Assembly: GCF_037976825.1 (NCBI RefSeq)
Contig: NZ_CP150269.1
Location: 6,657,501-6,721,500, forward strand
DNA length: 64,000 bases
Direction of reading: 5' to 3'
DNA from: Paenibacillus sp. FSL K6-1330
GTDB taxonomy: Bacteria; Bacillota; Bacilli; Paenibacillales; Paenibacillaceae
In this document: piece by piece, positions 1 through 64,000 of the stretch
Numbering within the stretch: position 1 is the first letter of the stretch
Layout of the letters: every line of letters begins with the position of its first letter
Made by a program: the position numbers and the translations under genes
The notes under the pieces: generated by a model
What the model saw: only the letters and a program-made list of their open reading frames with translations
Databases searched by the model: none
Told to the model about the DNA's origin: nothing

Positions 1-507
1 ATTGTGAATGCCATTAAAGAAAACGGGTATGAAATCGGGAGCCATGGCTTCAAGCACGATAATTACAGCACACTCACCGATGAGGAAATACGCAAGCAGA
101 TTTCTTCGGCACATACTATTTTAACCGCAATGACCGGACAAGAACCCAAATTAATACGGATGCCTAACGGGGATTTTGACAAAAGAGTGCTCGGTATAGC
201 CCAAAGTCTTAACTACACGGTGATCCAGTGGGATACCGACTCCAGGGATTGGAAGAATATCGGCGTCGACAAAATTGTGGACCGCGTCGTCTCCAAAGCG
301 CATCCGGGAGACATCGTGCTAATGCACGCCAGTGACTCTGTGAAACAAACCCATGAAGCACTCCCTCTCATCATCAAGGAACTTCGTAATAAAGGGTATG
401 AGTTCGTTACGGTAACCGATCTGCTTCAACAGGGCAGCACCCAAGGCACTGAGGTTCGTGATCACGCATCATTGCAAAAGAGCATCGAGGATGCCGGCGG
501 ACTATAG
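1..507 (+). CDS. pdaB: Polysaccharide deacetylase, PdaB-like (5' end outside window)
   Basis: The frame is open from the first base, so this is the C-terminal part (about 168 residues) of a longer protein. It shows NodB-fold motifs: a zinc-type histidine pair in SHGFKHDNYS, the RMPNGDFD loop, QWDTDSRDW, and the late histidine in DIVLMHASDS. The family removes acetyl groups from peptidoglycan or related polysaccharides. PdaB of Bacillus is a sporulation protein encoded next to kbaA and gerD, and the same neighbours follow here, which supports the PdaB assignment over other deacetylases. A short polar tail follows the domain. It is convergent with kbaA and shares a terminator with it. Confidence 0.85.
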   Translation: MVNAIKENGYEIGSHGFKHDNYSTLTDEEIRKQISSAHTILTAMTGQEPKLIRMPNGDFDKRVLGIAQSLNYTVIQWDTDSRDWKNIGVDKIVDRVVSKAHPGDIVLMHASDSVKQTHEALPLIIKELRNKGYEFVTVTDLLQQGSTQGTEVRDHASLQKSIEDAGGL

Positions 508-533
508 AGCCCTGTAATTGAATAATGCTTAAC

Positions 534-565
534 AAAAAAAGAGCTAAGGTGTTAGCTCTTTTTTT
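534..565. terminator. Bidirectional terminator between pdaB and kbaA
   Basis: A 13-bp perfect stem (AAAAAAGAGCTAA, loop ggtg, TTAGCTCTTTTTT) has A-runs on one side and T-runs on the other, so it can end transcripts from both convergent genes. The kbaA stop codon (552-554) and its last lysine/serine codons are inside the stem, so terminator and coding sequence overlap. Confidence 0.9.
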
Positions 566-1145
566 CGTCTTGTGTAACTTTATGAAGCGTCAGAATTTGG
601 TATGCATTACAGATCAGCAATGGTACCACCATAAAGATTGTGGCATTGCTGACTCCAATTTGCAGTACACCGATAATCTCCACAATGGAAATCGCCATCA
701 TAAAGAAGAGGGTAGGAATCCATGCATTAGCATTTGTACTCTTCACTTTGAGATAAGCAACAACAACGGCAATCACCAAAATGGAAATACCCAAAATCAA
801 ATCTTGCTGCAAGCTAGTGGATCCGCCCACAAAGGTACGGAAGAACATCAGCTCCAGCAAGGCAAGAACGGCCAACACAATCTGAATGTATTGCCAAGTC
901 TTCCTGCGGAATATGCCTATCCCCATATAATTCAAAGTCAGGTATGCAAAAAAGCCCATCTGGGAATATACGCTCACCAGTGCCCCAGAGCCCAACAAAA
1001 TCAGCGGGTATATTAATAAATCGGCCATTCCCGTGAATTCGATCGCGCCATTAAACAACTGTAGGATCAGACCTACGATTAATGCCGCCACTGCCCCAAC
1101 GAGCAGCGTTTTCAAAAACAATTTAGACCACTTTCGTAAGCTCAA
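552..1145 (-). CDS. kbaA: KbaA-like KinB-signalling activator, membrane protein
   Basis: The protein has 197 residues with about six hydrophobic membrane segments spread over its length and a short charged C-terminus. The position between gerD and pdaB matches B. subtilis kbaA, whose product is needed for KinB-dependent activation of the sporulation phosphorelay at the membrane. The start is a TTG at 1145 preceded by a G-rich Shine-Dalgarno (GGGGGTGG, 7 nt before); no better ATG is nearby. The stop lies in the shared terminator stem. Assignment rests on membrane topology, size and synteny; there is no catalytic motif to check. Confidence 0.85.
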   Translation of the reverse strand: MSLRKWSKLFLKTLLVGAVAALIVGLILQLFNGAIEFTGMADLLIYPLILLGSGALVSVYSQMGFFAYLTLNYMGIGIFRRKTWQYIQIVLAVLALLELMFFRTFVGGSTSLQQDLILGISILVIAVVVAYLKVKSTNANAWIPTLFFMMAISIVEIIGVLQIGVSNATIFMVVPLLICNAYQILTLHKVTQDEKKS

Positions 1146-1209
1146 CTAACTTCCACCCCCACAGATCATTATTTTACCAACGTTCACAATAAAAAACCAT
1201 TCTGAATCC

Positions 1210-1239
1210 GACATATTTCTGCAAATCCATCACATACTA
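1210..1239 (+). promoter_or_regulatory. Candidate sigma-G type promoter for gerD
   Basis: CATACTA at 1233-1239 is an exact match to the forespore sigma-F/sigma-G -10 consensus. GACATA at 1210-1215 lies 17 nt upstream as a weak -35. gerD is sigma-G controlled in Bacillus. The 150-nt distance to the gerD start is filled by a structured repeat. The -35 is poor, so this is tentative. Confidence 0.45.
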
Positions 1240-1249
1240 TGCGAAGAAA

Positions 1250-1365
1250 CGTAAGAAAAACATCTGTCGGCGTACTTTCACATAAGACAAACCCGCATGC
1301 AGAGGATGTTTTTTTTACGATTATCGAATTTGTTCGGCTTCGCTGAAAACTTATAAATTCAATGA
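1250..1365 (+). repeat. Structured dispersed repeat, family A, copy 1
   Basis: The core (1250-1326) starts with CGTAAGAAAAACATC and ends with GATGTTTTTTTTACG, a 15-bp stem with one G-T pair. The conserved middle includes CGTACTTTCACA and GCAT. A second small hairpin (CGAA/TTCG around 1325-1337) and the string TGAAAACTT follow. The same order of elements recurs on the minus strand at 53632-53740, and the core recurs at 10727-10800. This copy lies in the gerD 5' leader, just before its ribosome binding site, in the same direction as gerD. Confidence 0.75.
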
Positions 1366-1390
1366 TTTTGAAAAAAGGAGGACAACGGTA

Positions 1391-2095
1391 ATGAAATGGC
1401 CGTTATTTCGTTTATGTATTATCGTCTTCGTTGCTGCCGTGATGCTTACCGCATGTGGTACAGAACAAAGCTCGTCCCCGCAGCTCGGATATAAAGAAAT
1501 CAAATCCATGGTGGTCGACATTCTGAAAACCGACGAAGGTAAAAAAGCGGTAGAGGAAGCGATTAGCAGCGGATCCGGTTCCTCCGGTGGTGGCGGCTCG
1601 ATGGGGATGCGGATGATGTCCGCCCAATCAGGGGATCAAATTCGGGTGGCTGTTAAGGATACACTGGTGTCGGAGGAGTATAAAAAAGAAATTGAAAAGA
1701 TTATGACCGATCCGAAATTCGCTGGTGATTTTGCCAAAGCCATCAATTCCGAGAGCAAGCAGCTGCATATGCAGCTCATCAAGGACCCGACGTATCAAAA
1801 ATCGATTCAGGATATGTTAAAGTCTCCCGATGTAATGAAATCGTTTCTTGAATTGACCAATACCCCGGACTATCGCAAACAGTCCATGACCGTGATGCAG
1901 GAAGCTATGCAGAATCCGCTTTTCCGCATGGAGGTAATGGAACTGCTCAAAACGGTTGTGAAAGACGAACTTCAGCCTAAAGTGGAGAAGAAAAAACAAG
2001 GCGAGGGAAAAGGACAAGAAGAGCAAGGCGGTGGTGGTGACGGTGGCGGCGGTGGCGACGGCGGTGGCGGTAATGAAGAAGGCAGTGGCAGCTAG
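1391..2095 (+). CDS. gerD: Spore germination lipoprotein GerD
   Basis: GerD is a spore inner-membrane lipoprotein that clusters nutrient germinant receptors. Here residues 1-22 form a lipoprotein signal ending in the lipobox LTAC, with the lipidated cysteine at position 22. A helical, Lys/Glu/Met-rich body follows. Two glycine-rich low-complexity stretches are unusual: a Ser/Gly linker near residues 57-70 and a long Gly/Asp tail over the last 25 residues, making the protein (234 residues) longer than the Bacillus form. The start has a strong GGAGG. It is the only complete plus-strand gene in the left 50 kb, flanked by kbaA and salA as in B. subtilis. Confidence 0.9.
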   Translation: MKWPLFRLCIIVFVAAVMLTACGTEQSSSPQLGYKEIKSMVVDILKTDEGKKAVEEAISSGSGSSGGGGSMGMRMMSAQSGDQIRVAVKDTLVSEEYKKEIEKIMTDPKFAGDFAKAINSESKQLHMQLIKDPTYQKSIQDMLKSPDVMKSFLELTNTPDYRKQSMTVMQEAMQNPLFRMEVMELLKTVVKDELQPKVEKKKQGEGKGQEEQGGGGDGGGGGDGGGGNEEGSGS

Positions 2096-2116
2096 GCCAT
2101 TTTTCACAAACAAAAC

Positions 2117-2138
2117 AAGCTCCCTACACAGGGAGCTT
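2117..2138. terminator. Terminator between gerD and salA
   Basis: A 9-bp perfect stem (AAGCTCCCT, loop acac, AGGGAGCTT) is followed by a pyrimidine-rich CTTCTTTC in the gerD direction. It lies between the convergent stops of gerD and salA. Confidence 0.8.
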
Positions 2139-2161
2139 CTTTCATAATATATGGACCTCGT

Positions 2162-3256
2162 CTAAACGGATTCCCCAAGCTTGGCTGCAATTCTTGCAGC
2201 TATCTCATCGTAGATCCCTGCGCTCTCGGTACCTGCCTTATACACAGATGGGGAGAAATCCGGCTCTGAAGGGTGGTTATCCGGCGCTCCTAATGGAAGC
2301 TGCGCGAGGAGCTCGGTATGAAGCGTCTCGGCGAGCTTCCCTCCGCCTCCACGACCAAATACATAATCCTTCTCCCCGCCATGGGAGCAGACATAATAGG
2401 ACATATTCTCCACGACGCCCAAGATTTCATGATCGGTCTGCAAGGCCATGGCACCCGCTCTGGCAGCAACAAAAGCCGCCGTAGCATGCGGGGTGGTTAC
2501 AATGATCTCTTTACTCTGAGGAATCATCTGATGCACGTCAAGAGCTACATCGCCTGTTCCTGGCGGGAGGTCAAGCAGCATGTAGTCCAGATCCCCCCAA
2601 GCGACATCCGTGAAGAATTGACGCAGCATTTTGCCAAGCATCGGTCCGCGCCAAATCACCGGACTATTCTCGCGGATGAAGAAGCCCATGGACATTACCT
2701 TGACACCAAAACGCTCAACCGGATGGATGACGCCCTCTTCGCTTACGGATGGCCCCTCTTCAATGCCCATCATGTCCGGTACGCTGAAGCCGTAAATATC
2801 CGCGTCAATCAAACCGACCTTCTTGCCTTGGCGTGCCAAAGCTGCAGCTAGATTCACTGTAACAGTGGATTTACCGACGCCGCCTTTGCCGCTTGCAATC
2901 GCAATGAAATGAACGCCGGACTGCTCGCTAAGAAGCGTATTCTGCTCCATGCCGGCAGCATGCCCTTTTGTCAGCTTCTCGCGATCGTTAGCTTCCTCCT
3001 GGGCTGCTCCGCTAACGGCATTGTCTAGAGGACGCATGCGGATATGGATATCCTCCGCCCCCATAGCTTCAAGAATTTCTCTGATCTGCGCTTCCAGGGA
3101 AGCGCGTACATCTTCACTACTGTACGTCACGGATAATCGGACCGTGCGTTCCTTTACAACAATATCTCGAATACGCTGGAGCTCCATCAGGCTCTTCCCG
3201 GTTTCGGGATCGCGTAAAGGCTGGAGTATCTCTTGTACCGTTTCTCTAGTCAGCAT
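2162..3256 (-). CDS. salA: Mrp/SalA-type P-loop ATPase
   Basis: This 364-residue protein has an N-terminal MIP18/DUF59-like segment (about 1-85) joined by a charged linker to a ParA/Mrp ATPase domain. The deviant Walker A motif GKGGVGKS is at 123-130, and DIYGFSVPDM and LPPGTGD motifs follow. Mrp proteins carry iron-sulfur clusters to target enzymes; the B. subtilis homologue SalA is also described as a regulator of protease expression. Synteny (gerD-salA-cwlD) supports salA. The gene is convergent with gerD, and cwlD lies upstream with a 64-nt gap. Confidence 0.93.
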   Translation of the reverse strand: MLTRETVQEILQPLRDPETGKSLMELQRIRDIVVKERTVRLSVTYSSEDVRASLEAQIREILEAMGAEDIHIRMRPLDNAVSGAAQEEANDREKLTKGHAAGMEQNTLLSEQSGVHFIAIASGKGGVGKSTVTVNLAAALARQGKKVGLIDADIYGFSVPDMMGIEEGPSVSEEGVIHPVERFGVKVMSMGFFIRENSPVIWRGPMLGKMLRQFFTDVAWGDLDYMLLDLPPGTGDVALDVHQMIPQSKEIIVTTPHATAAFVAARAGAMALQTDHEILGVVENMSYYVCSHGGEKDYVFGRGGGGKLAETLHTELLAQLPLGAPDNHPSEPDFSPSVYKAGTESAGIYDEIAARIAAKLGESV

Positions 3257-3320
3257 ATAAGCACCTCTGCTCTATGTAATGGAATAGACAATGTTTCGAT
3301 ATTTCCTGTCCATTATACCA

Positions 3321-4094
3321 TTACTCTGCAGCTTGTGACGACTCGCTGGCGGACTCTCCGGAGGTATACCGCAAAATGCCATTATATACGGAAGCTGCGA
3401 CCTTTCTTTGATACTTCTCATCACGCAGCAATTCGGATTCCTCGGGATGGGACAAGAAACCGACCTCTACCAGTGCAGATGGCATGCGTAGGGCTTGAAG
3501 CAAAAATACTTTGTCATCCGTTTTGGCCAGACGCTGCGTATTCTCCAGGTTATGTCTGATTTCAGCCTGAATCAATTCGGCGAGTTTTTTACTCTCCCCG
3601 TTATTCGGAGGAAAAAAGGTCTGCGCCCCTCTCCATCGATTAGATGGAATACTGTTCAGATGCATGCTGATAAACAGATCCGCTTTACTATCCTCGATCA
3701 TCCGTACACGTTGTTTGAGGTCTTCCGTTTTCCGCTTGGAATACCCCTTTGTGCTTTCTGCAGCCAGGTCGTAATCTCCTTCTCTTGTCATAATGACGAG
3801 CGCACCTGCCTGCTGCAAATAATCACGCAAATACAAGGTGATGGCCAGGTTTACATCCTTCTCTATAACACCTTGTCGGCTTACCGCCCCGCCATCTGGC
3901 CCGCCATGTCCTGCATCAAGGGCAATGACTTTACCGGCAAGCGGTAAACTCCAGGTATTCGACGTTTTGGCAGAGGGGATTTCGTATGTCACAACGATAA
4001 TGAGCAGTGCCAGAAGCACAGCTCCAATCAGGGTCTGCTTAATTCTCTTCAACGATATCCACAACGTAACCTTATCCGTTCTCCGCCTGGACAT
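3321..4094 (-). CDS. cwlD: Germination-specific N-acetylmuramoyl-L-alanine amidase
   Basis: CwlD cleaves peptide side chains from muramic acid during spore cortex synthesis, the first step in making muramic-delta-lactam. The 257-residue protein has one N-terminal membrane/signal segment (about 16-37) and an Amidase_3 domain with the zinc motifs DAGHGGPDGGA, an early catalytic-site glutamate, SMHLNS and LVEVGFLSH. The ATG at 4094 is chosen because it has an AGGTGG 7 nt upstream; an ATG at 4115 in the same frame lacks a good site. The ribosome binding site is part of a long hairpin (4102-4149) described separately. Confidence 0.93.
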   Translation of the reverse strand: MSRRRTDKVTLWISLKRIKQTLIGAVLLALLIIVVTYEIPSAKTSNTWSLPLAGKVIALDAGHGGPDGGAVSRQGVIEKDVNLAITLYLRDYLQQAGALVIMTREGDYDLAAESTKGYSKRKTEDLKQRVRMIEDSKADLFISMHLNSIPSNRWRGAQTFFPPNNGESKKLAELIQAEIRHNLENTQRLAKTDDKVFLLQALRMPSALVEVGFLSHPEESELLRDEKYQRKVAASVYNGILRYTSGESASESSQAAE

Positions 4095-4101
4095 AACAAA
4101 A

Positions 4102-4149
4102 CCACCTCGTCCCATGAGTTGTTCTACTCCATCATATGGGACAAGGTGG
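4102..4149 (-). promoter_or_regulatory. Hairpin that buries the cwlD ribosome binding site, with promoter-like sequence inside
   Basis: Arms 4136-4149 and 4102-4115 form a 14-bp stem in minus-strand RNA (one U-G pair, no mismatch) with a 20-nt loop. The downstream arm contains the cwlD AGGTGG and is followed by TTTTGTT, so the structure could both terminate sat transcripts and block cwlD translation on read-through RNA. CATATGA (4132-4138) with GGCATA (4155-4160) 16 nt upstream resembles a sigma-G promoter; RNA starting there would begin in the loop and lack the upstream arm. The stem is seen; its role is inferred. Confidence 0.6.
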
Positions 4150-4164
4150 CTAATTATGCCTTGG

Positions 4165-5334
4165 TTATACCGTAATCTGCTCTTTCATCCCTTCGATCAG
4201 TACTTGCGCGACTTCCGGGCGCGTAAATTCCGGCGGCGGACACTGCCCTTCGCGAAGCAAGCCACGGACCTTCGTACCGGATAAAGTCAAATGATCTTCC
4301 TTAGGATGCGGGCATGTTTTGCTTGAGGCCATGTTTCCACAAGTGGTGCAGAAGAAGCTGTGCTCGAAGAACAGCGGGGTAATACCCAACTCTTCTGCAG
4401 TGAAATTTTTAAAAATTTCCTGTGCCTCATAGGTGCCGTAGTAGTCACCGACTCCTGCGTGATCCCGCCCCACGATAAAATGGGTGCATCCATAGTTTTT
4501 ACGAACCATGGCATGGAATATGGCTTCCCTAGGACCCGCGTAACGCATGGCAGCCGGAAATACGCCCAGGAAGGTGCGATCGGCGGGATAGTAGTTCTCC
4601 AACAAGATCAGATAGCTCTTCATTCGCACATTGGCAGGAACGTCATCCGATTTGGTCTCTCCTACAAGCGGATTGAGGAACAGTGCATCTACGATTTCCA
4701 TTGCACTCTTCTGAATATATTCATGTGCACGGTGAACCGGATTACGTGTCTGAAAGCCTACAACCGTATTCCAGCCCTTGGCTTTGAACTGTTCGCGAGT
4801 CTCTGCCGGATCAAAATAAAACTCGCCAAACCGTTCCGGTTGTGGACGATTCAGTACTTGGATCGGTCCGCCTACATAGGTCGAAGGACGTTCAAAGAGC
4901 TTCTTCACGCCTGGATGCTCCGGATCATCCGTCTTAAATACTTGAACAGCCTCGACTTGCTGATCCACCTGGTAGACGCTCTCTACATCGATAACGCCAT
5001 AGACGACACCATCTTCTTCGCCTACAAGTGCCGCCTTCTCGCCGACGACAAGTTTAGCCGCTGTAAACTCATCAACAGCCAGTGTAACCGGTATGCTCCA
5101 GACCGTACCGTCCGATAAACGCATAGAGGAAACCACAGACTTGTAATCCTGCTCGTTCAAAAATCCTTGCAATGGCGAAAATGCCCCGACCCCGATCAAA
5201 TCCAGGTCCGAGATGCTCCAAGCGTTTACAGGGATCTTATGAAGAGTGTCGACCTGTTTCAATAAATCTTCACGCTCTGCTCCTTGGGCTACCCGCTGTA
5301 CCAGCGTGCCGCCATGAGGGAGTATGGCTGTCAT
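4165..5334 (-). CDS. sat: Sulfate adenylyltransferase (ATP sulfurylase)
   Basis: The enzyme converts sulfate and ATP to adenylylsulfate (APS), the first step of sulfate assimilation. The 389-residue protein has a PUA-like N-terminal domain and an HxGH-type nucleotidyltransferase domain with [11 protein letters not shown] at 195-205, [12 protein letters not shown], and a cysteine-containing insertion ([15 protein letters not shown]) before [12 protein letters not shown], as in other short bacterial Sat proteins. The ATG has a GGAGG. It follows cysH by 57 nt and probably shares its promoter. No APS kinase or kinase domain is fused or nearby. Confidence 0.96.
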
Positions 5335-5391
5335 GAATAATTCCTCCTTCTTATGCTGTAACTGTACGATCTTAAGTCAATCATGATTGGT

Positions 5392-6084
5392 TTATTTATG
5401 AAGTCCGCATTCCGTCTTCTCATGGCCTGACCAGCGTCCAGCACGTGGATCTTCTCCTGGCATCACCTGTCGTGTGCAATATTCGCAGCCAATACTCGGA
5501 TAATTCTGATCATGCAGCGGGTTGTAGATGATATCGTTAGCTCGGATGTAGTTCCACACATCCTCGCTAGTCCAGCCTGCGATCGGATTGAACTTCACCA
5601 ACCCGAACTTGGTATCGTACTCAATCTTCTTCGAATTAGCTCGGGTAGGCGCTTGATCTCTTCGTATCCCTGTAATCCAAGCCTCATATTGAGACAGAAT
5701 CCGAGTCAATGGTTCTACCTTTCGGATGTTGCAGCACTCAGTGGGGTTGACGCTCCATAATGCTTCACCATGCTGAGCCGCTTGCTCTTCCGGCGTAATG
5801 AGCGGAGAGACCCGCACGAATTCCAGGCCGTAACGTTCGGCCATACGATCCCGCGTTTCGTATGTTTCTGTGAAATGAAAATCGGTATCCAGGTAAAAAA
5901 TATCCGTCGACGGGCTAATCTTTTGAATCATATCCACCAATACCACATCTTCTGCTCCAAAGCTGCAAGCAAACGTTATATTGGGAAATGTCTTGATCGC
6001 AAATGCGATGACTTCCTCAGCTGATGCATGCTCAAGCTCTTCTGCTTGCACTCGGATCAATTCCTCTTTCTCCAGCAAATTCAT
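5392..6084 (-). CDS. cysH: Adenylylsulfate/phosphoadenylylsulfate reductase, Fe-S type
   Basis: The protein (230 residues) reduces APS or PAPS to sulfite with thioredoxin. The PP-loop-like SFGAED is at 41-46. The full set of cluster cysteines is present: CC at 117-118, CxxC at 200/203, and the catalytic cysteine 226 in ECGLH. The CC/CxxC pattern marks the [4Fe-4S] reductases that can act directly on APS; B. subtilis CysH uses both substrates. With no APS kinase in view, direct APS reduction fits. It is the first gene of a cysH-sat unit with its own sigma-A-like promoter. Confidence 0.95.
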   Translation of the reverse strand: MNLLEKEELIRVQAEELEHASAEEVIAFAIKTFPNITFACSFGAEDVVLVDMIQKISPSTDIFYLDTDFHFTETYETRDRMAERYGLEFVRVSPLITPEEQAAQHGEALWSVNPTECCNIRKVEPLTRILSQYEAWITGIRRDQAPTRANSKKIEYDTKFGLVKFNPIAGWTSEDVWNYIRANDIIYNPLHDQNYPSIGCEYCTRQVMPGEDPRAGRWSGHEKTECGLHK

Positions 6085-6146
6085 GATTGGATGCCTCCCC
6101 CGATATTAATCCCGATAATCCTACTGAAATAATATGAATTAAATAC

Positions 6147-6174
6147 AGTATAAAACATTCCTAATAAATGTCAA
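6147..6174 (-). promoter_or_regulatory. sigma-A-like promoter of cysH-sat
   Basis: On the minus strand TTGACA (6169-6174) and TATACT (6147-6152) are 16 nt apart, about 65 nt before the cysH ATG. TATTAGGAAT overlaps the spacer and might belong to a sulfur regulator site, but no regulator consensus could be matched with confidence. Confidence 0.75.
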
Positions 6175-6200
6175 CCATCAAATCGATACCATGAAAAACG

Positions 6201-6232
6201 AAAAAACCCTTCCTGCATAAGCAGAAAGGGTC
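6201..6232 (-). terminator. Terminator after the MFS exporter gene
   Basis: Arms 6207-6217 and 6222-6232 form an 11-position stem with one mismatch. On the minus strand it is followed by a run of six T. It ends the marR-exporter unit before the cysH promoter. Confidence 0.85.
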
Positions 6233-6274
6233 TTCTGTCTCTTCGATTTCCAAACATTTTGACAAATACCAATC

Positions 6275-7924
6275 TTAGTCTGTTGTTGCCACCGATACCT
6301 CTTTAACTTTAGTAGCAGCTCCGGCACTTTTCCCTTCCGAATCCTCGGGTTTGGGAGCAGGTGTCTGATTCGACGTCCGCAGCGGAATCTCCTTCAAGAA
6401 GAATACGAGCAGCAATGCAACGACGAGCACTAACGTGCCTGTGAGAAACACCATCGATAATGTATTTCCAAGTGCATCGCGGATACTGTCGATCATTTGC
6501 ACGAATAAAGGCTGTACATCAGCAGGAAGACTTGCCTGCGTCTGCTCGATCAGCGGTTTATTCATCAGTGTCTGTGGATTAGCGAAGGAGAGCATCTTCT
6601 GGGCTAGCTGCGGATCCACAGCGCTAAAATCCGGTGCATTAGCCGACTGAAGAGATTCCTTCAGGTTCTTCGTCAGGTTATTCGACATAACCGTACCCAT
6701 AACCGCGATCCCGATTGTACCGCCAAGATTACGGAACAATTGGGATGAAGCCGTTGCTACACCAAGCTCATTGTGGGGTACCGCATTCTGCGTAGCCAGC
6801 GAAAATACAGGCATACCTAAACCAAGACCAATACCGAAAATAATGGTACTAACCACAGTGAGCCAGATGTTGTCCATGAACACCATAATTCCCATGCCGA
6901 CCATCATAATTGGAACTCCAAGAAGTGCGTAACGTTTATACTTACCACTCTTAGCAATAAGCTGACCTGCTACGGCACTCGTACCCATCATGAAAATCGA
7001 CATAGGTATAGTTACATATCCCGCATAGGTTGGTGAAATGCCAAGTACACCTTGAACGTAGAAGGAAATATAAATCATGGCGCCCATCAGACCGAAGTTC
7101 ATAAAAAATCCAATCAGATTGGAAACTGTAACGACACTATTTTTGAACAAACTAAGCGGCAGTACCGGTTCCTTCGCTTTCATCTCAACAAGGATAAAGA
7201 TGAGGGCTGATACGACCGAAGCCGCTATGAGGCCGATAATTTGCGGTGATCCCCAAGGATATTCCGTACCTGCCCAAGAGAAGGCGAGCAGTAAAGGAAC
7301 GATAGACGTTGTAAGGAACAGGGAACCCAGATAGTCAATGGACTGACCAGGTTTGCGCTCGACCTTGGGAAATAACGTCCAGATCATGATAAAGGCTACT
7401 ACACCCAGCGGCAGGAAGATCCAGAATAACCAACGCCATTCGATATTATCGACCAGGTAGCCGCCCAGCGTAGGACCAAGGACACTGGAGAAACCGAATA
7501 CCGCTGTCATCAGCCCCATCCACTTGCCACGTTCCCGCGGTGGGAACAAGTCACCGACCGACATAAATGCGGTTGACTGAATAATACCGGCACCAATACC
7601 TTGAATACCACGATAAATAATGAATTGGTACACGTCTGTTGATGTACCCGTTAGGAAAGCCCCTAACATGAAAAATAATATACCTATCAAAATAAACGGC
7701 TTACGTCCGAACATGTCGGACAGCTTACCTACCAGTATGGTTGCGATCGTTGATGTTAACAAATAAATATTGATGGTCCATGTGTAATAATCCATGCCAT
7801 CCAGAATGGCGATAATCCGCGGCATTGCGGTGCTCGTTATCGTCTGGTTAATGGCTGCGAAGAACATCGCAGCCATGATTGCTATCATAATTGAAACTTT
7901 ACGTTTAAGCGTTAAATGCTCCAT
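6275..7924 (-). CDS. Major facilitator superfamily exporter, DHA2/EmrB-QacA type (14 TM)
   Basis: The 549-residue protein shows about 14 hydrophobic segments, typical of the proton-antiport DHA2 multidrug family. The antiporter motif appears as GPTLGGYL in the fifth helix, and loop 2-3 carries GKLSDMFGRKP. An enlarged extracytoplasmic loop near residues 420-480 and a polar C-terminal tail rich in Lys/Ala/Pro follow. Substrate cannot be told from sequence. It starts 16 nt after a MarR-type repressor gene, so it is probably induced by a compound the repressor senses. It is absent from this position in B. subtilis. Confidence 0.92.
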   Translation of the reverse strand: MEHLTLKRKVSIMIAIMAAMFFAAINQTITSTAMPRIIAILDGMDYYTWTINIYLLTSTIATILVGKLSDMFGRKPFILIGILFFMLGAFLTGTSTDVYQFIIYRGIQGIGAGIIQSTAFMSVGDLFPPRERGKWMGLMTAVFGFSSVLGPTLGGYLVDNIEWRWLFWIFLPLGVVAFIMIWTLFPKVERKPGQSIDYLGSLFLTTSIVPLLLAFSWAGTEYPWGSPQIIGLIAASVVSALIFILVEMKAKEPVLPLSLFKNSVVTVSNLIGFFMNFGLMGAMIYISFYVQGVLGISPTYAGYVTIPMSIFMMGTSAVAGQLIAKSGKYKRYALLGVPIMMVGMGIMVFMDNIWLTVVSTIIFGIGLGLGMPVFSLATQNAVPHNELGVATASSQLFRNLGGTIGIAVMGTVMSNNLTKNLKESLQSANAPDFSAVDPQLAQKMLSFANPQTLMNKPLIEQTQASLPADVQPLFVQMIDSIRDALGNTLSMVFLTGTLVLVVALLLVFFLKEIPLRTSNQTPAPKPEDSEGKSAGAATKVKEVSVATTD

Positions 7925-7940
7925 GCTATATGCTCCACCT

Positions 7941-8393
7941 CTACCCTTTGTTGTGATTGTCTTTATCTAGGTTTGACAGCATCAAGGAGAAGATTCTTCT
8001 CAAATGCCGAATGTCTTCCTCAGCGAGGATATTAAAAAAACCCTGAATCATTTCCTTCTGATCCTTCTTCACTTTCCTAATTACATCCAGACCCGGTTCC
8101 AAGAGTGTAATGTTGACAACTCTCCGGTCATCCTCAGCACGCTCTTTCTGTAAGTATCCTTCCGCAACCAATTTGTCTGTTAGACCAGTTATAGCCGGCG
8201 GTGTCAAAGACAAAGCTTCGGCAAGCTCCGATACCTTCAGAGGCCCCCTCAGCTTTAATACATACAGCACCTGAAATTGAGGAAAGCTTAAATTGTATTT
8301 CCCGGCACTCGACTTGTTCCACTCTTGAGAAATGTTCTTCAGCAGTGCCCGGAACATCGACGACACCTTGAAAATCTCTTCATTGCGATCCAA
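7941..8393 (-). CDS. MarR-family transcriptional regulator
   Basis: The 150-residue protein has a winged helix-turn-helix: helix LKVSELAEALSLTPPAITGLTDKL followed by the wing region KERAEDDRRVVNITLL, with dimerising helices at both ends (key residues DDRR in the wing). MarR proteins bind short palindromes and usually repress themselves and a neighbouring efflux gene. Two palindromes between its promoter and its start fit self-repression. The start is TTG at 8393 after a G-rich site; an ATG at residue 13 with AAGGTG is a possible alternative. Confidence 0.93.
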   Translation of the reverse strand: MDRNEEIFKVSSMFRALLKNISQEWNKSSAGKYNLSFPQFQVLYVLKLRGPLKVSELAEALSLTPPAITGLTDKLVAEGYLQKERAEDDRRVVNITLLEPGLDVIRKVKKDQKEMIQGFFNILAEEDIRHLRRIFSLMLSNLDKDNHNKG

Positions 8394-8431
8394 CCATATC
8401 CCCCCTTCTCTGCTTCTGTGCTCCGAAAATT

Positions 8432-8520
8432 ACTTATTTAATTAATGTTTAAATATTAATTATTTAAGTTGTTAATTAATTCGCAATTAATAATATATCT
8501 CTATTTACATATGAAGTCAA
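8432..8520 (-). promoter_or_regulatory. marR-exporter promoter with two palindromic operators
   Basis: On the minus strand TTGACT (8515-8520) and TATATT (8492-8497) are 17 nt apart. Right after the -10, ATTAATT cgc AATTAAT (8475-8491) is a perfect 7-bp inverted repeat covering the start site. Further down, 8432-8469 is a 38-nt palindrome (32 of 38 positions symmetric) centred on TTTAAA and containing TAATTAAT/ATTAATTA. Both share the ATTAATT half-site, so both are likely bound by the MarR-type protein. Confidence 0.75.
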
Positions 8521-8565
8521 GTGGTTAACGATGTAAGTTCATCCATATGTTCATCCTTCTATCCG

Positions 8566-8594
8566 CAGGTTGTGCACATGGTGTGCACAACCTG
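8566..8594. repeat. Perfect 13-bp inverted repeat, function unknown
   Basis: CAGGTTGTGCACA, spacer tgg, then its exact reverse complement. It lies between the rpsI terminator and the marR promoter. No T-run follows on either strand, so it is not a usual terminator. Related GTG/CAC-rich strings follow at 8598-8655 (for example TTGTGGACAA), but no second full copy was seen. It could be a protein binding site. Confidence 0.6.
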
Positions 8595-8673
8595 TTCAAT
8601 TGTGGCGACCGAATTCCACATGTGTTGTCAATGATGTGCATATCTTTGTGGACAAACTACGTTCGGATAGCAT

Positions 8674-8706
8674 AAAAAAGCCCTTGACCATAATGGCCAA
8701 GGGCTT
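8674..8706 (-). terminator. Terminator of rplM-rpsI
   Basis: Stem AAGCCCTTG/CAAGGGCTT (8678-8686 and 8698-8706) with an inner CCAT/ATGG extension, followed on the minus strand by a T run. It ends the rplM-rpsI transcript. Confidence 0.9.
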
Positions 8707-8721
8707 GGTAAATCGTAAATA

Positions 8722-9114
8722 TTAACGTTTGGAGAACTGAGGAGCGCGACGAGCCGCTTTAAGACCGTATTTTTTACGTTCTTTCATACGTGGGTCACGA
8801 GTCAGGAATCCAGCTCTTTTCAGAGAAGGACGGAATTCTGGATCTGCTTTCAGAAGAGCACGGGAGATACCGTGACGGATTGCTCCAGCTTGACCGGAGA
8901 TACCGCCACCGTGAGCGATGACAAGCACGTCATATTTGCCCAGTGTTTCTGTCAGATTCAAAGGTTGTTTAACGATCAGTTTGAGTGTTTCCAAACCGAA
9001 ATATTCATTAATATCACGTTTATTGATGACAATGCGTCCTTCACCCGGTACGAGGCGTACACGTGCTACCGAGTGTTTACGACGACCTGTCCCATAGTAT
9101 TGTACTTGTGCCAT
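8722..9114 (-). CDS. rpsI: 30S ribosomal protein S9
   Basis: The 130-residue protein begins [16 protein letters not shown] and ends with the basic tail QFSKR typical of S9, whose C-terminus reaches the P-site tRNA on the small subunit. Full family length. It follows rplM by 20 nt with its own GGAGG, and the pair is the usual L13-S9 operon. A strong terminator follows. Confidence 0.98.
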
Positions 9115-9134
9115 GAAACTGTCCTCCTTTTTAA

Positions 9135-9572
9135 TTAACCGCGAAGTTCGTAAACTTCTGGTTTTTGTGCTTCATGTGGATGTGCTGTGCCTGCATATGC
9201 TTTCAGTCTCAGCTTCATTTTCTCGCCCATGCGAGTTTTAGGAAGCATGCCGTGAACCGCGCTTTCGATTACACGCTCTGGGAATTTCGCAATCAGGTCT
9301 TGAGCTGTAGTTACTTTCAATCCACCTGGATGCATGGAGTGACGATAGTATTTTTTGTTCTCCATCTTTTTGCCAGTGAGGTGGATTTTCTCGGAGTTGA
9401 TAACAACCACGAAATCCCCTGTGTCAACATGTGGAGTGAATTGAGGCTTATGTTTGCCGCGGATCAGAGCCGCAACTTCACTTGCCAAACGGCCAAGCGT
9501 CTTGCCTTCGGCATCAACGATGTACCATTTGCGCTCAACTTCATTTGGCTTCGCCATATAGGTGGTACGCAT
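9135..9572 (-). CDS. rplM: 50S ribosomal protein L13
   Basis: This 145-residue protein carries the L13 signatures [22 protein letters not shown] and the C-terminal [16 protein letters not shown]13 is an early-assembly protein of the large subunit. The start at 9572 ([10 protein letters not shown]) matches the usual Firmicutes N-terminus. It is first in the rplM-rpsI unit; a promoter and a hairpin leader lie upstream (9682-9754). Confidence 0.98.
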
Positions 9573-9681
9573 GTATAGTTCCTCCTTGTATTCGTCCGAA
9601 AATCATCATTAATTTTCATTATTTATCTTCGTTCATGTTTAAAGCATTGTCATGTTATTGCAGTCTTGCATTCGGCATTTT

Positions 9682-9754
9682 CTTAACCGGGGCTGTGGGA
9701 GAGCCGTTAAGAAAACACAACTTATATAATACAGGATTACGCCCACATCCGCAA
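9682..9754 (-). promoter_or_regulatory. rplM promoter and candidate L13 leader hairpin
   Basis: On the minus strand TTGCGG (9749-9754) and TATTAT (9726-9731) are 17 nt apart. The transcript then starts with a hairpin at 9682-9711: outer arms CTTAAC/GTTAAG, inner GGCT/AGCC. About 110 nt remain to the rplM start. L13 leaders that allow feedback control by L13 are known in Firmicutes; position and shape fit one, but I cannot confirm the consensus by eye. The rest of the 309-nt rplM-truA spacer holds only a long-loop 8-bp inverted repeat (9806-9813 with 9839-9846), a weak candidate for the end of truA. Confidence 0.6.
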
Positions 9755-9881
9755 GTGTTTTTTGGTTTTCCACCTTACACCATGCGTGTTATTCAAACAA
9801 GCCGCCTATCACAGCCATAAGGAATTTCTTCTTTTTGTTGTGATAGCCCTTTCCGTGGTCTGATATCAACGGTCATTGAGA

Positions 9882-10664
9882 TTAATCGTTTCCGGTGATA
9901 TCATACTCCACTTCCCATAACATCAGGCCCTTGCCCATGGCTGTTGGACCGGCTGCTGCCCGGTTTTTGGCTTCCAGTATGACCAACATGTCATCCGGAT
10001 GGCGCTTGCCTTCCCCTACCTCAATCAACGTCCCCATAATGATCCGAACCATATGCTGCAGAAACCCGTTCCCTGATACGTACGTATGAATGACTCCTTG
10101 ATCTCTCGTACCCGGACGGCACATGGACGTGTCCTTCTCGATCCAAGCATCAAAAATAGTACGAACGTGGGACGGCTTCGTCGACTTCCGTGACGCAAAC
10201 GTTGTATAGTCATGCGTTCCGATCAGATGAGAAAGTCCCTGCTCCATCGCTGCGATATCCAGTTTCCCATGATGGTGGATCTGGTACCGCCGGTTGAATA
10301 GATCCGGATATTGGTTTGCATTGATGGTAAAACGATAGGTTTTGCGTTTCGCTGCGTGGCGGGAATGGAATTCCATGGGTACCTCCATCGCATCCGAAAC
10401 CACGATATCTTCCGGCAGCCAGGTGTTTAATGCCATACACCAACGCTCGACGGGAATTGGAGAAGCAGTGTAGAAATTGAATACTTGGGCACGAGCATGC
10501 ACCCCAGCATCTGTCCGGCCAGAAGCCGTAATCTTGAGCTGTTCACCAGACAAACGGCGGATCGCTTCCTCCAAATAATCCTGAATCGTGTGGCCACCGG
10601 GCTGGGTCTGAAAGCCGTTATAATCGGTACCGTCGTAACTGACCTTCATCAGAAGATTACGCAT
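9882..10664 (-). CDS. truA: tRNA pseudouridine synthase A
   Basis: TruA makes pseudouridine at positions 38-40 of the tRNA anticodon arm. The 260-residue protein shows the TruA fold, with the catalytic aspartate in SGRTDAGVHARAQVF and the motifs FHSRHAAKRKTYRF and GNGFLQHMVRIIMGTLIEVG. The ATG at 10664 is chosen because an AGGAGG lies 6 nt before it; the open frame extends further upstream without a good start. In B. subtilis ecfA1-ecfA2-ecfT precede truA; here they are absent and a 451-nt non-coding stretch replaces them. Confidence 0.97.
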   Translation of the reverse strand: MRNLLMKVSYDGTDYNGFQTQPGGHTIQDYLEEAIRRLSGEQLKITASGRTDAGVHARAQVFNFYTASPIPVERWCMALNTWLPEDIVVSDAMEVPMEFHSRHAAKRKTYRFTINANQYPDLFNRRYQIHHHGKLDIAAMEQGLSHLIGTHDYTTFASRKSTKPSHVRTIFDAWIEKDTSMCRPGTRDQGVIHTYVSGNGFLQHMVRIIMGTLIEVGEGKRHPDDMLVILEAKNRAAAGPTAMGKGLMLWEVEYDITGND

Positions 10665-10726
10665 TGCTGACCTCCTGAGTGCTTTCATCGAAAAACACTG
10701 CGCCAACGAAAGCCTGTACACATTAT

Positions 10727-10800
10727 AAGAAAAACTTCTATCGACGTACTTTCACAGATGACAGACCGCATTTAGCGGAAGTTTTTCTTGCGATAACAGG
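10727..10800 (+). repeat. Structured dispersed repeat, family A, copy 2
   Basis: Arms AAGAAAAACTTC (10727-10738) and GAAGTTTTTCTT (10778-10789) form a 12-bp perfect stem around a conserved middle with CGTACTTTCACA and GACCGCAT. Compared with copy 1, one pair is swapped A-T to T-A and a G-T pair has become G-C, so pairing is kept. It runs opposite to truA, in whose upstream region it lies. A short further similarity (10846-10885, TAAGAAAACCTCTATCGG) may be a decayed partial copy. Confidence 0.75.
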
Positions 10801-10890
10801 AAGTCACAAGCTTCGAAGTTTATACTTTCTGATATCTTAAGAAAACCTCTATCGGGGATTTTACTGATAACTTATAATTCTATATCCATC

Positions 10891-10913
10891 AAAAAAGAGC
10901 CCCATAGGAGCTC
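10891..10913 (-). terminator. Terminator at the end of the S10-spc-alpha run
   Basis: GAGCTCC/GGGGCTC stem (10897-10903 with 10907-10913, one G-T) is followed on the minus strand by six T. It lies about 200 nt after the rplQ stop. Confidence 0.85.
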
Positions 10914-11115
10914 CTTTTCATCATGTTAAGCCGAACCCTTCGAGTCAGCCACATGACTAGAAGGTCCCCGTTATTATTGCCCATGGAGTAGTCGAGACGA
11001 GTCGAACCAGATGATCGACTATATCTCGCACCACTTCCCGTTCATGGCTCTAAGAATAAACATCTACAGAGCCGGGCATACATAACTACAGTCACTTCAA
11101 TGGAACAAAGCTAAT
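10914..11115 (-). other. Structured non-coding tail after rplQ
   Basis: This 202-nt stretch between the rplQ stop and the terminator has no open frame of note but three separate inverted repeats: 11046-11051 with 11068-11073 (6 bp), 10989-10995 with 11015-11021 (7 bp), and 10937-10947 with 10954-10964 (10 of 11). A tail this structured is more than a simple 3' UTR needs. It may be a processed small RNA or a remnant; I recognise no known family. Confidence 0.45.
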
Positions 11116-11481
11116 TTACGCGCGATCTACCAGTTCCAAGTAAACCATTGGAGCTGCGTCACCACGACGAGGACCCAATTTCAGGATACGAGTGTATCCG
11201 CCTGGACGCTCGGAGTAACGAGGAGCGATTTCGGAGAACAATTTTTGGATTGCATCTTGTTCACCGTCTACTGTTTCACGACGCACGAATGCAGCTACTT
11301 GACGACGAGCGTGAAGATCACCTTTTTTTGCTTTTGTGATCAACTTCTCAGCGATCGAACGAACTTCTTTCGCCTTGGCTTCAGTCGTTTGAATGCGCTC
11401 ATATAAGAAAAGGTCGGTTACCAGGTCACGGAACAACGCTTTACGCGCACTGGAATCGCGGCCCAACTTTTGGTATGCCAT
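11116..11481 (-). CDS. rplQ: 50S ribosomal protein L17
   Basis: At 121 residues this is the short bacterial form, with [22 protein letters not shown] at the start (key residues [11 protein letters not shown]) and [21 protein letters not shown] near the end, the L17 signature. L17 sits near the peptide exit tunnel. It is the last gene of the long ribosomal run, 39 nt after rpoA, and is followed by the structured tail and terminator. Confidence 0.98.
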
Positions 11482-11520
11482 GTGTTTTTCCCTCCTTTGC
11501 TAAGCTAAGCCGAATCTATG

Positions 11521-12465
11521 CTATTCTTCCGTACGAAGTCCCAGGCCCAACTCTTCAAGCTTCTCTTGAACTTCCTCCAAGGATTTGCGTCCGAGGTTCC
11601 GAACTTTCATCATATCCTCTTCGGTTTTCGTGGTCAGCTCCTGTACCGTATTAATGCCGGCACGTTTCAAGCAGTTGTAGGAACGAACGGAAAGATCCAG
11701 CTCTTCGATCGTCATTTCAAGTACTTTTTCTTTCTTGTCTTCTTCTTTCTCAACCATGATCTCTGCATCCTTCGCTTCGTCGGTCAGACCTACGAAGAGG
11801 AACAGATGCTCAGTCAAGATTTTCGCGCCGAGACTAACAGCTTCTTCCGGGCGGATGCTGCCATCCGTCCAAATTTCAAGCGTCAGTTTATCGTAGTTGG
11901 TTACTTGACCAACACGCGTATTTTCCACGCCGTAGTTAACACGGCTAATCGGAGTATAGATCGAATCGACGGGAATGACGCCGATAGGCTGGTCATCGCG
12001 TTTGTTCCGATCCGCCTGGACATAGCCACGACCGCGACTGGCAAAAATACGCATATGAAGTCTTGCACCAGGGCCGAGCGTTGCAATATGAAGATCTGGA
12101 TTCAGAATCTCCACATCACTATCCGCACGGATGTCACCAGCAGTAACAACCCCTTCACCCTCCGCATCAATCTCGAACACTTTCTCTTCATCGGAATGAA
12201 TTTTCAGAGACAAAGCTTTCAGGTTCAGGATGACCTCGGTCACGTCTTCCATGACACCCGGAATCGTGGAAAATTCATGCAGTACGCCATCGATTTGAAT
12301 CGATGTGACTGCTGCGCCCGGTAGTGAGGATAACAAGATGCGGCGAAGCGAGTTCCCCAGCGTCGTGCCATACCCTCTCTCCAGAGGCTCAACTACGAAT
12401 TTCCCATAGGTTCCATCTTCATTGACATCAACGGTCTCAATTTTCGGCTTTTCGATTTCAATCAC
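11521..12465 (-). CDS. rpoA: RNA polymerase alpha subunit
   Basis: The 314-residue alpha subunit has its N-terminal assembly domain (about 1-230; [20 protein letters not shown] is the dimer/beta-contact region) and a C-terminal DNA/activator-binding domain (about 245-310; [23 protein letters not shown]). The start is GTG at 12465 after a strong GGAGG. It lies between rpsK and rplQ as in other Firmicutes alpha operons. The 134-nt gap to rpsK shows no clear promoter. Confidence 0.98.
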
Positions 12466-12599
12466 GCAAGTACCCCTCCTTCAAACGTCGCTCCTATATG
12501 AAACTGTCATCTTATCCAGTAATCCATGTAGTAGTATGCCTAAACAACCATTATTAGCAGATTGCAACGGATTTATACCACATTAACAGGATGACTTCA

Positions 12600-12995
12600 T
12601 TATACGCGACGACGTTTTGGTGGGCGGCATCCGTTATGTGGAATTGGTGTAACGTCTTTGATCAGGTTTACTTCGAGACCTGCTGCTTGCAGAGAACGAA
12701 TTGCTGCTTCACGACCAGCACCAGGACCTTTAACCATTACTTCCACCGCTTTCATACCGTGTTCCATAGCCGCTTTGGCAGCTGATTCAGCAGCCATTTG
12801 CGCAGCGAACGGGGTCGACTTACGGGAACCTTTAAATCCAAGGCCGCCGGAGCTTGCCCAAGAAATCGCGTTTCCGTGAGGATCCGTAATCGTTACGATT
12901 GTATTGTTGAATGTGGAGCGGATATGAGCCACGCCACTTTCAATATTTTTGCGGTCACGACGTTTAGTACGTACGACTTTTTTTGGTTTAGCCAT
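12600..12995 (-). CDS. rpsK: 30S ribosomal protein S11
   Basis: The 131-residue S11 has the motifs [35 protein letters not shown] region and the C-terminal [17 protein letters not shown]11 lines the mRNA exit/platform region of the small subunit. It follows rpsM by 19 nt in the alpha-operon order rpsM-rpsK-rpoA-rplQ. Confidence 0.98.
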
Positions 12996-13014
12996 TGTCT
13001 ATTATCCCCCTTTC

Positions 13015-13383
13015 TTATTTCTTCTTGTTCGCTACGGTACGACGAGGACCTTTACGTGTACGAGCATTCGTTTTAGTACGTTGACCACGAACAGGCAATC
13101 CACGACGGTGACGAATACCGCGGTAGCAGCCGATCTCCGTGAGACGTTTAATATTTAAGGAAATTTCACGACGCAGGTCACCTTCTACCTTAACCATACC
13201 GTCGATCGTTTCGCGCAATTTACTGACTTCATCTTCTGTCAAATCACGGACACGAGTGTCTGCATTGATTCCAGTTTCTTTCAATACTTTCTGGGAAGTC
13301 GTTTTACCGATTCCGAAAATGTAAGTCAAGGCGATCTCAACGCGTTTGTCACGTGGTAAATCCACACCAGCTATACGAGCCAT
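13015..13383 (-). CDS. rpsM: 30S ribosomal protein S13
   Basis: The 122-residue S13 begins [20 protein letters not shown] and ends in a basic [21 protein letters not shown] tail region that contacts the P-site tRNA and the subunit bridge. It contains the helix-hairpin-helix-like [11 protein letters not shown]. It lies 20 nt downstream of rpmJ. Confidence 0.98.
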
Positions 13384-13403
13384 TTTACGCTACACCCCCT
13401 TCT

Positions 13404-13538
<135 letters not shown>

Positions 13539-13648
13539 TTACGTTGTAAAACCAGCTTCGAAACTAAAGTAGTTTGTTACCGCTGCTGAGTTTTACGTCA
13601 GTAAAACCGCTTCGCAGCTTTCCTTGATTCCCCAGGGGAACCTTAAAT

Positions 13649-13864
13649 CTATTTACGGTACGTGATACGACCTTTGGTCAAATCATACGGCGAGAGTTGT
13701 ACAACCACTTTGTCTCCTGTAAGGATACGGATAAAGTGCATCCGCAACTTTCCGGAAACATGAGCGAGAATCTGATGACCATTCTCCAGCTCGACTTTAA
13801 AGGTAGCATTCGGCAACGGCTCAATGACCGTTCCTTCGACTTCAATGACATCTTCTTTAGCCAC
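13649..13864 (-). CDS. infA: Translation initiation factor IF-1
   Basis: The 71-residue S1/OB-fold protein matches IF-1 throughout (ending [12 protein letters not shown]), with key conserved [21 protein letters not shown]-1 binds the ribosomal A site during initiation. The start is GTG at 13864 with an AAGGAG site. It follows a KOW-domain gene by 2 nt, so translation is probably coupled. Confidence 0.98.
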
Positions 13865-13866
13865 AG

Positions 13867-14181
13867 TTAGTCTCCTTTCTGATCTGCTTTGGATTTATCG
13901 GATACAAACCGGTCCAGTGCGAAACGCAGTTTACCGTTTGTAACCCGACCGCTTTCTTGCAAACTGTTTACCACTTCACTGCTAATGTAGGATTGAGGTT
14001 CAAGATGAAGAACGTTCTTCTTCTTGGCCCCGTCAAACTTGCGTTTGTCCCCATCCGCGATCCACACGAACCTGCTGTCCTCAATCGAAACGATAACGGC
14101 ATACTGTCCGGCATCTCTGCCTTTCAGTATCTTAACAATCTGACCGGGTTGAAGCGTGAGTTCATTATTCAATTTCATCAC
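13867..14181 (-). CDS. KOW-domain RNA-binding protein, L14e/L27e-like (YbzG family)
   Basis: The protein is about 104 residues. The N-terminal KOW motif ([22 protein letters not shown], key [10 protein letters not shown]) is followed by a region unlike eukaryotic L14e. Genes of this kind sit between map and infA in Bacillus and relatives, and a ribosome- or RNA-related role is assumed but not well defined. The start could be GTG 14181 or ATG 14178; the gene begins right at the map stop (14183), so it is probably translated by coupling since its own site is weak. Confidence 0.85.
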
Positions 14182-14182
14182 C

Positions 14183-14935
14183 CTATTCCGGCAGCTTCGT
14201 CAAAATTTCCATGCCATCCGGCGTGACTGCTACCGTATGCTCGAAGTGAGCACATAGTGAGCCGTCTACCGTTACAACCGTCCAGTTGTCTTCCAGCGTC
14301 TTGACATTTCGCTTACCCGCGTTGACCATCGGCTCGATCGCGAGCACCATGCCCGGTTTGAGTCTTGGTCCACGGTCAGGGATGCCATAGTTCGGAATTT
14401 GCGGATCCTCATGCAGTTCGGTACCCACACCATGACCAACGTACTCCCGGACGACAGAGAAACCTGCATCCTCGATATGACGCTGTATGGCATGAGAGAT
14501 TGTAAACAAGCGGACATCGGGTTTGATTAGCGCAAGTCCAGCATAGAGCGATCCTTCCGTTACGTCCAGCAGACGCTGGGCCTCTTCGGAAATCTCTCCT
14601 ACCGCGTAGGTCCATGCCGAGTCACCATGGTAACCCTGGTACTGTGCACCGATATCAAACGTAACGATATCACCCTCGATTAATTTGCGTTTGCCTGGAA
14701 ATCCATGCACCAATTCTTCGTTGACTGATGCGCAAATGCTGGAAGGAAATCCGTTGTAGCCTTTAAAAGATGGCACAGCGCCTTGGCTTCGAATGAACTT
14801 GTCGGCCATAAGGTCAAGTTCCCCGGTCGTAATGCCCGGTTCTACATGAGCGGCAAGGAGTTTGTGGCATTCTGCCACGATCCTTCCTGCTTCTCTCATC
14901 AAGCTCAGTTCCGTTTCGGATTTACAAATGATCAT
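14183..14935 (-). CDS. map: Methionine aminopeptidase, type I
   Basis: The enzyme removes the initiator methionine from nascent proteins. The 250-residue protein has the pita-bread metal ligands in context: [17 protein letters not shown] (two aspartates), [10 protein letters not shown] (histidine), MVLAIEPM (glutamate) and FEHTVAVT (glutamate). No N-terminal zinc/SH3 extension is present, so it is the short bacterial subtype. It follows adk by 5 nt, as in B. subtilis. Confidence 0.97.
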
Positions 14936-14940
14936 TATAC

Positions 14941-15585
14941 TTAACCTCTCAGTATAGACGCAATTTGTGATGAAACCGCGTCGATTTCCTGATCACCATC
15001 GATTTGACGCAAAAGACCTTTGTTCTCATAAAACGTGAGGAGTGGTGCTGTTTTGTTGATATATTCGTCTAAACGAATGCCGACGCTCTCTTCGTTATCA
15101 TCGGAGCGCTGGTACAATTCGCCGCCGCATTTATCACAAATGCCTTCCTGTTTAGGAGGATTAAAGATCACATGATAAGTCGAACCACAGTTTTTGCAAA
15201 TCCGGCGGCCAGTAAGGCGAGCCAGAAGCTTTTCCCGATCAACTTTCAGGTTGATGACGTGATCGAGACCAGTATTCAAGCGGGCGAGAATGTCATCCAG
15301 CGCTTCCGCTTGCGAAAGGGTTCTTGGAAAACCGTCCAATAAAAAACCTTTTTCGCAATCGGACTGCTGTAGACGCTCTTCCACAATACCAATCGTTACG
15401 TCATCCGGTACCAGCAGACCTTGATCCATGAATTCCTTCGCTTTAATCCCGATGGGAGTTCCTTGTTTGATCGCGAGACGAAATGCATCGCCCGTTGAAA
15501 TGTGAGGAATACCGAATTCATTCACGATGTTTTCTGCTTGCGTCCCTTTTCCTGCCCCAGGAGGACCCATGAATAAGATGTTCAC
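14941..15585 (-). CDS. adk: Adenylate kinase, zinc-LID type
   Basis: Adk interconverts ATP, AMP and ADP. The 214-residue protein has the P-loop [10 protein letters not shown] at 7-16, the AMP-binding GFPRTL, and a long LID domain with four zinc-binding cysteines C130, C133, C150 and C153, as in Gram-positive enzymes. It follows secY in the spc operon. The 89-nt secY-adk gap holds a hairpin (15629-15679) that may slow or process the transcript. Confidence 0.98.
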
Positions 15586-15628
15586 CTTACGTCACTCCCT
15601 CCCCTTGATTGACTAGCAAGAACAACAC

Positions 15629-15679
15629 AATAGGCGCCGGGAAGCGATACAGACCACTCGCCGGAACCTATCGCCTATT
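15629..15679 (-). other. Hairpin between secY and adk
   Basis: AATAGGCG (15629-15636) pairs with CGCCTATT (15672-15679), which overlaps the secY stop; CCGG strings inside can pair further. There is no T-run, so it is not a standard terminator. It may be a processing or attenuation site inside the operon. Confidence 0.4.
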
Positions 15680-16973
15680 TATTGATAAAACCTTTGTAGT
15701 GACGTTTGATCAGTTGGCTTTCGATCTGCTTCATCGTATCCAGTGCAACACCGACGACGATCAAGAGTGAAGTACCACCGATCTGAACCGTACGCGGAAG
15801 ACCTGCAAGTGATCCAAAGAACACCGGAAGTACGGAGATCACGGCCAGGAACAACGCTCCTGTCATGGTCAGACGGGTCATAACCCGAGTCAGATACTTC
15901 TCGGTAGCTTTACCAGGACGAATGCCCGGAACATAGCCGCCGTTCTTCTTCATATTATCAGCCATTTGGTTCGGATTCATCTGCACGAAGGTGTAGAAGA
16001 ACGTGAAACCAATGATCATGAGCACATACAGTACCATTCCAAGCGGGCTGTCATAAGCCAGGTTCGCCGTAATCCACTTCGCCCAATTCATGTGTGCCCA
16101 GAAGCTGGCTAGGATAACCGGGAATTGCAGCAATGACATCGCAAAGATTACCGGGATAACGCCTGCACCGTTAATCTTGAGTGGAATGTGTGTGTTCTGT
16201 CCGCCGTACATTTTGTTTCCTACAACACGCTTCGCGTATTGAACCGGAATTTTACGGATACCTTGCTGAATGAATACAACACCGGTAATGATCAAAATCA
16301 AAATCAGAAGGATGATAACACCCTTCAGAATGTTCATAAACAATTGACCATCCTGAATGAAATTCGATTCAATCGTTGTCCGAATGTGCATTGGAATACC
16401 AGCAGCGATACCACCAAAGATTATGATCGAAATACCGTTACCGATTCCGCGTTCCGTAATCTGTTCGCCGAGCCACATCAAGAATGATGTACCTGCGGTA
16501 AGCACTATTGCGATCACGACAAAGTCGATAGTGGTTGCTCCAGGCACCATATCCATGCCATACAGGCGGTTAAACCCGACAGACATACCGAACGCCTGAA
16601 TCAATCCCAATATTACCGTACCATAACGAGTAATTTGAGCCAACTGCTTCTTCCCGTGTTCCCCTTGTTTGTTCCATTCCGCAAACTTTGGAATGACGTC
16701 CATCGACAACAACTGCACGATAATGGACGAAGTAATATATGGAAATATCGAAAGGGCGAAGATCGAAAACTGCGATAGTGCGCCCCCCGAGAACGTGTTA
16801 AGAAGACCGAACAACTCATTGCCTGCCTGATTCGTCTGGGTAAAAACATCTTTGTTAACGCCGGGAACTGGAACAAATGATCCAATACGGAAGATGATCA
16901 GAACGAATAAGGTGAACAAAATACGCTTGCGAAGGTCATCCACACGCCATATATTTTTCAGGGTCTTAAACAT
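15675..16973 (-). CDS. secY: Protein translocase channel subunit SecY
   Basis: SecY forms the membrane pore of the Sec translocon with SecE (also in this window, 43231-43422). The 432-residue protein has ten hydrophobic segments and SecY landmarks, including the plug/TM2 region NTFSGGALSQFSIFALSIFPYI (key GGALSQFSIFALSI) and the cytoplasmic loop PGIRPGKATEKYL. Its ATG overlaps the rplO stop by one base (TAATG), implying translational coupling within the spc operon. Confidence 0.98.
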   Translation of the reverse strand: MFKTLKNIWRVDDLRKRILFTLFVLIIFRIGSFVPVPGVNKDVFTQTNQAGNELFGLLNTFSGGALSQFSIFALSIFPYITSSIIVQLLSMDVIPKFAEWNKQGEHGKKQLAQITRYGTVILGLIQAFGMSVGFNRLYGMDMVPGATTIDFVVIAIVLTAGTSFLMWLGEQITERGIGNGISIIIFGGIAAGIPMHIRTTIESNFIQDGQLFMNILKGVIILLILILIITGVVFIQQGIRKIPVQYAKRVVGNKMYGGQNTHIPLKINGAGVIPVIFAMSLLQFPVILASFWAHMNWAKWITANLAYDSPLGMVLYVLMIIGFTFFYTFVQMNPNQMADNMKKNGGYVPGIRPGKATEKYLTRVMTRLTMTGALFLAVISVLPVFFGSLAGLPRTVQIGGTSLLIVVGVALDTMKQIESQLIKRHYKGFINK

Positions 16974-17413
16974 TAGATCACCTCGGTTTTACCGCCGGCA
17001 GCCTCGATCTTCTCTACCGCAGATTGAGAAAACTTATTAGCTTTTACAGTCAAAGAAACGGTAACTTCACCGTTGCCAAGAATTTTGATTCCGCTCTTTG
17101 TATTGTTAACAATACCGCTCTCAACCAAAACTTCTGGAGTCACTTCAGTACCTGCTGCAAAGCTGTTAAGTTCTTCGATGTTCACAATCGCGTACTCTTT
17201 CCGAGTTGGGTTTACGAAACCGCGCTTCGGAAGACGACGGTACAATGGGTTCTGTCCACCTTCGAAACCTGGACGTACACCACCGCCGGAACGAGAGTTT
17301 TGTCCTTTGTGACCGCGACCCGATGTTTTACCCGTACCACTACTAGTACCGCGTCCAACGCGCTTGCGCTCTTTGCGGGATCCAGGTGCTGGGCTCAGCT
17401 CATGTAACTTCAT
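16973..17413 (-). CDS. rplO: 50S ribosomal protein L15
   Basis: L15 (146 residues) starts [22 protein letters not shown] with the typical glycine/arginine-rich [18 protein letters not shown] stretch, then [11 protein letters not shown]. The ATG at 17413 is preferred because AGGAGG lies 9 nt before it; an in-frame GTG at 17425 overlaps that site. The stop overlaps the secY start. Confidence 0.98.
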
Positions 17414-17459
17414 CGTTCGTTGCACCTCCTTAATATGTCCGGGAATACGTTGCCCGGGA

Positions 17460-17645
17460 TTAACCTTCGATTTCTTTAACAGAAACCAGGTGATTTACTT
17501 TCTTGATCATTCCGCGAATTGCAGCATTGTCGCTTTGAACCACGGAATGGTTGAGTTTACGAAGTCCGAGTGTTTTCACGGTTGCACGCTGATCCTCTGG
17601 ACGACCAATCACGCTGCGTACGAGGGTGATTTCAAGTTTAGCCAT
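17460..17645 (-). CDS. rpmD: 50S ribosomal protein L30
   Basis: This 61-residue single-domain L30 ([20 protein letters not shown], key [25 protein letters not shown]) is the short bacterial form. It lies 12 nt after rpsE and 46 nt before rplO in the spc order. Confidence 0.98.
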
Positions 17646-17657
17646 GAGATTCCCTCC

Positions 17658-18155
17658 TTAACCCAACAGCTCTTCGACGGATTTGCCGCGAAGCTTGGCA
17701 ACATCTTCAACACGCTTCAGGCGGGACAATCCCTCCAAAGTCGCATTGACCATGTTCATGGAGTTCGAAGAACCTAGAGATTTTGTCAAAATGTCGCCTA
17801 CGCCAGCCAGTTCAAGTACTGCACGAACCGGTCCGCCAGCGATAACTCCAGTACCTTCAGATGCCGGCTTCAACAATACTCGGCCTGCTCCGAAGTGACC
17901 TGTTACGAGGTGAGGAATAGTTGTTCCAACAAGTGGAATGTGAATCAGGTTTTTCTTAGCATCTTCAATACCTTTGCGGATTGCATCCGGTACTTCGCCT
18001 GCTTTACCGATACCTGCTCCTACCCAACCTTTGCCATCACCGACAACTACCAGTGCGCTAAAGCTAAAGCGACGTCCGCCTTTTACAACTTTAGCAACGC
18101 GGTTAATGTTTACTACTCTTTCAGTCAGTTCTAAAGTGTTAGGATCTACACGCAA
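17658..18155 (-). CDS. rpsE: 30S ribosomal protein S5
   Basis: The 165-residue S5 has the dsRNA-binding-like N-terminal half ([26 protein letters not shown], key [16 protein letters not shown]) and the C-terminal domain with [16 protein letters not shown]5 lies at the mRNA entry and helps decoding fidelity. The spectinomycin-loop residues near VKGGRRFSF look ordinary. Confidence 0.98.
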
Positions 18156-18181
18156 GTCGTTTACCTCCTTTTGAAAATATC

Positions 18182-18550
18182 TTAGAATTCAAGGCCTGCC
18201 TCGCGAGCTGCCTCTGCAAGTGCTTGAATACGTCCATGATACAAGTATCCACCGCGATCGAATACGATCACTTTGTAACCTTTGTCTGCAGCACGTTTTG
18301 CAACGAGTTCGCCGACTTTACGAGCGGATTCAACGCTTCCGCCGTTCTTGATATCAGTAGCCAATTCTTTATCCAACGTAGAAGCTGATGCCAAAGTCAC
18401 GCCAGCCACATCGTCGATCAATTGAGCATAGATGTGTTTCGAAGAACGGAACACGTTCAGACGTGGACGTTCTGCTGTGCCTTGGATTTTCTTACGGACA
18501 CGCAGGTGTCTTTTCAGACGAGCTTTGTTCTTGTCTTGTTTCGTGATCAT
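18182..18550 (-). CDS. rplR: 50S ribosomal protein L18
   Basis: L18 binds 5S rRNA. The 122-residue protein starts [21 protein letters not shown] and ends AAREAGLEF with [19 protein letters not shown]. The ATG at 18550 is used because GGGAGG lies about 10 nt upstream; the frame extends to 18637 but that stretch has no site and is spacer after rplF. Length matches the family. Confidence 0.98.
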
Positions 18551-18661
18551 GTTTCCATTTCCTCCCTTCAGTTTTGCCTTAAGAGCTTCGCTTTTAGACG
18601 CATCGGGTAAGTATGGGAGAAGAAGTAAGTTATCCACCAGGTGAGACCCCGGTTAGCTAAC

Positions 18662-19204
18662 TTATTTCTTCTTACCAGCTTTACCTTCCTTACGGATAAT
18701 GCGTTCACCTTCGTATTTAATACCTTTACCTTTGTATGGCTCAGGCTCACGTACGGAACGGATCTTAGCTGCGTATGCACCTACGCGCTCTTTATCGATA
18801 CCGCGAACGGTGATTTTTGTGTTTGTTGGTACTTCGAATTCGATACCAGCTTCCGGTGTAATTTCAACTGGGTGGGAGTAACCCACGTTCAGAACGATTT
18901 TATCTCCGGTTTTGCTTGCACGGTACCCGACACCTACCAACTCAAGGTTTTTCGAGAATCCTTCAGTTACACCGTTGACCATATTTGAGACAACGCTGCG
19001 GGTCGTGCCGTGAAGAGAGCGATGTGTTTTGTTGTCGGAAGGACGAACAACATTGATCTCGTTGTTTTCTACTGTAATTTGCATGTCTTTATGCAGTTCA
19101 CGAGTCAAGGTACCTTTAGGTCCTTTTACAGTGATTACAGTGTTATCCAGTGTGACTTCCACACCGTTAGGAATAGCAATTGGTTTACGACCAATACGGG
19201 ACAT
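18662..19204 (-). CDS. rplF: 50S ribosomal protein L6
   Basis: The 180-residue L6 begins [18 protein letters not shown] and has the two repeated L6 domains, ending with [15 protein letters not shown] and a lysine-rich tail. L6 sits by the sarcin-ricin loop and factor-binding site. It follows rpsH by 29 nt. Confidence 0.98.
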
Positions 19205-19233
19205 TCATTACACCTCCTATCTTGTGACGTTGA

Positions 19234-19632
19234 TTACCATACGTAGCAGAGAACTTCTCCGCCAGCTTTGGATTGACGAGCTTCTTTGTCGGTCATAACT
19301 CCCTTAGACGTGGAGATGATCGCAATACCCAAACCACCAAGTACGCGAGGTACTTCGTTGCTCTTCGTGTAAACGCGAAGACCTGGTTTGCTGATTCTTT
19401 TCAGACCTGTGATTACACGTTCGTTGTTGGAACCATATTTCAGGAATACACGAATGATCCCTTGTTTATTGTCTTCCACAAACTCTGCATCACGGATGAA
19501 GCCTTCACGCTTCAAAATGTCAGCGATTTGTTTTTTAATCGTCGAAGCAGGCATTTCTACTGTTTCGTGGCGAACCGTGTTCGCGTTACGAATACGAGTT
19601 AGCATATCTGCAATTGGATCGGACATAGTCAT
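19234..19632 (-). CDS. rpsH: 30S ribosomal protein S8
   Basis: The 132-residue S8 ([14 protein letters not shown] at the start; [13 protein letters not shown] and GGEVLCYVW at the end) binds the central domain of 16S rRNA and is an assembly core protein. In enterobacteria it is the spc-operon repressor; no such site was looked for here in detail. Confidence 0.98.
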
Positions 19633-19665
19633 GTAGGATAAACCTCCTTCCCGTTTATAAACTTC

Positions 19666-19851
19666 TTACCAGCTTGCTTTTTTCACGCCAGGAATCTGGC
19701 CTTTATAAGCTAATTCACGGAAACAAATTCTGCAAATTTTAAACTTCTGCAGTACCGAATGTGGGCGACCACAACGTTCACAACGGGTATATGCCCGTAC
19801 TTTATATTTCGGTGTACGTTGTTGTTTAACTTTCATCGAAGTTTTTGCCAC
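19666..19851 (-). CDS. rpsN: 30S ribosomal protein S14, zinc-binding type Z
   Basis: At 61 residues this is the short S14 with four zinc-ligand cysteines C24, C27, C40 and C43 (CERCGRPH and CRICF). Firmicutes often carry a second, zinc-free S14 elsewhere that replaces it under zinc limitation; none is in this window. It lies between rplE and rpsH as usual. Confidence 0.97.
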
Positions 19852-19897
19852 TTAGCCTGACACCTCCTAAATAGTTTCGGAGAAAAGGACAACCGTC

Positions 19898-20440
19898 TTA
19901 TTTCGCGAAAGGCATGCCCAGTTGAGCAAGCAGTTCACGGGATTCTTCGTCGGTTTTAGCAGTCGTTACGATAACGATGTCCATACCGCGAACTTTATCC
20001 ACTTTGTCATACTCAATTTCAGGGAAAATGAGTTGCTCTTTCAGACCGAGCGTATAGTTACCGCGTCCGTCAAATGCTTTCGTGGACACGCCTTGAAAGT
20101 CACGTACACGTGGAAGTGTAACGTTGAACAGCTTGTCGAGGAAGTAGTACATACGCTCACCGCGCAGTGTTACCTTCACACCGATAGGCATGTTCTCACG
20201 CAGTTTGAATCCCGCGATGGATTTCTTCGCACGGGTGATAACCGGTTTTTGACCAGCAATCAGCTGCATGTCGTTCACAGCGGAATCAAGCACCTTCGAG
20301 TTAGCTACAGCGTCACCTACACCCATGTTGACGACAACCTTCTCGATTTTTGGTACTTGCATTACTGTCTTATAGCTAAACTTCTGCATCAGAGCAGGAG
20401 TTACTTCGTTCAAAAAACGTTCTTTCATTCTTGCTGCCAT
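19898..20440 (-). CDS. rplE: 50S ribosomal protein L5
   Basis: L5 (180 residues) binds 5S rRNA and contacts the P-site tRNA. Signature strings are [36 protein letters not shown] (key [12 protein letters not shown]) and [14 protein letters not shown] [21 protein letters not shown] (key RVRDFQG). Full length, between rplX and rpsN. Confidence 0.98.
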
Positions 20441-20468
20441 GATTCAAGGACCTCCTTTCTAAACCGTC

Positions 20469-20825
20469 TTATTTATCGATAACTTCTCCGGATCTTTTTG
20501 CTACGCGAACTTTTTTACCGTTGTCCAGTACTTTGTAACCGATACGGGTTACTTTTCCGCTCTTCGGATCAACGTGCATAACGTTCGATACATGGATCGG
20601 AGCTTCCTTCTCGATGATACCGCCTTGTGGGTTCATTTGGTTTGGCTTCTGGTGCTTCTTGATCATGTTCACACCTTCAACCAAAACACGATTTTCACGA
20701 GGGTACGCTGCGATGACACGGCCTTTTTTGCCTTTGTCTTTACCGCTGATGACGATAACAGTATCATCCTTTTTCACGTGCAGTTTGTTGCTATGGGATT
20801 CCAGATCTTTTTTCACTTTAGGCAT
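20469..20825 (-). CDS. rplX: 50S ribosomal protein L24
   Basis: The 118-residue L24 has a KOW motif ([19 protein letters not shown]) and the loop [11 protein letters not shown]24 starts large-subunit assembly at the 5' end of 23S rRNA. A 78-nt gap separates it from rplN. Confidence 0.98.
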
Positions 20826-20903
20826 TCGTTACACCTCCTATGACTAGCCAGTTCAACTATTTATCGGGTTCCCGAAAAGTTACGTCACTTTTTGGGGTGT
20901 TAT

Positions 20904-21272
20904 TTAGATTACTTCCGGAGCCAAGGAAACGATTTTCATGTAGTCTCTTTCGCGAAGTTCGCGAGCAACTGGTCCGAAAATACGAGTTCCGCGTGGGCTT
21001 CTGTCGTCTTTAACAACAACAGCTGCATTCTCGTCAAATGAGATGTAGGATCCGTCTTTACGACGTACAGAACGTTTCGTACGAACGACTACCGCTCTTA
21101 CTACATCACCCTTTTTGACAACGCCGCCTGGTGTTGCTTGTTTGACGGAACATACGATCAAATCACCGATTTGAGCTGTACGACGACCAGTACCACCCAA
21201 TACGCGGATACACATCAGTTCCTTCGCACCGGAGTTGTCAGCAACAGCTAAACGTGTAAATGGTTGAATCAT
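20904..21272 (-). CDS. rplN: 50S ribosomal protein L14
   Basis: The 122-residue L14 opens [20 protein letters not shown] and carries [23 protein letters not shown] (key [13 protein letters not shown]), the L14 signature. It forms an intersubunit bridge and is the docking site of silencing factor RsfS. Confidence 0.98.
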
Positions 21273-21308
21273 TTAAATTTCCTCCTTCCATCAAAAACTG
21301 ATCATATC

Positions 21309-21575
21309 TTAGATGATAACCGCTTTTTCAACCACTTCTACCAATCTCCAGCGCTTGTCTTTGGAGAGAGGGCGAGTTTCCATGATTTTAACGGTATCTC
21401 CGATTTGAGCTTGATTGTTCTCATCATGCGCTTTAAATTTTTTCGTGTATTTAATGCGTTTGTGATACAAGTCATGCTTCTTATAAGTTTCAACAGCTAC
21501 AACAATGGTTTTATCCATTTTATCGCTGACAACTTTACCAATTTGCACTTTACGAGCATTGCGTTCTTCGCTCAT
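21309..21575 (-). CDS. rpsQ: 30S ribosomal protein S17
   Basis: The 88-residue OB-fold S17 has [24 protein letters not shown]-like [10 protein letters not shown] and [20 protein letters not shown] (key [12 protein letters not shown]). It binds the 5' domain of 16S rRNA. It follows rpmC by 44 nt. Confidence 0.98.
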
Positions 21576-21619
21576 TTGTTAGCCTCCTTCCTGAATTCAG
21601 AACAGTGAGTTCCGTTTCA

Positions 21620-21817
21620 TTAACTAATCCCAAGTTCTCTTTCACGGATAACGGTTTTAGCACGAGCTATTTCTTTGCGAACGTCACGGATCCGAGTCGG
21701 GTTGTCAAGCTGGCCTGTGGCCAATTGAAAACGGAGGTTAAAGAGTTCCTCTTTAAATCCGGCGATTTTTTGCTCGATTTCTGCAGTGGTTAAGTTGCGC
21801 AGTTCATTAGCTTTCAT
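21620..21817 (-). CDS. rpmC: 50S ribosomal protein L29
   Basis: The 65-residue helical L29 starts [17 protein letters not shown], with [13 protein letters not shown] as signature. It sits at the exit tunnel near the SRP and trigger-factor site. The ATG at 21817 lies inside the end of rplP (11-nt overlap), so translation is likely coupled. Confidence 0.97.
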
Positions 21818-22241
21818 TTGCTTCACCACCCACTTCTTCTCGTTTCACAAACTTCGTTTTAACAGGCAGCTTGTGAGCGGCGAGACGCATCGCTTCGCGG
21901 GCGATTTCCTCGGACACGCCTCCAAGTTCAAACATGATCTTGCCTGGTTTTACAACGGCAACCCATTTCTCTACGTTACCTTTACCGCTACCCATCCGCA
22001 CTTCGAGAGGCTTTTGAGTAATCGGCTTATCTGGGAAAATCTTGATCCATACTTTACCGCCACGACGAATGTAACGAGTCATCGCGATACGAGCAGCTTC
22101 GATCTGACGGTTCGTGATCCAGCCTGGTTCTGTAGCTTGCAGACCGAATTCGCCGAAGTTCAGTTCAGTTCCGCCTTTAGCTTGACCTCTCATATGGCCG
22201 CGCTGTTGTTTGCGGTGTTTTACACGTTTTGGTACCAACAT
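21807..22241 (-). CDS. rplP: 50S ribosomal protein L16
   Basis: The 144-residue L16 starts [19 protein letters not shown] and has [17 protein letters not shown] [20 protein letters not shown] (key [13 protein letters not shown]) and [10 protein letters not shown]16 lies near the peptidyl transferase centre and the A-site tRNA elbow. It is 2 nt after rpsC and overlaps rpmC. Confidence 0.98.
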
Positions 22242-22243
22242 GA

Positions 22244-22909
22244 TTAGTTGCCTCCTTCCTGAGCAGCTTGTTTCTTAGCCGTAGGAAGAACCTCTCCACG
22301 ATAGATCCATACTTTCACGCCGATACGGCCGTAAGTCGTATGCGCTTCTGCTGTACCATAGTCGATGTCTGCACGAAGCGTATGAAGTGGAACAGTTCCT
22401 TCACTGTAGCCTTCCGTACGAGCAATCTCGGCTCCGCCAAGACGTCCGCTGACCGATGTTTTAATCCCTTTAGCTCCAGAGCGCATAGTTCTTTGAATCG
22501 CTTGTTTCAGTGCACGACGGAAAGATACACGACGTTCCAACTGTTGTGCAATGCTTTCAGCAACAAGAATAGCGTCCAGTTCAGGGTTTTTAATTTCAGA
22601 AATGTTGATGTGAACTTTTTTACCGCCGGCAATTTTAGTCACTTGTCCGCGCAGTACTTCTACTTCGGAACCACCTTTACCGATAACCATACCAGGCTTC
22701 GCAGTGTGGATCGTCACGTTCACACGATTAGCCGCTCTCTCGATTTCGATACGAGATACAGCGGAGTCTTTCAATTTATTTTTCAGGTATTCACGGATTT
22801 TCACGTCTTCCAGCAAAAGATCACCGAAGTCTTTGCCTGCATACCATTTGGATTCCCAATCACGGATAATACCGATACGGAGTCCTACTGGATTTACCTT
22901 TTGGCCCAC
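22244..22909 (-). CDS. rpsC: 30S ribosomal protein S3
   Basis: The 221-residue S3 starts [18 protein letters not shown], carries a KH domain ([17 protein letters not shown]) and the C-terminal [30 protein letters not shown] (key [10 protein letters not shown]). S3 helps form the mRNA entry helicase. It follows rplV by 13 nt. Confidence 0.98.
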
Positions 22910-22922
22910 ACGTTTTCCCTCC

Positions 22923-23255
22923 TTATTTTTCAGCTACCACCAAAGTAATGTGGCTGGTGCGTTTATTGATCCGGCTTGCACGTCCCATCGCACGCGGGCG
23001 GAAACGTTTCATAGTCGGTCCCTGGTTGACATAAGCTTGCGTCACAACCAATTTAGTTACATCCAAAGAGTAGTTATGCTCAGCGTTTGCGATAGCCGAG
23101 TTCAAAAGCTTCTCAACAACCGGAGATGCAGCTTTCGGAGTGTGACGAAGAATTGCGATCGCTTCGCCCACTTGCTTACCGCGGATCAAGTCAACAACGA
23201 GTTGAGCTTTACGAGGAGCAATACGAATCGATCTAGCATGTGCTTTTGCTTCCAT
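22923..23255 (-). CDS. rplV: 50S ribosomal protein L22
   Basis: The 110-residue L22 ([19 protein letters not shown], key [28 protein letters not shown] in the beta-hairpin) extends into the exit tunnel. No insertion or deletion of the macrolide-resistance kind is seen in the [10 protein letters not shown] hairpin. Confidence 0.98.
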
Positions 23256-23291
23256 ATGTTTAACCTCCTCTCAAACAAAGAGCTTCATTAA

Positions 23292-23567
23292 TTATCTTCT
23301 TGTTTTCTTATCATCTTCATGACCTTTGTAAGTACGAGTTGGAGCGAACTCACCCAACTTGTGTCCTACCATGTCCTCTGTTACATATACAGGTACATGT
23401 TTACGGCCATCGTATACTCCGAACGTGTGACCGATAAATTGCGGGAAAATAGTGGAGCGGCGGGACCAGGTTTTGATCACAGCCTTTTTGCTTGCGCTGT
23501 TCATGTCCTCCACTTTTTTGAGCAGATATCCGTCAATAAAAGGTCCTTTTTTCAAACTACGGCTCAT
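23292..23567 (-). CDS. rpsS: 30S ribosomal protein S19
   Basis: The 91-residue S19 starts [19 protein letters not shown] and has [20 protein letters not shown] (key SRRSTIFP), [13 protein letters not shown]. It binds the head of 16S rRNA with S13. Confidence 0.98.
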
Positions 23568-23638
23568 ATTGAAATCCTCCCTTCACCAAATTGTCTCGTT
23601 ACCTTCGAGCCTGTCACGAAGTTATGCACAATCGCGCA

Positions 23639-24469
23639 TTACTTCGTGCGGCGGCGAACGATATATTTGTCAGAAGCTTTACCTTTTTTACGTGTTTTGT
23701 AACCAAGGGTTGGTTTACCCCATGGAGACATAGGCGATTTACGTCCGATTGGAGCGCGGCCTTCACCACCACCGTGAGGGTGATCGTTAGGGTTCATTAC
23801 CACACCACGTACTTCAGGACGTTGTCCAAGCCAGCGGCTACGACCAGCTTTACCGATTTTGATCAACTCATGGTCTTGGTTACCCACAGAACCGATGGTT
23901 GCACGGCAAACTTTCAGGATGCGGCGAACTTCACCGGAAGAAAGACGAACAGTTACGTACTTATCTTCTTTACCGAGAAGTTGAGCTTCTGTACCAGCAG
24001 CACGAACCAATTGTCCGCCTTTACCTGGTTTCAATTCGATGTTGTGGATAACGGTACCTACCGGAATGTTTTCCAGTGGAAGTGAGTTACCAATCTTGAT
24101 GTCAGCACCTACTCCAGATACTACTTGGTCTCCAACTTTCAGACCTTTAGGAGCGATGATATAACGCTTTTCACCATCAACATAGTGAATCAGAGCGATG
24201 TTGGAAGTACGGTTCGGGTCGTATTCGATTGTAGCAACGCGACCTGGAATGCCGTCTTTATTCCGTTTGAAGTCGATGATACGGTATTTACGCTTGTGTC
24301 CGCCGCCATGGTGACGAACTGTAATTTTACCTTGATTGTTACGGCCAGCTGTTTTGCTCAGCGGAGCCAGCAACGATTTCTCCGGCTGATTCGTGGTGAT
24401 TTCTTCGAAAGTCGACACGGACATGTTGCGTCGAGCCGGGGATGTCGGTTTATACTTTTTAATAGGCAC
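23639..24469 (-). CDS. rplB: 50S ribosomal protein L2
   Basis: L2 (276 residues) is needed for subunit joining and peptidyl transfer. The C-terminal motif with the conserved histidine is intact: [19 protein letters not shown] (key [12 protein letters not shown]). N-terminus is [15 protein letters not shown]. Full length, between rplW and rpsS in the S10 operon. Confidence 0.98.
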
Positions 24470-24498
24470 TGAATTTTCCCTCCTTACTTAAGAAATTC

Positions 24499-24792
24499 TT
24501 ATTCAACCGATTCAAAGAACTCGAGCGGTTTGCTGTCTGGAGCCAAAGTCACGATCGCCTTTTTCCATTCGGTTGTGTAACCGGAATAACGGCCATAACG
24601 CTTTGGTTTAGCAGGGACACGCATCGTATTCACGTTCGATACTTTAACTTTAAAAATAGATTCGACAGCTTGCTTGATCTCGGTCTTGTTAGCGCGGATA
24701 TCCACTTCAAAAGCATATTTCAGCTCCGCCATGTAGTCAGCCGTACGTTCCGTGATCACCGGGCGCTTGATTATATCGCGTGGGTCTTTCAT
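24499..24792 (-). CDS. rplW: 50S ribosomal protein L23
   Basis: The 97-residue L23 ([43 protein letters not shown]) lies at the exit tunnel and is the trigger-factor and SRP dock. Its ATG overlaps the rplD stop by one base, so the two are coupled. Confidence 0.98.
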
Positions 24793-25415
24793 TACGCGAG
24801 CACCTCCTCTACCTTCTGAACTGCTTCCTTCGTAATGATCAGTTGATCGTACGACATTACGTCAAGAACATTAATGCCGTCAGCCGCTACGAATTTCACA
24901 CCAGGAATATTACGTGCGGAAAGGGCTACATTATCATCATAGCTTGGAGCAACGATCAGAGCTTTACGGCCTATTTTCAGGTTGCTAAGGATGTTAGCAA
25001 ACTCTTTCGTTTTCGGCGTATTCAGCGTCAATTGATCCAATACGATAATTGCGTTGTCAATCACTTTGGAAGACAATGCGGATTTGATAGCCAAACGACG
25101 AACTTTCTTAGGAAGTTTAAACGTGTAGCTGCGCGGAGTTGGTCCAAATACCACACCGCCGCCTTTCCATTGTGGAGAACGGATCGAACCTTGACGAGCA
25201 CGGCCAGTACCTTTTTGTTTCCAAGGCTTACGTCCGCCGCCGCGTACTTCAGAACGTCCTTTTACTTTGTGGGTACCACGACGAAGGGAAGCGCGCTGCA
25301 ACAATACTGCACTGTGCAGTACGTGTACGTTCGGCTCGATGCCAAACACAGCTTCATTCAATTCTACTTCGCCAACTTGGCTACCGCTGACATTATAAAG
25401 TGCTACTTTAGGCAT
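24792..25415 (-). CDS. rplD: 50S ribosomal protein L4
   Basis: The 207-residue L4 has the tunnel loop [19 protein letters not shown] (unaltered, so no sign of macrolide-resistance changes) and the LALSSK-like [13 protein letters not shown] segment. L4 is the feedback regulator of the S10 operon in many bacteria, which is relevant to the leader hairpin upstream of rpsJ. Confidence 0.98.
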
Positions 25416-25441
25416 TCTTTGTTCCTCCTTTCTTTAGGCGA

Positions 25442-26065
25442 TTATTTCTTCACCGTTTCTTTGATTTGAACGAAACCTTTTTTAGGTCCAGGAATGGAGC
25501 CTTTAACAAGGATTACGTTACGCTCTGTGTCGACTTTGACAACTTCGAGCTTTTGAATCGTAACTGTCTCATTGCCCATGTGACCTGGCAGGCGTTTTCC
25601 TTTAGGAACACGGTTTGCCTGGATCGAACCCATGGAACCTGGTCTACGGTGATAACGGGAACCGTGAGACATTGGTCCGCGGCTTTGGCCCCAACGTTTG
25701 ATCACACCTTGGAAACCTTTACCTTTGGAAATACCCGTTACGTCAACAAATTCGCCTTCTGCGAAGACATCAGCCTTCAGCTCTTGTCCAACCTCGACAC
25801 TCGCGAGGTCAACACCGCGAATTTCGCGAACGTAGCGCTTAGGCGCAGTGTTTGCTTTTTTCGCATGGCCTGCTTCTGGTTTGTTAGATCTGTTCTCTTT
25901 CTTATCAGAGAAACCGACTTGAATCGCTTCGTATCCGTCGTTTTCCAGATCTTTCTTTTGAAGAACAACACAAGGACCTGCTTCGATAACCGTTACAGGA
26001 ATTACAACACCCTCAGGGGTAAACACTTGAGTCATTCCGAGCTTTCTACCTAAGATACCTTTCAT
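25442..26065 (-). CDS. rplC: 50S ribosomal protein L3
   Basis: The 207-residue L3 starts [19 protein letters not shown] and carries the W-finger region [20 protein letters not shown] (key [12 protein letters not shown]) near the peptidyl transferase centre. It follows rpsJ by 41 nt. Confidence 0.98.
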
Positions 26066-26106
26066 GTTGACACCTCTTTTCTCTTCTCTAATTCATTATG
26101 CAATGC

Positions 26107-26582
<476 letters not shown>

Positions 26583-26772
26583 GCACTAATTCATAATTAA
26601 TATGTATTTACATCTTTAACCGAAGGTTGCAGTACTTGGCTAATAGATTTCATCGCTTTTCGCATATCATATTGTAACGCACTCTCTATTCTATATAATA
26701 GAAGGTTTCGAATTAAGTAACTGATATCCATCAGAGAATGTAATCAGATTTTATTGGGGCTGATCCCTAAAG

Positions 26773-26805
26773 AAAAGAGCCTGATCCAAAGGATCAGGCT
26801 CTTTT
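26773..26805. terminator. Terminator after tuf
   Basis: A 15-bp perfect stem (AAAAGAGCCTGATCC, loop aaa) with A and T runs at its base, usable in both directions. It separates the str operon from the S10 promoter. Confidence 0.95.
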
Positions 26806-26874
26806 ATCAGAACATCACATTGTTGCTCGTTACAATACACTGTTGCTATATTCAAGGCTATTCGTAAGCCTTAA

Positions 26875-28065
26875 TTATTTAATGATGGAAGCAACGGAAC
26901 CAGCACCTACGGTACGGCCGCCTTCACGAATGGAGAACTTAGTTCCTTCTTCAATCGCGATTGGGTTGATCAGGTTAACCGTTACAGTGATGTTATCACC
27001 AGGCATAACCATTTCAGAACCCTCTGGCAAGTTGATCACACCAGTTACGTCCGTAGTACGGAAGTAGAACTGTGGACGGTAGCCAGTGAAGAAAGGCTTA
27101 TGACGTCCGCCTTCTTCTTTGCTCAGTACGTATACTTGAGCTGTGAACTCTGTGTGTGGTTTAACGGAAGCAGGCTTAGCAAGTACTTGACCGCGCTCGA
27201 TTTGAGTACGCTCAACACCACGAAGCAATGCACCGATGTTGTCACCAGCTTGTGCGGAATCCAGCAATTTACGGAACATCTCAACGCCCGTAACAACGGA
27301 TTTCTTAGTTTCTTCAGCGATACCAACAATTTCGATCTCGTCACCAACTTTGATCGTACCACGCTCTACACGACCTGTAGCAACGGTACCACGACCAGTG
27401 ATGGAGAATACGTCCTCGACAGGCATCAAGAAAGGCTTGTCAGTGTCGCGCTCAGGCAATGGGATGTACTCGTCGATTGTTTTGAACATTTCAACGATTT
27501 TTTGTGCCCATTCGCCATCTGGGTTTTGCAGAGCTTCACGAGCGGAACCACGAGTGATCGGAGTGTCGTCGCCTGGGAAGTCATACTCGTTCAGCAGGTC
27601 GCGAACTTCCATCTCAACCAATTCCAAGAGCTCTTCGTCTTCAACCATGTCGCATTTGTTCAAGAATACAACGATGTAAGGAACGCCTACTTGGCGGGAC
27701 AACAGGATGTGCTCGCGAGTTTGCGGCATTGGGCCGTCAGCTGCGGATACAACCAGGATTGCTCCGTCCATTTGAGCTGCACCAGTGATCATGTTTTTAA
27801 CATAGTCAGCGTGACCTGGGCAGTCAACGTGCGCATAGTGACGAGCGTCAGTTTCATACTCTACGTGGGAAGTAGAGATTGTGATACCGCGTTCGCGCTC
27901 TTCTGGAGCTTTGTCGATTTGATCGAAAGACATTGCAGCACCACCGTAAGTTTTGGACAATACAGATGTGATTGCAGCTGTCAAAGTTGTTTTACCATGG
28001 TCAACGTGACCGATAGTACCGATGTTAACATGGGGTTTCGTACGTTCGTATTTAGCCTTTGCCAT
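26875..28065 (-). CDS. tuf: Elongation factor Tu
   Basis: EF-Tu delivers aminoacyl-tRNA to the ribosome. The 396-residue protein has the G motifs [27 protein letters not shown] and GSAREAL, then domains II and III. Only one copy is in the window. It follows fusA by 95 nt; in that gap a short CGGGA/TCCCG hairpin is visible but no convincing promoter. Confidence 0.99.
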
Positions 28066-28160
28066 TTGAACAATTCCTCCTTAAGGGGATATATATGTTG
28101 GGCCGGAAGCGGAGTTAACGGGATGTTGGTCCCGCCTCCTATCCAGCAGGTAAAACGTTA

Positions 28161-30242
28161 TTACTCTCCGCCTTTGATCTTGGACACAATTTCATCGGAG
28201 ATATTCTTAGGAACTTCTTCGTAGTGGGAGATTTCCATGGAGAACACACCGCGTCCTTGTGTACCGGAGCGAAGGGTAGTGGAGTAACCGAACATTTCGG
28301 AAAGAGGTACTTTCGCACGGATAATTTGAGTACCACCACGGGAGTCCATACCTTCGATACGTCCACGGCGGGAGTTCAGCATACCCATTACGTCGCCCAT
28401 GTATTCCTCAGGCACGGTAACTTCAACTTTCATAATAGGCTCGAGCAGGACAGGCTTACACTTGTCTTTAGCTGCTTTCAAAGCCATGGAACCGGCGATT
28501 TTAAACGCCATTTCATTGGAGTCAACATCATGGTATGAACCGTCGACGATTGTTGCTTTAACGTCAACAAGCGGGAAGCCGGCGAGTACACCGTTCTTCA
28601 TTTGCTCTTCAATACCTTGTTGAGCTGGACCAATGTATTCTCTTGGTACAGAACCACCGACAACCTTGCTCTCGAATTGATTACCGCTACCTGCTTCCAG
28701 AGGTTCGAACTCAACCCATACGTGACCGTATTGACCACGACCACCGGACTGACGAACGAATTTACCTTCAACGCGAGCTGGTTGACGGAATGTTTCGCGG
28801 TAAGCTACCTGTGGTTTACCCACGTTGGTTTCTACTTTGAACTCACGACGCATACGGTCGATGATAATGTCCAAGTGAAGCTCACCCATACCTGCCAGGA
28901 TCGTTTGGCCTGTTTCTTCATCAGTATGTGCACGAAGAGTTGGATCCTCTTCAGTCAACTTACCGAGAGCTACACCCAATTTATCTTGGTCAGCTTTTGT
29001 TTTAGGCTCAACTGCGATTTCGATAACCGGATCAGGGAAGTTCATGGACTCCAAGATAACCGGGTCCTTCTCATCACATAGTGTATCACCTGTACCCGTA
29101 TCTTTCAAACCTACGGCAGCTGCGATATCTCCGGCGAATACTTCGGAAATTTCTTGACGGCTGTTCGCATGCATTTGAAGGATACGACCAATGCGCTCAC
29201 GCTTACCTTTAGTTGCATTCAGTACGTAAGAGCCGGATTGCAGTACACCGGAATATACGCGGAAGAATGTCAGCTTACCAACATAAGGGTCCGTAGCGAT
29301 TTTGAATGCCAAAGCCGAGAACGGCTCTTCATCGGAAGAATGCCGGATAGCTTCAGTTCCATCTTCATGGGTACCCTTGATGTCTGGAACATCAGTTGGA
29401 GCCGGCAAATAATCGATTACGGCATCAAGCATCAACTGAACGCCTTTGTTACGGTAAGAAGATCCACAGATAACTGGGAAGATCTTAACTTCGACAACAC
29501 CTTTACGCAGAGCAGCTTTCAACTCAGCTATGGTGATTTCTTCACCTTCAAGATATTTCATTGTCAAGTCTTCGTCAAGTTCTGCTACCTTCTCAACAAG
29601 CTCGTTGCGAAGCTCTTCCACTTGATCCTTGAATTCTGCTGGAATTTCGGTTTCTTCGATGTTTTGACCAAGGTCATCCTTATACATAAAGGCTTTTTCC
29701 TCGATAACATCGATGATGCCAATGAAATCATTCTCTGCACCGATCGGAAGCTGAATCGCTACCGCGTTCGCTTGCAGACGCTCTCTCATATCTTTAACTA
29801 CGTTCAAGTAGTCGGCACCGATAATATCCATTTTGTTTACGTATGCGATCCGCGGTACACCGTAACGGTCTGCTTGTCTCCAAACCGTCTCCGACTGAGG
29901 TTCTACGCCCTCTTTCGCACTGAATACACCTACTGCCCCATCCAATACACGAAGGGAACGTTCAACTTCTACTGTGAAGTCAACGTGCCCCGGGGTGTCG
30001 ATAATATTAACGCGGTGACCCTTCCAAGAAGCGGTAGTCGCGGCGGAAGTAATGGTAATTCCGCGCTCCTGCTCTTGCTCCATCCAGTCCATAGTAGCGG
30101 AACCCTCATGGGTTTCACCGATTTTATGAGTACGGCCTGTGTAGAACAAAATCCGCTCTGTTGTGGTCGTTTTACCAGCATCAATATGCGCCATGATCCC
30201 GATATTACGTGTATTTTTCAAGGAGAACTCTCTTGTCGCCAT
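28161..30242 (-). CDS. fusA: Elongation factor G
   Basis: EF-G catalyses translocation and, with RRF, recycling. The 693-residue protein begins with a GTPase domain ([31 protein letters not shown]) followed by domains II-V, including [15 protein letters not shown] in domain II. Full length, ending VSKIKGGE. It lies between rpsG and tuf in the str operon. Confidence 0.99.
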
Positions 30243-30290
30243 GCGAATAGTCTCCCTTCAAAATTAAAGTGTAAAATTAGTTGCTGAATC

Positions 30291-30761
30291 CTACCAACGG
30301 TAGTGAGCAAACGCTTTGTTCGCTTCAGCCATTTTGTGTGTATCTTCGCGTTTCTTAACGGAAGCGCCTGTGTTGTTGGAAGCATCGATGATCTCAGCCG
30401 CCAAACGCTCTTCCATGGTTTTCTCGCCGCGGTTGCGGGAGTAGTTTACGAGCCAACGTAATCCAAGGGATGTACGTCTCTCTGGTTTAACTTCGATTGG
30501 AACCTGGTAGTTAGCACCGCCGACACGACGAGCTTTAACTTCCAATACTGGCATGATGTTCTTGATAGCTGCTTCAAACACTTCCATCGGATCATTACCA
30601 GTACGTTCCTTGATGATGTTGAACGAATTGTAAAGGATGCTTTGAGCAACACCTCTTTTACCATCCAACATGATGCGGTTGATCAGACGAGTTACCAGCT
30701 TGCTGTTATACACTGGATCTGGCAGCACGTCTCTTTTAGTTACTGGACCTTTGCGTGGCAT
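30291..30761 (-). CDS. rpsG: 30S ribosomal protein S7
   Basis: The 156-residue S7 starts [20 protein letters not shown] and ends NKAFAHYRW, with [16 protein letters not shown] [18 protein letters not shown]7 nucleates the 30S head. The ATG at 30761 has a good site; an in-frame upstream ATG at 30785 lacks one. Confidence 0.98.
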
Positions 30762-30814
30762 GGATATCCCCCTTTCTTCAGTCATGAGTCATGTTACGAA
30801 AACATGAGCATCAA

Positions 30815-31234
30815 TTAGCTTTTTGCTTTAGGACGCTTCGTGCCGTATTTGGAACGAGCTTGCATCCGGTTGTTTACACCAGCGGTATCAAGTGCGCCGC
30901 GAACGATATGGTAACGTACACCCGGAAGGTCTTTTACCCGTCCACCGCGAACCAATACAACACTGTGCTCTTGCAAGTTATGTCCGATACCCGGAATGTA
31001 AGCCGTCACCTCAATGCGGTTCGTCAAGCGAACACGAGCATATTTACGAAGTGCGGAGTTCGGTTTTTTCGGCGTCATTGTGCCTACACGAGTGCATACA
31101 CCGCGTTTTTGCGGAGCGCTCAAGTCGGTCTCCTCACGTTTCAAAGCGTTAAAACCTTTTTGAAGAGCTGGAGATTTCGATTTGTAAACTTTAGCTTGAC
31201 GGCCCTTGCGAACCAGTTGGTTAATTGTTGGCAT
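30815..31234 (-). CDS. rpsL: 30S ribosomal protein S12
   Basis: The 139-residue S12 starts [13 protein letters not shown]. The decoding loops [17 protein letters not shown] and [16 protein letters not shown] are wild type at the lysines whose change gives streptomycin resistance. The ATG at 31234 is used; the upstream in-frame GTG overlaps the ribosome binding site. It follows rplGB by 140 nt. Confidence 0.98.
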
Positions 31235-31374
31235 GCTAGCCACCCCCTTCCCGTATTTATCATCCTAATTACAACCCCGTTTAAGTCCACAGACCCAGGC
31301 GGTTCATAAAAGGACAAATGAAAAGTTTTTGCCGAGAGAAGTAACGCCTTCTCCAACAAAAACGATTTCTCAAA

Positions 31375-31626
31375 TCATGATTTCAAGACAGCTACCATAG
31401 CTGCACCAACTTCAATACCGCATGCTTCTCCAAGCTCTATCATCGTGGGTACATAGTTGATATGCACACCATTCTTATCACACTCGGATACGACTTTTGA
31501 AATCAAACGTTGGTCGCAATCTTCAGCCACATAAACCTCTGCAGCCAAACCGGATTCAACGGCCTTCATCGTTTGTTTGGTGCCAATCTTGATGTGTGCA
31601 TCCTGTAATCCTTTATCATTAGACAC
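31375..31626 (-). CDS. rplGB: L7Ae-family ribosomal protein (YbxF/RplGB)
   Basis: The 83-residue L7Ae/L30e-fold protein (IKIGTKQTMKAVESGLAAEVYVAEDCD, key GTKQTMKAVESG; VPTMIELGEACGIEVGAA) binds kink-turn RNA. In B. subtilis the gene lies at the same place between rpoC and rpsL. It is first in the str operon here, downstream of a strong promoter. Confidence 0.94.
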   Translation of the reverse strand: MSNDKGLQDAHIKIGTKQTMKAVESGLAAEVYVAEDCDQRLISKVVSECDKNGVHINYVPTMIELGEACGIEVGAAMVAVLKS

Positions 31627-31680
31627 AAGTCATTCCTCCAAAAGAACAGGGAACAAAGAAACTATTCACGCACCTTTGCT

Positions 31681-31709
31681 ATATTAGCATCTGCCCTAAG
31701 CGATGTCAA
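31681..31709 (-). promoter_or_regulatory. Promoter of rplGB-rpsL-rpsG-fusA-tuf
   Basis: On the minus strand TTGACA (31704-31709) and TAATAT (31681-31686) are 17 nt apart, 55 nt before the rplGB start. An imperfect long-range inverted repeat after rpoC (31739-31781) may be a weak rpoC terminator but lacks a clean T-run. Confidence 0.85.
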
Positions 31710-31794
31710 GCTATTAAATCAGGAAAAAGAAACATTGGGACGGAGAAATTCAGCATCTTACGACGCGAAAATCTCCCCGTCACCTGACTGTCTC

Positions 31795-34700
31795 TTAATC
31801 TATAGAAGCTGTTTCGAGTTCCTGACTTTCGTCATTCACATCGTTTTGTCCCGCGAACTTCACGCTGCGATAACGGTTCATACCCGTTCCCGCAGGGATC
31901 AGTTTACCAATGATAACATTCTCTTTCAGACCAAGCAGTTGATCGACTTTACCTTTGATTGCAGCGTCAGTCAACACGCGAGTTGTCTCCTGGAAGGAGG
32001 CCGCTGACAAGAACGAATCGGTTTCGAGAGATGCTTTTGTAATCCCGAGGAGAACCGGTTTGGCAACTGCTGGTTCTTTCCCGGAGAGAATAGCGTCTTT
32101 ATTGGCTGTCTCGTATTCATGCATATCCACGAAGGAGCCTGGCAACAGGTTCGTATCTCCCGCATCAACGATACGGAATTTACGCAGCATCTGTCTGATC
32201 ATAACTTCAACGTGCTTATCGTTAATTTCTACGCCTTGGTTACGGTATACGCGTTGTACTTCCTGAAGGATGTAGTTCTGCACACCACGGATACCTTTGA
32301 TGCGAAGCATTTCCTTCGGATCAATGGAACCATCGGTCAGTTCATCCCCGGCTTCAATGTGCTTGCCTTCGCTTACGCGCAGACGGGAACCGTAGGTAAC
32401 TGCGTAAACCTTAGTTTCAGCTTCACCTTGAATTTCGATTTCACGACGGTCCTTCGTTTCGCGGATTTCTTTAACCACACCATCAATCTCACTAATGGTC
32501 GCTTGACCTTTAGGATTACGGGCTTCAAAGAGCTCCTGGATACGCGGAAGACCTTGTGTAATATCATCACCGGCAACGCCGCCTGTGTGGAACGTACGCA
32601 TCGTGAGCTGTGTTCCCGGTTCGCCGATGGATTGAGCTGCGATAATACCAACCGCTTCACCAATCTCAACATGCTTACCAGTAGCCAGGTTACGACCATA
32701 ACATTTTTTGCAGACGCCATAACGTGCACGGCAGCTCAAGATGGAACGAATTTGCAGTTTCTCAACACCAGCTGCTACGATTTCCTCAGCTTTGTCGGAA
32801 TCAATCAATTCGTTGCGATTCACGATGATCTCTTTCGTTTCCGGATGACGAACGGTTTCAAAGGCATAACGTCCCTCAATACGGTCATAGAGATCCTCGA
32901 TAACTTCTTTACCGTCCTGAATACGGCTAACCGTAAAGCCTTTATCCGTGCTGCACTCATCTTCGCGAACGATAACATCCTGGGCCACGTCAACAAGTCG
33001 ACGAGTCAAGTAACCGGAGTCAGCGGTACGAAGTGCTGTATCGGCAAGACCTTTACGCGCACCGTGCGTGGACAGGAAGTACTCGAGTACCGTCAGTCCT
33101 TCACGGAAGTTCGATTTGATTGGGAGTTCGATGATACGACCCGACGGGTTCGCCATCAGACCCCGCATACCACCGAGCTGAGTGATCTGCGATTTGTTAC
33201 CCCGCGCTTTGGAATCCACCATGAGCATGATGGAGTTAAAGCGGTCCATCGATTTCATGAGTACATCCGTAATATCGTCTTTGGTCTTGGACCAGATATC
33301 GATAACACGGTCATAACGTTCTTCATTCGTAATCAAGCCGCGGCGATATTGGTTCGTTACCACTTTAACCTTCTCGTCGGACTCTTTCAGAATTTCATTC
33401 TTCTCGTCAGGTACGATAACGTCGGATACCGCAACGGTTACGCCTGCACGAGTAGAGTATGTGAAACCGATCTGCTTGATTTTATCCAAAATCACAGAGG
33501 TTTCGGTTGTATGGTACGTTTCAAAGCAGCGTGCAATGATGGAACCCAGATATTCCTTACCAACAGCACCGCTGATTGGCAGTTCTTGGATCACTTTTTG
33601 AATATCTGCACCCTTCTCATATACGAAATACTTCTCAGGCGTACCTTGCAGCAGGTTCGTACGAGTCGCTTCATTGATATAAGGGAAGCTGGCAGGGAAA
33701 ATCTCGTTAAAGATAATCCGGCCGATCGTCGTAACCAACATCGCATTCTGCTGTTTTTCCGTAAAGCATGTTTTGCCCAGGGCTTTAACCGGAATCGCTA
33801 CGCGTGCATGCAGACCAGCTGCTTCACGCTGATAAGCGGAAACCGCTTCGTTCACGCTGCCCAGAATCATGCCGGTACCTTTCTCTTCCTTGTTATCCAT
33901 CGTGAGATAGAAGGAACCCAGTACCATATCCTGAGAAGGCGTAACAACTGGCTTACCGTCTTTCGGGTTCAGAATGTTACCCGATGCCAGCATCAAAAGA
34001 CGCGCTTCAGCTTGAGCTTCGGCAGACAAAGGAACGTGAACCGCCATTTGGTCACCGTCAAAGTCAGCGTTATATGCTGTACATACGAGCGGATGAAGAC
34101 GGATCGCATGGCCCTCAACCAGAATCGGTTCAAATGCTTGGATACCGAGTCTGTGAAGCGTCGGTGCACGGTTCAGAAGAACCGGATGCTCTTTAATAAC
34201 CTCTTCGAGCACATCCCATACTTCTGGACTTACACGTTCTACTTTGCGCTTCGCACTCTTGATATTATGTGCAAGGCCTTTGTTGACCAATTCTTTCATA
34301 ACGAACGGCTTGAAGAGCTCAAGCGCCATTTTCTTAGGCAGACCGCATTGGTACATTTTCAGGTAAGGACCTACAACGATAACGGAACGACCAGAATAGT
34401 CAACCCGTTTACCGAGCAAGTTCTGACGGAAACGTCCTTGTTTACCTTTCAGCATGTGGCTGAGGGATTTAAGCGGACGGTTACCAGGACCTGTGACCGG
34501 ACGACCGCGACGGCCGTTATCGATCAGTGCATCGACAGCTTCCTGCAGCATGCGCTTCTCGTTCTGTACGATAATATCCGGCGCACCGAGATCCAGCAAT
34601 CTTTTTAGACGGTTGTTCCGGTTAATAACGCGACGGTACAGATCGTTCAAGTCGGAGGTCGCAAAGCGTCCACCATCAAGTTGAACCATCGGACGAAGCT

Positions 34701-35409
34701 CCGGTGGAATGACTGGCAGCACATCCATGATCATCCACTCCGGATTGTTGCCGGAGTTACGGAACGCCTCAATCACTTCCAGGCGTTTGATGGCCCGGTT
34801 GCGGCGTTGACCCTGTGCAGTGCGCAGTTCTTCTTTAAGGAACTCAAGCTCTTTGTCAACATCGATGTCTTGAAGAAGCTTCTTAACCGCTTCAGCACCC
34901 ATGCCTGCTTGGAATCCGTAGCCGTACTTTTCTCTGTAGCTGCGGTATTCCTTCTCGGACAACAGCTGCTTCTTCTCCAGCGGTGTATCTCCTGGATCGG
35001 TTACAACATAAGATGCGAAGTAAATGATCTCCTCAAGAGATCTTGGGGACATATCCAGAGCCAGACCCATACGGCTTGGAATCCCTTTGAAATACCAAAT
35101 ATGCGATACAGGAGCCGCAAGCTCGATATGGCCCATCCGTTCACGACGGACTTTAGCGCGTGTTACTTCAACGCCACAGCGATCGCAGACTACTCCCTTA
35201 TAACGGACACGCTTATACTTACCGCAATGACATTCCCAGTCCTTCTGCGGACCGAAAATCCGCTCACAGAACAGGCCTTCTTTCTCCGGCTTCAATGTAC
35301 GGTAGTTAATCGTTTCAGGCTTCTTCACCTCTCCGCGAGACCAAGAGCGAATTTTTTCCGGTGAAGCAAGACCGATTTTCATGTACTCAAAATTGTTAAC
35401 GTCCAACAA
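31795..35409 (-). CDS. rpoC: RNA polymerase beta' subunit
   Basis: The 1204-residue beta' subunit has the N-terminal zinc finger ([21 protein letters not shown]), the active-site [14 protein letters not shown] with three magnesium-binding aspartates, the bridge and trigger helices, and the second zinc site ([16 protein letters not shown]). It follows rpoB by 93 nt. No splits or inteins. Confidence 0.99.
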
Positions 35410-35502
35410 GGAGCAACCCTCCTCAACCTAGTCCTATTTATGTGCTATACGACCATAACACCACCGCCGACCTATAAGCCGACGGGGGTGAATGATTGAC
35501 CG

Positions 35503-38500
35503 TTATTCCACTCCGACTTCAGTGCCTTCCAAGTTAAGGCTCAGTTTATCACCTTGAGCATCGTCTTCGTCATCGAGTTCTTTCATCTCGATTTCCTCTT
35601 CATTCTCGCTCAGGATTTTGACATCCATACCGAGAGACTGAAGCTCTTTAATCAATACCTTGAACGATTCAGGAACACCCGGTTCCGGAACGTTCTCGCC
35701 CTTGACGATGGATTCGTAGGTTTTCACCCGGCCGACCACGTCATCCGACTTGACGGTAAGAATTTCTTGCAGCGTATAGGCAGCACCGTAAGCTTCAAGT
35801 GCCCATACTTCCATCTCACCGAAGCGCTGTCCACCGAACTGAGCTTTACCACCCAGCGGCTGCTGCGTAACGAGTGAGTATGGTCCCGTAGAACGGGCGT
35901 GAATTTTATCATCAACCATGTGCGCGAGTTTGATCATATGCATGACGCCGACGGTAACTTCACGTTCAAAACGTTCACCCGTCCGTCCGTCGTACAATAC
36001 GGTCTTACCATTGCGCTGCATGCCTGCTTCTTCCATCGTATCAAACACGTCATACTCGCTTGCGCCGTCAAATACCGGTGAAGCCACGTGAATGCCGAGC
36101 TGGAGCGCGGCCATACCCAAGTGAACCTCGAGCACCTGACCGATGTTCATCCGTGATGGAACCCCTAGAGGGTTCAACACAACTTGAACCGGTGTGCCAT
36201 CTGGCAGGAACGGCATATCTTCTTCAGGCAAAATACGGGCAACGACACCTTTGTTACCGTGACGTCCGGCCATTTTGTCACCTTCGGAGATTTTACGTTT
36301 CTGTGCGATGTAAACGCGAACCAGTTGGTTAACGCCCGGCGGCAATTCGTCACCGTTCTCACGTGTAAACACCTTCACATCCACAATGATCCCGTCACTA
36401 CCGTGAGGAACGCGCAGCGAGGTATCGCGCACTTCGCGAGCCTTCTCACCAAAGATCGCATGCAGGAGACGCTCTTCCGCCGTCAGTTCGGTTACACCCT
36501 TAGGCGTTACCTTACCCACGAGGATGTCTCCGGCGCTGATTTCGGCACCGATGCGGATAATTCCGCGCTCGTCAAGGTTCTTCAGCGCTTCTTCCCCTAC
36601 GTTAGGAATATCACGCGTAATTTCTTCTGGTCCGAGCTTCGTGTCACGAGCTTCGGATTCGTACTCCTCGATATGAATCGAAGTGTACACGTCCTCTTTG
36701 ACCAGTTTCTCGGAGAGAAGAATCGCATCCTCGTAGTTGTAACCTTCCCAAGTCATGAACGCCACAACGACGTTGCGGCCCAGTGCCAATTCGCCCATCT
36801 CCGTGGATGGACCGTCTGCGAGAATATCACCTTTTTTGATGACATCGCCGCGTTTAACGATTGGACGCTGATTGATGCATGTTCCTTGGTTCGAACGCAT
36901 AAATTTGTGTAATTTATGTTTAATAAGATCGCCTTTGACTTCTTGTCCGTCGACATTTTCCACACGGCGGACCCAGATTTCATTAGCGGATGAACGTTCA
37001 ATAATCCCGTCATGTTTGGACACAATACATACACCGGAGTCTTTTGCAGACTTGTGTTCCATTCCAGTTCCGACCAGCGGAGCTTTAGGAATAAGAAGTG
37101 GAACAGCCTGCCGCTGCATGTTGGATCCCATCAGCGCGCGGTTGGAGTCATCGTTCTCAAGGAACGGAATGAGCGCCGTCGCTACCGACACTACTTGCTT
37201 CGGCGAAACGTCCATGTAATCTACACGGTCGCTCGGCATAGGAAGGATGTTATCGGATTGCTTGTTATAACGGACGATAACCATTTCGTCAGTGAAGGTA
37301 CCATCTTCGTTAAGCTCGGCGTTCGCCTGGGCAACGATATAGTTATCCTCTTCGTCTGCAGTCAGGTAATCGATTTGGTCCGTTACTTTACCGGTCTTCG
37401 GATCCACCCAACGATACGGAGCTTCGATGAAGCCATATTCGTTGATGCGCGCAAATGTCGACAAGGAGTTGATCAGACCGATGTTCGGTCCCTCCGGTGT
37501 CTCGATTGGACACATACGGCCATAGTGACTGTGGTGAACGTCCCGCACTTCAAAGCCCGCACGCTCACGCGTCAAACCGCCGGGTCCGAGAGCTGACAGA
37601 CGACGTTTATGCGTCAGTTCCGCAAGCGGGTTGGTCTGATCCATGAACTGGGACAGCTGGGAGCTGCCGAAGAACTCTTTAATCGATGCGATAACCGGAC
37701 GTATGTTGATGAGCGCCTGCGGCGTAATCACATTAGCATCCTGAATCGACATTCTTTCACGAACGACACGTTCCATCCGGGACAAACCGATACGGAACTG
37801 ATTTTGAAGCAATTCGCCTACGGAGCGCAGACGACGGTTACCCAGGTGGTCGATATCATCCGTGTTGCCGATTCCATGCAGCAAGTTGATGAAGTAGCTG
37901 ATGGAAGAAATGATATCTGCCTGCGTAATATGCTTCACGGATTTATCAATGTTTGCGTTCGCGATGACCTTCACGACTTTTGCATCCTCGATTGGAGAGA
38001 ATACGTCGATCGTTTGCAGCGGGATATCCTCGCTGTCCATCACGCCGCCGGTAACATGATAATTCTTAAAGCCCACGCTCTTCTCAAGGTAAGGCATGAT
38101 CTCGTCCAAAAGACGGCGATCTACGGTTTGACCAGCTTCCGCAATGATCTCACCCGTATCGGTGTCTATCAAACTCTCTGCCAAACGTTGATTAAAGAGA
38201 CGGTTCTTAATATGAAGCTTCTTGTTGATCTTGTAACGACCAACGTTAGCCAAATCATAACGCTTCGGATCGAAGAAACGGGCAACGAGAAGGCTCTTCG
38301 CATTCTCCAGTGTTGGCGGCTCGCCCGGACGAAGACGTTCATAGATTTCGATGAGCGCTTTTTCCGTAGAGTCGGTGTTGTCTTTATCCAGCGTATTTTG
38401 AATATATTCATCATTGCCCAGAAGATCCAGAATCTCGGCATCTGTACCAAAACCAAGTGCACGTAAAAGTACCGTTACAGGGATTTTACGGGTACGGTCG

Positions 38501-39048
38501 ATCCGGACATAGATAATGTCCTTCGCGTCCATCTCCAGTTCAAGCCAAGCGCCGCGGTTAGGGATAACTGTTGCAGTGTACGTCGTCTTACCGTTTTTAT
38601 CCACTTTTGTGCTGAAATAGACGCTGGGAGAGCGAACCAACTGGCTGACAATAACCCGTTCGGCACCATTGATAATGAATGTTCCGGTTTCCGTCATTAA
38701 CGGGAAGTCTCCCATGAACACTTCCTGCTCCTTGACCTCTCCGGTCTCCTTGTTAATGAGCCGGACTTTCACGCGGAGCGGCGCCGCATAAGTAACGTCG
38801 CGTTCTTTCGCGTCATCGACGGTGTATTTCGGTTCTCCAAGGCTGTAGTCAATGAACTCTAGTACCAAATTACCTGTGAAATCCTGAATCGGCGAGATGT
38901 CCTGGAACATTTCGCGGAGTCCTTCCTCCAAAAACCATTCATAAGATTTTTGTTGGATTTCAATCAGGTTCGGAACTTCGAGTACCTCGTTAATACGAGC
39001 ATAACTCCGCCGAGTGCGTCGACCATATTGAACAAGATGTCCTGCCAA
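35503..39048 (-). CDS. rpoB: RNA polymerase beta subunit
   Basis: The 1181-residue beta subunit is full length. I place the start at TTG 39048, reading M(TTG)[13 protein letters not shown]: this aligns with the B. subtilis N-terminus (also a TTG start) and has AGGGGTGA 6 nt upstream. An in-frame ATG at 39066 lies inside that site and has only a weak site of its own. The rifampicin region [17 protein letters not shown] and [13 protein letters not shown] is wild type at the common resistance positions. Acidic C-terminus. Confidence 0.98.
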
Positions 39049-39089
39049 CTTAAACTCACCCCTCATGTCTACTCACTTTAAAAATTTCA

Positions 39090-39132
39090 TTGCGAACCTC
39101 TGTTTGTAACACTATAATGGAACATACAGAGG
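39090..39132 (+). promoter_or_regulatory. Antisense-facing promoter-like sequence just upstream of rpoB
   Basis: On the plus strand TTGCGA (39090-39095) and TATAAT (39113-39118) are 17 nt apart, firing away from rpoB across its own leader. CCTCTGT (39097-39103) and ACAGAGG (39126-39132) form an inverted repeat around the -10. As minus-strand RNA the same repeat is a hairpin about 50 nt before rpoB. No plus-strand gene follows. Confidence 0.45.
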
Positions 39133-39349
39133 ACACTCCCATAAATAGAGAAAAGCCCTTATCGAATACCTTTTCGAAAAAAGAGCAGCTTATCCATGGT
39201 TATGATAATCATCTCATATCCTGTAGATTTGCCCAAAATGTACATATTATACGTCAATATGATCGACTTTATGCATCTTTCCACACATTAAGTCTTGACA
39301 TTTCAGCCAACTAAAGACAAAGAGACCATCCTAATACTGACATTTTATA

Positions 39350-39378
39350 ATAATACCATACCAGCAAACCCAAGTCAA
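39350..39378 (-). promoter_or_regulatory. rpoBC promoter
   Basis: On the minus strand TTGACT (39373-39378) and TATTAT (39350-39355) are 17 nt apart, directly after the rsmC-like gene. It gives a leader of about 290 nt before rpoB; apart from the inverted repeat at 39097-39132 this leader shows no clear terminator or gene. Confidence 0.85.
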
Positions 39379-39396
39379 CAGCCTAGTCGAACTATT

Positions 39397-40005
39397 TTAA
39401 GAAGATTTAGTCGCTCTGAATATCCGGTATCCTTTATCCTTCGTTACTTCCTCAACCTGATGAAATAAACTCTCCAGTTTCGCTTTCGCTGAAGGTGCGC
39501 CTTGCTTCTTCTGAATCACAACCCACAGTTGCCCATTCTCACGCAAATGCTTCCACGATTCTTCGAATATAGCATGTACCGTCTCTTTCCCGGCACGGAT
39601 CGGCGGATTGGTTAGAACCACGTCAAATTGCTGATCCTGAACCGCGGCAAACAAATCGCTCTCCAAGATGGTCACATTGGATATACCATTACGTTTCGCA
39701 TTCTCCTTGGCTAATTCGACAGCGCGACTGTTGATGTCGATCATCGTCACATGTCCTTGCGCAGCCATTCTTGCCGCCGACAGACCGATCGGACCATATC
39801 CACAGCCTACATCCAACACTTCAACATGCTGGTTAAAATCCATAGCCTCTATTAATACCTTGCTGCCATAATCCACGCCACTCTTAGAGAATACGCCCGC
39901 GTCACTGATAAAGTTGAAAGTCTGCCCCCGAAGCTCCGTCTTTAACTCCTTACGGTCATGAGCAATTTCCGGCTGATTCGAGTAATAATGTTGATTCGGC
40001 ATCAT
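39397..40005 (-). CDS. Class I SAM methyltransferase, RsmC-like
   Basis: The 202-residue protein has a Rossmann methyltransferase fold with motif I VLDVGCGYGPIGL, the acidic MIDINSRAVELA, and the catalytic NPPIRAGK typical of N2-guanine rRNA methyltransferases. It matches the short Firmicutes YbxB type between rplL and rpoB. Likely substrate is 16S rRNA (G1207-type) by family; this is not provable here. It lies between the rplJL terminator and the rpoB promoter. Confidence 0.93.
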   Translation of the reverse strand: MMPNQHYYSNQPEIAHDRKELKTELRGQTFNFISDAGVFSKSGVDYGSKVLIEAMDFNQHVEVLDVGCGYGPIGLSAARMAAQGHVTMIDINSRAVELAKENAKRNGISNVTILESDLFAAVQDQQFDVVLTNPPIRAGKETVHAIFEESWKHLRENGQLWVVIQKKQGAPSAKAKLESLFHQVEEVTKDKGYRIFRATKSS

Positions 40006-40122
40006 TTCCTCCGTCTTGAATCAAAGTCTACCCGCCTAAGATATTTCACTCTTAAGCGCTCTTATTTCAGTATAACCTTAGTTGCGGAGAATCAGTACCT
40101 TGTGGTCTCCCCGCCACAATAA

Positions 40123-40154
40123 CAAACCCCTTGAACAAATATTCAAGGGGTTTG
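40123..40154. terminator. Terminator after rplL
   Basis: A 13-bp perfect stem (CAAACCCCTTGAA, loop caaata). The T-run on the minus strand is broken (TTTGTTATTG), so termination may be partial and allow read-through to the rsmC-like gene. Confidence 0.8.
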
Positions 40155-40185
40155 ATTCTTGCTGACGTGAATCTCAAGAAGCTAA

Positions 40186-40548
40186 TTACTTAACTTCTAC
40201 GGATGCGCCTGCTTCTTCCAATTTAGCTTTAACAGCTTCTGCTTCTTCTTTAGCTACTTTTTCTTTCAATGGTTTTGGAGCGTTGTCAACCAGTTCTTTT
40301 GCTTCTTTCAAGCCAAGACCTGTGATTTCGCGAACCACTTTGATTACGTTGATTTTGGACGCGCCTGCGCTAGTCAGGATTACGTCGAATTCGGATTGCT
40401 CTGCTTCAGCAGCTGCACCAGCGCCACCTACAACAGCTACTGGAGCTGCAGCAGTTACACCAAATTCTTCTTCGATTGCTTTTACAAGATCGTTCAGTTC
40501 CAGAACAGACATACCTTTAATTGCTTCCAAGATTTGCTCTTTGCTCAT
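40186..40548 (-). CDS. rplL: 50S ribosomal protein L7/L12
   Basis: The 120-residue stalk protein has the dimerising N-terminal helices, an Ala/Gly/Val hinge ([19 protein letters not shown]) and the factor-binding C-terminal domain ([23 protein letters not shown], key [12 protein letters not shown]). Translated just after rplJ, 68 nt apart. Confidence 0.99.
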
Positions 40549-40616
40549 TTAAGTTGAACCTCCATTTATTATTAAGATTTTATAGTTGTTGTTACACAGC
40601 TTCAGCAAGACAAAGC

Positions 40617-41120
40617 TTATGCGCCTTGTTCTTCCTTCTCAGCAACAGCTTTAACTGCAAGCGCGAAGTTGCGCACTGGAGCTTGAAGCACGCTGAGGAG
40701 CATGGAGAGGAGACCTTCGCGGGACGGAAGTTCTGCCAGAGCTTTGATTTCGCTCTCTCCGATTACACGGCCTTCTACTACGCCGCCTTTCAATTTCAAC
40801 GCGTCGTTTTTCTTAGCAAAATCATTAAGGATTTTTGCTGGAGCGACAGCGTCATTGGTACCAAATGCAACAGCTGTTGGACCAGTCAGGACTTCGTCCA
40901 GATCAGACAGCTCTGCTGCCGCAGTTGCACGGCGAAGCAGTGTGTTTTTCAGTACTTGGAACTCGACGCCAGCTTCACGAAGCTGTTTACGAAGTTCAGT
41001 TACTTGCGCAACGTTCAGTCCGCGATAGTCAGCAACTACTGTCGATACGCTTTCGCGCAGTTTAGCAGCAACGACATCAACCGCTTCTTGTTTCGCTTGG
41101 ATCACTTTTGCGTTTGCCAA
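40617..41120 (-). CDS. rplJ: 50S ribosomal protein L10
   Basis: L10 (167 residues) anchors L7/L12 dimers through its C-terminal helix and binds 23S rRNA with its N-terminal half ([23 protein letters not shown], key [13 protein letters not shown]). It also represses its own operon by binding the leader in many bacteria; a terminator-bearing leader precedes it here. Confidence 0.98.
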
Positions 41121-41187
41121 TGATTACACCTCCTGGTTGTATTAGTAGCGTAAGAGCACCAGGCTCTCCGCTCTTCCTACGGGCACT

Positions 41188-41398
41188 AAAAAAGCCTCCG
41201 TAGAATCACGAAGGCCTGATGAATCATCATTTGGCCGGTGTAACCGGACAAATTGTTGACGTTCTATCATAACACCTCGGTAGGAAATTAAGCCTGCTTA
41301 GGGCACCTACTGTCTACGGTAAGCATATTCAACTTTAAGGGTCAGTCTCGAAGACTCACAACTGTTACATAATATCAAACTTTATTGACCAAAGTCAA
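41188..41398 (-). ncRNA. L10 leader with attenuator, and rplJL promoter
   Basis: On the minus strand TTGACT (41393-41398) and TATTAT (41369-41374) are 18 nt apart. The leader runs about 240 nt to rplJ. It contains a terminator hairpin, GCCTTCGT/ACGGAGGC (41194-41201 with 41208-41215), followed by six T (41188-41193). Promoter, leader length and attenuator match the ribosomal L10 leader known upstream of rplJ in Firmicutes. Confidence 0.85.
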
Positions 41399-41406
41399 TG
41401 GTAATA

Positions 41407-42099
41407 TTATCTGTAAACGGTTGTGTTCACGCGAGCGCTTGGTCCCATAGTCGAGGAAACAGCGATACCTTTCAGGTAAACACCTTTAGCAGCAGCTGGT
41501 TTCGCACGATTCAATGCATCGATGAGAGCTTTGAGGTTCTCATTCAATTGAGCTGCATCGAAAGACACTTTACCGATTGGCGCGTGAATTTGACCTGCTT
41601 TGTCCAGACGGTACTCGATTTTACCGGCTTTGATTTCTTGAACAGCCTTAGCAACATCGAATGTAACCGTACCAGCTTTAGGGTTAGGCATCAGGCCTTT
41701 ACCACCGAGCAGACGGCCAAGTTTACCGACTTCACTCATCATATCAGGTGTAGCTACGCAGACATCAAACTCGAACCAGCCTTGTTGAATTTTGTTGATC
41801 ATGTCTTGATCGCCAACAAAATCAGCGCCAGCCGCTTCTGCCTCTTTCGCTTTTTCACCTTTTGCAAATACCAGAACGCGTTGTGTTTTACCTGTGCCGT
41901 GAGGCAAGACAACAACACCACGAACAGCCTGGTCTTGTTTACGTGGGTCTACACCCAAACGTACAGCCGCTTCAACAGTTTCGTCGAATTTGGCAGTTGC
42001 AGCCTTCTTCACAAGCTCTACAGCTTCCAAAGGCTCATAAGTTGCTTCGCTGTCAATCAGCTTCGCAGCTTCAACGTATTTCTTACCGTGTTTAGCCAT
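41407..42099 (-). CDS. rplA: 50S ribosomal protein L1
   Basis: The 230-residue L1 starts [16 protein letters not shown] and has the L1 signature around [19 protein letters not shown]. It forms the L1 stalk that moves E-site tRNA. The ATG at 42099 has GGAGG 7 nt upstream; the longer frame is spacer after rplK. Confidence 0.98.
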
Positions 42100-42179
42100 G
42101 TTTGTTTTCCTCCTTTGTGGTGTTAGCGGAAATTCCTCCCACATAATCCGAACCTCGTTCGGTTTCAATCGAGAAACAA

Positions 42180-42605
42180 TTAGTCTTCGATTGTGATACC
42201 CATACTACGGGCAGTACCTTCTACCATCTTCATTGCAGCTTCAACAGATGCAGCGTTCAGGTCAGGCATTTTTGTTTCAGCGATTTGACGAACAGCGTCA
42301 CGCTTAACAGTAGCCACTTTCTTCTTGTTAGGCTCGCCGGATCCTTTTTCGATCTTAGCAGCCACGCGAAGCAGAACAGCAGCCGGTGGAGTTTTAGTGA
42401 TGAATGTAAAGGAACGATCTTCAAACACCGAAATTTCAACCGGAATGATCAGACCAGCTTGATCAGCAGTACGTGCGTTGAATTCTTTACAGAATGCCAT
42501 GATGTTGACACCCGCTTGACCCAATGCAGGACCTACTGGAGGAGCCGGATTCGCTTTACCTGCAGGAATCTGCAGTTTCACAATCTTGATAACTTTCTTA
42601 GCCAT
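42180..42605 (-). CDS. rplK: 50S ribosomal protein L11
   Basis: The 141-residue L11 starts [20 protein letters not shown] and keeps the thiostrepton-binding prolines ([16 protein letters not shown]). It forms the GTPase centre with 23S rRNA and is needed for RelA activation. No promoter is evident in the 70-nt gap after nusG, so it probably continues the nusG transcript. Confidence 0.98.
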
Positions 42606-42675
42606 GGTTGACACCTCCTTGCATCAATAGTGGTAGCGGACGCTTTGATACGCCTCCCACAAGAAACCTGAAGAA

Positions 42676-43209
42676 TTAAATCTTCTCCACTTGAGTATAA
42701 TCCAACTCCAGCGGGGTTTCCCGTCCAAACATGTTGACGTGAACTTTCAACTTGCTCTTTTCAGCCAAAATCTCTTCCACGGAGCCCACAAAATTCGCAA
42801 AAGGACCAACCTTGATACGAACGGATTCCTTGATGTCGAATTCGATCTTCGGTTTCGGCTCTTCCATGCCCATATGCTTCAGAATCTGTTCTACTTCTTC
42901 TGGAAGCAAAGGCGTCGGTTTAGAACCGGACCCTGTCGAACCAACAAAACCGGTCACTCCTGGTGTATTGCGGACAACATACCAAGAATCATCGGTCTGA
43001 ATCATTTCGACCAAGACATATCCCGGGTAAACTTTACGCATGACGGTTTTTTTCTTGCCGTCTTTGTTTACGATTTCTTCTTCCATCGGAACAAGAACGC
43101 GGAATATTTTGTCCTCCATGCCCATGGACTCGACACGTTTTTCCAAATTGGCTTTGACTTTATTCTCATACCCAGAGTAGGTATGAACTACGTACCATCT
43201 TTTTTCCAT
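42676..43209 (-). CDS. nusG: Transcription elongation factor NusG
   Basis: NusG (177 residues) has the NGN domain (RWYVVHTYSGYENKVKANLEKR, key VVHTYSGYENKVK; PGYVLVEM) and a C-terminal KOW domain (VRIKVGPFANFVGSVEEI). It links RNA polymerase pausing with ribosome coupling. It follows secE by 21 nt. Confidence 0.98.
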   Translation of the reverse strand: MEKRWYVVHTYSGYENKVKANLEKRVESMGMEDKIFRVLVPMEEEIVNKDGKKKTVMRKVYPGYVLVEMIQTDDSWYVVRNTPGVTGFVGSTGSGSKPTPLLPEEVEQILKHMGMEEPKPKIEFDIKESVRIKVGPFANFVGSVEEILAEKSKLKVHVNMFGRETPLELDYTQVEKI

Positions 43210-43230
43210 ATCAAGCCACCTGGGACCCTT

Positions 43231-43422
43231 CTAAATTATCGCTTCGATCACAGCGGAAATGCCGATGTCTACAACCCAAAAATAAATCGTGACAAACACT
43301 ATGGTGCCGAGAACAATTAAAGTATAGTTCGTCAGTTCTTTACGATTGGGCCAGCGAACTTTTTTAAGTTCCGCCCAGCTTTCAGAGAAAAAGGAAAACA
43401 GAGACTTGAAACCACGTTTCAC
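43231..43422 (-). CDS. secE: Preprotein translocase subunit SecE
   Basis: The 63-residue protein is a single-span SecE: an amphipathic segment (SWAELKKVRWPNRKEL, with the family mark KVxWPxxxE) followed by one membrane helix. It clamps SecY. It lies between rpmG and nusG, the standard place. Confidence 0.97.
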   Translation of the reverse strand: MKRGFKSLFSFFSESWAELKKVRWPNRKELTNYTLIVLGTIVFVTIYFWVVDIGISAVIEAII

Positions 43423-43446
43423 GCCGACTACACCTCCAAAAGAAAA

Positions 43447-43596
43447 CTATCTGGTTTCGCGATGAGGAGTTTGCTCGTTACAGAACTTGCAAAATTTCTT
43501 CATCTCCATGCGGTCGGGGTGATTTCGCTTGTTTTTGGTGGTTGTGTAGTTTCTTTGTTTGCAGCTTGTACAAGCCAAAGTGATAATTACCCGCAT
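43447..43596 (-). CDS. rpmGB: 50S ribosomal protein L33, zinc-binding form
   Basis: A 49-residue frame reads [20 protein letters not shown] at its start and ends HRETR. C9, C12, C36 and C39 are the zinc ligands of the C+ L33 type. The GAGGTG site lies 6 nt before the ATG. It is the first gene of rpmG-secE-nusG as in B. subtilis (rpmGB). Confidence 0.95.
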
Positions 43597-43772
43597 GATG
43601 TGCACCTCCCGAAGACGTCCTTCTTTGTCAGAAGAATCGATATTGATCCTAGTAGAAACAACCTTGTTCTCATCGAAACTCGGTTATTTCTGCGAGATGA
43701 ATAAAACCGTTGTTCCAAAAACTGTAACAACGATCCATTCATAAAACACGCGAATTTAGGCCTACCTAAAAC

Positions 43773-43801
43773 ACTTTATCACAAGGGTAGCGCCATTTCA
43801 A
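43773..43801 (-). promoter_or_regulatory. Promoter of rpmG-secE-nusG
   Basis: On the minus strand TTGAAA (43796-43801) and TAAAGT (43773-43778) are 17 nt apart, leaving a leader of about 170 nt. A small inverted repeat TTTAGG/CCTAAA (43755-43770) lies right at the predicted start. Confidence 0.75.
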
Positions 43802-43892
43802 GCCTTTTTCTCTCTGATTGTGGGCTGCAATAAATGCCATTGCCAGCTAGACCAGGGAATTCGTCCCCGGAATATTGTAAACACCTCGCTGT

Positions 43893-43915
43893 AAAAAACT
43901 GTGGCGTTTCACAGT
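43893..43915 (-). terminator. Second, short terminator-like hairpin downstream of sigH
   Basis: ACTGTG/CACAGT (43898-43903 with 43910-43915) is followed by six T on the minus strand. It lies about 200 nt beyond the main sigH terminator. Between the two (43916-44121) there is no gene; a TTGAAA-16 nt-TATAGA promoter-like pair is present, so a very short transcript is conceivable. Confidence 0.5.
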
Positions 43916-44121
43916 CTTTGTCCATCCTGCATAGCATTTAGTCTATATCCAGTATGTTCAATCTTTCAACAGATGAAACACCAAATATTACACATTTTGC
44001 TTTTGCGAAAATGGACATCCTTGATTATCGTCCTATCCTGTCTGCCAACTAAAAATAATGGCGACAAAGTATACGGAGATCCTTCGCCGGCCATCCTGAT
44101 TTAAAAAACGATCAGGCAATT

Positions 44122-44144
44122 AAAAAAAGGCTCTGATTGAGCCT
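44122..44144 (-). terminator. Terminator of sigH
   Basis: AGGCTC/GAGCCT stem (44128-44133 with 44139-44144) followed on the minus strand by seven T. Confidence 0.9.
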
Positions 44145-44169
44145 TCTGCTTCTTATCCGACACTTGCTA

Positions 44170-44814
44170 TTAATTATCCCTGACTTCCAGATAACGTTCA
44201 AGCTTGCGCTTTACCCGCTGGAGTGCATTGTCAATCGATTTTACATGACGCCTTAAATCTACCGCAATCTCTTGATAGGATCGACCGTCCAAATAGAGCA
44301 TCAGGACTTTCCGTTCCAGATCGCTTAAGATTTCTGACATCTTGTCTTCCAGGCCGACAAATTCCTCTTGATTAATAATCAGTTCCTCCGGATCGCTTAC
44401 CGCAGTGCCACAAATGACATCCAACAGTGTACGGTCCGAATCCTCATCATAAATCGGCTTGTCCAATGAGACATACGAATTGAGCGGAATATGCTTCTGT
44501 CTCGTAGCGGTCTTAATTGCCGTAATGATCTGTCTAGTAATGCAGAGCTCGGCAAAGGCCTTGAACGAAGACAGCTTATCCCCTTTAAAATCACGAATTG
44601 CCTTGTACAGCCCGATCATGCCTTCCTGGACAATATCTTCCCGGTCAGCACCAATCAGAAAATAGGAGCGGGCTTTAGCACGTACAAAATTCCGGTATTT
44701 ATTGATCAAATACTCCAGCGCCCCGCTATCACCCTCGCGGACCGCCTCGACAATGTCTTCATCGCTTATCACATCATACCCTGACAACATGACTTCCTTG
44801 AGGTCCACACTCAA
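44170..44814 (-). CDS. sigH: RNA polymerase sigma-H factor
   Basis: SigH directs early sporulation and transition-state genes. The protein (about 214 residues) has sigma region 2 (ALEYLINKYRNFVRAKARSYF, key YRNFVRAKARSYF; GADREDIVQEGMIGLYKAI) and region 4 (DLERKVLMLYLDGRSYQEIA, RHVKSIDNALQRVKRKLE). I place the start at TTG 44814 because GGAGGG lies 6 nt upstream; GTG 44808 is an alternative, and the frame extends to 44853 without a site. The match to B. subtilis SigH is very close from about residue 30. Confidence 0.96.
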   Translation of the reverse strand: MSVDLKEVMLSGYDVISDEDIVEAVREGDSGALEYLINKYRNFVRAKARSYFLIGADREDIVQEGMIGLYKAIRDFKGDKLSSFKAFAELCITRQIITAIKTATRQKHIPLNSYVSLDKPIYDEDSDRTLLDVICGTAVSDPEELIINQEEFVGLEDKMSEILSDLERKVLMLYLDGRSYQEIAVDLRRHVKSIDNALQRVKRKLERYLEVRDN

Positions 44815-44872
44815 TAGAATCCCTCCGGCCCGGAACGCACGGTAGCCCGTCACTCTCTTGAAATATATGACA

Positions 44873-44901
44873 AGTATATATGATGTCTACTAGACCGTCA
44901 A
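44873..44901 (-). promoter_or_regulatory. sigH promoter
   Basis: On the minus strand TTGACG (44896-44901) and TATACT (44873-44878) are 17 nt apart, 60 nt before the start. The surrounding AT-rich sequence would suit AbrB, which represses sigH in B. subtilis, but AbrB sites cannot be read reliably by eye. Confidence 0.85.
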
Positions 44902-45019
44902 CCACGTTCTACCTAAAATAGACCGATAATAACATTTAATGTAAACTTTTCCGTAGATTCATATACCGTTTTCATTCTCCAAATGAGCCGACCTTTCGTC
45001 CCTATTGTGTAAAACAGTT

Positions 45020-45541
45020 CTATTCCCTTCGCCAGCGCTCGAACATCTGTCTCACATCCGGCGGCAGCTTCCCGTCAAGTGTATTCCGGCTCTTGGTCTG
45101 CTCTTTCGTTATTTTCTGCTTCACTTCGCGCTCGCTCTGTTCCACTTCGTTTAGCAATTCCCGGGCGGACAACCTGAGTGCTCCCCGAGCAAAAATCACA
45201 TGCTGCTCAATTAAATCGCTGGTCGCCACATAAATTTTTCGCCGGCGGTGGCTGAACTCTCCGACTAGTCGTTCAATGCACTCATCTGCGGTTTCTTTTT
45301 CCTTAGTAAAAAACACCTGAACCTTGCCTTGCGTGTAGGATTTCCCCAGCCCAGGGACCCGGTATGCGTCAAAAATCACCACGACTCTGAGGCCGGAATA
45401 CGCCTGGTAATCCGCTAATTTCTCCAGCAGCAGGTCTCGCGCATCATGCATGCTGCTATTGGCGAGCTTCGCAAGATATGGCCAGCCGCCGATCATATTA
45501 TAACCGTCGACCAGCAGCACATCCCGCCAATCGGCCATCAT
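45020..45541 (-). CDS. rae1: NYN-domain endoribonuclease Rae1/YacP
   Basis: The 173-residue protein has a PIN-like NYN fold: LLVDGYNMIGGWP with the acidic/asparagine motif, VVVIFDAY, and TADECIERLV. B. subtilis Rae1 cuts mRNA in the ribosomal A site. The C-terminus is charged (VEQSEREVKQKITKEQTK). It begins 2 nt after rlmB and is last in the cysE-cysS operon. Confidence 0.92.
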   Translation of the reverse strand: MMADWRDVLLVDGYNMIGGWPYLAKLANSSMHDARDLLLEKLADYQAYSGLRVVVIFDAYRVPGLGKSYTQGKVQVFFTKEKETADECIERLVGEFSHRRRKIYVATSDLIEQHVIFARGALRLSARELLNEVEQSEREVKQKITKEQTKSRNTLDGKLPPDVRQMFERWRRE

Positions 45542-45543
45542 TG

Positions 45544-46296
45544 CTAACCTTGAAGGCGGCGACGGCGAAGCACTTCGTACATAACGACACCTGCGGCAAC
45601 AGAGGCGTTAAGCGAGTTGATTTTTCCGGCCATCGGCAGTTTCACAAGCACATCGCATTTTTCACGGATCAGACGCCCCATTCCTTTACTTTCATTACCG
45701 ATAACGATAGCAACCGGCCCGTCAAAAACTTCAGTGTCATACAATTCCTGAACAGCATCAACGACCGTCCCGACAACCCACACGCCCATTTCTTTCAGCT
45801 GATCGATGGTTTGGCCCAGATTGGTCACTCTGGCTACGGGTACATACTCTACTGCGCCAGCAGATGTTTTGGATACCGTTGCCGTTACTTGTGCGGATCT
45901 GCGCTTAGGCAGTATGACGCCATGAGCACCCGTGCAGTCTGCCGTACGGAGAATCGAGCCCAGATTGTGCGGATCCTCGATCTCGTCAAGCAGCAGCAAG
46001 AAAGGTGGTTCACCCTTTTCCTCCGCAACCTTCAGCAAATCTTCCACTTCCACATAGGCATACGGTGCCGCTTGGGCAACCACGCCTTGATGCTGTACCC
46101 CTGGAACCATCTGATCCAGCTTGCGTTTGTCCACATGCTGAATAACAATGCCCAGTTTCTTCGCTTCCGCGATGATCGGCAGGGTCAGATGTTTTTGCGC
46201 ATTTTCGGCAATCCATATTTTATTGATCGTACGTCCTGATTTGAGCGCTTCCGTTACGGAGTGCTTACCAGCTACTACTTCCTCTTCTTGCAACAT
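45544..46296 (-). CDS. rlmB: 23S rRNA (guanosine-2'-O-)-methyltransferase RlmB
   Basis: This SpoU-family enzyme (250 residues) has an N-terminal substrate-binding domain (VAGKHSVTEALKSG) and a trefoil-knot SPOUT domain with LLDEIEDPHNLGSILRTAD, VIGNESKGMGRLI and MAGKINSLNASVAAGVVMYE. The ATG at 46296 is used because an AGGAGG lies just upstream; two earlier in-frame ATGs lack one. Confidence 0.95.
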   Translation of the reverse strand: MLQEEEVVAGKHSVTEALKSGRTINKIWIAENAQKHLTLPIIAEAKKLGIVIQHVDKRKLDQMVPGVQHQGVVAQAAPYAYVEVEDLLKVAEEKGEPPFLLLLDEIEDPHNLGSILRTADCTGAHGVILPKRRSAQVTATVSKTSAGAVEYVPVARVTNLGQTIDQLKEMGVWVVGTVVDAVQELYDTEVFDGPVAIVIGNESKGMGRLIREKCDVLVKLPMAGKINSLNASVAAGVVMYEVLRRRRLQG

Positions 46297-46383
46297 GTAG
46301 GTCTCCTCCTGCATATCAGCCGGCGTCCCCTTTGAGAAACACCGGCTGTATCGTTTCAATGTTGATCTCTATTGCCTGACGGT

Positions 46384-46827
46384 CTATTTAACAGACCCCT
46401 CAATAAACTCGATGCTCTTCCCAATGAGCTCGCGGAGACGATCCTGCTCCCCCGTATAATATAAATACCCAACGAGCGTCTCAAATGCCGTTGCATGCCG
46501 ATATTCGAGCACGTCGGCATTTTTGGGGATGCTGCCTGATTTGGCATTGCGTCCTTGACGCACAACATCGCGTTCTTCTTCCGTCAGCTCCGGATCCAGA
46601 TAAGCCAATATTCGGCTCTGTGCCTTCGCCGACACAAATCCTGTTGCTGTCCGGTGCAAGTGATGGGGGCGGAGATTCGCTCTTGATATCAAAAACTGCC
46701 GCACCGCCACCTCATAAATGGCATCTCCGATATAGGCAAGCACGATGGGCGGGATTAACCGGGCCGGCTTCGACGGCGGAAAATCGAACCAGCCTACCGC
46801 GGGATCATGATGCTCAGGCCCGCTCAT
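46384..46827 (-). CDS. mrnC: Mini-ribonuclease III
   Basis: MrnC (147 residues) is the RNase III catalytic domain alone, without a dsRNA-binding domain; it trims 23S rRNA ends in B. subtilis. Seen: LAYIGDAIYEVAVRQFL (the active-site acidic residues of the signature), and ATAFETLVGYLYYTG. Its start overlaps the cysS stop by 4 nt. Confidence 0.96.
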   Translation of the reverse strand: MSGPEHHDPAVGWFDFPPSKPARLIPPIVLAYIGDAIYEVAVRQFLISRANLRPHHLHRTATGFVSAKAQSRILAYLDPELTEEERDVVRQGRNAKSGSIPKNADVLEYRHATAFETLVGYLYYTGEQDRLRELIGKSIEFIEGSVK

Positions 46828-48230
46828 TTACGCCGCCAGCGCATACCTTGCGCCGTATCCTCAAGCACGATGCCTTCGTCCGCCAGCTTGTCGCGGATTT
46901 CATCCGCTCGCGCCCAGTTTTTATTCTTCCGGGCTTCGATACGTTCGGCAATCAGAGCTTCAATCTCCTCATCCAGCAATTCATCCGTGCCTGTATTTAC
47001 GATGCGCAGCACGCCGTTCATTTCGTTGAAAGCACGCAGCACTTCATGCAGGTCAGCCGCAGGAATCGAGGCTTCCTTCAGCAGCTGATTCGCCTCGCTG
47101 GCCCATTGGAACATGGCGGTGATGGCATCCGGCGTGTTGAAATCATCCTGCATTTTCTGGTGGAATTCGACAAGGACGGCCGATATTTTATCCGCAACTT
47201 CCTGGCTTACGTTATCGTCCTTCGAACCGATCGCGGTACTCAATCGATGCTCGACATTAGCCGCCGCATTCGCCAGACGTTCCACGCTGTTCTGTGCCTG
47301 CTCCATCACCTCATCGCTATAATTCAGCGGGTTGCGGTAGTGGGTGGACAACATGAAATAGCGGACAGCTTCTTTTGTATATTGTTCACGAAGTTCCTTA
47401 ACCAATACACCATTACCTAGCGATTTCGACATTTTCTCGTTATTGATGCGGATATAACCATTGTGCATCCAATAGTTCGCCAGCGGTTTGCCTGTCAGCG
47501 CCTCGGACTGCGCCACTTCGCATTCATGGTGCGGAAACTGGAGGTCTTGACCGCCGCCATGGATATCCAGCGTATCCCCGAGATAACGACGGGCCATGGC
47601 GGAGCACTCAATATGCCAGCCCGGGCGGCCGTCGCCCCAAGGGCTGCTCCAGTAGATCTCTCCGGGCTTCGCAGCTTTCCATAGCACGAAGTCCTCCGGG
47701 TTTTCTTTCCGCTTATCCACTTCAATCCGGATACCAAATTGCAGCTCATCGAGATTTTGCTGGGACAGCTTGCCGTAATCGTCAAATTTGCGGGTCCGGT
47801 AAAAGACATCTCCCCCGTTCTCATAAGCAAAGTCGCGGTCAATGAGCTCCTGGATAAATTCAATAATGCTCTCCATATTGTCCGTTACCCGCGGATTTAA
47901 TGTCGCTCTCGGTATACCGAGACCGTCCAGATCTTCGTAATAGGCGTTAATAAACTTATCCGCGACCTCCGGAACGGTAGTACCGGTTTGCTCCGCTTTC
48001 CGGATCATTTTGTCATCTACATCCGTAAAGTTCACCACGTAATTCACATCATTACCCTGATTCTCAAAATAAGCTCGAACCACGTCGAAAAAGATCATCG
48101 GACGGGCATTCCCGATATGGATATAATCGTACACGGTAGGACCGCACACGTAGATCTTTACCTTTCCAGGTTCCTGAGCAACAAACGTTTCTTTCATACG
48201 GGTTAACGTGTTATAGATTTGAAGTGCCAT
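46824..48230 (-). CDS. cysS: Cysteinyl-tRNA synthetase
   Basis: The 468-residue class I enzyme has zinc ligand C29 in VCGPTVYDYIHIGNARP, the HIGN signature at 38-41, HIECSAM, and KMSKSLGN. It charges tRNA-Cys. It follows cysE by 58 nt and is probably controlled by the tRNA-Cys T-box upstream of cysE. Confidence 0.98.
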   Translation of the reverse strand: MALQIYNTLTRMKETFVAQEPGKVKIYVCGPTVYDYIHIGNARPMIFFDVVRAYFENQGNDVNYVVNFTDVDDKMIRKAEQTGTTVPEVADKFINAYYEDLDGLGIPRATLNPRVTDNMESIIEFIQELIDRDFAYENGGDVFYRTRKFDDYGKLSQQNLDELQFGIRIEVDKRKENPEDFVLWKAAKPGEIYWSSPWGDGRPGWHIECSAMARRYLGDTLDIHGGGQDLQFPHHECEVAQSEALTGKPLANYWMHNGYIRINNEKMSKSLGNGVLVKELREQYTKEAVRYFMLSTHYRNPLNYSDEVMEQAQNSVERLANAAANVEHRLSTAIGSKDDNVSQEVADKISAVLVEFHQKMQDDFNTPDAITAMFQWASEANQLLKEASIPAADLHEVLRAFNEMNGVLRIVNTGTDELLDEEIEALIAERIEARKNKNWARADEIRDKLADEGIVLEDTAQGMRWRRK

Positions 48231-48288
48231 AAGGTATCATCTCAATCCTTTCATTCCATCGCTTATTGTTCCTTCACGGCTTGCGGGT

Positions 48289-48978
48289 TTACTCTTCTTT
48301 GGCCGAAGACACAACGACCTCGGATACCATGCCTTTAGGCTGGTTTCGTTTGCTCTCATGAAGCTCCGCCCGGAGCTGATCGATCTCCTTCTGCATTGAA
48401 CGCAGCATATCCACAATCGGATCGGGCAGATTCGTGTGATCCAGCCGGTCGCGCACCCGCTCCCCGTTCTGTTTCACAATTTTTCCCGGATTGCCGACAA
48501 CGGTGCTGTTTTGGGGGACTGGTCTTAGTACGACTGCATTGGAACCAATGTTACAGTTATCCCCAATCGTAAAGGAACCTAGCACTTTCGCCCCCGATCC
48601 GATGACCACGTTGTTGCCGATGGTCGGGTGCCGCTTGCCTTTCTCCTTACCGGTTCCACCAAGCGTAACCCCTTGGTAGATCACCACGTCATCCCCAATC
48701 TCACAGGTCTCTCCAATGACAACCCCCATCCCATGGTCTATGAACAGCCGATGCCCGATACGGGCTCCCGGATGAATCTCAATCCCTGTCATAAACCGGC
48801 TGAACTGGGAGATCAACCGGGCCAGCGTATACCATCGCCGCTTAAATAATGCATGAGCTACCCGGTGCGCCCACAGTGCGTGAAGCCCCGAGTAGGTGAA
48901 TACCACTTCAAAAAGTCCCCGGGCAGCCGGGTCATTCTCGAACACTGTCCGAATATCCGATTTCATCTGTTTAAACAT
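48289..48978 (-). CDS. cysE: Serine O-acetyltransferase
   Basis: CysE makes O-acetylserine, the carbon skeleton for cysteine. The protein (229 residues) has an N-terminal helical part and a left-handed beta-helix of hexapeptide repeats ([40 protein letters not shown], key [11 protein letters not shown]). The ATG at 48978 has GAGGGAG 6 nt upstream; an in-frame start further up would lie in the leader. Placed right after a T-box. Confidence 0.96.
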
Positions 48979-49045
48979 GAACGCTCCCTCTTTCCCCTCT
49001 TCCAATCGCGCATGCAACTTGCCATCCATCGTTATTCCTGTAAAT

Positions 49046-49346
49046 AAAAAACGCCCCTGCAGCTTATCGCTGCAGAGGCGCTAGACCGCGGTTCCACTCT
49101 GCTTAGAACCGGCACAAGCCTCCTCCCTTCGTCAGGGACGGATTCTACCGATTCTCTTCATGTCATTAACGGCAGACGACCGGCATGATCTAACGATTGT
49201 GTTCGCTTCAACCATGCAGCTCACAGGTGCATTTCCGCTGCAGGCGACGGGACAACTCTCAGCCGGCAAATTCAAGTGGTCCTTGTCTTCTGCCGATTGT
49301 CCTCTCTGGAACGTGCCTGTTTTACGCGTACTTCTCCTGATCGTAG
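49046..49346 (-). ncRNA. T-box leader, tRNA-Cys specific, upstream of cysE-cysS
   Basis: On the minus strand the parts come in T-box order: stem I base with GAGAAGTA (49329-49336), a GAAATGCA specifier region whose codon TGC (49229-49231) is Cys, the T-box AGAGTGGAACCGCGGT (49085-49100), then a terminator, CGCCTCTGCAGC/GCTGCAGGGGCG (49069-49080 with 49052-49063), and six T (49046-49051). Uncharged tRNA-Cys should favour read-through into cysE-cysS. The same arrangement between gltX and cysE is known in B. subtilis. Confidence 0.93.
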
Positions 49347-49400
49347 CTTTTGTACGTTTATATTTGTTGATCTATGTGAAGGAAACAACGCTCTATAGAA

Positions 49401-49548
49401 CGCTGCGCTGACGGATTGTGCTTCCGATCGCTGTTGCCTTCCGATTTCTTTAACGATATCACATAGGTGGAAATCGGAAGACAAAGGCGAACGCTTCGCT
49501 TCTACAGCACAATTCCGTCCTCTCCGCTGCTTCTCCGTATGAGTTGTT
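49401..49548 (+). repeat. Structured dispersed repeat, family B, copy 1
   Basis: About 148 nt, closely matching 57900-58048 at its ends and junctions (CGATCGCTGTT; AAGGCGAACGCT; TTCCGTCCTCTCCGCTG). Outer stem CGGATTGTGCT (49412-49422) with AGCACAATTCCG (49506-49517). Inner stem 49434-49448 with 49470-49484, 14 of 15 paired. Small third stem GCGAA/TTCGC. It lies between gltX and the T-box. The remaining 100 nt up to gltX shows nothing recognisable. Confidence 0.8.
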
Positions 49549-49651
49549 GCTACCTAACCTAGATCAAAGAATATTTCACTTATAGTTTGGTGTAATTATA
49601 ACTGATGATATACGGGCTGACAAGGAACGTTTATTCGAAGAAGCGCCCGAA

Positions 49652-51115
49652 TTATGCGCCCTTGATCTGAGAACGCAAACGGTCAAGCACACGATCCTTA
49701 CCAAGCAGCCAAATCGTCTGGTTCAGGTCCCGGCCATGAGTTTGTCCCGTCAAGGCTACGCGGATCGGCATAAAGAGCTGTTTGCCCTTAAATCCGGTCT
49801 CCTTCTGGACTTCCTTGATCAGTGCCGCAATCTTCGGAGCGTTAAACTCATCCGACTGCTCGATCTTCGCAAGGAATGCCGACAATACGGCGGGCACCTG
49901 CTCGCCGCCCATCACTTCAATCCCTTCGGAATCCAGCTCCAGATGTGTGCGGAAGAACACTTCCGACAGATCCACGATATCCGAAGCAGCAGTCAACTGC
50001 TCCTGATAGAGCGCCACGAGCGCGCGTGCCCATTCCTCTTGCTCGGCCGTAAGCTCGGACGGCAAGCGACTGGCTTTCTGCAAATGCGGAATGGCTAGAT
50101 CGGCAATCCGATCCGGATCCGCATTCTTGATATACGTGTTGTTCAGATGAGCCAGCTTGTTTGTATCGAATACCGCCGGGCTCTTGGATAATCGATGCTC
50201 ATCAAAGATCGAGATCAACTGCTCTTGGGAGAACACTTCCTCTTCCCCTTCCGGAGACCAGCCAAGCAGCGAGATGAAGTTGAACAGCGCTTCAGGCAAA
50301 TAGCCAAGCTGGTCATACTGCTCAATGAACTGAATAATCGATTCATTACGCTTGCTCAGCTTCTTATGATCCTCGCCCACGATCAGGGTCATATGTCCGA
50401 ACTGAGGCGGCTCCCAGCCAAAGGCTTCATAGATCATCAGCTGACGCGGCGTATTGGAGATATGATCCTCCCCGCGGAGCACATGGCTGATCTTCATCAG
50501 ATGATCGTCCAAAGCTACAGCGAAATTGTAGGTAGGAATGCCGTCTTTTTTAACGATGACGAAGTCGCCCGTCTCTTTGCTGTTAAACGAAATCGTGCCC
50601 TTCACCATATCATCGAACGTGTAGATACGATCTTCTGGAACGCGGAAGCGGATGCTGGCCACACGACCTTCAGCCTCAAGTGCCTGACGCTGCTCTTCCG
50701 TCAAATCCCGGTGCTTCCCGGAATAGCGCGGTGTTTCGCCGCGAGCCATCTGCTCTTCCCGCTCCTGCTCCAGCTCTTCCTCCGTGCAATAGCAGCGGTA
50801 AGCAAGCCCGCGATCCAGAAGGTCCTGCCAATACTCTTTATAAATATCAAGACGCTCGGTCTGGCGATAAGGTCCGTACTCGCCTCCGACATCCACGCTC
50901 TCATCCCAGTCCATACCCAGCCACTTCAAGTATTTCAGCTGGCTTTGCTCTCCGCCTTCTACGTTGCGTTTTACATCTGTATCCTCGATGCGGATAATGA
51001 ATTTCCCGTTGTTCTTGCGGGCAAATAAATAATTGAATAATGCCGTTCTGGCATTGCCGATATGTAAATGTCCCGTTGGACTCGGTGCATAGCGCACGCG
51101 GACTTCTCCGGTCAT
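49652..51115 (-). CDS. gltX: Glutamyl-tRNA synthetase
   Basis: The 487-residue class I enzyme has the [10 protein letters not shown] signature and KKLSKRNES loop. In Firmicutes GltX charges both tRNA-Glu and tRNA-Gln, the latter being corrected by GatCAB; sequence alone does not prove this here. It follows ispF by a 69-nt gap and precedes the cysE T-box, as in B. subtilis. Confidence 0.98.
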
Positions 51116-51184
51116 TGTAACCCCTCCGCTTCCCTATTCTTTCAAGATTCCTCGCTCAAAAAACTCCCTTATTGAACACATACT

Positions 51185-51673
51185 TCAAGATGATAGCATA
51201 CCTTTTACGAGGCAGACAACCGATTGCGCGGCGATACCTTCGCCCCTGCCAGCAAACCCGAGCTGCTCGGTGGTGGTCGCCTTCACGTTAACCTGATCCA
51301 CCTCGGCATCCAGCGCTTTGGCGATCACTTCCGCCATTTGCGGAATATATGGTGCCATCTTCGGCTTCTGTGCAATTATCGTAGAATCGATATTACCAAG
51401 TGTATACCCGCGTTCCTTCGCCATGACCCATACCTGTTCCAAAAGCTTCAGGCTGTCGGCGTCTTTAAAGGCAGGATCGTTATCGGGAAAGTGACGACCA
51501 ATGTCGCCAAGCCCAAGCGCTCCCAAAATCGCGTCCGTTACGGCGTGCAGCAGCACGTCGGCATCGGAGTGCCCGAGAAGCCCCTTGTCATAAGGAATCG
51601 TGACGCCTCCGATGATGCACGGCCTTCCTTCTACGAGCTGATGTACGTCAAACCCCTGTCCTACTCGAATCAT
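51185..51673 (-). CDS. ispF: 2-C-methyl-D-erythritol 2,4-cyclodiphosphate synthase
   Basis: IspF (162 residues) acts fifth in the MEP isoprenoid pathway. Seen: [11 protein letters not shown] with metal ligands D and [29 protein letters not shown], and [17 protein letters not shown]. Its start overlaps the ispD stop by 4 nt, so the pair is translationally coupled. Confidence 0.98.
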
Positions 51674-52365
51674 CCCATGTCCTCTCCCTTACGTTTCTGT
51701 AAAAAAGCTGCATATTCCAGATCCTCCGGTGTGGTGATCTTAATATTGCTGTATTTCCCCTCCACCACGGTTACCGGATGTCCTGCTCGCTCCATCAGCA
51801 TGGCATCGTCAGTGCCTGTAAACCCATCCTTCGCAGCAGCCTCATGTGCAGACAGCAAGTCGGAAAGACGAAAAGCCTGTGGGGTCTGGACGGCCCACAG
51901 ACTTTGACGGTCGGGGGTGCCTGTAATCAGCCCCTTACCGTTCACCTGTTTAATCGTATCCTTCACGGGGACCCCAAGTACCGAGGCGCCCTCACGGATT
52001 GCCGCATCGCGGCAGGCTTCAATTTCCTCTTGCGTTACAAACGGCCTTACGCCGTCATGTATCATTACCCACTCTGAAGAAATTTGCTTGATGCCCTGGT
52101 ATACGGACTGCTGCCTCTCGCTTCCCCCGGGGATTACAGCGGACACCTTGTTCAAACTGTATTCCTGAATCCAGGATTCGCAGCGAGGGACATCCTCTAT
52201 CCCCGTCACAAGCACAATTTCCTGCAGCCATGGTATCCGGCTGAATGCTTCAAGCGTATGAACGATAATGGGCTTTCCATTCAGAGCCAAGTACTGCTTG
52301 CTCTCCCGGGTGCCCATCCTCGTTCCTTTTCCCGCCGCTACAATAACAGCGCCGAAGTTACTCAT
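51670..52365 (-). CDS. ispD: 2-C-methyl-D-erythritol 4-phosphate cytidylyltransferase
   Basis: IspD (about 231 residues) adds CMP to MEP in the isoprenoid pathway. Nucleotidyltransferase motifs: [30 protein letters not shown] and [17 protein letters not shown] 52365 is chosen; a TTG one codon earlier has slightly better spacing to the AGGAG and could be the true start. Confidence 0.97.
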
Positions 52366-52442
52366 CAAGCACCAAACTCCTGTCTCACCCAACACGTCCC
52401 AAACGGACGAATAGCGGATATGTATATCCCCATCATACCCCT

Positions 52443-53531
52443 TTACTGGGCTTTTTCCAACAGTTTTGGTTTCGCGAAGATCATCCGGCCCGCCGAGGTT
52501 TGCAGTACGCTGGTAACGAGCACCTCCATCATCGTGCCGATGTACTCGCGACCGCCTTCCACGACGATCATCGTGCCGTCATCCAAATAAGCGACGCCTT
52601 GACCATGCTCCTTGCCGTCCTTGATAATCTGTACCAGAATTTCCTCCCCTGGCAGAACCACCGGCTTCACCGCGTTGGCGAGATCATTAATGTTCAGTAC
52701 CGACACACCCTGCAGCTCACATACCTTATTCAAGTTGAAATCATTCGTGACCACTTTGCCTTGAAGCACTTTGGCCAGTTTCACCAGCTTGCTGTCGACT
52801 TCGGATATTTCCTCAAAGTCCCCTTCATAAATGAGCACCTTGACGTCCAGCTCTTTCTGGATTTTGTTCAAAATATCAAGACCCCGCCGGCCGCGATTTC
52901 GCTTAAGAAGGTCTGAGGAATCCGCAATATGCTGAAGCTCCTCCAGAACAAACTCAGGTATGACAATCGTTCCTTCGATAAATCCGGTCTTGCAAATATC
53001 TGCAATTCTCCCGTCAATGATGACACTCGTATCCAAAATTTTATGTTCCTCTATGCGCCGGCCCTCAGGCTCAGCAGCTTGACTCCACTTGCCCGACATC
53101 CATAGAGAAGCCAGTTCATCCTTCTTTTCCAGTCCAATGCGAAACCCGATGTAACCACCGAGCAGCGTAATGCCAACCTGGAGCAGCTGCCCTGCTTGTC
53201 CGAGCAAGGACAACCCTGGTGACAGCAATACAGACAGCAGCAGGCCGCTCAACAGTCCGGCAGTACCCGCAGCCAGCTCATTCATCGGAATCCGGGAGAA
53301 CGAAGAGATCAGGCTGTGCAGCCATCTCGTTACCCGATCCGCTGACAGCACGCCGATCATGCCAAACAATAATCCTCCAAGCACCGCGAAGGCTCCGCTT
53401 CCCGCTGCAAATAAACCTTGTCCAAAAATAGGCGAGAGCTCTAAGAAAGACCGTTCCATTGTATGATATAACGTATACCCGCCCCATGCTCCGCATAATA
53501 CTGTAAATGCTAAAATAGCTTTTTTTACCAT
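52443..53531 (-). CDS. Membrane PIN/TRAM-domain protein (YacL family)
   Basis: The 362-residue protein has four predicted membrane helices (about residues 5-150), then a PIN nuclease domain beginning ILDTSVIIDGRIADICKTGF with conserved acidic residues, and a C-terminal TRAM domain (GEEILVQIIKDGKEHGQGVAYLDDGTMIVVE, key GQGVAYLDDGTMIVVE). The family is common in Firmicutes next to disA/ispD; substrate unknown. The ATG at 53531 is preferred to a GTG at 53543 that overlaps the AGGAGG. A family A repeat lies in its leader. Confidence 0.9.
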   Translation of the reverse strand: MVKKAILAFTVLCGAWGGYTLYHTMERSFLELSPIFGQGLFAAGSGAFAVLGGLLFGMIGVLSADRVTRWLHSLISSFSRIPMNELAAGTAGLLSGLLLSVLLSPGLSLLGQAGQLLQVGITLLGGYIGFRIGLEKKDELASLWMSGKWSQAAEPEGRRIEEHKILDTSVIIDGRIADICKTGFIEGTIVIPEFVLEELQHIADSSDLLKRNRGRRGLDILNKIQKELDVKVLIYEGDFEEISEVDSKLVKLAKVLQGKVVTNDFNLNKVCELQGVSVLNINDLANAVKPVVLPGEEILVQIIKDGKEHGQGVAYLDDGTMIVVEGGREYIGTMMEVLVTSVLQTSAGRMIFAKPKLLEKAQ

Positions 53532-53631
53532 GAGCTTCCGCACACCTCCTTTTTATACATAAATATCTTTGCTTCTATTTTCCAGTATGGTCCAATTTAT
53601 AAAGTCGTAATCGTGCCGACCCATCTTTTTT

Positions 53632-53740
53632 AAGATAAAAGTTTTCAGTGAATCCAAATGAATTGGATAATCGTAAGAAAAACATCCTCAAATATGCAGT
53701 CTATCTTCTGTAAAAGTGCGCCTATTGACGCTTTTTTATC
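53632..53740 (-). repeat. Structured dispersed repeat, family A, copy 3
   Basis: Read on the minus strand it follows copy 1 closely: GGCGCACTTTTACA, then GCAT, GAGGATGTTTTTCTTACGATTATC, and CACTGAAAACTT. Outer stem AAAAGCGTC (53727-53735) with GATGTTTTT (53678-53686) needs two G-U pairs, which exist only in RNA of this orientation. The second hairpin TCCAA/TTGGA replaces TCGAA/TTCGG of copy 1, with a swapped G-C pair. It lies in the leader of the PIN/TRAM gene, in the same direction. Confidence 0.75.
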
Positions 53741-53852
53741 CTATTTCCATATCCCCATATCCTACCGGTTTTGCCTACCCCCATCAGGCTTTGACGTGTA
53801 CTTACATCAACCTCACAAATGGAATTGACCGCCTTCGGACACCTGAAATTGG

Positions 53853-53882
53853 TTGAAATCGCCTGAAGTAGTGGAATATAAT
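53853..53882 (+). promoter_or_regulatory. Promoter of the unknown gene at 53917
   Basis: TTGAAA (53853-53858) and TATAAT (53877-53882) are 18 nt apart, 34 nt before the start codon, with a GAGGTGG ribosome binding site 8 nt before the ATG. Confidence 0.85.
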
Positions 53883-53916
53883 GAACTCAATTCATAATAT
53901 CGAGGTGGATGTATAA

Positions 53917-54312
53917 ATGAGCGCTCCTAGTTTACAGGCTTTTCAGGACCAAGTTTCCGAATTGTTGCTCCGTCACCGCAGTCTCTTGGATGTTCTGTCT
54001 AAAAATGGTCAAAGCAATGCTTCAGTCAACCGGGCCGTAACCAAGGCCATCACAGAATGCGGATGCATCGAGCTCCACGCCACAAAGCAATCCTTCGATA
54101 TGGGCGCTGATCTCGAATCAGCCCGGGAATTAGCTGGCACGCACGTCGAAGGCCATCTGTGCGAGAATTGCCGTGAAGCGGTAAGCACCGAGCTTGGCCG
54201 CAACCTATTTTATATGTCTGCTCTTGCGAATCTTCTGGACATTCAACTGGATGAGGTTGTTGACAAGGAGTCGCAGAAATGCTCCACATTGGGTATTTTC
54301 AACCTGTCGTAA
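53917..54312 (+). CDS. Unknown small protein with CxC and CxxC motifs
   Basis: This 131-residue soluble protein is not assigned. It is mostly helical, with CGC at 48-50 and CENC at 82-85 plus C122, a pattern that could hold a metal or form a redox pair. The stretch 92-119 (ELGRNLFYMSALANLLDIQLDEVV in register) resembles the last helices of MazG-like nucleotide pyrophosphohydrolases, but the usual aspartate after ELG is an arginine, so enzyme activity is doubtful. It has its own promoter, a good ribosome site and a terminator, and is the only plus-strand gene between 2.1 kb and the right end. Confidence 0.85.
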   Translation: MSAPSLQAFQDQVSELLLRHRSLLDVLSKNGQSNASVNRAVTKAITECGCIELHATKQSFDMGADLESARELAGTHVEGHLCENCREAVSTELGRNLFYMSALANLLDIQLDEVVDKESQKCSTLGIFNLS

Positions 54313-54363
54313 AGCCGCTAACATGAAAACGGTTCGTAACGGCAAGGTACTCCATGCATACAA

Positions 54364-54409
54364 AAAAAGCATTTATCTCGCTGCGCTAGCAGGGAAATAA
54401 ATGCTTTTT
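54364..54409. terminator. Bidirectional terminator between the unknown gene and pssA
   Basis: AAAAAGCATTTAT (54364-54376) pairs with ATAAATGCTTTTT (54397-54409), 13 bp, with T-runs in both directions. It serves the two convergent genes. Confidence 0.9.
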
Positions 54410-54434
54410 ATTTGGATTATGTCACAAATCTGTC

Positions 54435-55169
54435 CTATCGGTCAGAGGATTGAAAGGCCTCATCTGATTTGGGATCATCCTTTTTACGACGTTTTTTGCG
54501 GTTCAGCCTGCGGAAATTCTGTTGCAAGCCATAACCTGCGTACAGGACCAATGGCAAGAATATCAGCTTGGAGGTCTGCTCTGGTAAGAACACGGCAACC
54601 ATGACTGCGCCAATGATGACGAGCGGTGTAAATTTAATCGCTGTTTTCGGAATGCCAATCTTCTTGAAGTTCGGATACTTGACTGCGCTAACCATGAGGT
54701 AAGAAAGTAGAAGTACGGCAATAATCATATAAGTTGCTGTAATCTCTTCATGAAATAACGCCAAGGTTGCCAGCACGCCTCCCGCAGCGGGGATCGGCAG
54801 GCCGATAAAATATCCCGGTATGCCCGGACGAACATTAAATCTTGCAAGACGCAATGCGCCGCACATCGGAAATATGGCGGTCACTGTCCAAGCCAGTGCT
54901 GTATTAATATCCGTAAACGCTACGGTATACATAATGAGTGCCGGTGCTACGCCAAATGATATTACATCGGATAATGAGTCAAGTTCCTTGCCGAGCTCGC
55001 TTTGGGCATTCAATGCCCGAGCTACCCGACCGTCCAGTCCATCAAGAAGCATGGCAATGATAATCATTATGGCGGCCATACTCGTTCGACCTTCCGTCGC
55101 CAAGATGATACCAATCATTCCGAGAAACAGATTACCTAAAGTAAACATATTCGGAATTGATTTCGTCAT
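54435..55169 (-). CDS. pssA: CDP-diacylglycerol--serine O-phosphatidyltransferase
   Basis: PssA makes phosphatidylserine, the precursor of phosphatidylethanolamine. The 244-residue membrane protein has about seven hydrophobic segments and the CDP-alcohol phosphotransferase motif DG-x2-AR-x8-G-x3-D-x3-D at 46-68 (DGRVARALN ... GKELDSLSD). The C-terminus is basic (RRLNRKKRRKKDD). No psd gene for the next step is nearby. It is an insertion relative to B. subtilis, where disA is followed directly by the PIN/TRAM gene. Confidence 0.95.
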   Translation of the reverse strand: MTKSIPNMFTLGNLFLGMIGIILATEGRTSMAAIMIIIAMLLDGLDGRVARALNAQSELGKELDSLSDVISFGVAPALIMYTVAFTDINTALAWTVTAIFPMCGALRLARFNVRPGIPGYFIGLPIPAAGGVLATLALFHEEITATYMIIAVLLLSYLMVSAVKYPNFKKIGIPKTAIKFTPLVIIGAVMVAVFLPEQTSKLIFLPLVLYAGYGLQQNFRRLNRKKRRKKDDPKSDEAFQSSDR

Positions 55170-55220
55170 TTTTTTTATTCACCTCATTAATGTTACGTAC
55201 GAACATCGATTGTAGGTCTT

Positions 55221-56297
55221 TTAGATTTGTCTGTCAATAAATACTTGTTCTTGCAATCGTTTCAGGCCTTCTTTAATGGTCCGTGCGCGAACTTCACCAA
55301 TCCCGTCCACTTCATCAAGTTCATGGATGGAAGCGATCATAATGCTGGATAAATCATGGAACTGGTCGACCAGATTACGTACGATCACATTCGGAAGGCG
55401 CGGGATTTTGTTCAAAATCCGGTAACCACGCGGCAGTATTTCTTCCTCTGAAGCAGCGGCGGAAGCCGGATAGCCAAGAAGCCTTACAATATGATGAATG
55501 TCCAGCAGTTCCTCATCCGTTGAACGCTTCAACGCAAGAATGATCTCGCGGATCTTCTCCTCGCTGTACTCCCGGGCATAGTCCGCATACAGCAGCCAAG
55601 CCTCTTCCTCTATGTTGCTTACAAGCTCATCCATCTGCATGCTGATCAAACGACCTTCGTTGCCGAGCTCGTTGATATAGCGCTTGATCTCCTTCTTGAT
55701 GCGGAGCACCATCTCGACGCGCTGAATCACATTCACGACTTCCGGAATGGTGACCAATTCTTCAAATTCAGATGCCGAGAGGTTGGTAAGCGATTGATTA
55801 AGCACCACTCGGTATCGCTCCAAGGTCTGTATAGCCTGATTCGCCTTGGTTAAGATTACGCCGATTTCCTTCAATGCATACCGCAGCGATCCTTGATACA
55901 GCGTAATAATGTTTCGGCGCTGCGAGATGGACACAACCAGCTTGCCTGTCTGTTTCGCTACCCGCTCCGCTGTTCTGTGCCGTATCCCCGTCTCGATGGA
56001 AGAGATCGAAGAATCCGGAATCAACTGGGTATTCGCATATAAGATACGTTTCAAGTCTTCACTCAGGATGATGGCCCCGTCCATCTTGGCCAGCTCGTAT
56101 AAATAGTTTGGCGAAAAATCGCAGTTAATGGAGAAGCCGCCGTCAACAACTTCCATTACTTCCGGGCTGTAGCCCACAACGATCAGGGCGCCCGTCTTTG
56201 CCCGCAGCACGTTCTCCAGTCCGTCGCGAAACGGCGTTCCCGGTGCTACCAGCTTTAGCAAATCATTCATTTTGTCCAGTTGGCTCGTTTCTTTCAC
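55221..56297 (-). CDS. disA: DNA-integrity scanning diadenylate cyclase DisA
   Basis: DisA makes c-di-AMP and scans DNA before sporulation and germination. The 358-residue protein has an N-terminal DAC domain with DGA at 73-75 and RHR at 106-108, a helical spine, and a C-terminal helix-hairpin-helix ([20 protein letters not shown], key [12 protein letters not shown]). The start is GTG 56297 after an AGGGGG. It follows radA by 13 nt; RadA is known to modulate DisA. Confidence 0.97.
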
Positions 56298-56310
56298 CTT
56301 CGTATGCCCC

Positions 56311-57678
56311 CTAATCTAACGCAACCGCTAATGCATCTGCAACGGTGTTTACTCCTATAATTTGTATTCCTTTCGGATGCTTCCATCCCTTTAAACTCTT
56401 CTCCGGCATGAGTACGCGCTTAAAGCCCAGCTTCTCGGCTTCCCTTACCCTTTGTTCCGCTCTGGAAACGGCACGAACCTCGCCGGTCAGACCAACCTCG
56501 CCAAAGATGACATCATACGGCTTGGTCGGAATGTCGCGGAAGCTGGATGCAATGCTAACCGCTATGGCCAAATCCACCGCTGGCTCATCGAGCTTCACGC
56601 CGCCGGCAACATTCAGATAGGCGTCTTGCGTTTGCAGGTACATGCCCATCCGTTTCTCCAGCACGGCAATGATCAGATTCATGCGGTGGTGGTCCACCCC
56701 TGTGCCCATCCGGCGCGGGGACGGGAAGTGGGTTGTGGAGATGAGCGCCTGCAGCTCGACCAGAACCGGACGAGTTCCCTCCATGCTTGCAACAACGGTC
56801 GAACCGGCTACCCCTAAGGGCCGTTCAGATAAAAACAGTTCCGATGGATTCCCGACTTCCCGAAGTCCGTCCTCACCCATCTCAAAAATGCCAATCTCAT
56901 TCGTCGAACCGAAACGGTTCTTTACCGCACGAAGCAAACGGTAAGTATGGTGACGCTCTCCTTCAAAATAAAGCACACAGTCCACCATGTGCTCCAGCAT
57001 CCTTGGGCCAGCAATAGCGCCTTCCTTGGTCACATGACCGACCAGGACGGTCGCTATGCCCTTCACCTTCGCCAATCGCATGAAGCGTGCCGTACACTCC
57101 CGCACCTGGGAAACGCTGCCAGGCGCACTGGTTACCTCCGGCAAATACACCGTCTGAATGGAGTCAATGACAACAAAGCCAGGTTGCACGTTCTCAATGG
57201 CTTCCTCAATCGATTCCAGATTGGTTTCACACAGGACAAACAGCTCCGGAGACAGCGCCCCGAGCCGATCTGCACGCAGTTTGGTCTGGCGTACGGATTC
57301 CTCACCGGAAATGTACAGAACGCGAATGCCGTTCTGGGCCAATCGATTGGAGGCTTGCAGCAGCAGCGTGGATTTGCCGATGCCGGGGTCACCGCCGACT
57401 AACACCAGCGAGCCCGGAACAAGCCCGCCGCCGAGCACGCGGTTCAATTCCGCAATGCCCGTCTGGATTCTGGGTTCTTTACCGCTTTCTATATTTATGA
57501 TCGAAAGGGGTTTTTCTTTACTATGAAAAAGAGGGGAATTCATCCCCTGCGTCTTGATTACCGTCTCGGTCTCTTCTACCATGGAGTTCCATGATTGGCA
57601 GCCCGGACATTTTCCGAACCATTTAGGCGCTTCATAGCCGCACTCGGTACAGAAAAATTTCGTTTTAGTTTTTGCCAT
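56311..57678 (-). CDS. radA: DNA repair protein RadA
   Basis: RadA is a RecA-like helicase acting in branch migration. The 455-residue protein has an N-terminal zinc finger ([20 protein letters not shown]), Walker [15 protein letters not shown], the RadA motif [11 protein letters not shown], and a Lon-protease-like C-terminal domain (inactive). The ATG at 57678 has AAGGAG; the longer frame is spacer. Confidence 0.97.
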
Positions 57679-57771
57679 GTGAGTCTCCTTTATGTCGCAC
57701 ATCATTTGTCGGATTTCGTAAAACCCTGCAAAATCAGGCATTACTCAAAGTTTACCATTTCTTATAATTGG

Positions 57772-57799
57772 GCGTAAAGGTTAATTGGAAACTTTACGC
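57772..57799. repeat. Inverted repeat upstream of radA
   Basis: GCGTAAAG (57772-57779) and CTTTACGC (57792-57799), 8 bp with a 12-nt spacer, about 95 nt before the radA start. A TATAAG lies just inside on the minus strand, but the matching -35 is poor. It may be an operator or leader hairpin. No LexA box was recognised. Confidence 0.45.
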
Positions 57800-57899
57800 G
57801 AGATGAGAAGGATTTGTTTCAAATTTGAAGGGTCCGGGGCAGAACGACATTATTTTTGCTGCAATTTATCAAACATAATACATGTAAACCACACATGTC

Positions 57900-58048
57900 C
57901 GCTTCGCTGCCGGATCGTTCTTACGATCGCTGTTAAAACCAGGAAACTGGAATTGATATTATGGTGGTTTCCCGGTTTTAAAGGCGAACGCTGTCGCTTC
58001 TTCAGAACGATTCCGTCCTCTCCGCTGGGTTGATACATGAGGGTTGTT
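57900..58048 (+). repeat. Structured dispersed repeat, family B, copy 2
   Basis: Second copy of the 49401-49548 element. Outer stem CGGATCGTTCT (57911-57921) with AGAACGATTCCG (58004-58015), 11 bp with one bulged T as in copy 1. Inner stem 57933-57947 with 57967-57981, 14 of 15 paired but with a sequence unrelated to copy 1. Third stem GCGA/TCGC at about 57984-57997. It lies between the clpC terminator and radA. Confidence 0.8.
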
Positions 58049-58182
58049 TTCTTAATTCGCTTTTCATCCATATGCCTAATTATTTTATCGATAAAACAGC
58101 CTTGGTCATTGCATTCACTGACTTCTGAGCATCCAAGTCTCTGCCCCATACAAAACCTTCATCTTCCATTAACATTAAAATC

Positions 58183-58215
58183 AAAAACCCCCGCTGGTTT
58201 TAATCCAACGGGGGT
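58183..58215 (-). terminator. Terminator after clpC
   Basis: ACCCCCGTTGG/CCAGCGGGGGT stem (58205-58215 with 58187-58197, one G-T), followed by T's on the minus strand. It separates the ctsR operon from radA, unlike the continuous B. subtilis operon. Confidence 0.92.
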
Positions 58216-58226
58216 TGAAGTTACAC

Positions 58227-60683
58227 TTATTCCGTTTCGGCTGATGCGGCAGTGACGCTCTCGTTCTTGTGTACAACCAGCTCGCCATTTGCCTCATCAA
58301 TGGTGAGCGAGTCACCCTTGGCCACAGTACCTTTCAGCAGCTCCTCGGAGAGGCGATCCTCGATGTGCTTCTGGATAGCCCGGCGCAGTGGGCGGGCACC
58401 GAAGGCCGGATCGTATCCTTCCTTCGCAATGAAAGCCTTCGCTTTGTCTGTGAGCTCGAAATGCACCTCGAATTCCTTCAGACGTTTACGCAGCTCGTCG
58501 GACATCAATGTCACGATTTGGGCAATGTGTTTCTCTTCCAATGAGTGGAACACGATGATCTCGTCAATCCGGTTCAAGAACTCCGGACGGAAGCTCTTCT
58601 TGAGCTCATCCATCACTTTGCCTTTCATGTTGTTATAATCGCGACCTGCATCCGTCACTGCAGTAAAGCCAAGCGTAGAGTTCTTCTTGATGGCTTCCGC
58701 TCCCACGTTGGAGGTCAGGATGATCAGGGTGTTGCGGAAGTCCACCACGCGGCCCTTGGAGTCGGTCAAGCGTCCGTCTTCCAGCACCTGAAGCAAGATG
58801 TTGAATACCTCAGGGTGTGCCTTTTCGATTTCATCAAGCAGCACAACGGAATATGGTTTGCGGCGTACCTTCTCGGTCAGCTGACCGCCTTCTTCATAGC
58901 CGACATATCCCGGAGGCGCTCCGACGAGACGTGATGTGGAATGCTTCTCCATGTACTCGGACATATCGATCCGCACAACCGCATTCTCATCTCCGAACAT
59001 CGCTTCCGCAAGGGCGCGTGCCAGCTCGGTTTTACCTACCCCGGTAGGACCCAGGAAGATGAAGGAGCCCATTGGACGCTTCGGATCTTTCAGTCCTGCA
59101 CGTGCCCGGCGAACCGCACGGCTGACCGCTTTGACCGCTTCCTCTTGACCGATCACCCGGCTGTGCAGAATTTCTTCCAGATTCAGAAGACGCTCGGTCT
59201 CTTCTTCTTTCAGTTTATTTACAGGAATGCCAGTCCAGTTGGCTACAACGTCGGCGATATCCTCCGGAGTTACCTCGGAATCGGTACGTCCTTGTTTTTC
59301 TTTCCATTGATTCTTCGTAATTTCAAGCTCTTCACGCAGCTTCTGCTCCGTATCGCGCAGCGCTGCAGCTTTCTCGAATTCCTGGCTTTGGACAGCTGCG
59401 TCCTTCTCTTTGCGGATGTCCTCCAGATGCGCTTCTTGATCTTTCAGATTTGGCGGTATGGTATACGTATGAAGGCGAACTTTCGAACCGGCCTCGTCAA
59501 TCAGGTCAATCGCTTTATCCGGCAGGAAGCGGTCCGTAATGTAGCGGTCGGACAATTTCACAGCCTGCTCGATCGCTTCATCCGTAATTTTCACGCGGTG
59601 ATGCGCTTCGTAACGGTCACGCAGTCCATACAGAATCTGAATGGCTTCCTCCGGCGACGGTTGGTCCACCGTAATCGGTTGGAAACGGCGCTCGAGGGCA
59701 GCATCTTTTTCAATATATTTGCGGTATTCATCCAGTGTGGTTGCTCCGATGCACTGAAGTTCTCCGCGTGCCAATGATGGCTTAAGAATGTTGGAAGCGT
59801 CGATGGCACCTTCTGCACCGCCTGCGCCGATCAAAGTATGCAGCTCATCGATGAACAGAACGATGTTGCCCGCTTGACGAATCTCATCCATAATTTTTTT
59901 CAGGCGATCCTCAAACTCGCCGCGGTATTTCGTACCCGCAACAACTGAGCCCATATCCAGCGTCATGACGCGTTTGTCGCGCAGTGTCTCCGGAATTTCA
60001 TTGTTAATGATGCGTTGTGCCAGGCCTTCCGCAATCGCCGTCTTACCTACCCCTGGTTCACCAATCAACACCGGGTTGTTCTTCGTACGGCGGCTCAGTA
60101 CCTGAATCACGCGCTCAATTTCTTTGCTGCGTCCAATGACTGGATCCAGATTGCCTTCTTTGGCAATGGCGGTCAGATCGCGAGCGAGACTGTCCAGTGT
60201 AGGCGTGCTTACGTTTTGCGGCGTGCCATGATGGCTCGATACCGCTTCGCTGCTGCCGAGCAGCTGCAGTACTTGCTGGCGGGCTTTGTTCAGGCTAATG
60301 CCCAGGTTGTTCAGCACGCGTGCTGCAACCCCTTCACCTTCACGAATCAGCCCCAGCAGAATATGCTCAGTACCTACGTAGGTATGACCAAGCTTGCGAG
60401 CTTCGTCCATGGAGAGCTCAATTACTTTTTTCGCTCTAGGCGTATAAGCAATGTTGGTAGGCTGCTCTTGTCCGCGTCCGATTAATGTTTCGACTTCATC
60501 CTGAATTTTCTCAAGACCAAGTCCAAGTCCGATCAGCGCTTTGGCTGCAATGCCGTCTCCTTCACGAATAAGTCCTAGCAGGATATGTTCTGTGCCGATA
60601 TTGTTGTGACCCAGACGTACCGCTTCTTCCTGAGCCAATGCAAGCACCTTTTGTGCACGTTCCGTAAATCTGCCAAACATCAT
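58227..60683 (-). CDS. clpC: ClpC ATPase, unfoldase subunit of ClpCP
   Basis: The 818-residue Hsp100 protein has two Clp-N repeats (1-150), AAA-1 with GEPGVGKT, a coiled M-domain with a UVR-type motif ([19 protein letters not shown]), and AAA-2 with GPTGVGKTE. With McsB it degrades arginine-phosphorylated proteins through ClpP. It is last in the CtsR operon. The gap to mcsB (110 nt) holds a GGTGTA/TACACC inverted repeat and a weak promoter-like pair. Confidence 0.98.
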
Positions 60684-60793
60684 AGTATTGCACCTCCACG
60701 TTTCAATTAATATATTGAACCTCGCGGATTTCGGTGTATAGTCAGCTATAGGACGCTTACACCGTCATCCAACTGTAAAACGAGTATAGATCC

Positions 60794-61861
60794 TTAATGG
60801 GTACCCAGTGTTTCTCTGATGAGCTTAGCCCTGTACATGTCGCGTTCGGAAGGAGTCATTCCTTCTCCATAGGTCTTCTGCAGAAAGCCCGGCTGTGTCT
60901 TCACATTCAGTTCATTCATGACCGGGATTTCCGGGCCTTCCAAGAGGCCGAGATCCACACCAAGCCGAACATCGGATAAACGCTGGGCTGCTTCCTTGGA
61001 ATCCATCACCGCCGCATAGGACAGTATGCCATAGGAGCGCATGACCCGATCCGTAATCCGAAGCTTGGATTCACCCAAGAGCCGGGCTCTGGCATTCTTC
61101 TCATGCTCGATGATTTGCAGGGCGACGCTGTGAAGATTCTCAATGATCTCCGACTCGGTTTGACCGAGCGTAATCTGATTCGAGATTTGAAACAGGTTGC
61201 CTAACGCTTCGCTGCCTTCACCGTAAATCCCTCTTACCGTCAAGCCTACCTGCGATACAGCCGAGAGAATCCGGTTAATCTGCTGTGTCATAACAAGAGC
61301 GGGCAAATGCATCATGACGGATGCGCGAAGACCGGTGCCGACATTCGTCGGACAGCTTGTAAGATAACCTCGCTTGTCATCAAACGCATAATCGATCTCG
61401 GATTCAAAAACATCATCCAGCGCCGTCGCACGTGCCCATGCCTCACGAACCTGAAATCCGGGATATAAACACTGGATGCGCAGGTGATCCTCTTCATTGA
61501 TCATAATGCTGACGGATTCATCTTCAGTAAGGATGACTGCACCGTTTCGGGATTCATTCGCCAGATTGGGACTGATTAGATGCTTCTCAACAAGAACTTT
61601 CTTATCCAGCTCATCAATCTCACTTAATTTAATTACATGCAAATCCCCGAAATCCTGCAAATCGTCCTTATTCTTCAATACATCCGTCAGGCGCTCTAGC
61701 ACTTCTCCTGACTGCTGATCCGTTGCCAGCAGCGGGAAAGGAAGATGCTGCAGATTGCGCGCCACCCTGACACGGGTGCTGATGACAATGTCGGAATCCT
61801 GACCGTTCCCGCGCATCCACTCGCTCAGCGCCGAATCGGTAAACCGGAGATTAGACATCAC
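60794..61861 (-). CDS. mcsB: Protein arginine kinase McsB
   Basis: McsB phosphorylates arginines to mark proteins for ClpCP and inactivates CtsR. The 355-residue protein has the phosphagen-kinase fold: STRVRVARNL, LTEDESVSIMINEEDHLRIQ, and LTSCPTNVGTGLRASVMMHLP (key CPTNVGTG with the reactive cysteine). It starts 35 nt after mcsA. Confidence 0.98.
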   Translation of the reverse strand: MMSNLRFTDSALSEWMRGNGQDSDIVISTRVRVARNLQHLPFPLLATDQQSGEVLERLTDVLKNKDDLQDFGDLHVIKLSEIDELDKKVLVEKHLISPNLANESRNGAVILTEDESVSIMINEEDHLRIQCLYPGFQVREAWARATALDDVFESEIDYAFDDKRGYLTSCPTNVGTGLRASVMMHLPALVMTQQINRILSAVSQVGLTVRGIYGEGSEALGNLFQISNQITLGQTESEIIENLHSVALQIIEHEKNARARLLGESKLRITDRVMRSYGILSYAAVMDSKEAAQRLSDVRLGVDLGLLEGPEIPVMNELNVKTQPGFLQKTYGEGMTPSERDMYRAKLIRETLGTH

Positions 61862-61896
61862 GCATTCCTCCTACTAAAGTGCAAAATCTTACAATC

Positions 61897-62421
61897 TTAT
61901 CCCTGAGCCATATTTCGCTCCAGCTCACGGATTTGGTCCCGTATCTCGGCAGCCGTTTCAAACTCCTCCTGCACGATCCGAATTTGAAGCTCCTTCTTAA
62001 GGTCATCGATTTGGCGTTTGATCTGAATCCGGCCACCCGTACGCTTCGGCACTTTGCCGACATGGGAAGTCCCCCCATGGACTCGCTTAAACAATGGATC
62101 CAATCGATCCGAGAAATATTTATAACACGAGCTGCAGCCGAACCGGCCAAGCTTGCTGAACTGGGAATACGTCATACCGCATTCTTCACATTGCAGCGTC
62201 TGAGCCATTTTTGCACCGGGGCTCTGGCCCTTGCCTGAAGGATCCAGATCCAGAAGACCTGACAGCAAACTGTGTATAGAAAAACCATTCGACGTGCCGG
62301 GGATCAATTCCCCTTTTTCACGGGCACAGGTTTCACAAAAATGAAACTCCGTTTTCTCCCCGTTCACAATTTTGGTGAAATGAAGTGTCGCCGGCCGTTT
62401 ACCGCATTCTTGGCATAACAT
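61897..62421 (-). CDS. mcsA: McsA, zinc-finger activator of McsB
   Basis: The 174-residue protein has three CxxC-type zinc sites (CQECGKRP with CETCAREKG; CEECGMTYSQF with CSSCY) and a C-terminal UVR motif (KKELQIRIVQEEFETAAEIRDQI, key EEFETAAEIRD). It activates the McsB kinase and stabilises CtsR. It lies between ctsR and mcsB. Confidence 0.97.
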   Translation of the reverse strand: MLCQECGKRPATLHFTKIVNGEKTEFHFCETCAREKGELIPGTSNGFSIHSLLSGLLDLDPSGKGQSPGAKMAQTLQCEECGMTYSQFSKLGRFGCSSCYKYFSDRLDPLFKRVHGGTSHVGKVPKRTGGRIQIKRQIDDLKKELQIRIVQEEFETAAEIRDQIRELERNMAQG

Positions 62422-62445
62422 AATCCGATGCCTCCTTACACAGAC

Positions 62446-62907
62446 TCACTTACCTAATAAAGAAATAAGCATCGCTTTCATAATCCTTGCACGCAGCTCA
62501 TCCCGATAAGGAAGCTTCACATTCAGGCACTCCCTCGAAATGGCGGCCCGCATCAGGCTGGCCTCCCGCCTCGTTAAAAACCGGGATTCCTCCAGCTGGT
62601 AAATCAATCCTTCAGCCACCGTCTGATCAATCATGCTGCCAATGGTATGGTGAAGATGCTGCTGGAGTGCAGTATGCTGGGGAAGCTCGATACGCTGGAT
62701 GCGTATGTACCCGCCCCCGCCGCGCTTGCTCTCGACAAGAAAGCCCTTCTCCAGCGTGAACCGTGTACTGATCACGTAGTTGATCTGGGAAGGAACGCAA
62801 GAAAATTGCTCCGCCAGATCGTTGCGTTGAATTTCAACGGTACCCTCCGGACTTTCCTGCAGTATGCTCTTCAGGTATTGTTCGATAATATCAGAGATAT
62901 TACGCAT
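62446..62907 (-). CDS. ctsR: Class III heat-shock repressor CtsR
   Basis: CtsR represses clp and mcs genes and is released on heat stress. The 153-residue protein has a winged helix-turn-helix (LAEQFSCVPSQINYVISTRFT, key CVPSQINYVISTRF) with the heat-sensing glycine-rich wing ESKRGGGGYIRI. The ATG at 62907 is used because the in-frame ATG at 62919 directly abuts the GGAGG. A CtsR box lies in its promoter, so it controls itself. Confidence 0.97.
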   Translation of the reverse strand: MRNISDIIEQYLKSILQESPEGTVEIQRNDLAEQFSCVPSQINYVISTRFTLEKGFLVESKRGGGGYIRIQRIELPQHTALQQHLHHTIGSMIDQTVAEGLIYQLEESRFLTRREASLMRAAISRECLNVKLPYRDELRARIMKAMLISLLGK

Positions 62908-63029
62908 TGGTCTGTTCATCCTCCACTGTTTGAAACGTTAAGACGGATAGTGATCTTACACGTCCGCACAGAGCCTTGCTTATACGTTAATTTTAACCAT
63001 AATCAAAATCAGCGAACCCTCTCGTTGAC

Positions 63030-63082
63030 TTTGACTTTCTTTGACTTTGATCTCATTATAGCACATTTTTTCATTTTGCCAA
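63030..63082 (-). promoter_or_regulatory. ctsR operon promoter with CtsR box
   Basis: On the minus strand TTGGCA (63077-63082) and TATAAT (63055-63060) are 16 nt apart. Just downstream (63030-63046) AGTCAAAGAAAGTCAAA is an exact match to the CtsR heptad repeat (RGTCAAA-NAN-RGTCAAA), with a further partial GTCAA. It covers the start site, so CtsR should block initiation. The leader to ctsR (about 140 nt) shows nothing else. Confidence 0.93.
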
Positions 63083-63186
63083 GAGGGTTCTTCTCAATTT
63101 ATCGCGGTTAGCAGTTATTCTTATTGTACCCAGTTCTTTGACCGCTTATAGCCTCTTTCCCAAGAACAATTCATTTCAGGGGCAAC

Positions 63187-63237
63187 AAAAAAGAAGCAGC
63201 CTTCATGCCGGGTGAAAACCGGTCTCAAGGCCACTTC
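63187..63237 (-). terminator. Terminator of the GntR-type gene
   Basis: Arms 63193-63203 and 63227-63237 pair in 9 of 11 positions, with an inner CCGG/CCGG, followed by six T on the minus strand. Confidence 0.85.
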
Positions 63238-63268
63238 TCCATATCGTGCTCCTGTATCGTCTACATCT

Positions 63269-63985
63269 TCAAGCGTCATAACTGATCAAGTAGTGCTGTA
63301 ATTCCGTATTGTAATAACCGATGCTGTATTCAATGATACTGCCTGTCCCGTCATATGAGGATCTGAGCCGCTTCAGTAACGGCGCGCCTATACTTACTTC
63401 AAGCAAGGAGGCAATCTCCTCATTTGCCACGGTCGCCAGAAAACGGTCGCGGAAATTCTCCAGCGTAATTTGACTCTCCTCGATGCGGTCATACAGAGAC
63501 GGCAGTTCGGTGGAACCGAACTCTTCACCCATATCCACTTGGGATGACACATAGTGGGTGTAGTAAATGAAAGGGCTCCCGTCCAGTAAATACAAACGTT
63601 CAATAAGCAGGCACCGCTCCCCGAATTTTAAGAACAATTCGCTATCCGGCTCATTGAGCACCCATTCCGTCTTCAGGTGGCGTTTCCGAATCTGGTGTCC
63701 TTCTTCGACCAGAATCTCGGTGAACAGCTTGCCTTTGGAAAGCTTGGAGAAGGAAGTGTTCCGGGTCACAATCGTTCCTACCCCGCTCCGCTTCTCTACA
63801 TACCCTTCCTGATACAACTCCTGGATTGCATTGCGGACCGTCATTTTGCTAACGGTAAATTCCTGTTCCAGCTGCGGCTCGGAAGGAATATGGGAGCCAA
63901 GTGGATACTCCCCATGCAGAATCCGATCTTTTATGATCTTCTTGATTTGCAAGTATAACGGACCGTTCTTCCGCGTGATCGACAT
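63269..63985 (-). CDS. GntR/HutC-family transcriptional regulator
   Basis: The 238-residue protein has an N-terminal GntR winged helix (PLGSHIPSEPQLEQEFTVSKMTVRNAI; key IPSEPQLEQEFTVSKMTVR) and a C-terminal UTRA ligand domain (about 85-235) as in HutC/NagR/TreR-type sensors. Ligand and target cannot be told: its upstream neighbour lies beyond the window and downstream is the unrelated ctsR operon. The ATG has AGGAGG. It has its own terminator. Confidence 0.92.
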   Translation of the reverse strand: MSITRKNGPLYLQIKKIIKDRILHGEYPLGSHIPSEPQLEQEFTVSKMTVRNAIQELYQEGYVEKRSGVGTIVTRNTSFSKLSKGKLFTEILVEEGHQIRKRHLKTEWVLNEPDSELFLKFGERCLLIERLYLLDGSPFIYYTHYVSSQVDMGEEFGSTELPSLYDRIEESQITLENFRDRFLATVANEEIASLLEVSIGAPLLKRLRSSYDGTGSIIEYSIGYYNTELQHYLISYDA

Positions 63986-64000
63986 GCTTCCTCCTACCTT

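Follow-up and report, generated by a model that had tools for sequence, protein, structure and literature searches.

ERIC and BOX repeats are imperfect palindromes of 100–200 nt with paired stems, which lie between genes in dozens of copies. Palindromic elements derived from IS200/IS605 are not known to leave a target duplication, ISL3 elements have ends starting with GG and produce 8-bp duplications, and REP sequences are also targeted by site-specific insertion sequences. In the Bacillus cereus group, the repeats bcr1–bcr18 are described as intergenic and 100–400 bp long, with tens of copies of bcr1, a MITE-like character of bcr1–3, and a conserved secondary structure in some members; about half of the copies are reported to be transcribed in UTRs or between cistrons (PMC3446304, PMC6542083). 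REPs are described as 20–40 bp long, most of them with a tag at one end (PMC3733652).

The two repeats analyzed here, both located in a 64-kb stretch of Paenibacillus DNA (the window), are members of a family of short mobile DNA elements that occurs in Paenibacillus and its relatives, often in dozens of copies per genome. The family works like the bcr and ERIC repeats, and by the tested features it is a member of neither bcr nor REP. An earlier note on this DNA had likened the repeats to bcr and BOX and had recognized no named family; the nearest kinds are indeed bcr, ERIC, and BOX, and no Rfam family reaches its gathering score at either window site. Compared by description, ERIC and BOX have the same layout as the Paenibacillales element, but occur in other bacteria and have other sequences. 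The bcr repeats, also compared by description and not by sequence, are in the cited accounts confined to one species group and their mobility is tied to a TTTAT motif, whereas the Paenibacillales element is spread over an order and its mobility is tied to GGCTC ends and 8-bp duplications; by eye, TTTAT is not shared among the variable flanks of the two-ended loci in genomes G285 and G324 (see below). REP sequences, like the element, are palindromic repeats behind genes, but they have a linked Y1 (RAYT) transposase. Such a partner was considered and rejected, the only Y1 transposase gene (PF01797) found in the genome of the window (G000) being approximately 24 kb away from the nearest copy. Derivation from IS200/IS605 is ruled against by the target duplications found in G285 and G324.

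Window copies and range of the family

The conserved cores of the two copies were identified at 49396..49529 (copy 1; 138.3 bits, E = 3e-30) and 57895..58027 (copy 2; 139.7 bits, E = 1.4e-30) with R1, a covariance model built from 10 copies including these two. Both are on the minus strand, which is also the strand of the neighboring genes at both sites.

Copy 1 has gltX (stop at 49652) on one side and the cysE T-box leader on the other (cysE at 48289–49029; gene names from NCBIfam). The same site is occupied in five other records, namely, sp. EZ-K15, P. solani, P. glucanolyticus, P. lautus, and P. lactis, and by eye the element lies between a sigma-A-like promoter sequence (TTGTCA-17-TATAAT) and the cysE T-box in six genomes. 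The T-box leader (49071–49353, minus strand) scores 77.7 bits, below the Rfam gathering score of 93, and was therefore missed by the default Rfam scan; a ribosomal protein L10 leader was seen elsewhere in the window (41179–41337, minus strand, 80.6 bits). Copy 2 is flanked on one side by radA (start at 57741) and on the other by the terminator that follows a Clp ATPase gene (stop at 58227). Our guess is that the ATPase gene is clpC-like; no model passed the cut-off for the clpC name. At this site the element is present in P. lautus, sp. EZ-K15, and P. lactis, a remnant comprising P0 (the outermost stem) and one copy of the loop sequence is found in P. glucanolyticus, and no trace of the element was seen in P. 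solani.

The 7.43-Mb genome of the window contains at least 51 places matching R1 at E ≤ 1e-4, with 150 of 5916 first-look candidates scored. With the same model, the element was found in all 100 sampled genomes of the genus and in 165 of 197 genomes (13 of 19 genera) of the family. With a second model, R2, built from 108 copies, 248 of the 296 genomes from the order, representing 35 of 48 genera, were positive at E ≤ 1e-3. The order is presumably Paenibacillales, as Paenibacillus accounts for most of the named records around radA, the others being a few relatives. A sample of the phylum yielded matches in 5/249 genomes at E ≤ 1e-4, all five from the same genus or family as the window; this search doubles as a negative control. 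Copy numbers per genome in the genus, family, order, and phylum searches are lower bounds. The earlier note had proposed a covariance-model search of Paenibacillus genomes and had reckoned with a lack of further copies in related genomes; the opposite was found, in the own genome and throughout the genus.

Among plasmids there were two partial matches, both in Paenibacillus, and a search of phages gave no matches. No Rfam family overlaps the copies in loci L012, L042, and L026 at E ≤ 1, and no prior description of the repeat was found in open-licence papers. Five divergent members (L064–L067 and L074) have a different, often longer P1 stem and lack the usual CAGCGGAG loop motif.

A fold selected on one strand

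The sense single strand of the element is selected to fold as one long branched hairpin, in which P0 is followed by an internal loop, the stem P1, the mini-hairpin Pa, and the stem P2. With the arms read in the alignment, P0 extends copy 1 to about 49367..49568 (TTGATCTAGG/CCTAGATCAA and GCAACAAC/GTTGTT) and copy 2 to about 57887..58045 (AACCCTCATGT/ACATGTGTGGTT). The earlier note had placed the copies at 49401–49548 and 57900–58048; both repeats are present there and pair as it described, and these bounds do not mark the element's ends. The 3' arm of P1 occupies 49412..49422 in copy 1 (partner 49506–49517) and 57911..57921 in copy 2 (partner 58004–58015), with a bulged base in each. Pa is found at 49493..49499 (GC-GAA-GC) and 57990..57997 (GC-GACA-GC), and P2 with its loop at 49434..49484 (arms 49434–49448 and 49470–49484) and 57933..57981 (arms 57933–57947 and 57967–57981), all on the minus strand.

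Two whole pair swaps around a bulged base in the outer stem, and inner 15-pair stems that are unrelated in sequence yet paired, had been described from the two copies alone, and both descriptions are borne out. The single mismatch ascribed to each inner stem does not stand: an A·C on the plus strand reads as a G·T or G·U pair on the minus strand, which was therefore taken as the folding strand. Compared with shuffled sequences, the minus strand of the two copies folds with z-scores of −5.7 and −4.3, and the plus strand with −3.3 and −1.3.

The selection on structure that the earlier note had proposed is supported by covariation and by wobble asymmetry. In a 36-pair structure aligned over 107 distinct copies, 94.2% of cells are paired vs. 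79.5% in shuffles, 539 cells are doubly changed vs. 125.6, 32 of the 36 pairs show changes on both sides vs. 22.4, and the covariation score is 0.448 vs. 0.169; none of 500 shuffles reached any of five pairing and covariation measures, the alignment leaning towards the structure because it was made with a model that holds most of the pairs. Sliding one side by 1–3 columns reduces pairing to 31–51%. Hence the statistical check of covariation suggested earlier came out in favor of structure, and stem positions that vary without keeping their pairing, the outcome that would have spoken against it, are not what the copies show. Three P1 pairs fail in 32, 43, and 40 of the 107 copies; in the IS-borne subfamily (see below) they form a loop. 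Without these three pairs, sense-strand wobbles amount to 162 G·T vs. 14 A·C; with them the counts are 186 vs. 70, and when pairs having 30 or more wobbles are removed as well, 72 vs. 14. Counted by pair, 24 lean to G·T and 4 to A·C. Under RNA and DNA parameters alike, 150 of 168 copies fold better as the sense strand.

The sequence of P0 is variable, and the two flanks of a copy form a stronger duplex with each other than after swapping between copies (mean −18.0 vs. −15.0 kcal/mol; 0/5000 permutations), as measured on 42 of the 51 own copies, with a strong contribution from copies in inverted surroundings, among them L033, L035, and L039. The P0 arms of copy 1 have pair changes in P. solani, e.g., GCAACCAC/GTGGTTGC, and the duplex score of copy 2 is unremarkable (37th percentile). 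At one orthologous site of G000 and the same-species genome G104 (L017/L181), the outer arms have been rewritten with pairing kept; P0 pairing can be renewed by template switching as well. Over 23 of the 40 G104 copies, sites shared by the two strains differ at 72 of 1718 paired and 208 of 1389 unpaired positions, the structure having been chosen from the same pairs, and at 22% of positions in the 60-nt flanks.

The unpaired parts are also conserved. At the base of P1, CGNAG faces CGNAG, and the flanking pair is G-C in 81 and A-T in 22 of the 107 copies. In RNA, GNRA tetraloops require a purine at the third place. When no pattern is imposed on Pa, the loop is GNNA in 60 of the 66 cases with four bases and GNA in 37 of the 41 with three. 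In the set of 172 distinct copies, 150 fit GC-GN(N)A-GC or its paired change AC-...-GT; these comprise 46 triloops and 104 tetraloops, and in 95 of the latter the third base is a pyrimidine. Clustering at 85% leaves 34 GNYA, 7 GNRA, and 30 GNA clusters. Pa thus obeys the rule described for extraordinarily stable DNA mini-hairpins, in which two or more G-C pairs are closed by a GNA or GNNA loop, although the mini-hairpins of that account are short aptamer fragments and Pa is part of a genomic repeat (PMC4686876). The Pa loops thus resemble extra-stable DNA loops more than the GNRA loops of RNA, which is a pointer to single-stranded DNA rather than a proof; either RNA or single-stranded DNA may be the acting form.

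Ends, duplications, and insertion sequences

Terminal inverted repeats coinciding with the P0 arms, together with target duplications, were observed in two genomes that do not belong to the genus, G285 and G324, the latter from another family of the order. Four copies in G324, about 90% alike, extend to approximately 215 nt with the ends GGCTC...GAGCC or near forms. In both genomes the inverted repeats are imperfect and about 25 bp long; in their place the clade of the window has only variable P0 arms, and no trusted GGCTC ends or target duplications were found there. Allowing up to three mismatches, G285 has 75 places with the end pattern and G324 has 15; the reversed pattern gave none. Among the 30 of these 90 places that were examined, 15 have both ends, spaced by 203–225 nt in 14 cases and by 315 nt in one, where the pairing is doubtful. 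In the other 15 no right end was detected by an ungapped test (at least L281 has one with an indel), and no transposase was seen by eye in the ORF starts of 13 of them.

The 8-bp flanks of the 15 two-ended loci match on average at 5.27 of 8 positions, vs. 2.76 for mis-paired flanks. Matches of at least 6/8 were found at eight loci (3.8% when mis-paired), including one of 8/8 and three of 7/8, e.g., AAAATAGG/AAAATAGG, AAATTATG/AGATTATG, TACTCTTG/TACTTTTG, and AAAAACAT/AGAAACAT; at the remaining seven, 5/8 or fewer positions match. A strict scan of 151 copies for GGCTC ends yielded seven candidates, of which three in G285 and one in G259 were judged real, and missed the G324 copies despite their visible ends. 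The features of a MITE, i.e., terminal inverted repeats, 8-bp target duplications, and a short length (203–225 nt in 14 of the 15 two-ended loci) without an internal transposase gene, are thus present in G285 and G324, and the palindromic mobile element that the earlier note had considered is corroborated in these two genomes, outside the window's clade. An ISL3 element, suggested as partner by the GG at the start of the ends and by the 8-bp duplications, was rejected: G000 and G324 lack ISL3 genes, and the single gene in G285 is split, with no matching ends found beside it.

The element is also carried by insertion sequences. Near-identical copies of about 1.97 kb with an IS1182 transposase contain it in antisense orientation relative to the transposase, approximately 80 nt in from one end, at 6/6 loci in G118, 5/5 in G012, 2/2 in G105, and 2/4 in G114; being IS1182-borne, these near-identical copies are no evidence of solo movement. 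A full IS1182 transposase was found at one of three loci in G121. In the own genome, transposase remnants accompany 5 of the 51 copies and IS1182-like end sequence accompanies others, and the window has no match to the IS1182 transposase. Forms of 72 nt without P2 lie beside IS1182-like end sequence at five places (L075–L079), and group II intron matches directly follow the right end of an IS1182 copy in L042 (3307–5104). A different element interrupts four own copies (L068, L069, L073, L080) and one in G104 (L193) at the same point, CAACAG|. Its transposase belongs to the IS110 family (NCBIfam, 269 bits vs. a cut-off of 140), and this recurrence makes the repeat a repeated landing site.

Most solo sites are common to G000 and G104. 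The number of tandem copies differs between these strains at two sites, three vs. one; tandem or neighboring copies differing in number from G104 were noted in L026, L027, and L032, in L033, L035, and L039, and in L022 and L031. An extra hairpin of about 40 nt recurs at the same internal-loop position (L006, L070, L072, L194, L289, L273), and at two shared sites (L070/L180 and L024/L194) it is present in one strain only. The earlier note had suggested looking for empty sites in related strains. Copy 2 is absent from P. solani, and the one polymorphism that could be resolved between G000 and G104 reflects loss rather than insertion. Lost elements leave remnants behind, as at the copy 2 site of P. 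glucanolyticus and at L030 in G104. Two candidate fresh insertions were rejected: L030 is a G104 deletion between 6-bp GATCTG repeats that left the 3' end of the element, and L034/L172 consists of two neighboring elements, each cut down in a different strain. Where G104 has the element at the L163 site, G000 has a stretch of tandem repeats whose core is the palindromic TGTACGATATATCGTACA (L249, G000:C1:4470600–4471720), and hence the site decides nothing about insertion.

Placement and possible modes of action

By simple ORF calling, the upstream gene is in the sense orientation at 44 of 57 places, namely for 23 of the 32 solo copies in the own genome and for 21 of 25 loci in G285 and G324; the downstream gene is so oriented at 24/32 and 11/25, respectively. 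The own set covers 32 of the 51 copies, leaving out nine with IS1182-like flanks, four interrupted by IS110, and six tandem or neighboring ones, and the other set covers 25 of the 30 end-pattern loci, leaving out five decayed ones. Of the 57 places, 45 have a sense upstream gene by the bounds used in the terminator search, which found a terminator before the element in 10 cases and after it in 5, and none between gene and element in 35. Copy 2 is one of the ten behind a terminator, so the upstream mRNA does not include the element in every case. If the origin lies at coordinate 0, as assumed here, replication runs in the same direction as 27 of the 32 own solo copies.

Taken together, these data probably describe a non-autonomous, palindromic, MITE-like element of about 200–225 nt, spread through the Paenibacillales and moved in trans with 8-bp duplications, whose fold is tolerated or useful behind genes. 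A putative transposase acting in trans would move the element and leave the duplications. Copies would then persist mainly in the sense orientation behind genes, where they may be transcribed in 3' UTRs and between cistrons, and the transcribed hairpin might be tolerated or might serve as a barrier to 3' exonucleases or as a processing or termination site, by analogy with proposals for the REP, ERIC, and bcr repeats. Within such transcripts its role would for the most part be neutral or mildly useful. To a lesser degree, the fold may also act as single-stranded DNA.

The acting form could instead be folded single-stranded DNA, e.g., on the lagging-strand template, recognized by a protein in the manner of attC sites or REP hairpins; this explanation, which overlaps with that of a mobile element, is possible but seems to us rather doubtful. 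The DNA-type loops of Pa, which do not conform to GNRA, and the co-orientation with replication are in its favor, but the same orientation follows from gene direction, the strands of the G285 elements, judged by eye, do not sort into a simple two-arm arrangement, 8-bp duplications suggest an ordinary DDE-type transposase working on double-stranded DNA, and the sense bias of the upstream gene suits RNA. A narrower form of the idea, that the inside and ends of the element are selected as a protein-recognized signal of folded DNA on the lagging-strand template (extra-stable GNA/GNNA mini-hairpins and the CGNAG/CGNAG loop), used by the element's own mobility system and exploited by IS110 as a landing site, we regard as unlikely.

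It is very unlikely that the element is a part of IS1182-family insertion sequences with the solo copies as their relics, despite the IS1182 copies that carry it and the remnants in the own genome: 32 own solo copies lie among host genes, the window lacks an IS1182 transposase match, and the solo elements of G285 and G324 have other ends (GGCTC) and duplications of their own. Template-switch (quasi-palindrome) correction during replication might keep palindromes paired without any selection, as the rewritten outer arms of L017/L181 could indicate. It predicts no strand preference of wobbles, contrary to the observed excess of G·T even in the stricter count, and leaves the conserved unpaired motifs unexplained; we find it highly improbable. 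We give equally little credence to a trans-acting small RNA or a ligand-binding, riboswitch-like cis element that was multiplied secondarily; the position between promoter and T-box at the cysE site and the conserved internal loops would fit such a function, whereas the dozens of copies, many of them behind rather than before genes, do not.

The element is a structured repeat shared by the majority of genomes sampled from an entire order of soil and industrial bacteria. With more than 100 natural variants of one fold (172 distinct copies), its structure, loop chemistry, and placement are testable both statistically and at the bench. For an IS110 element the repeat offers a natural target that is hit repeatedly, and the family makes it testable whether such palindromic repeats are conserved as RNA or as single-stranded DNA.
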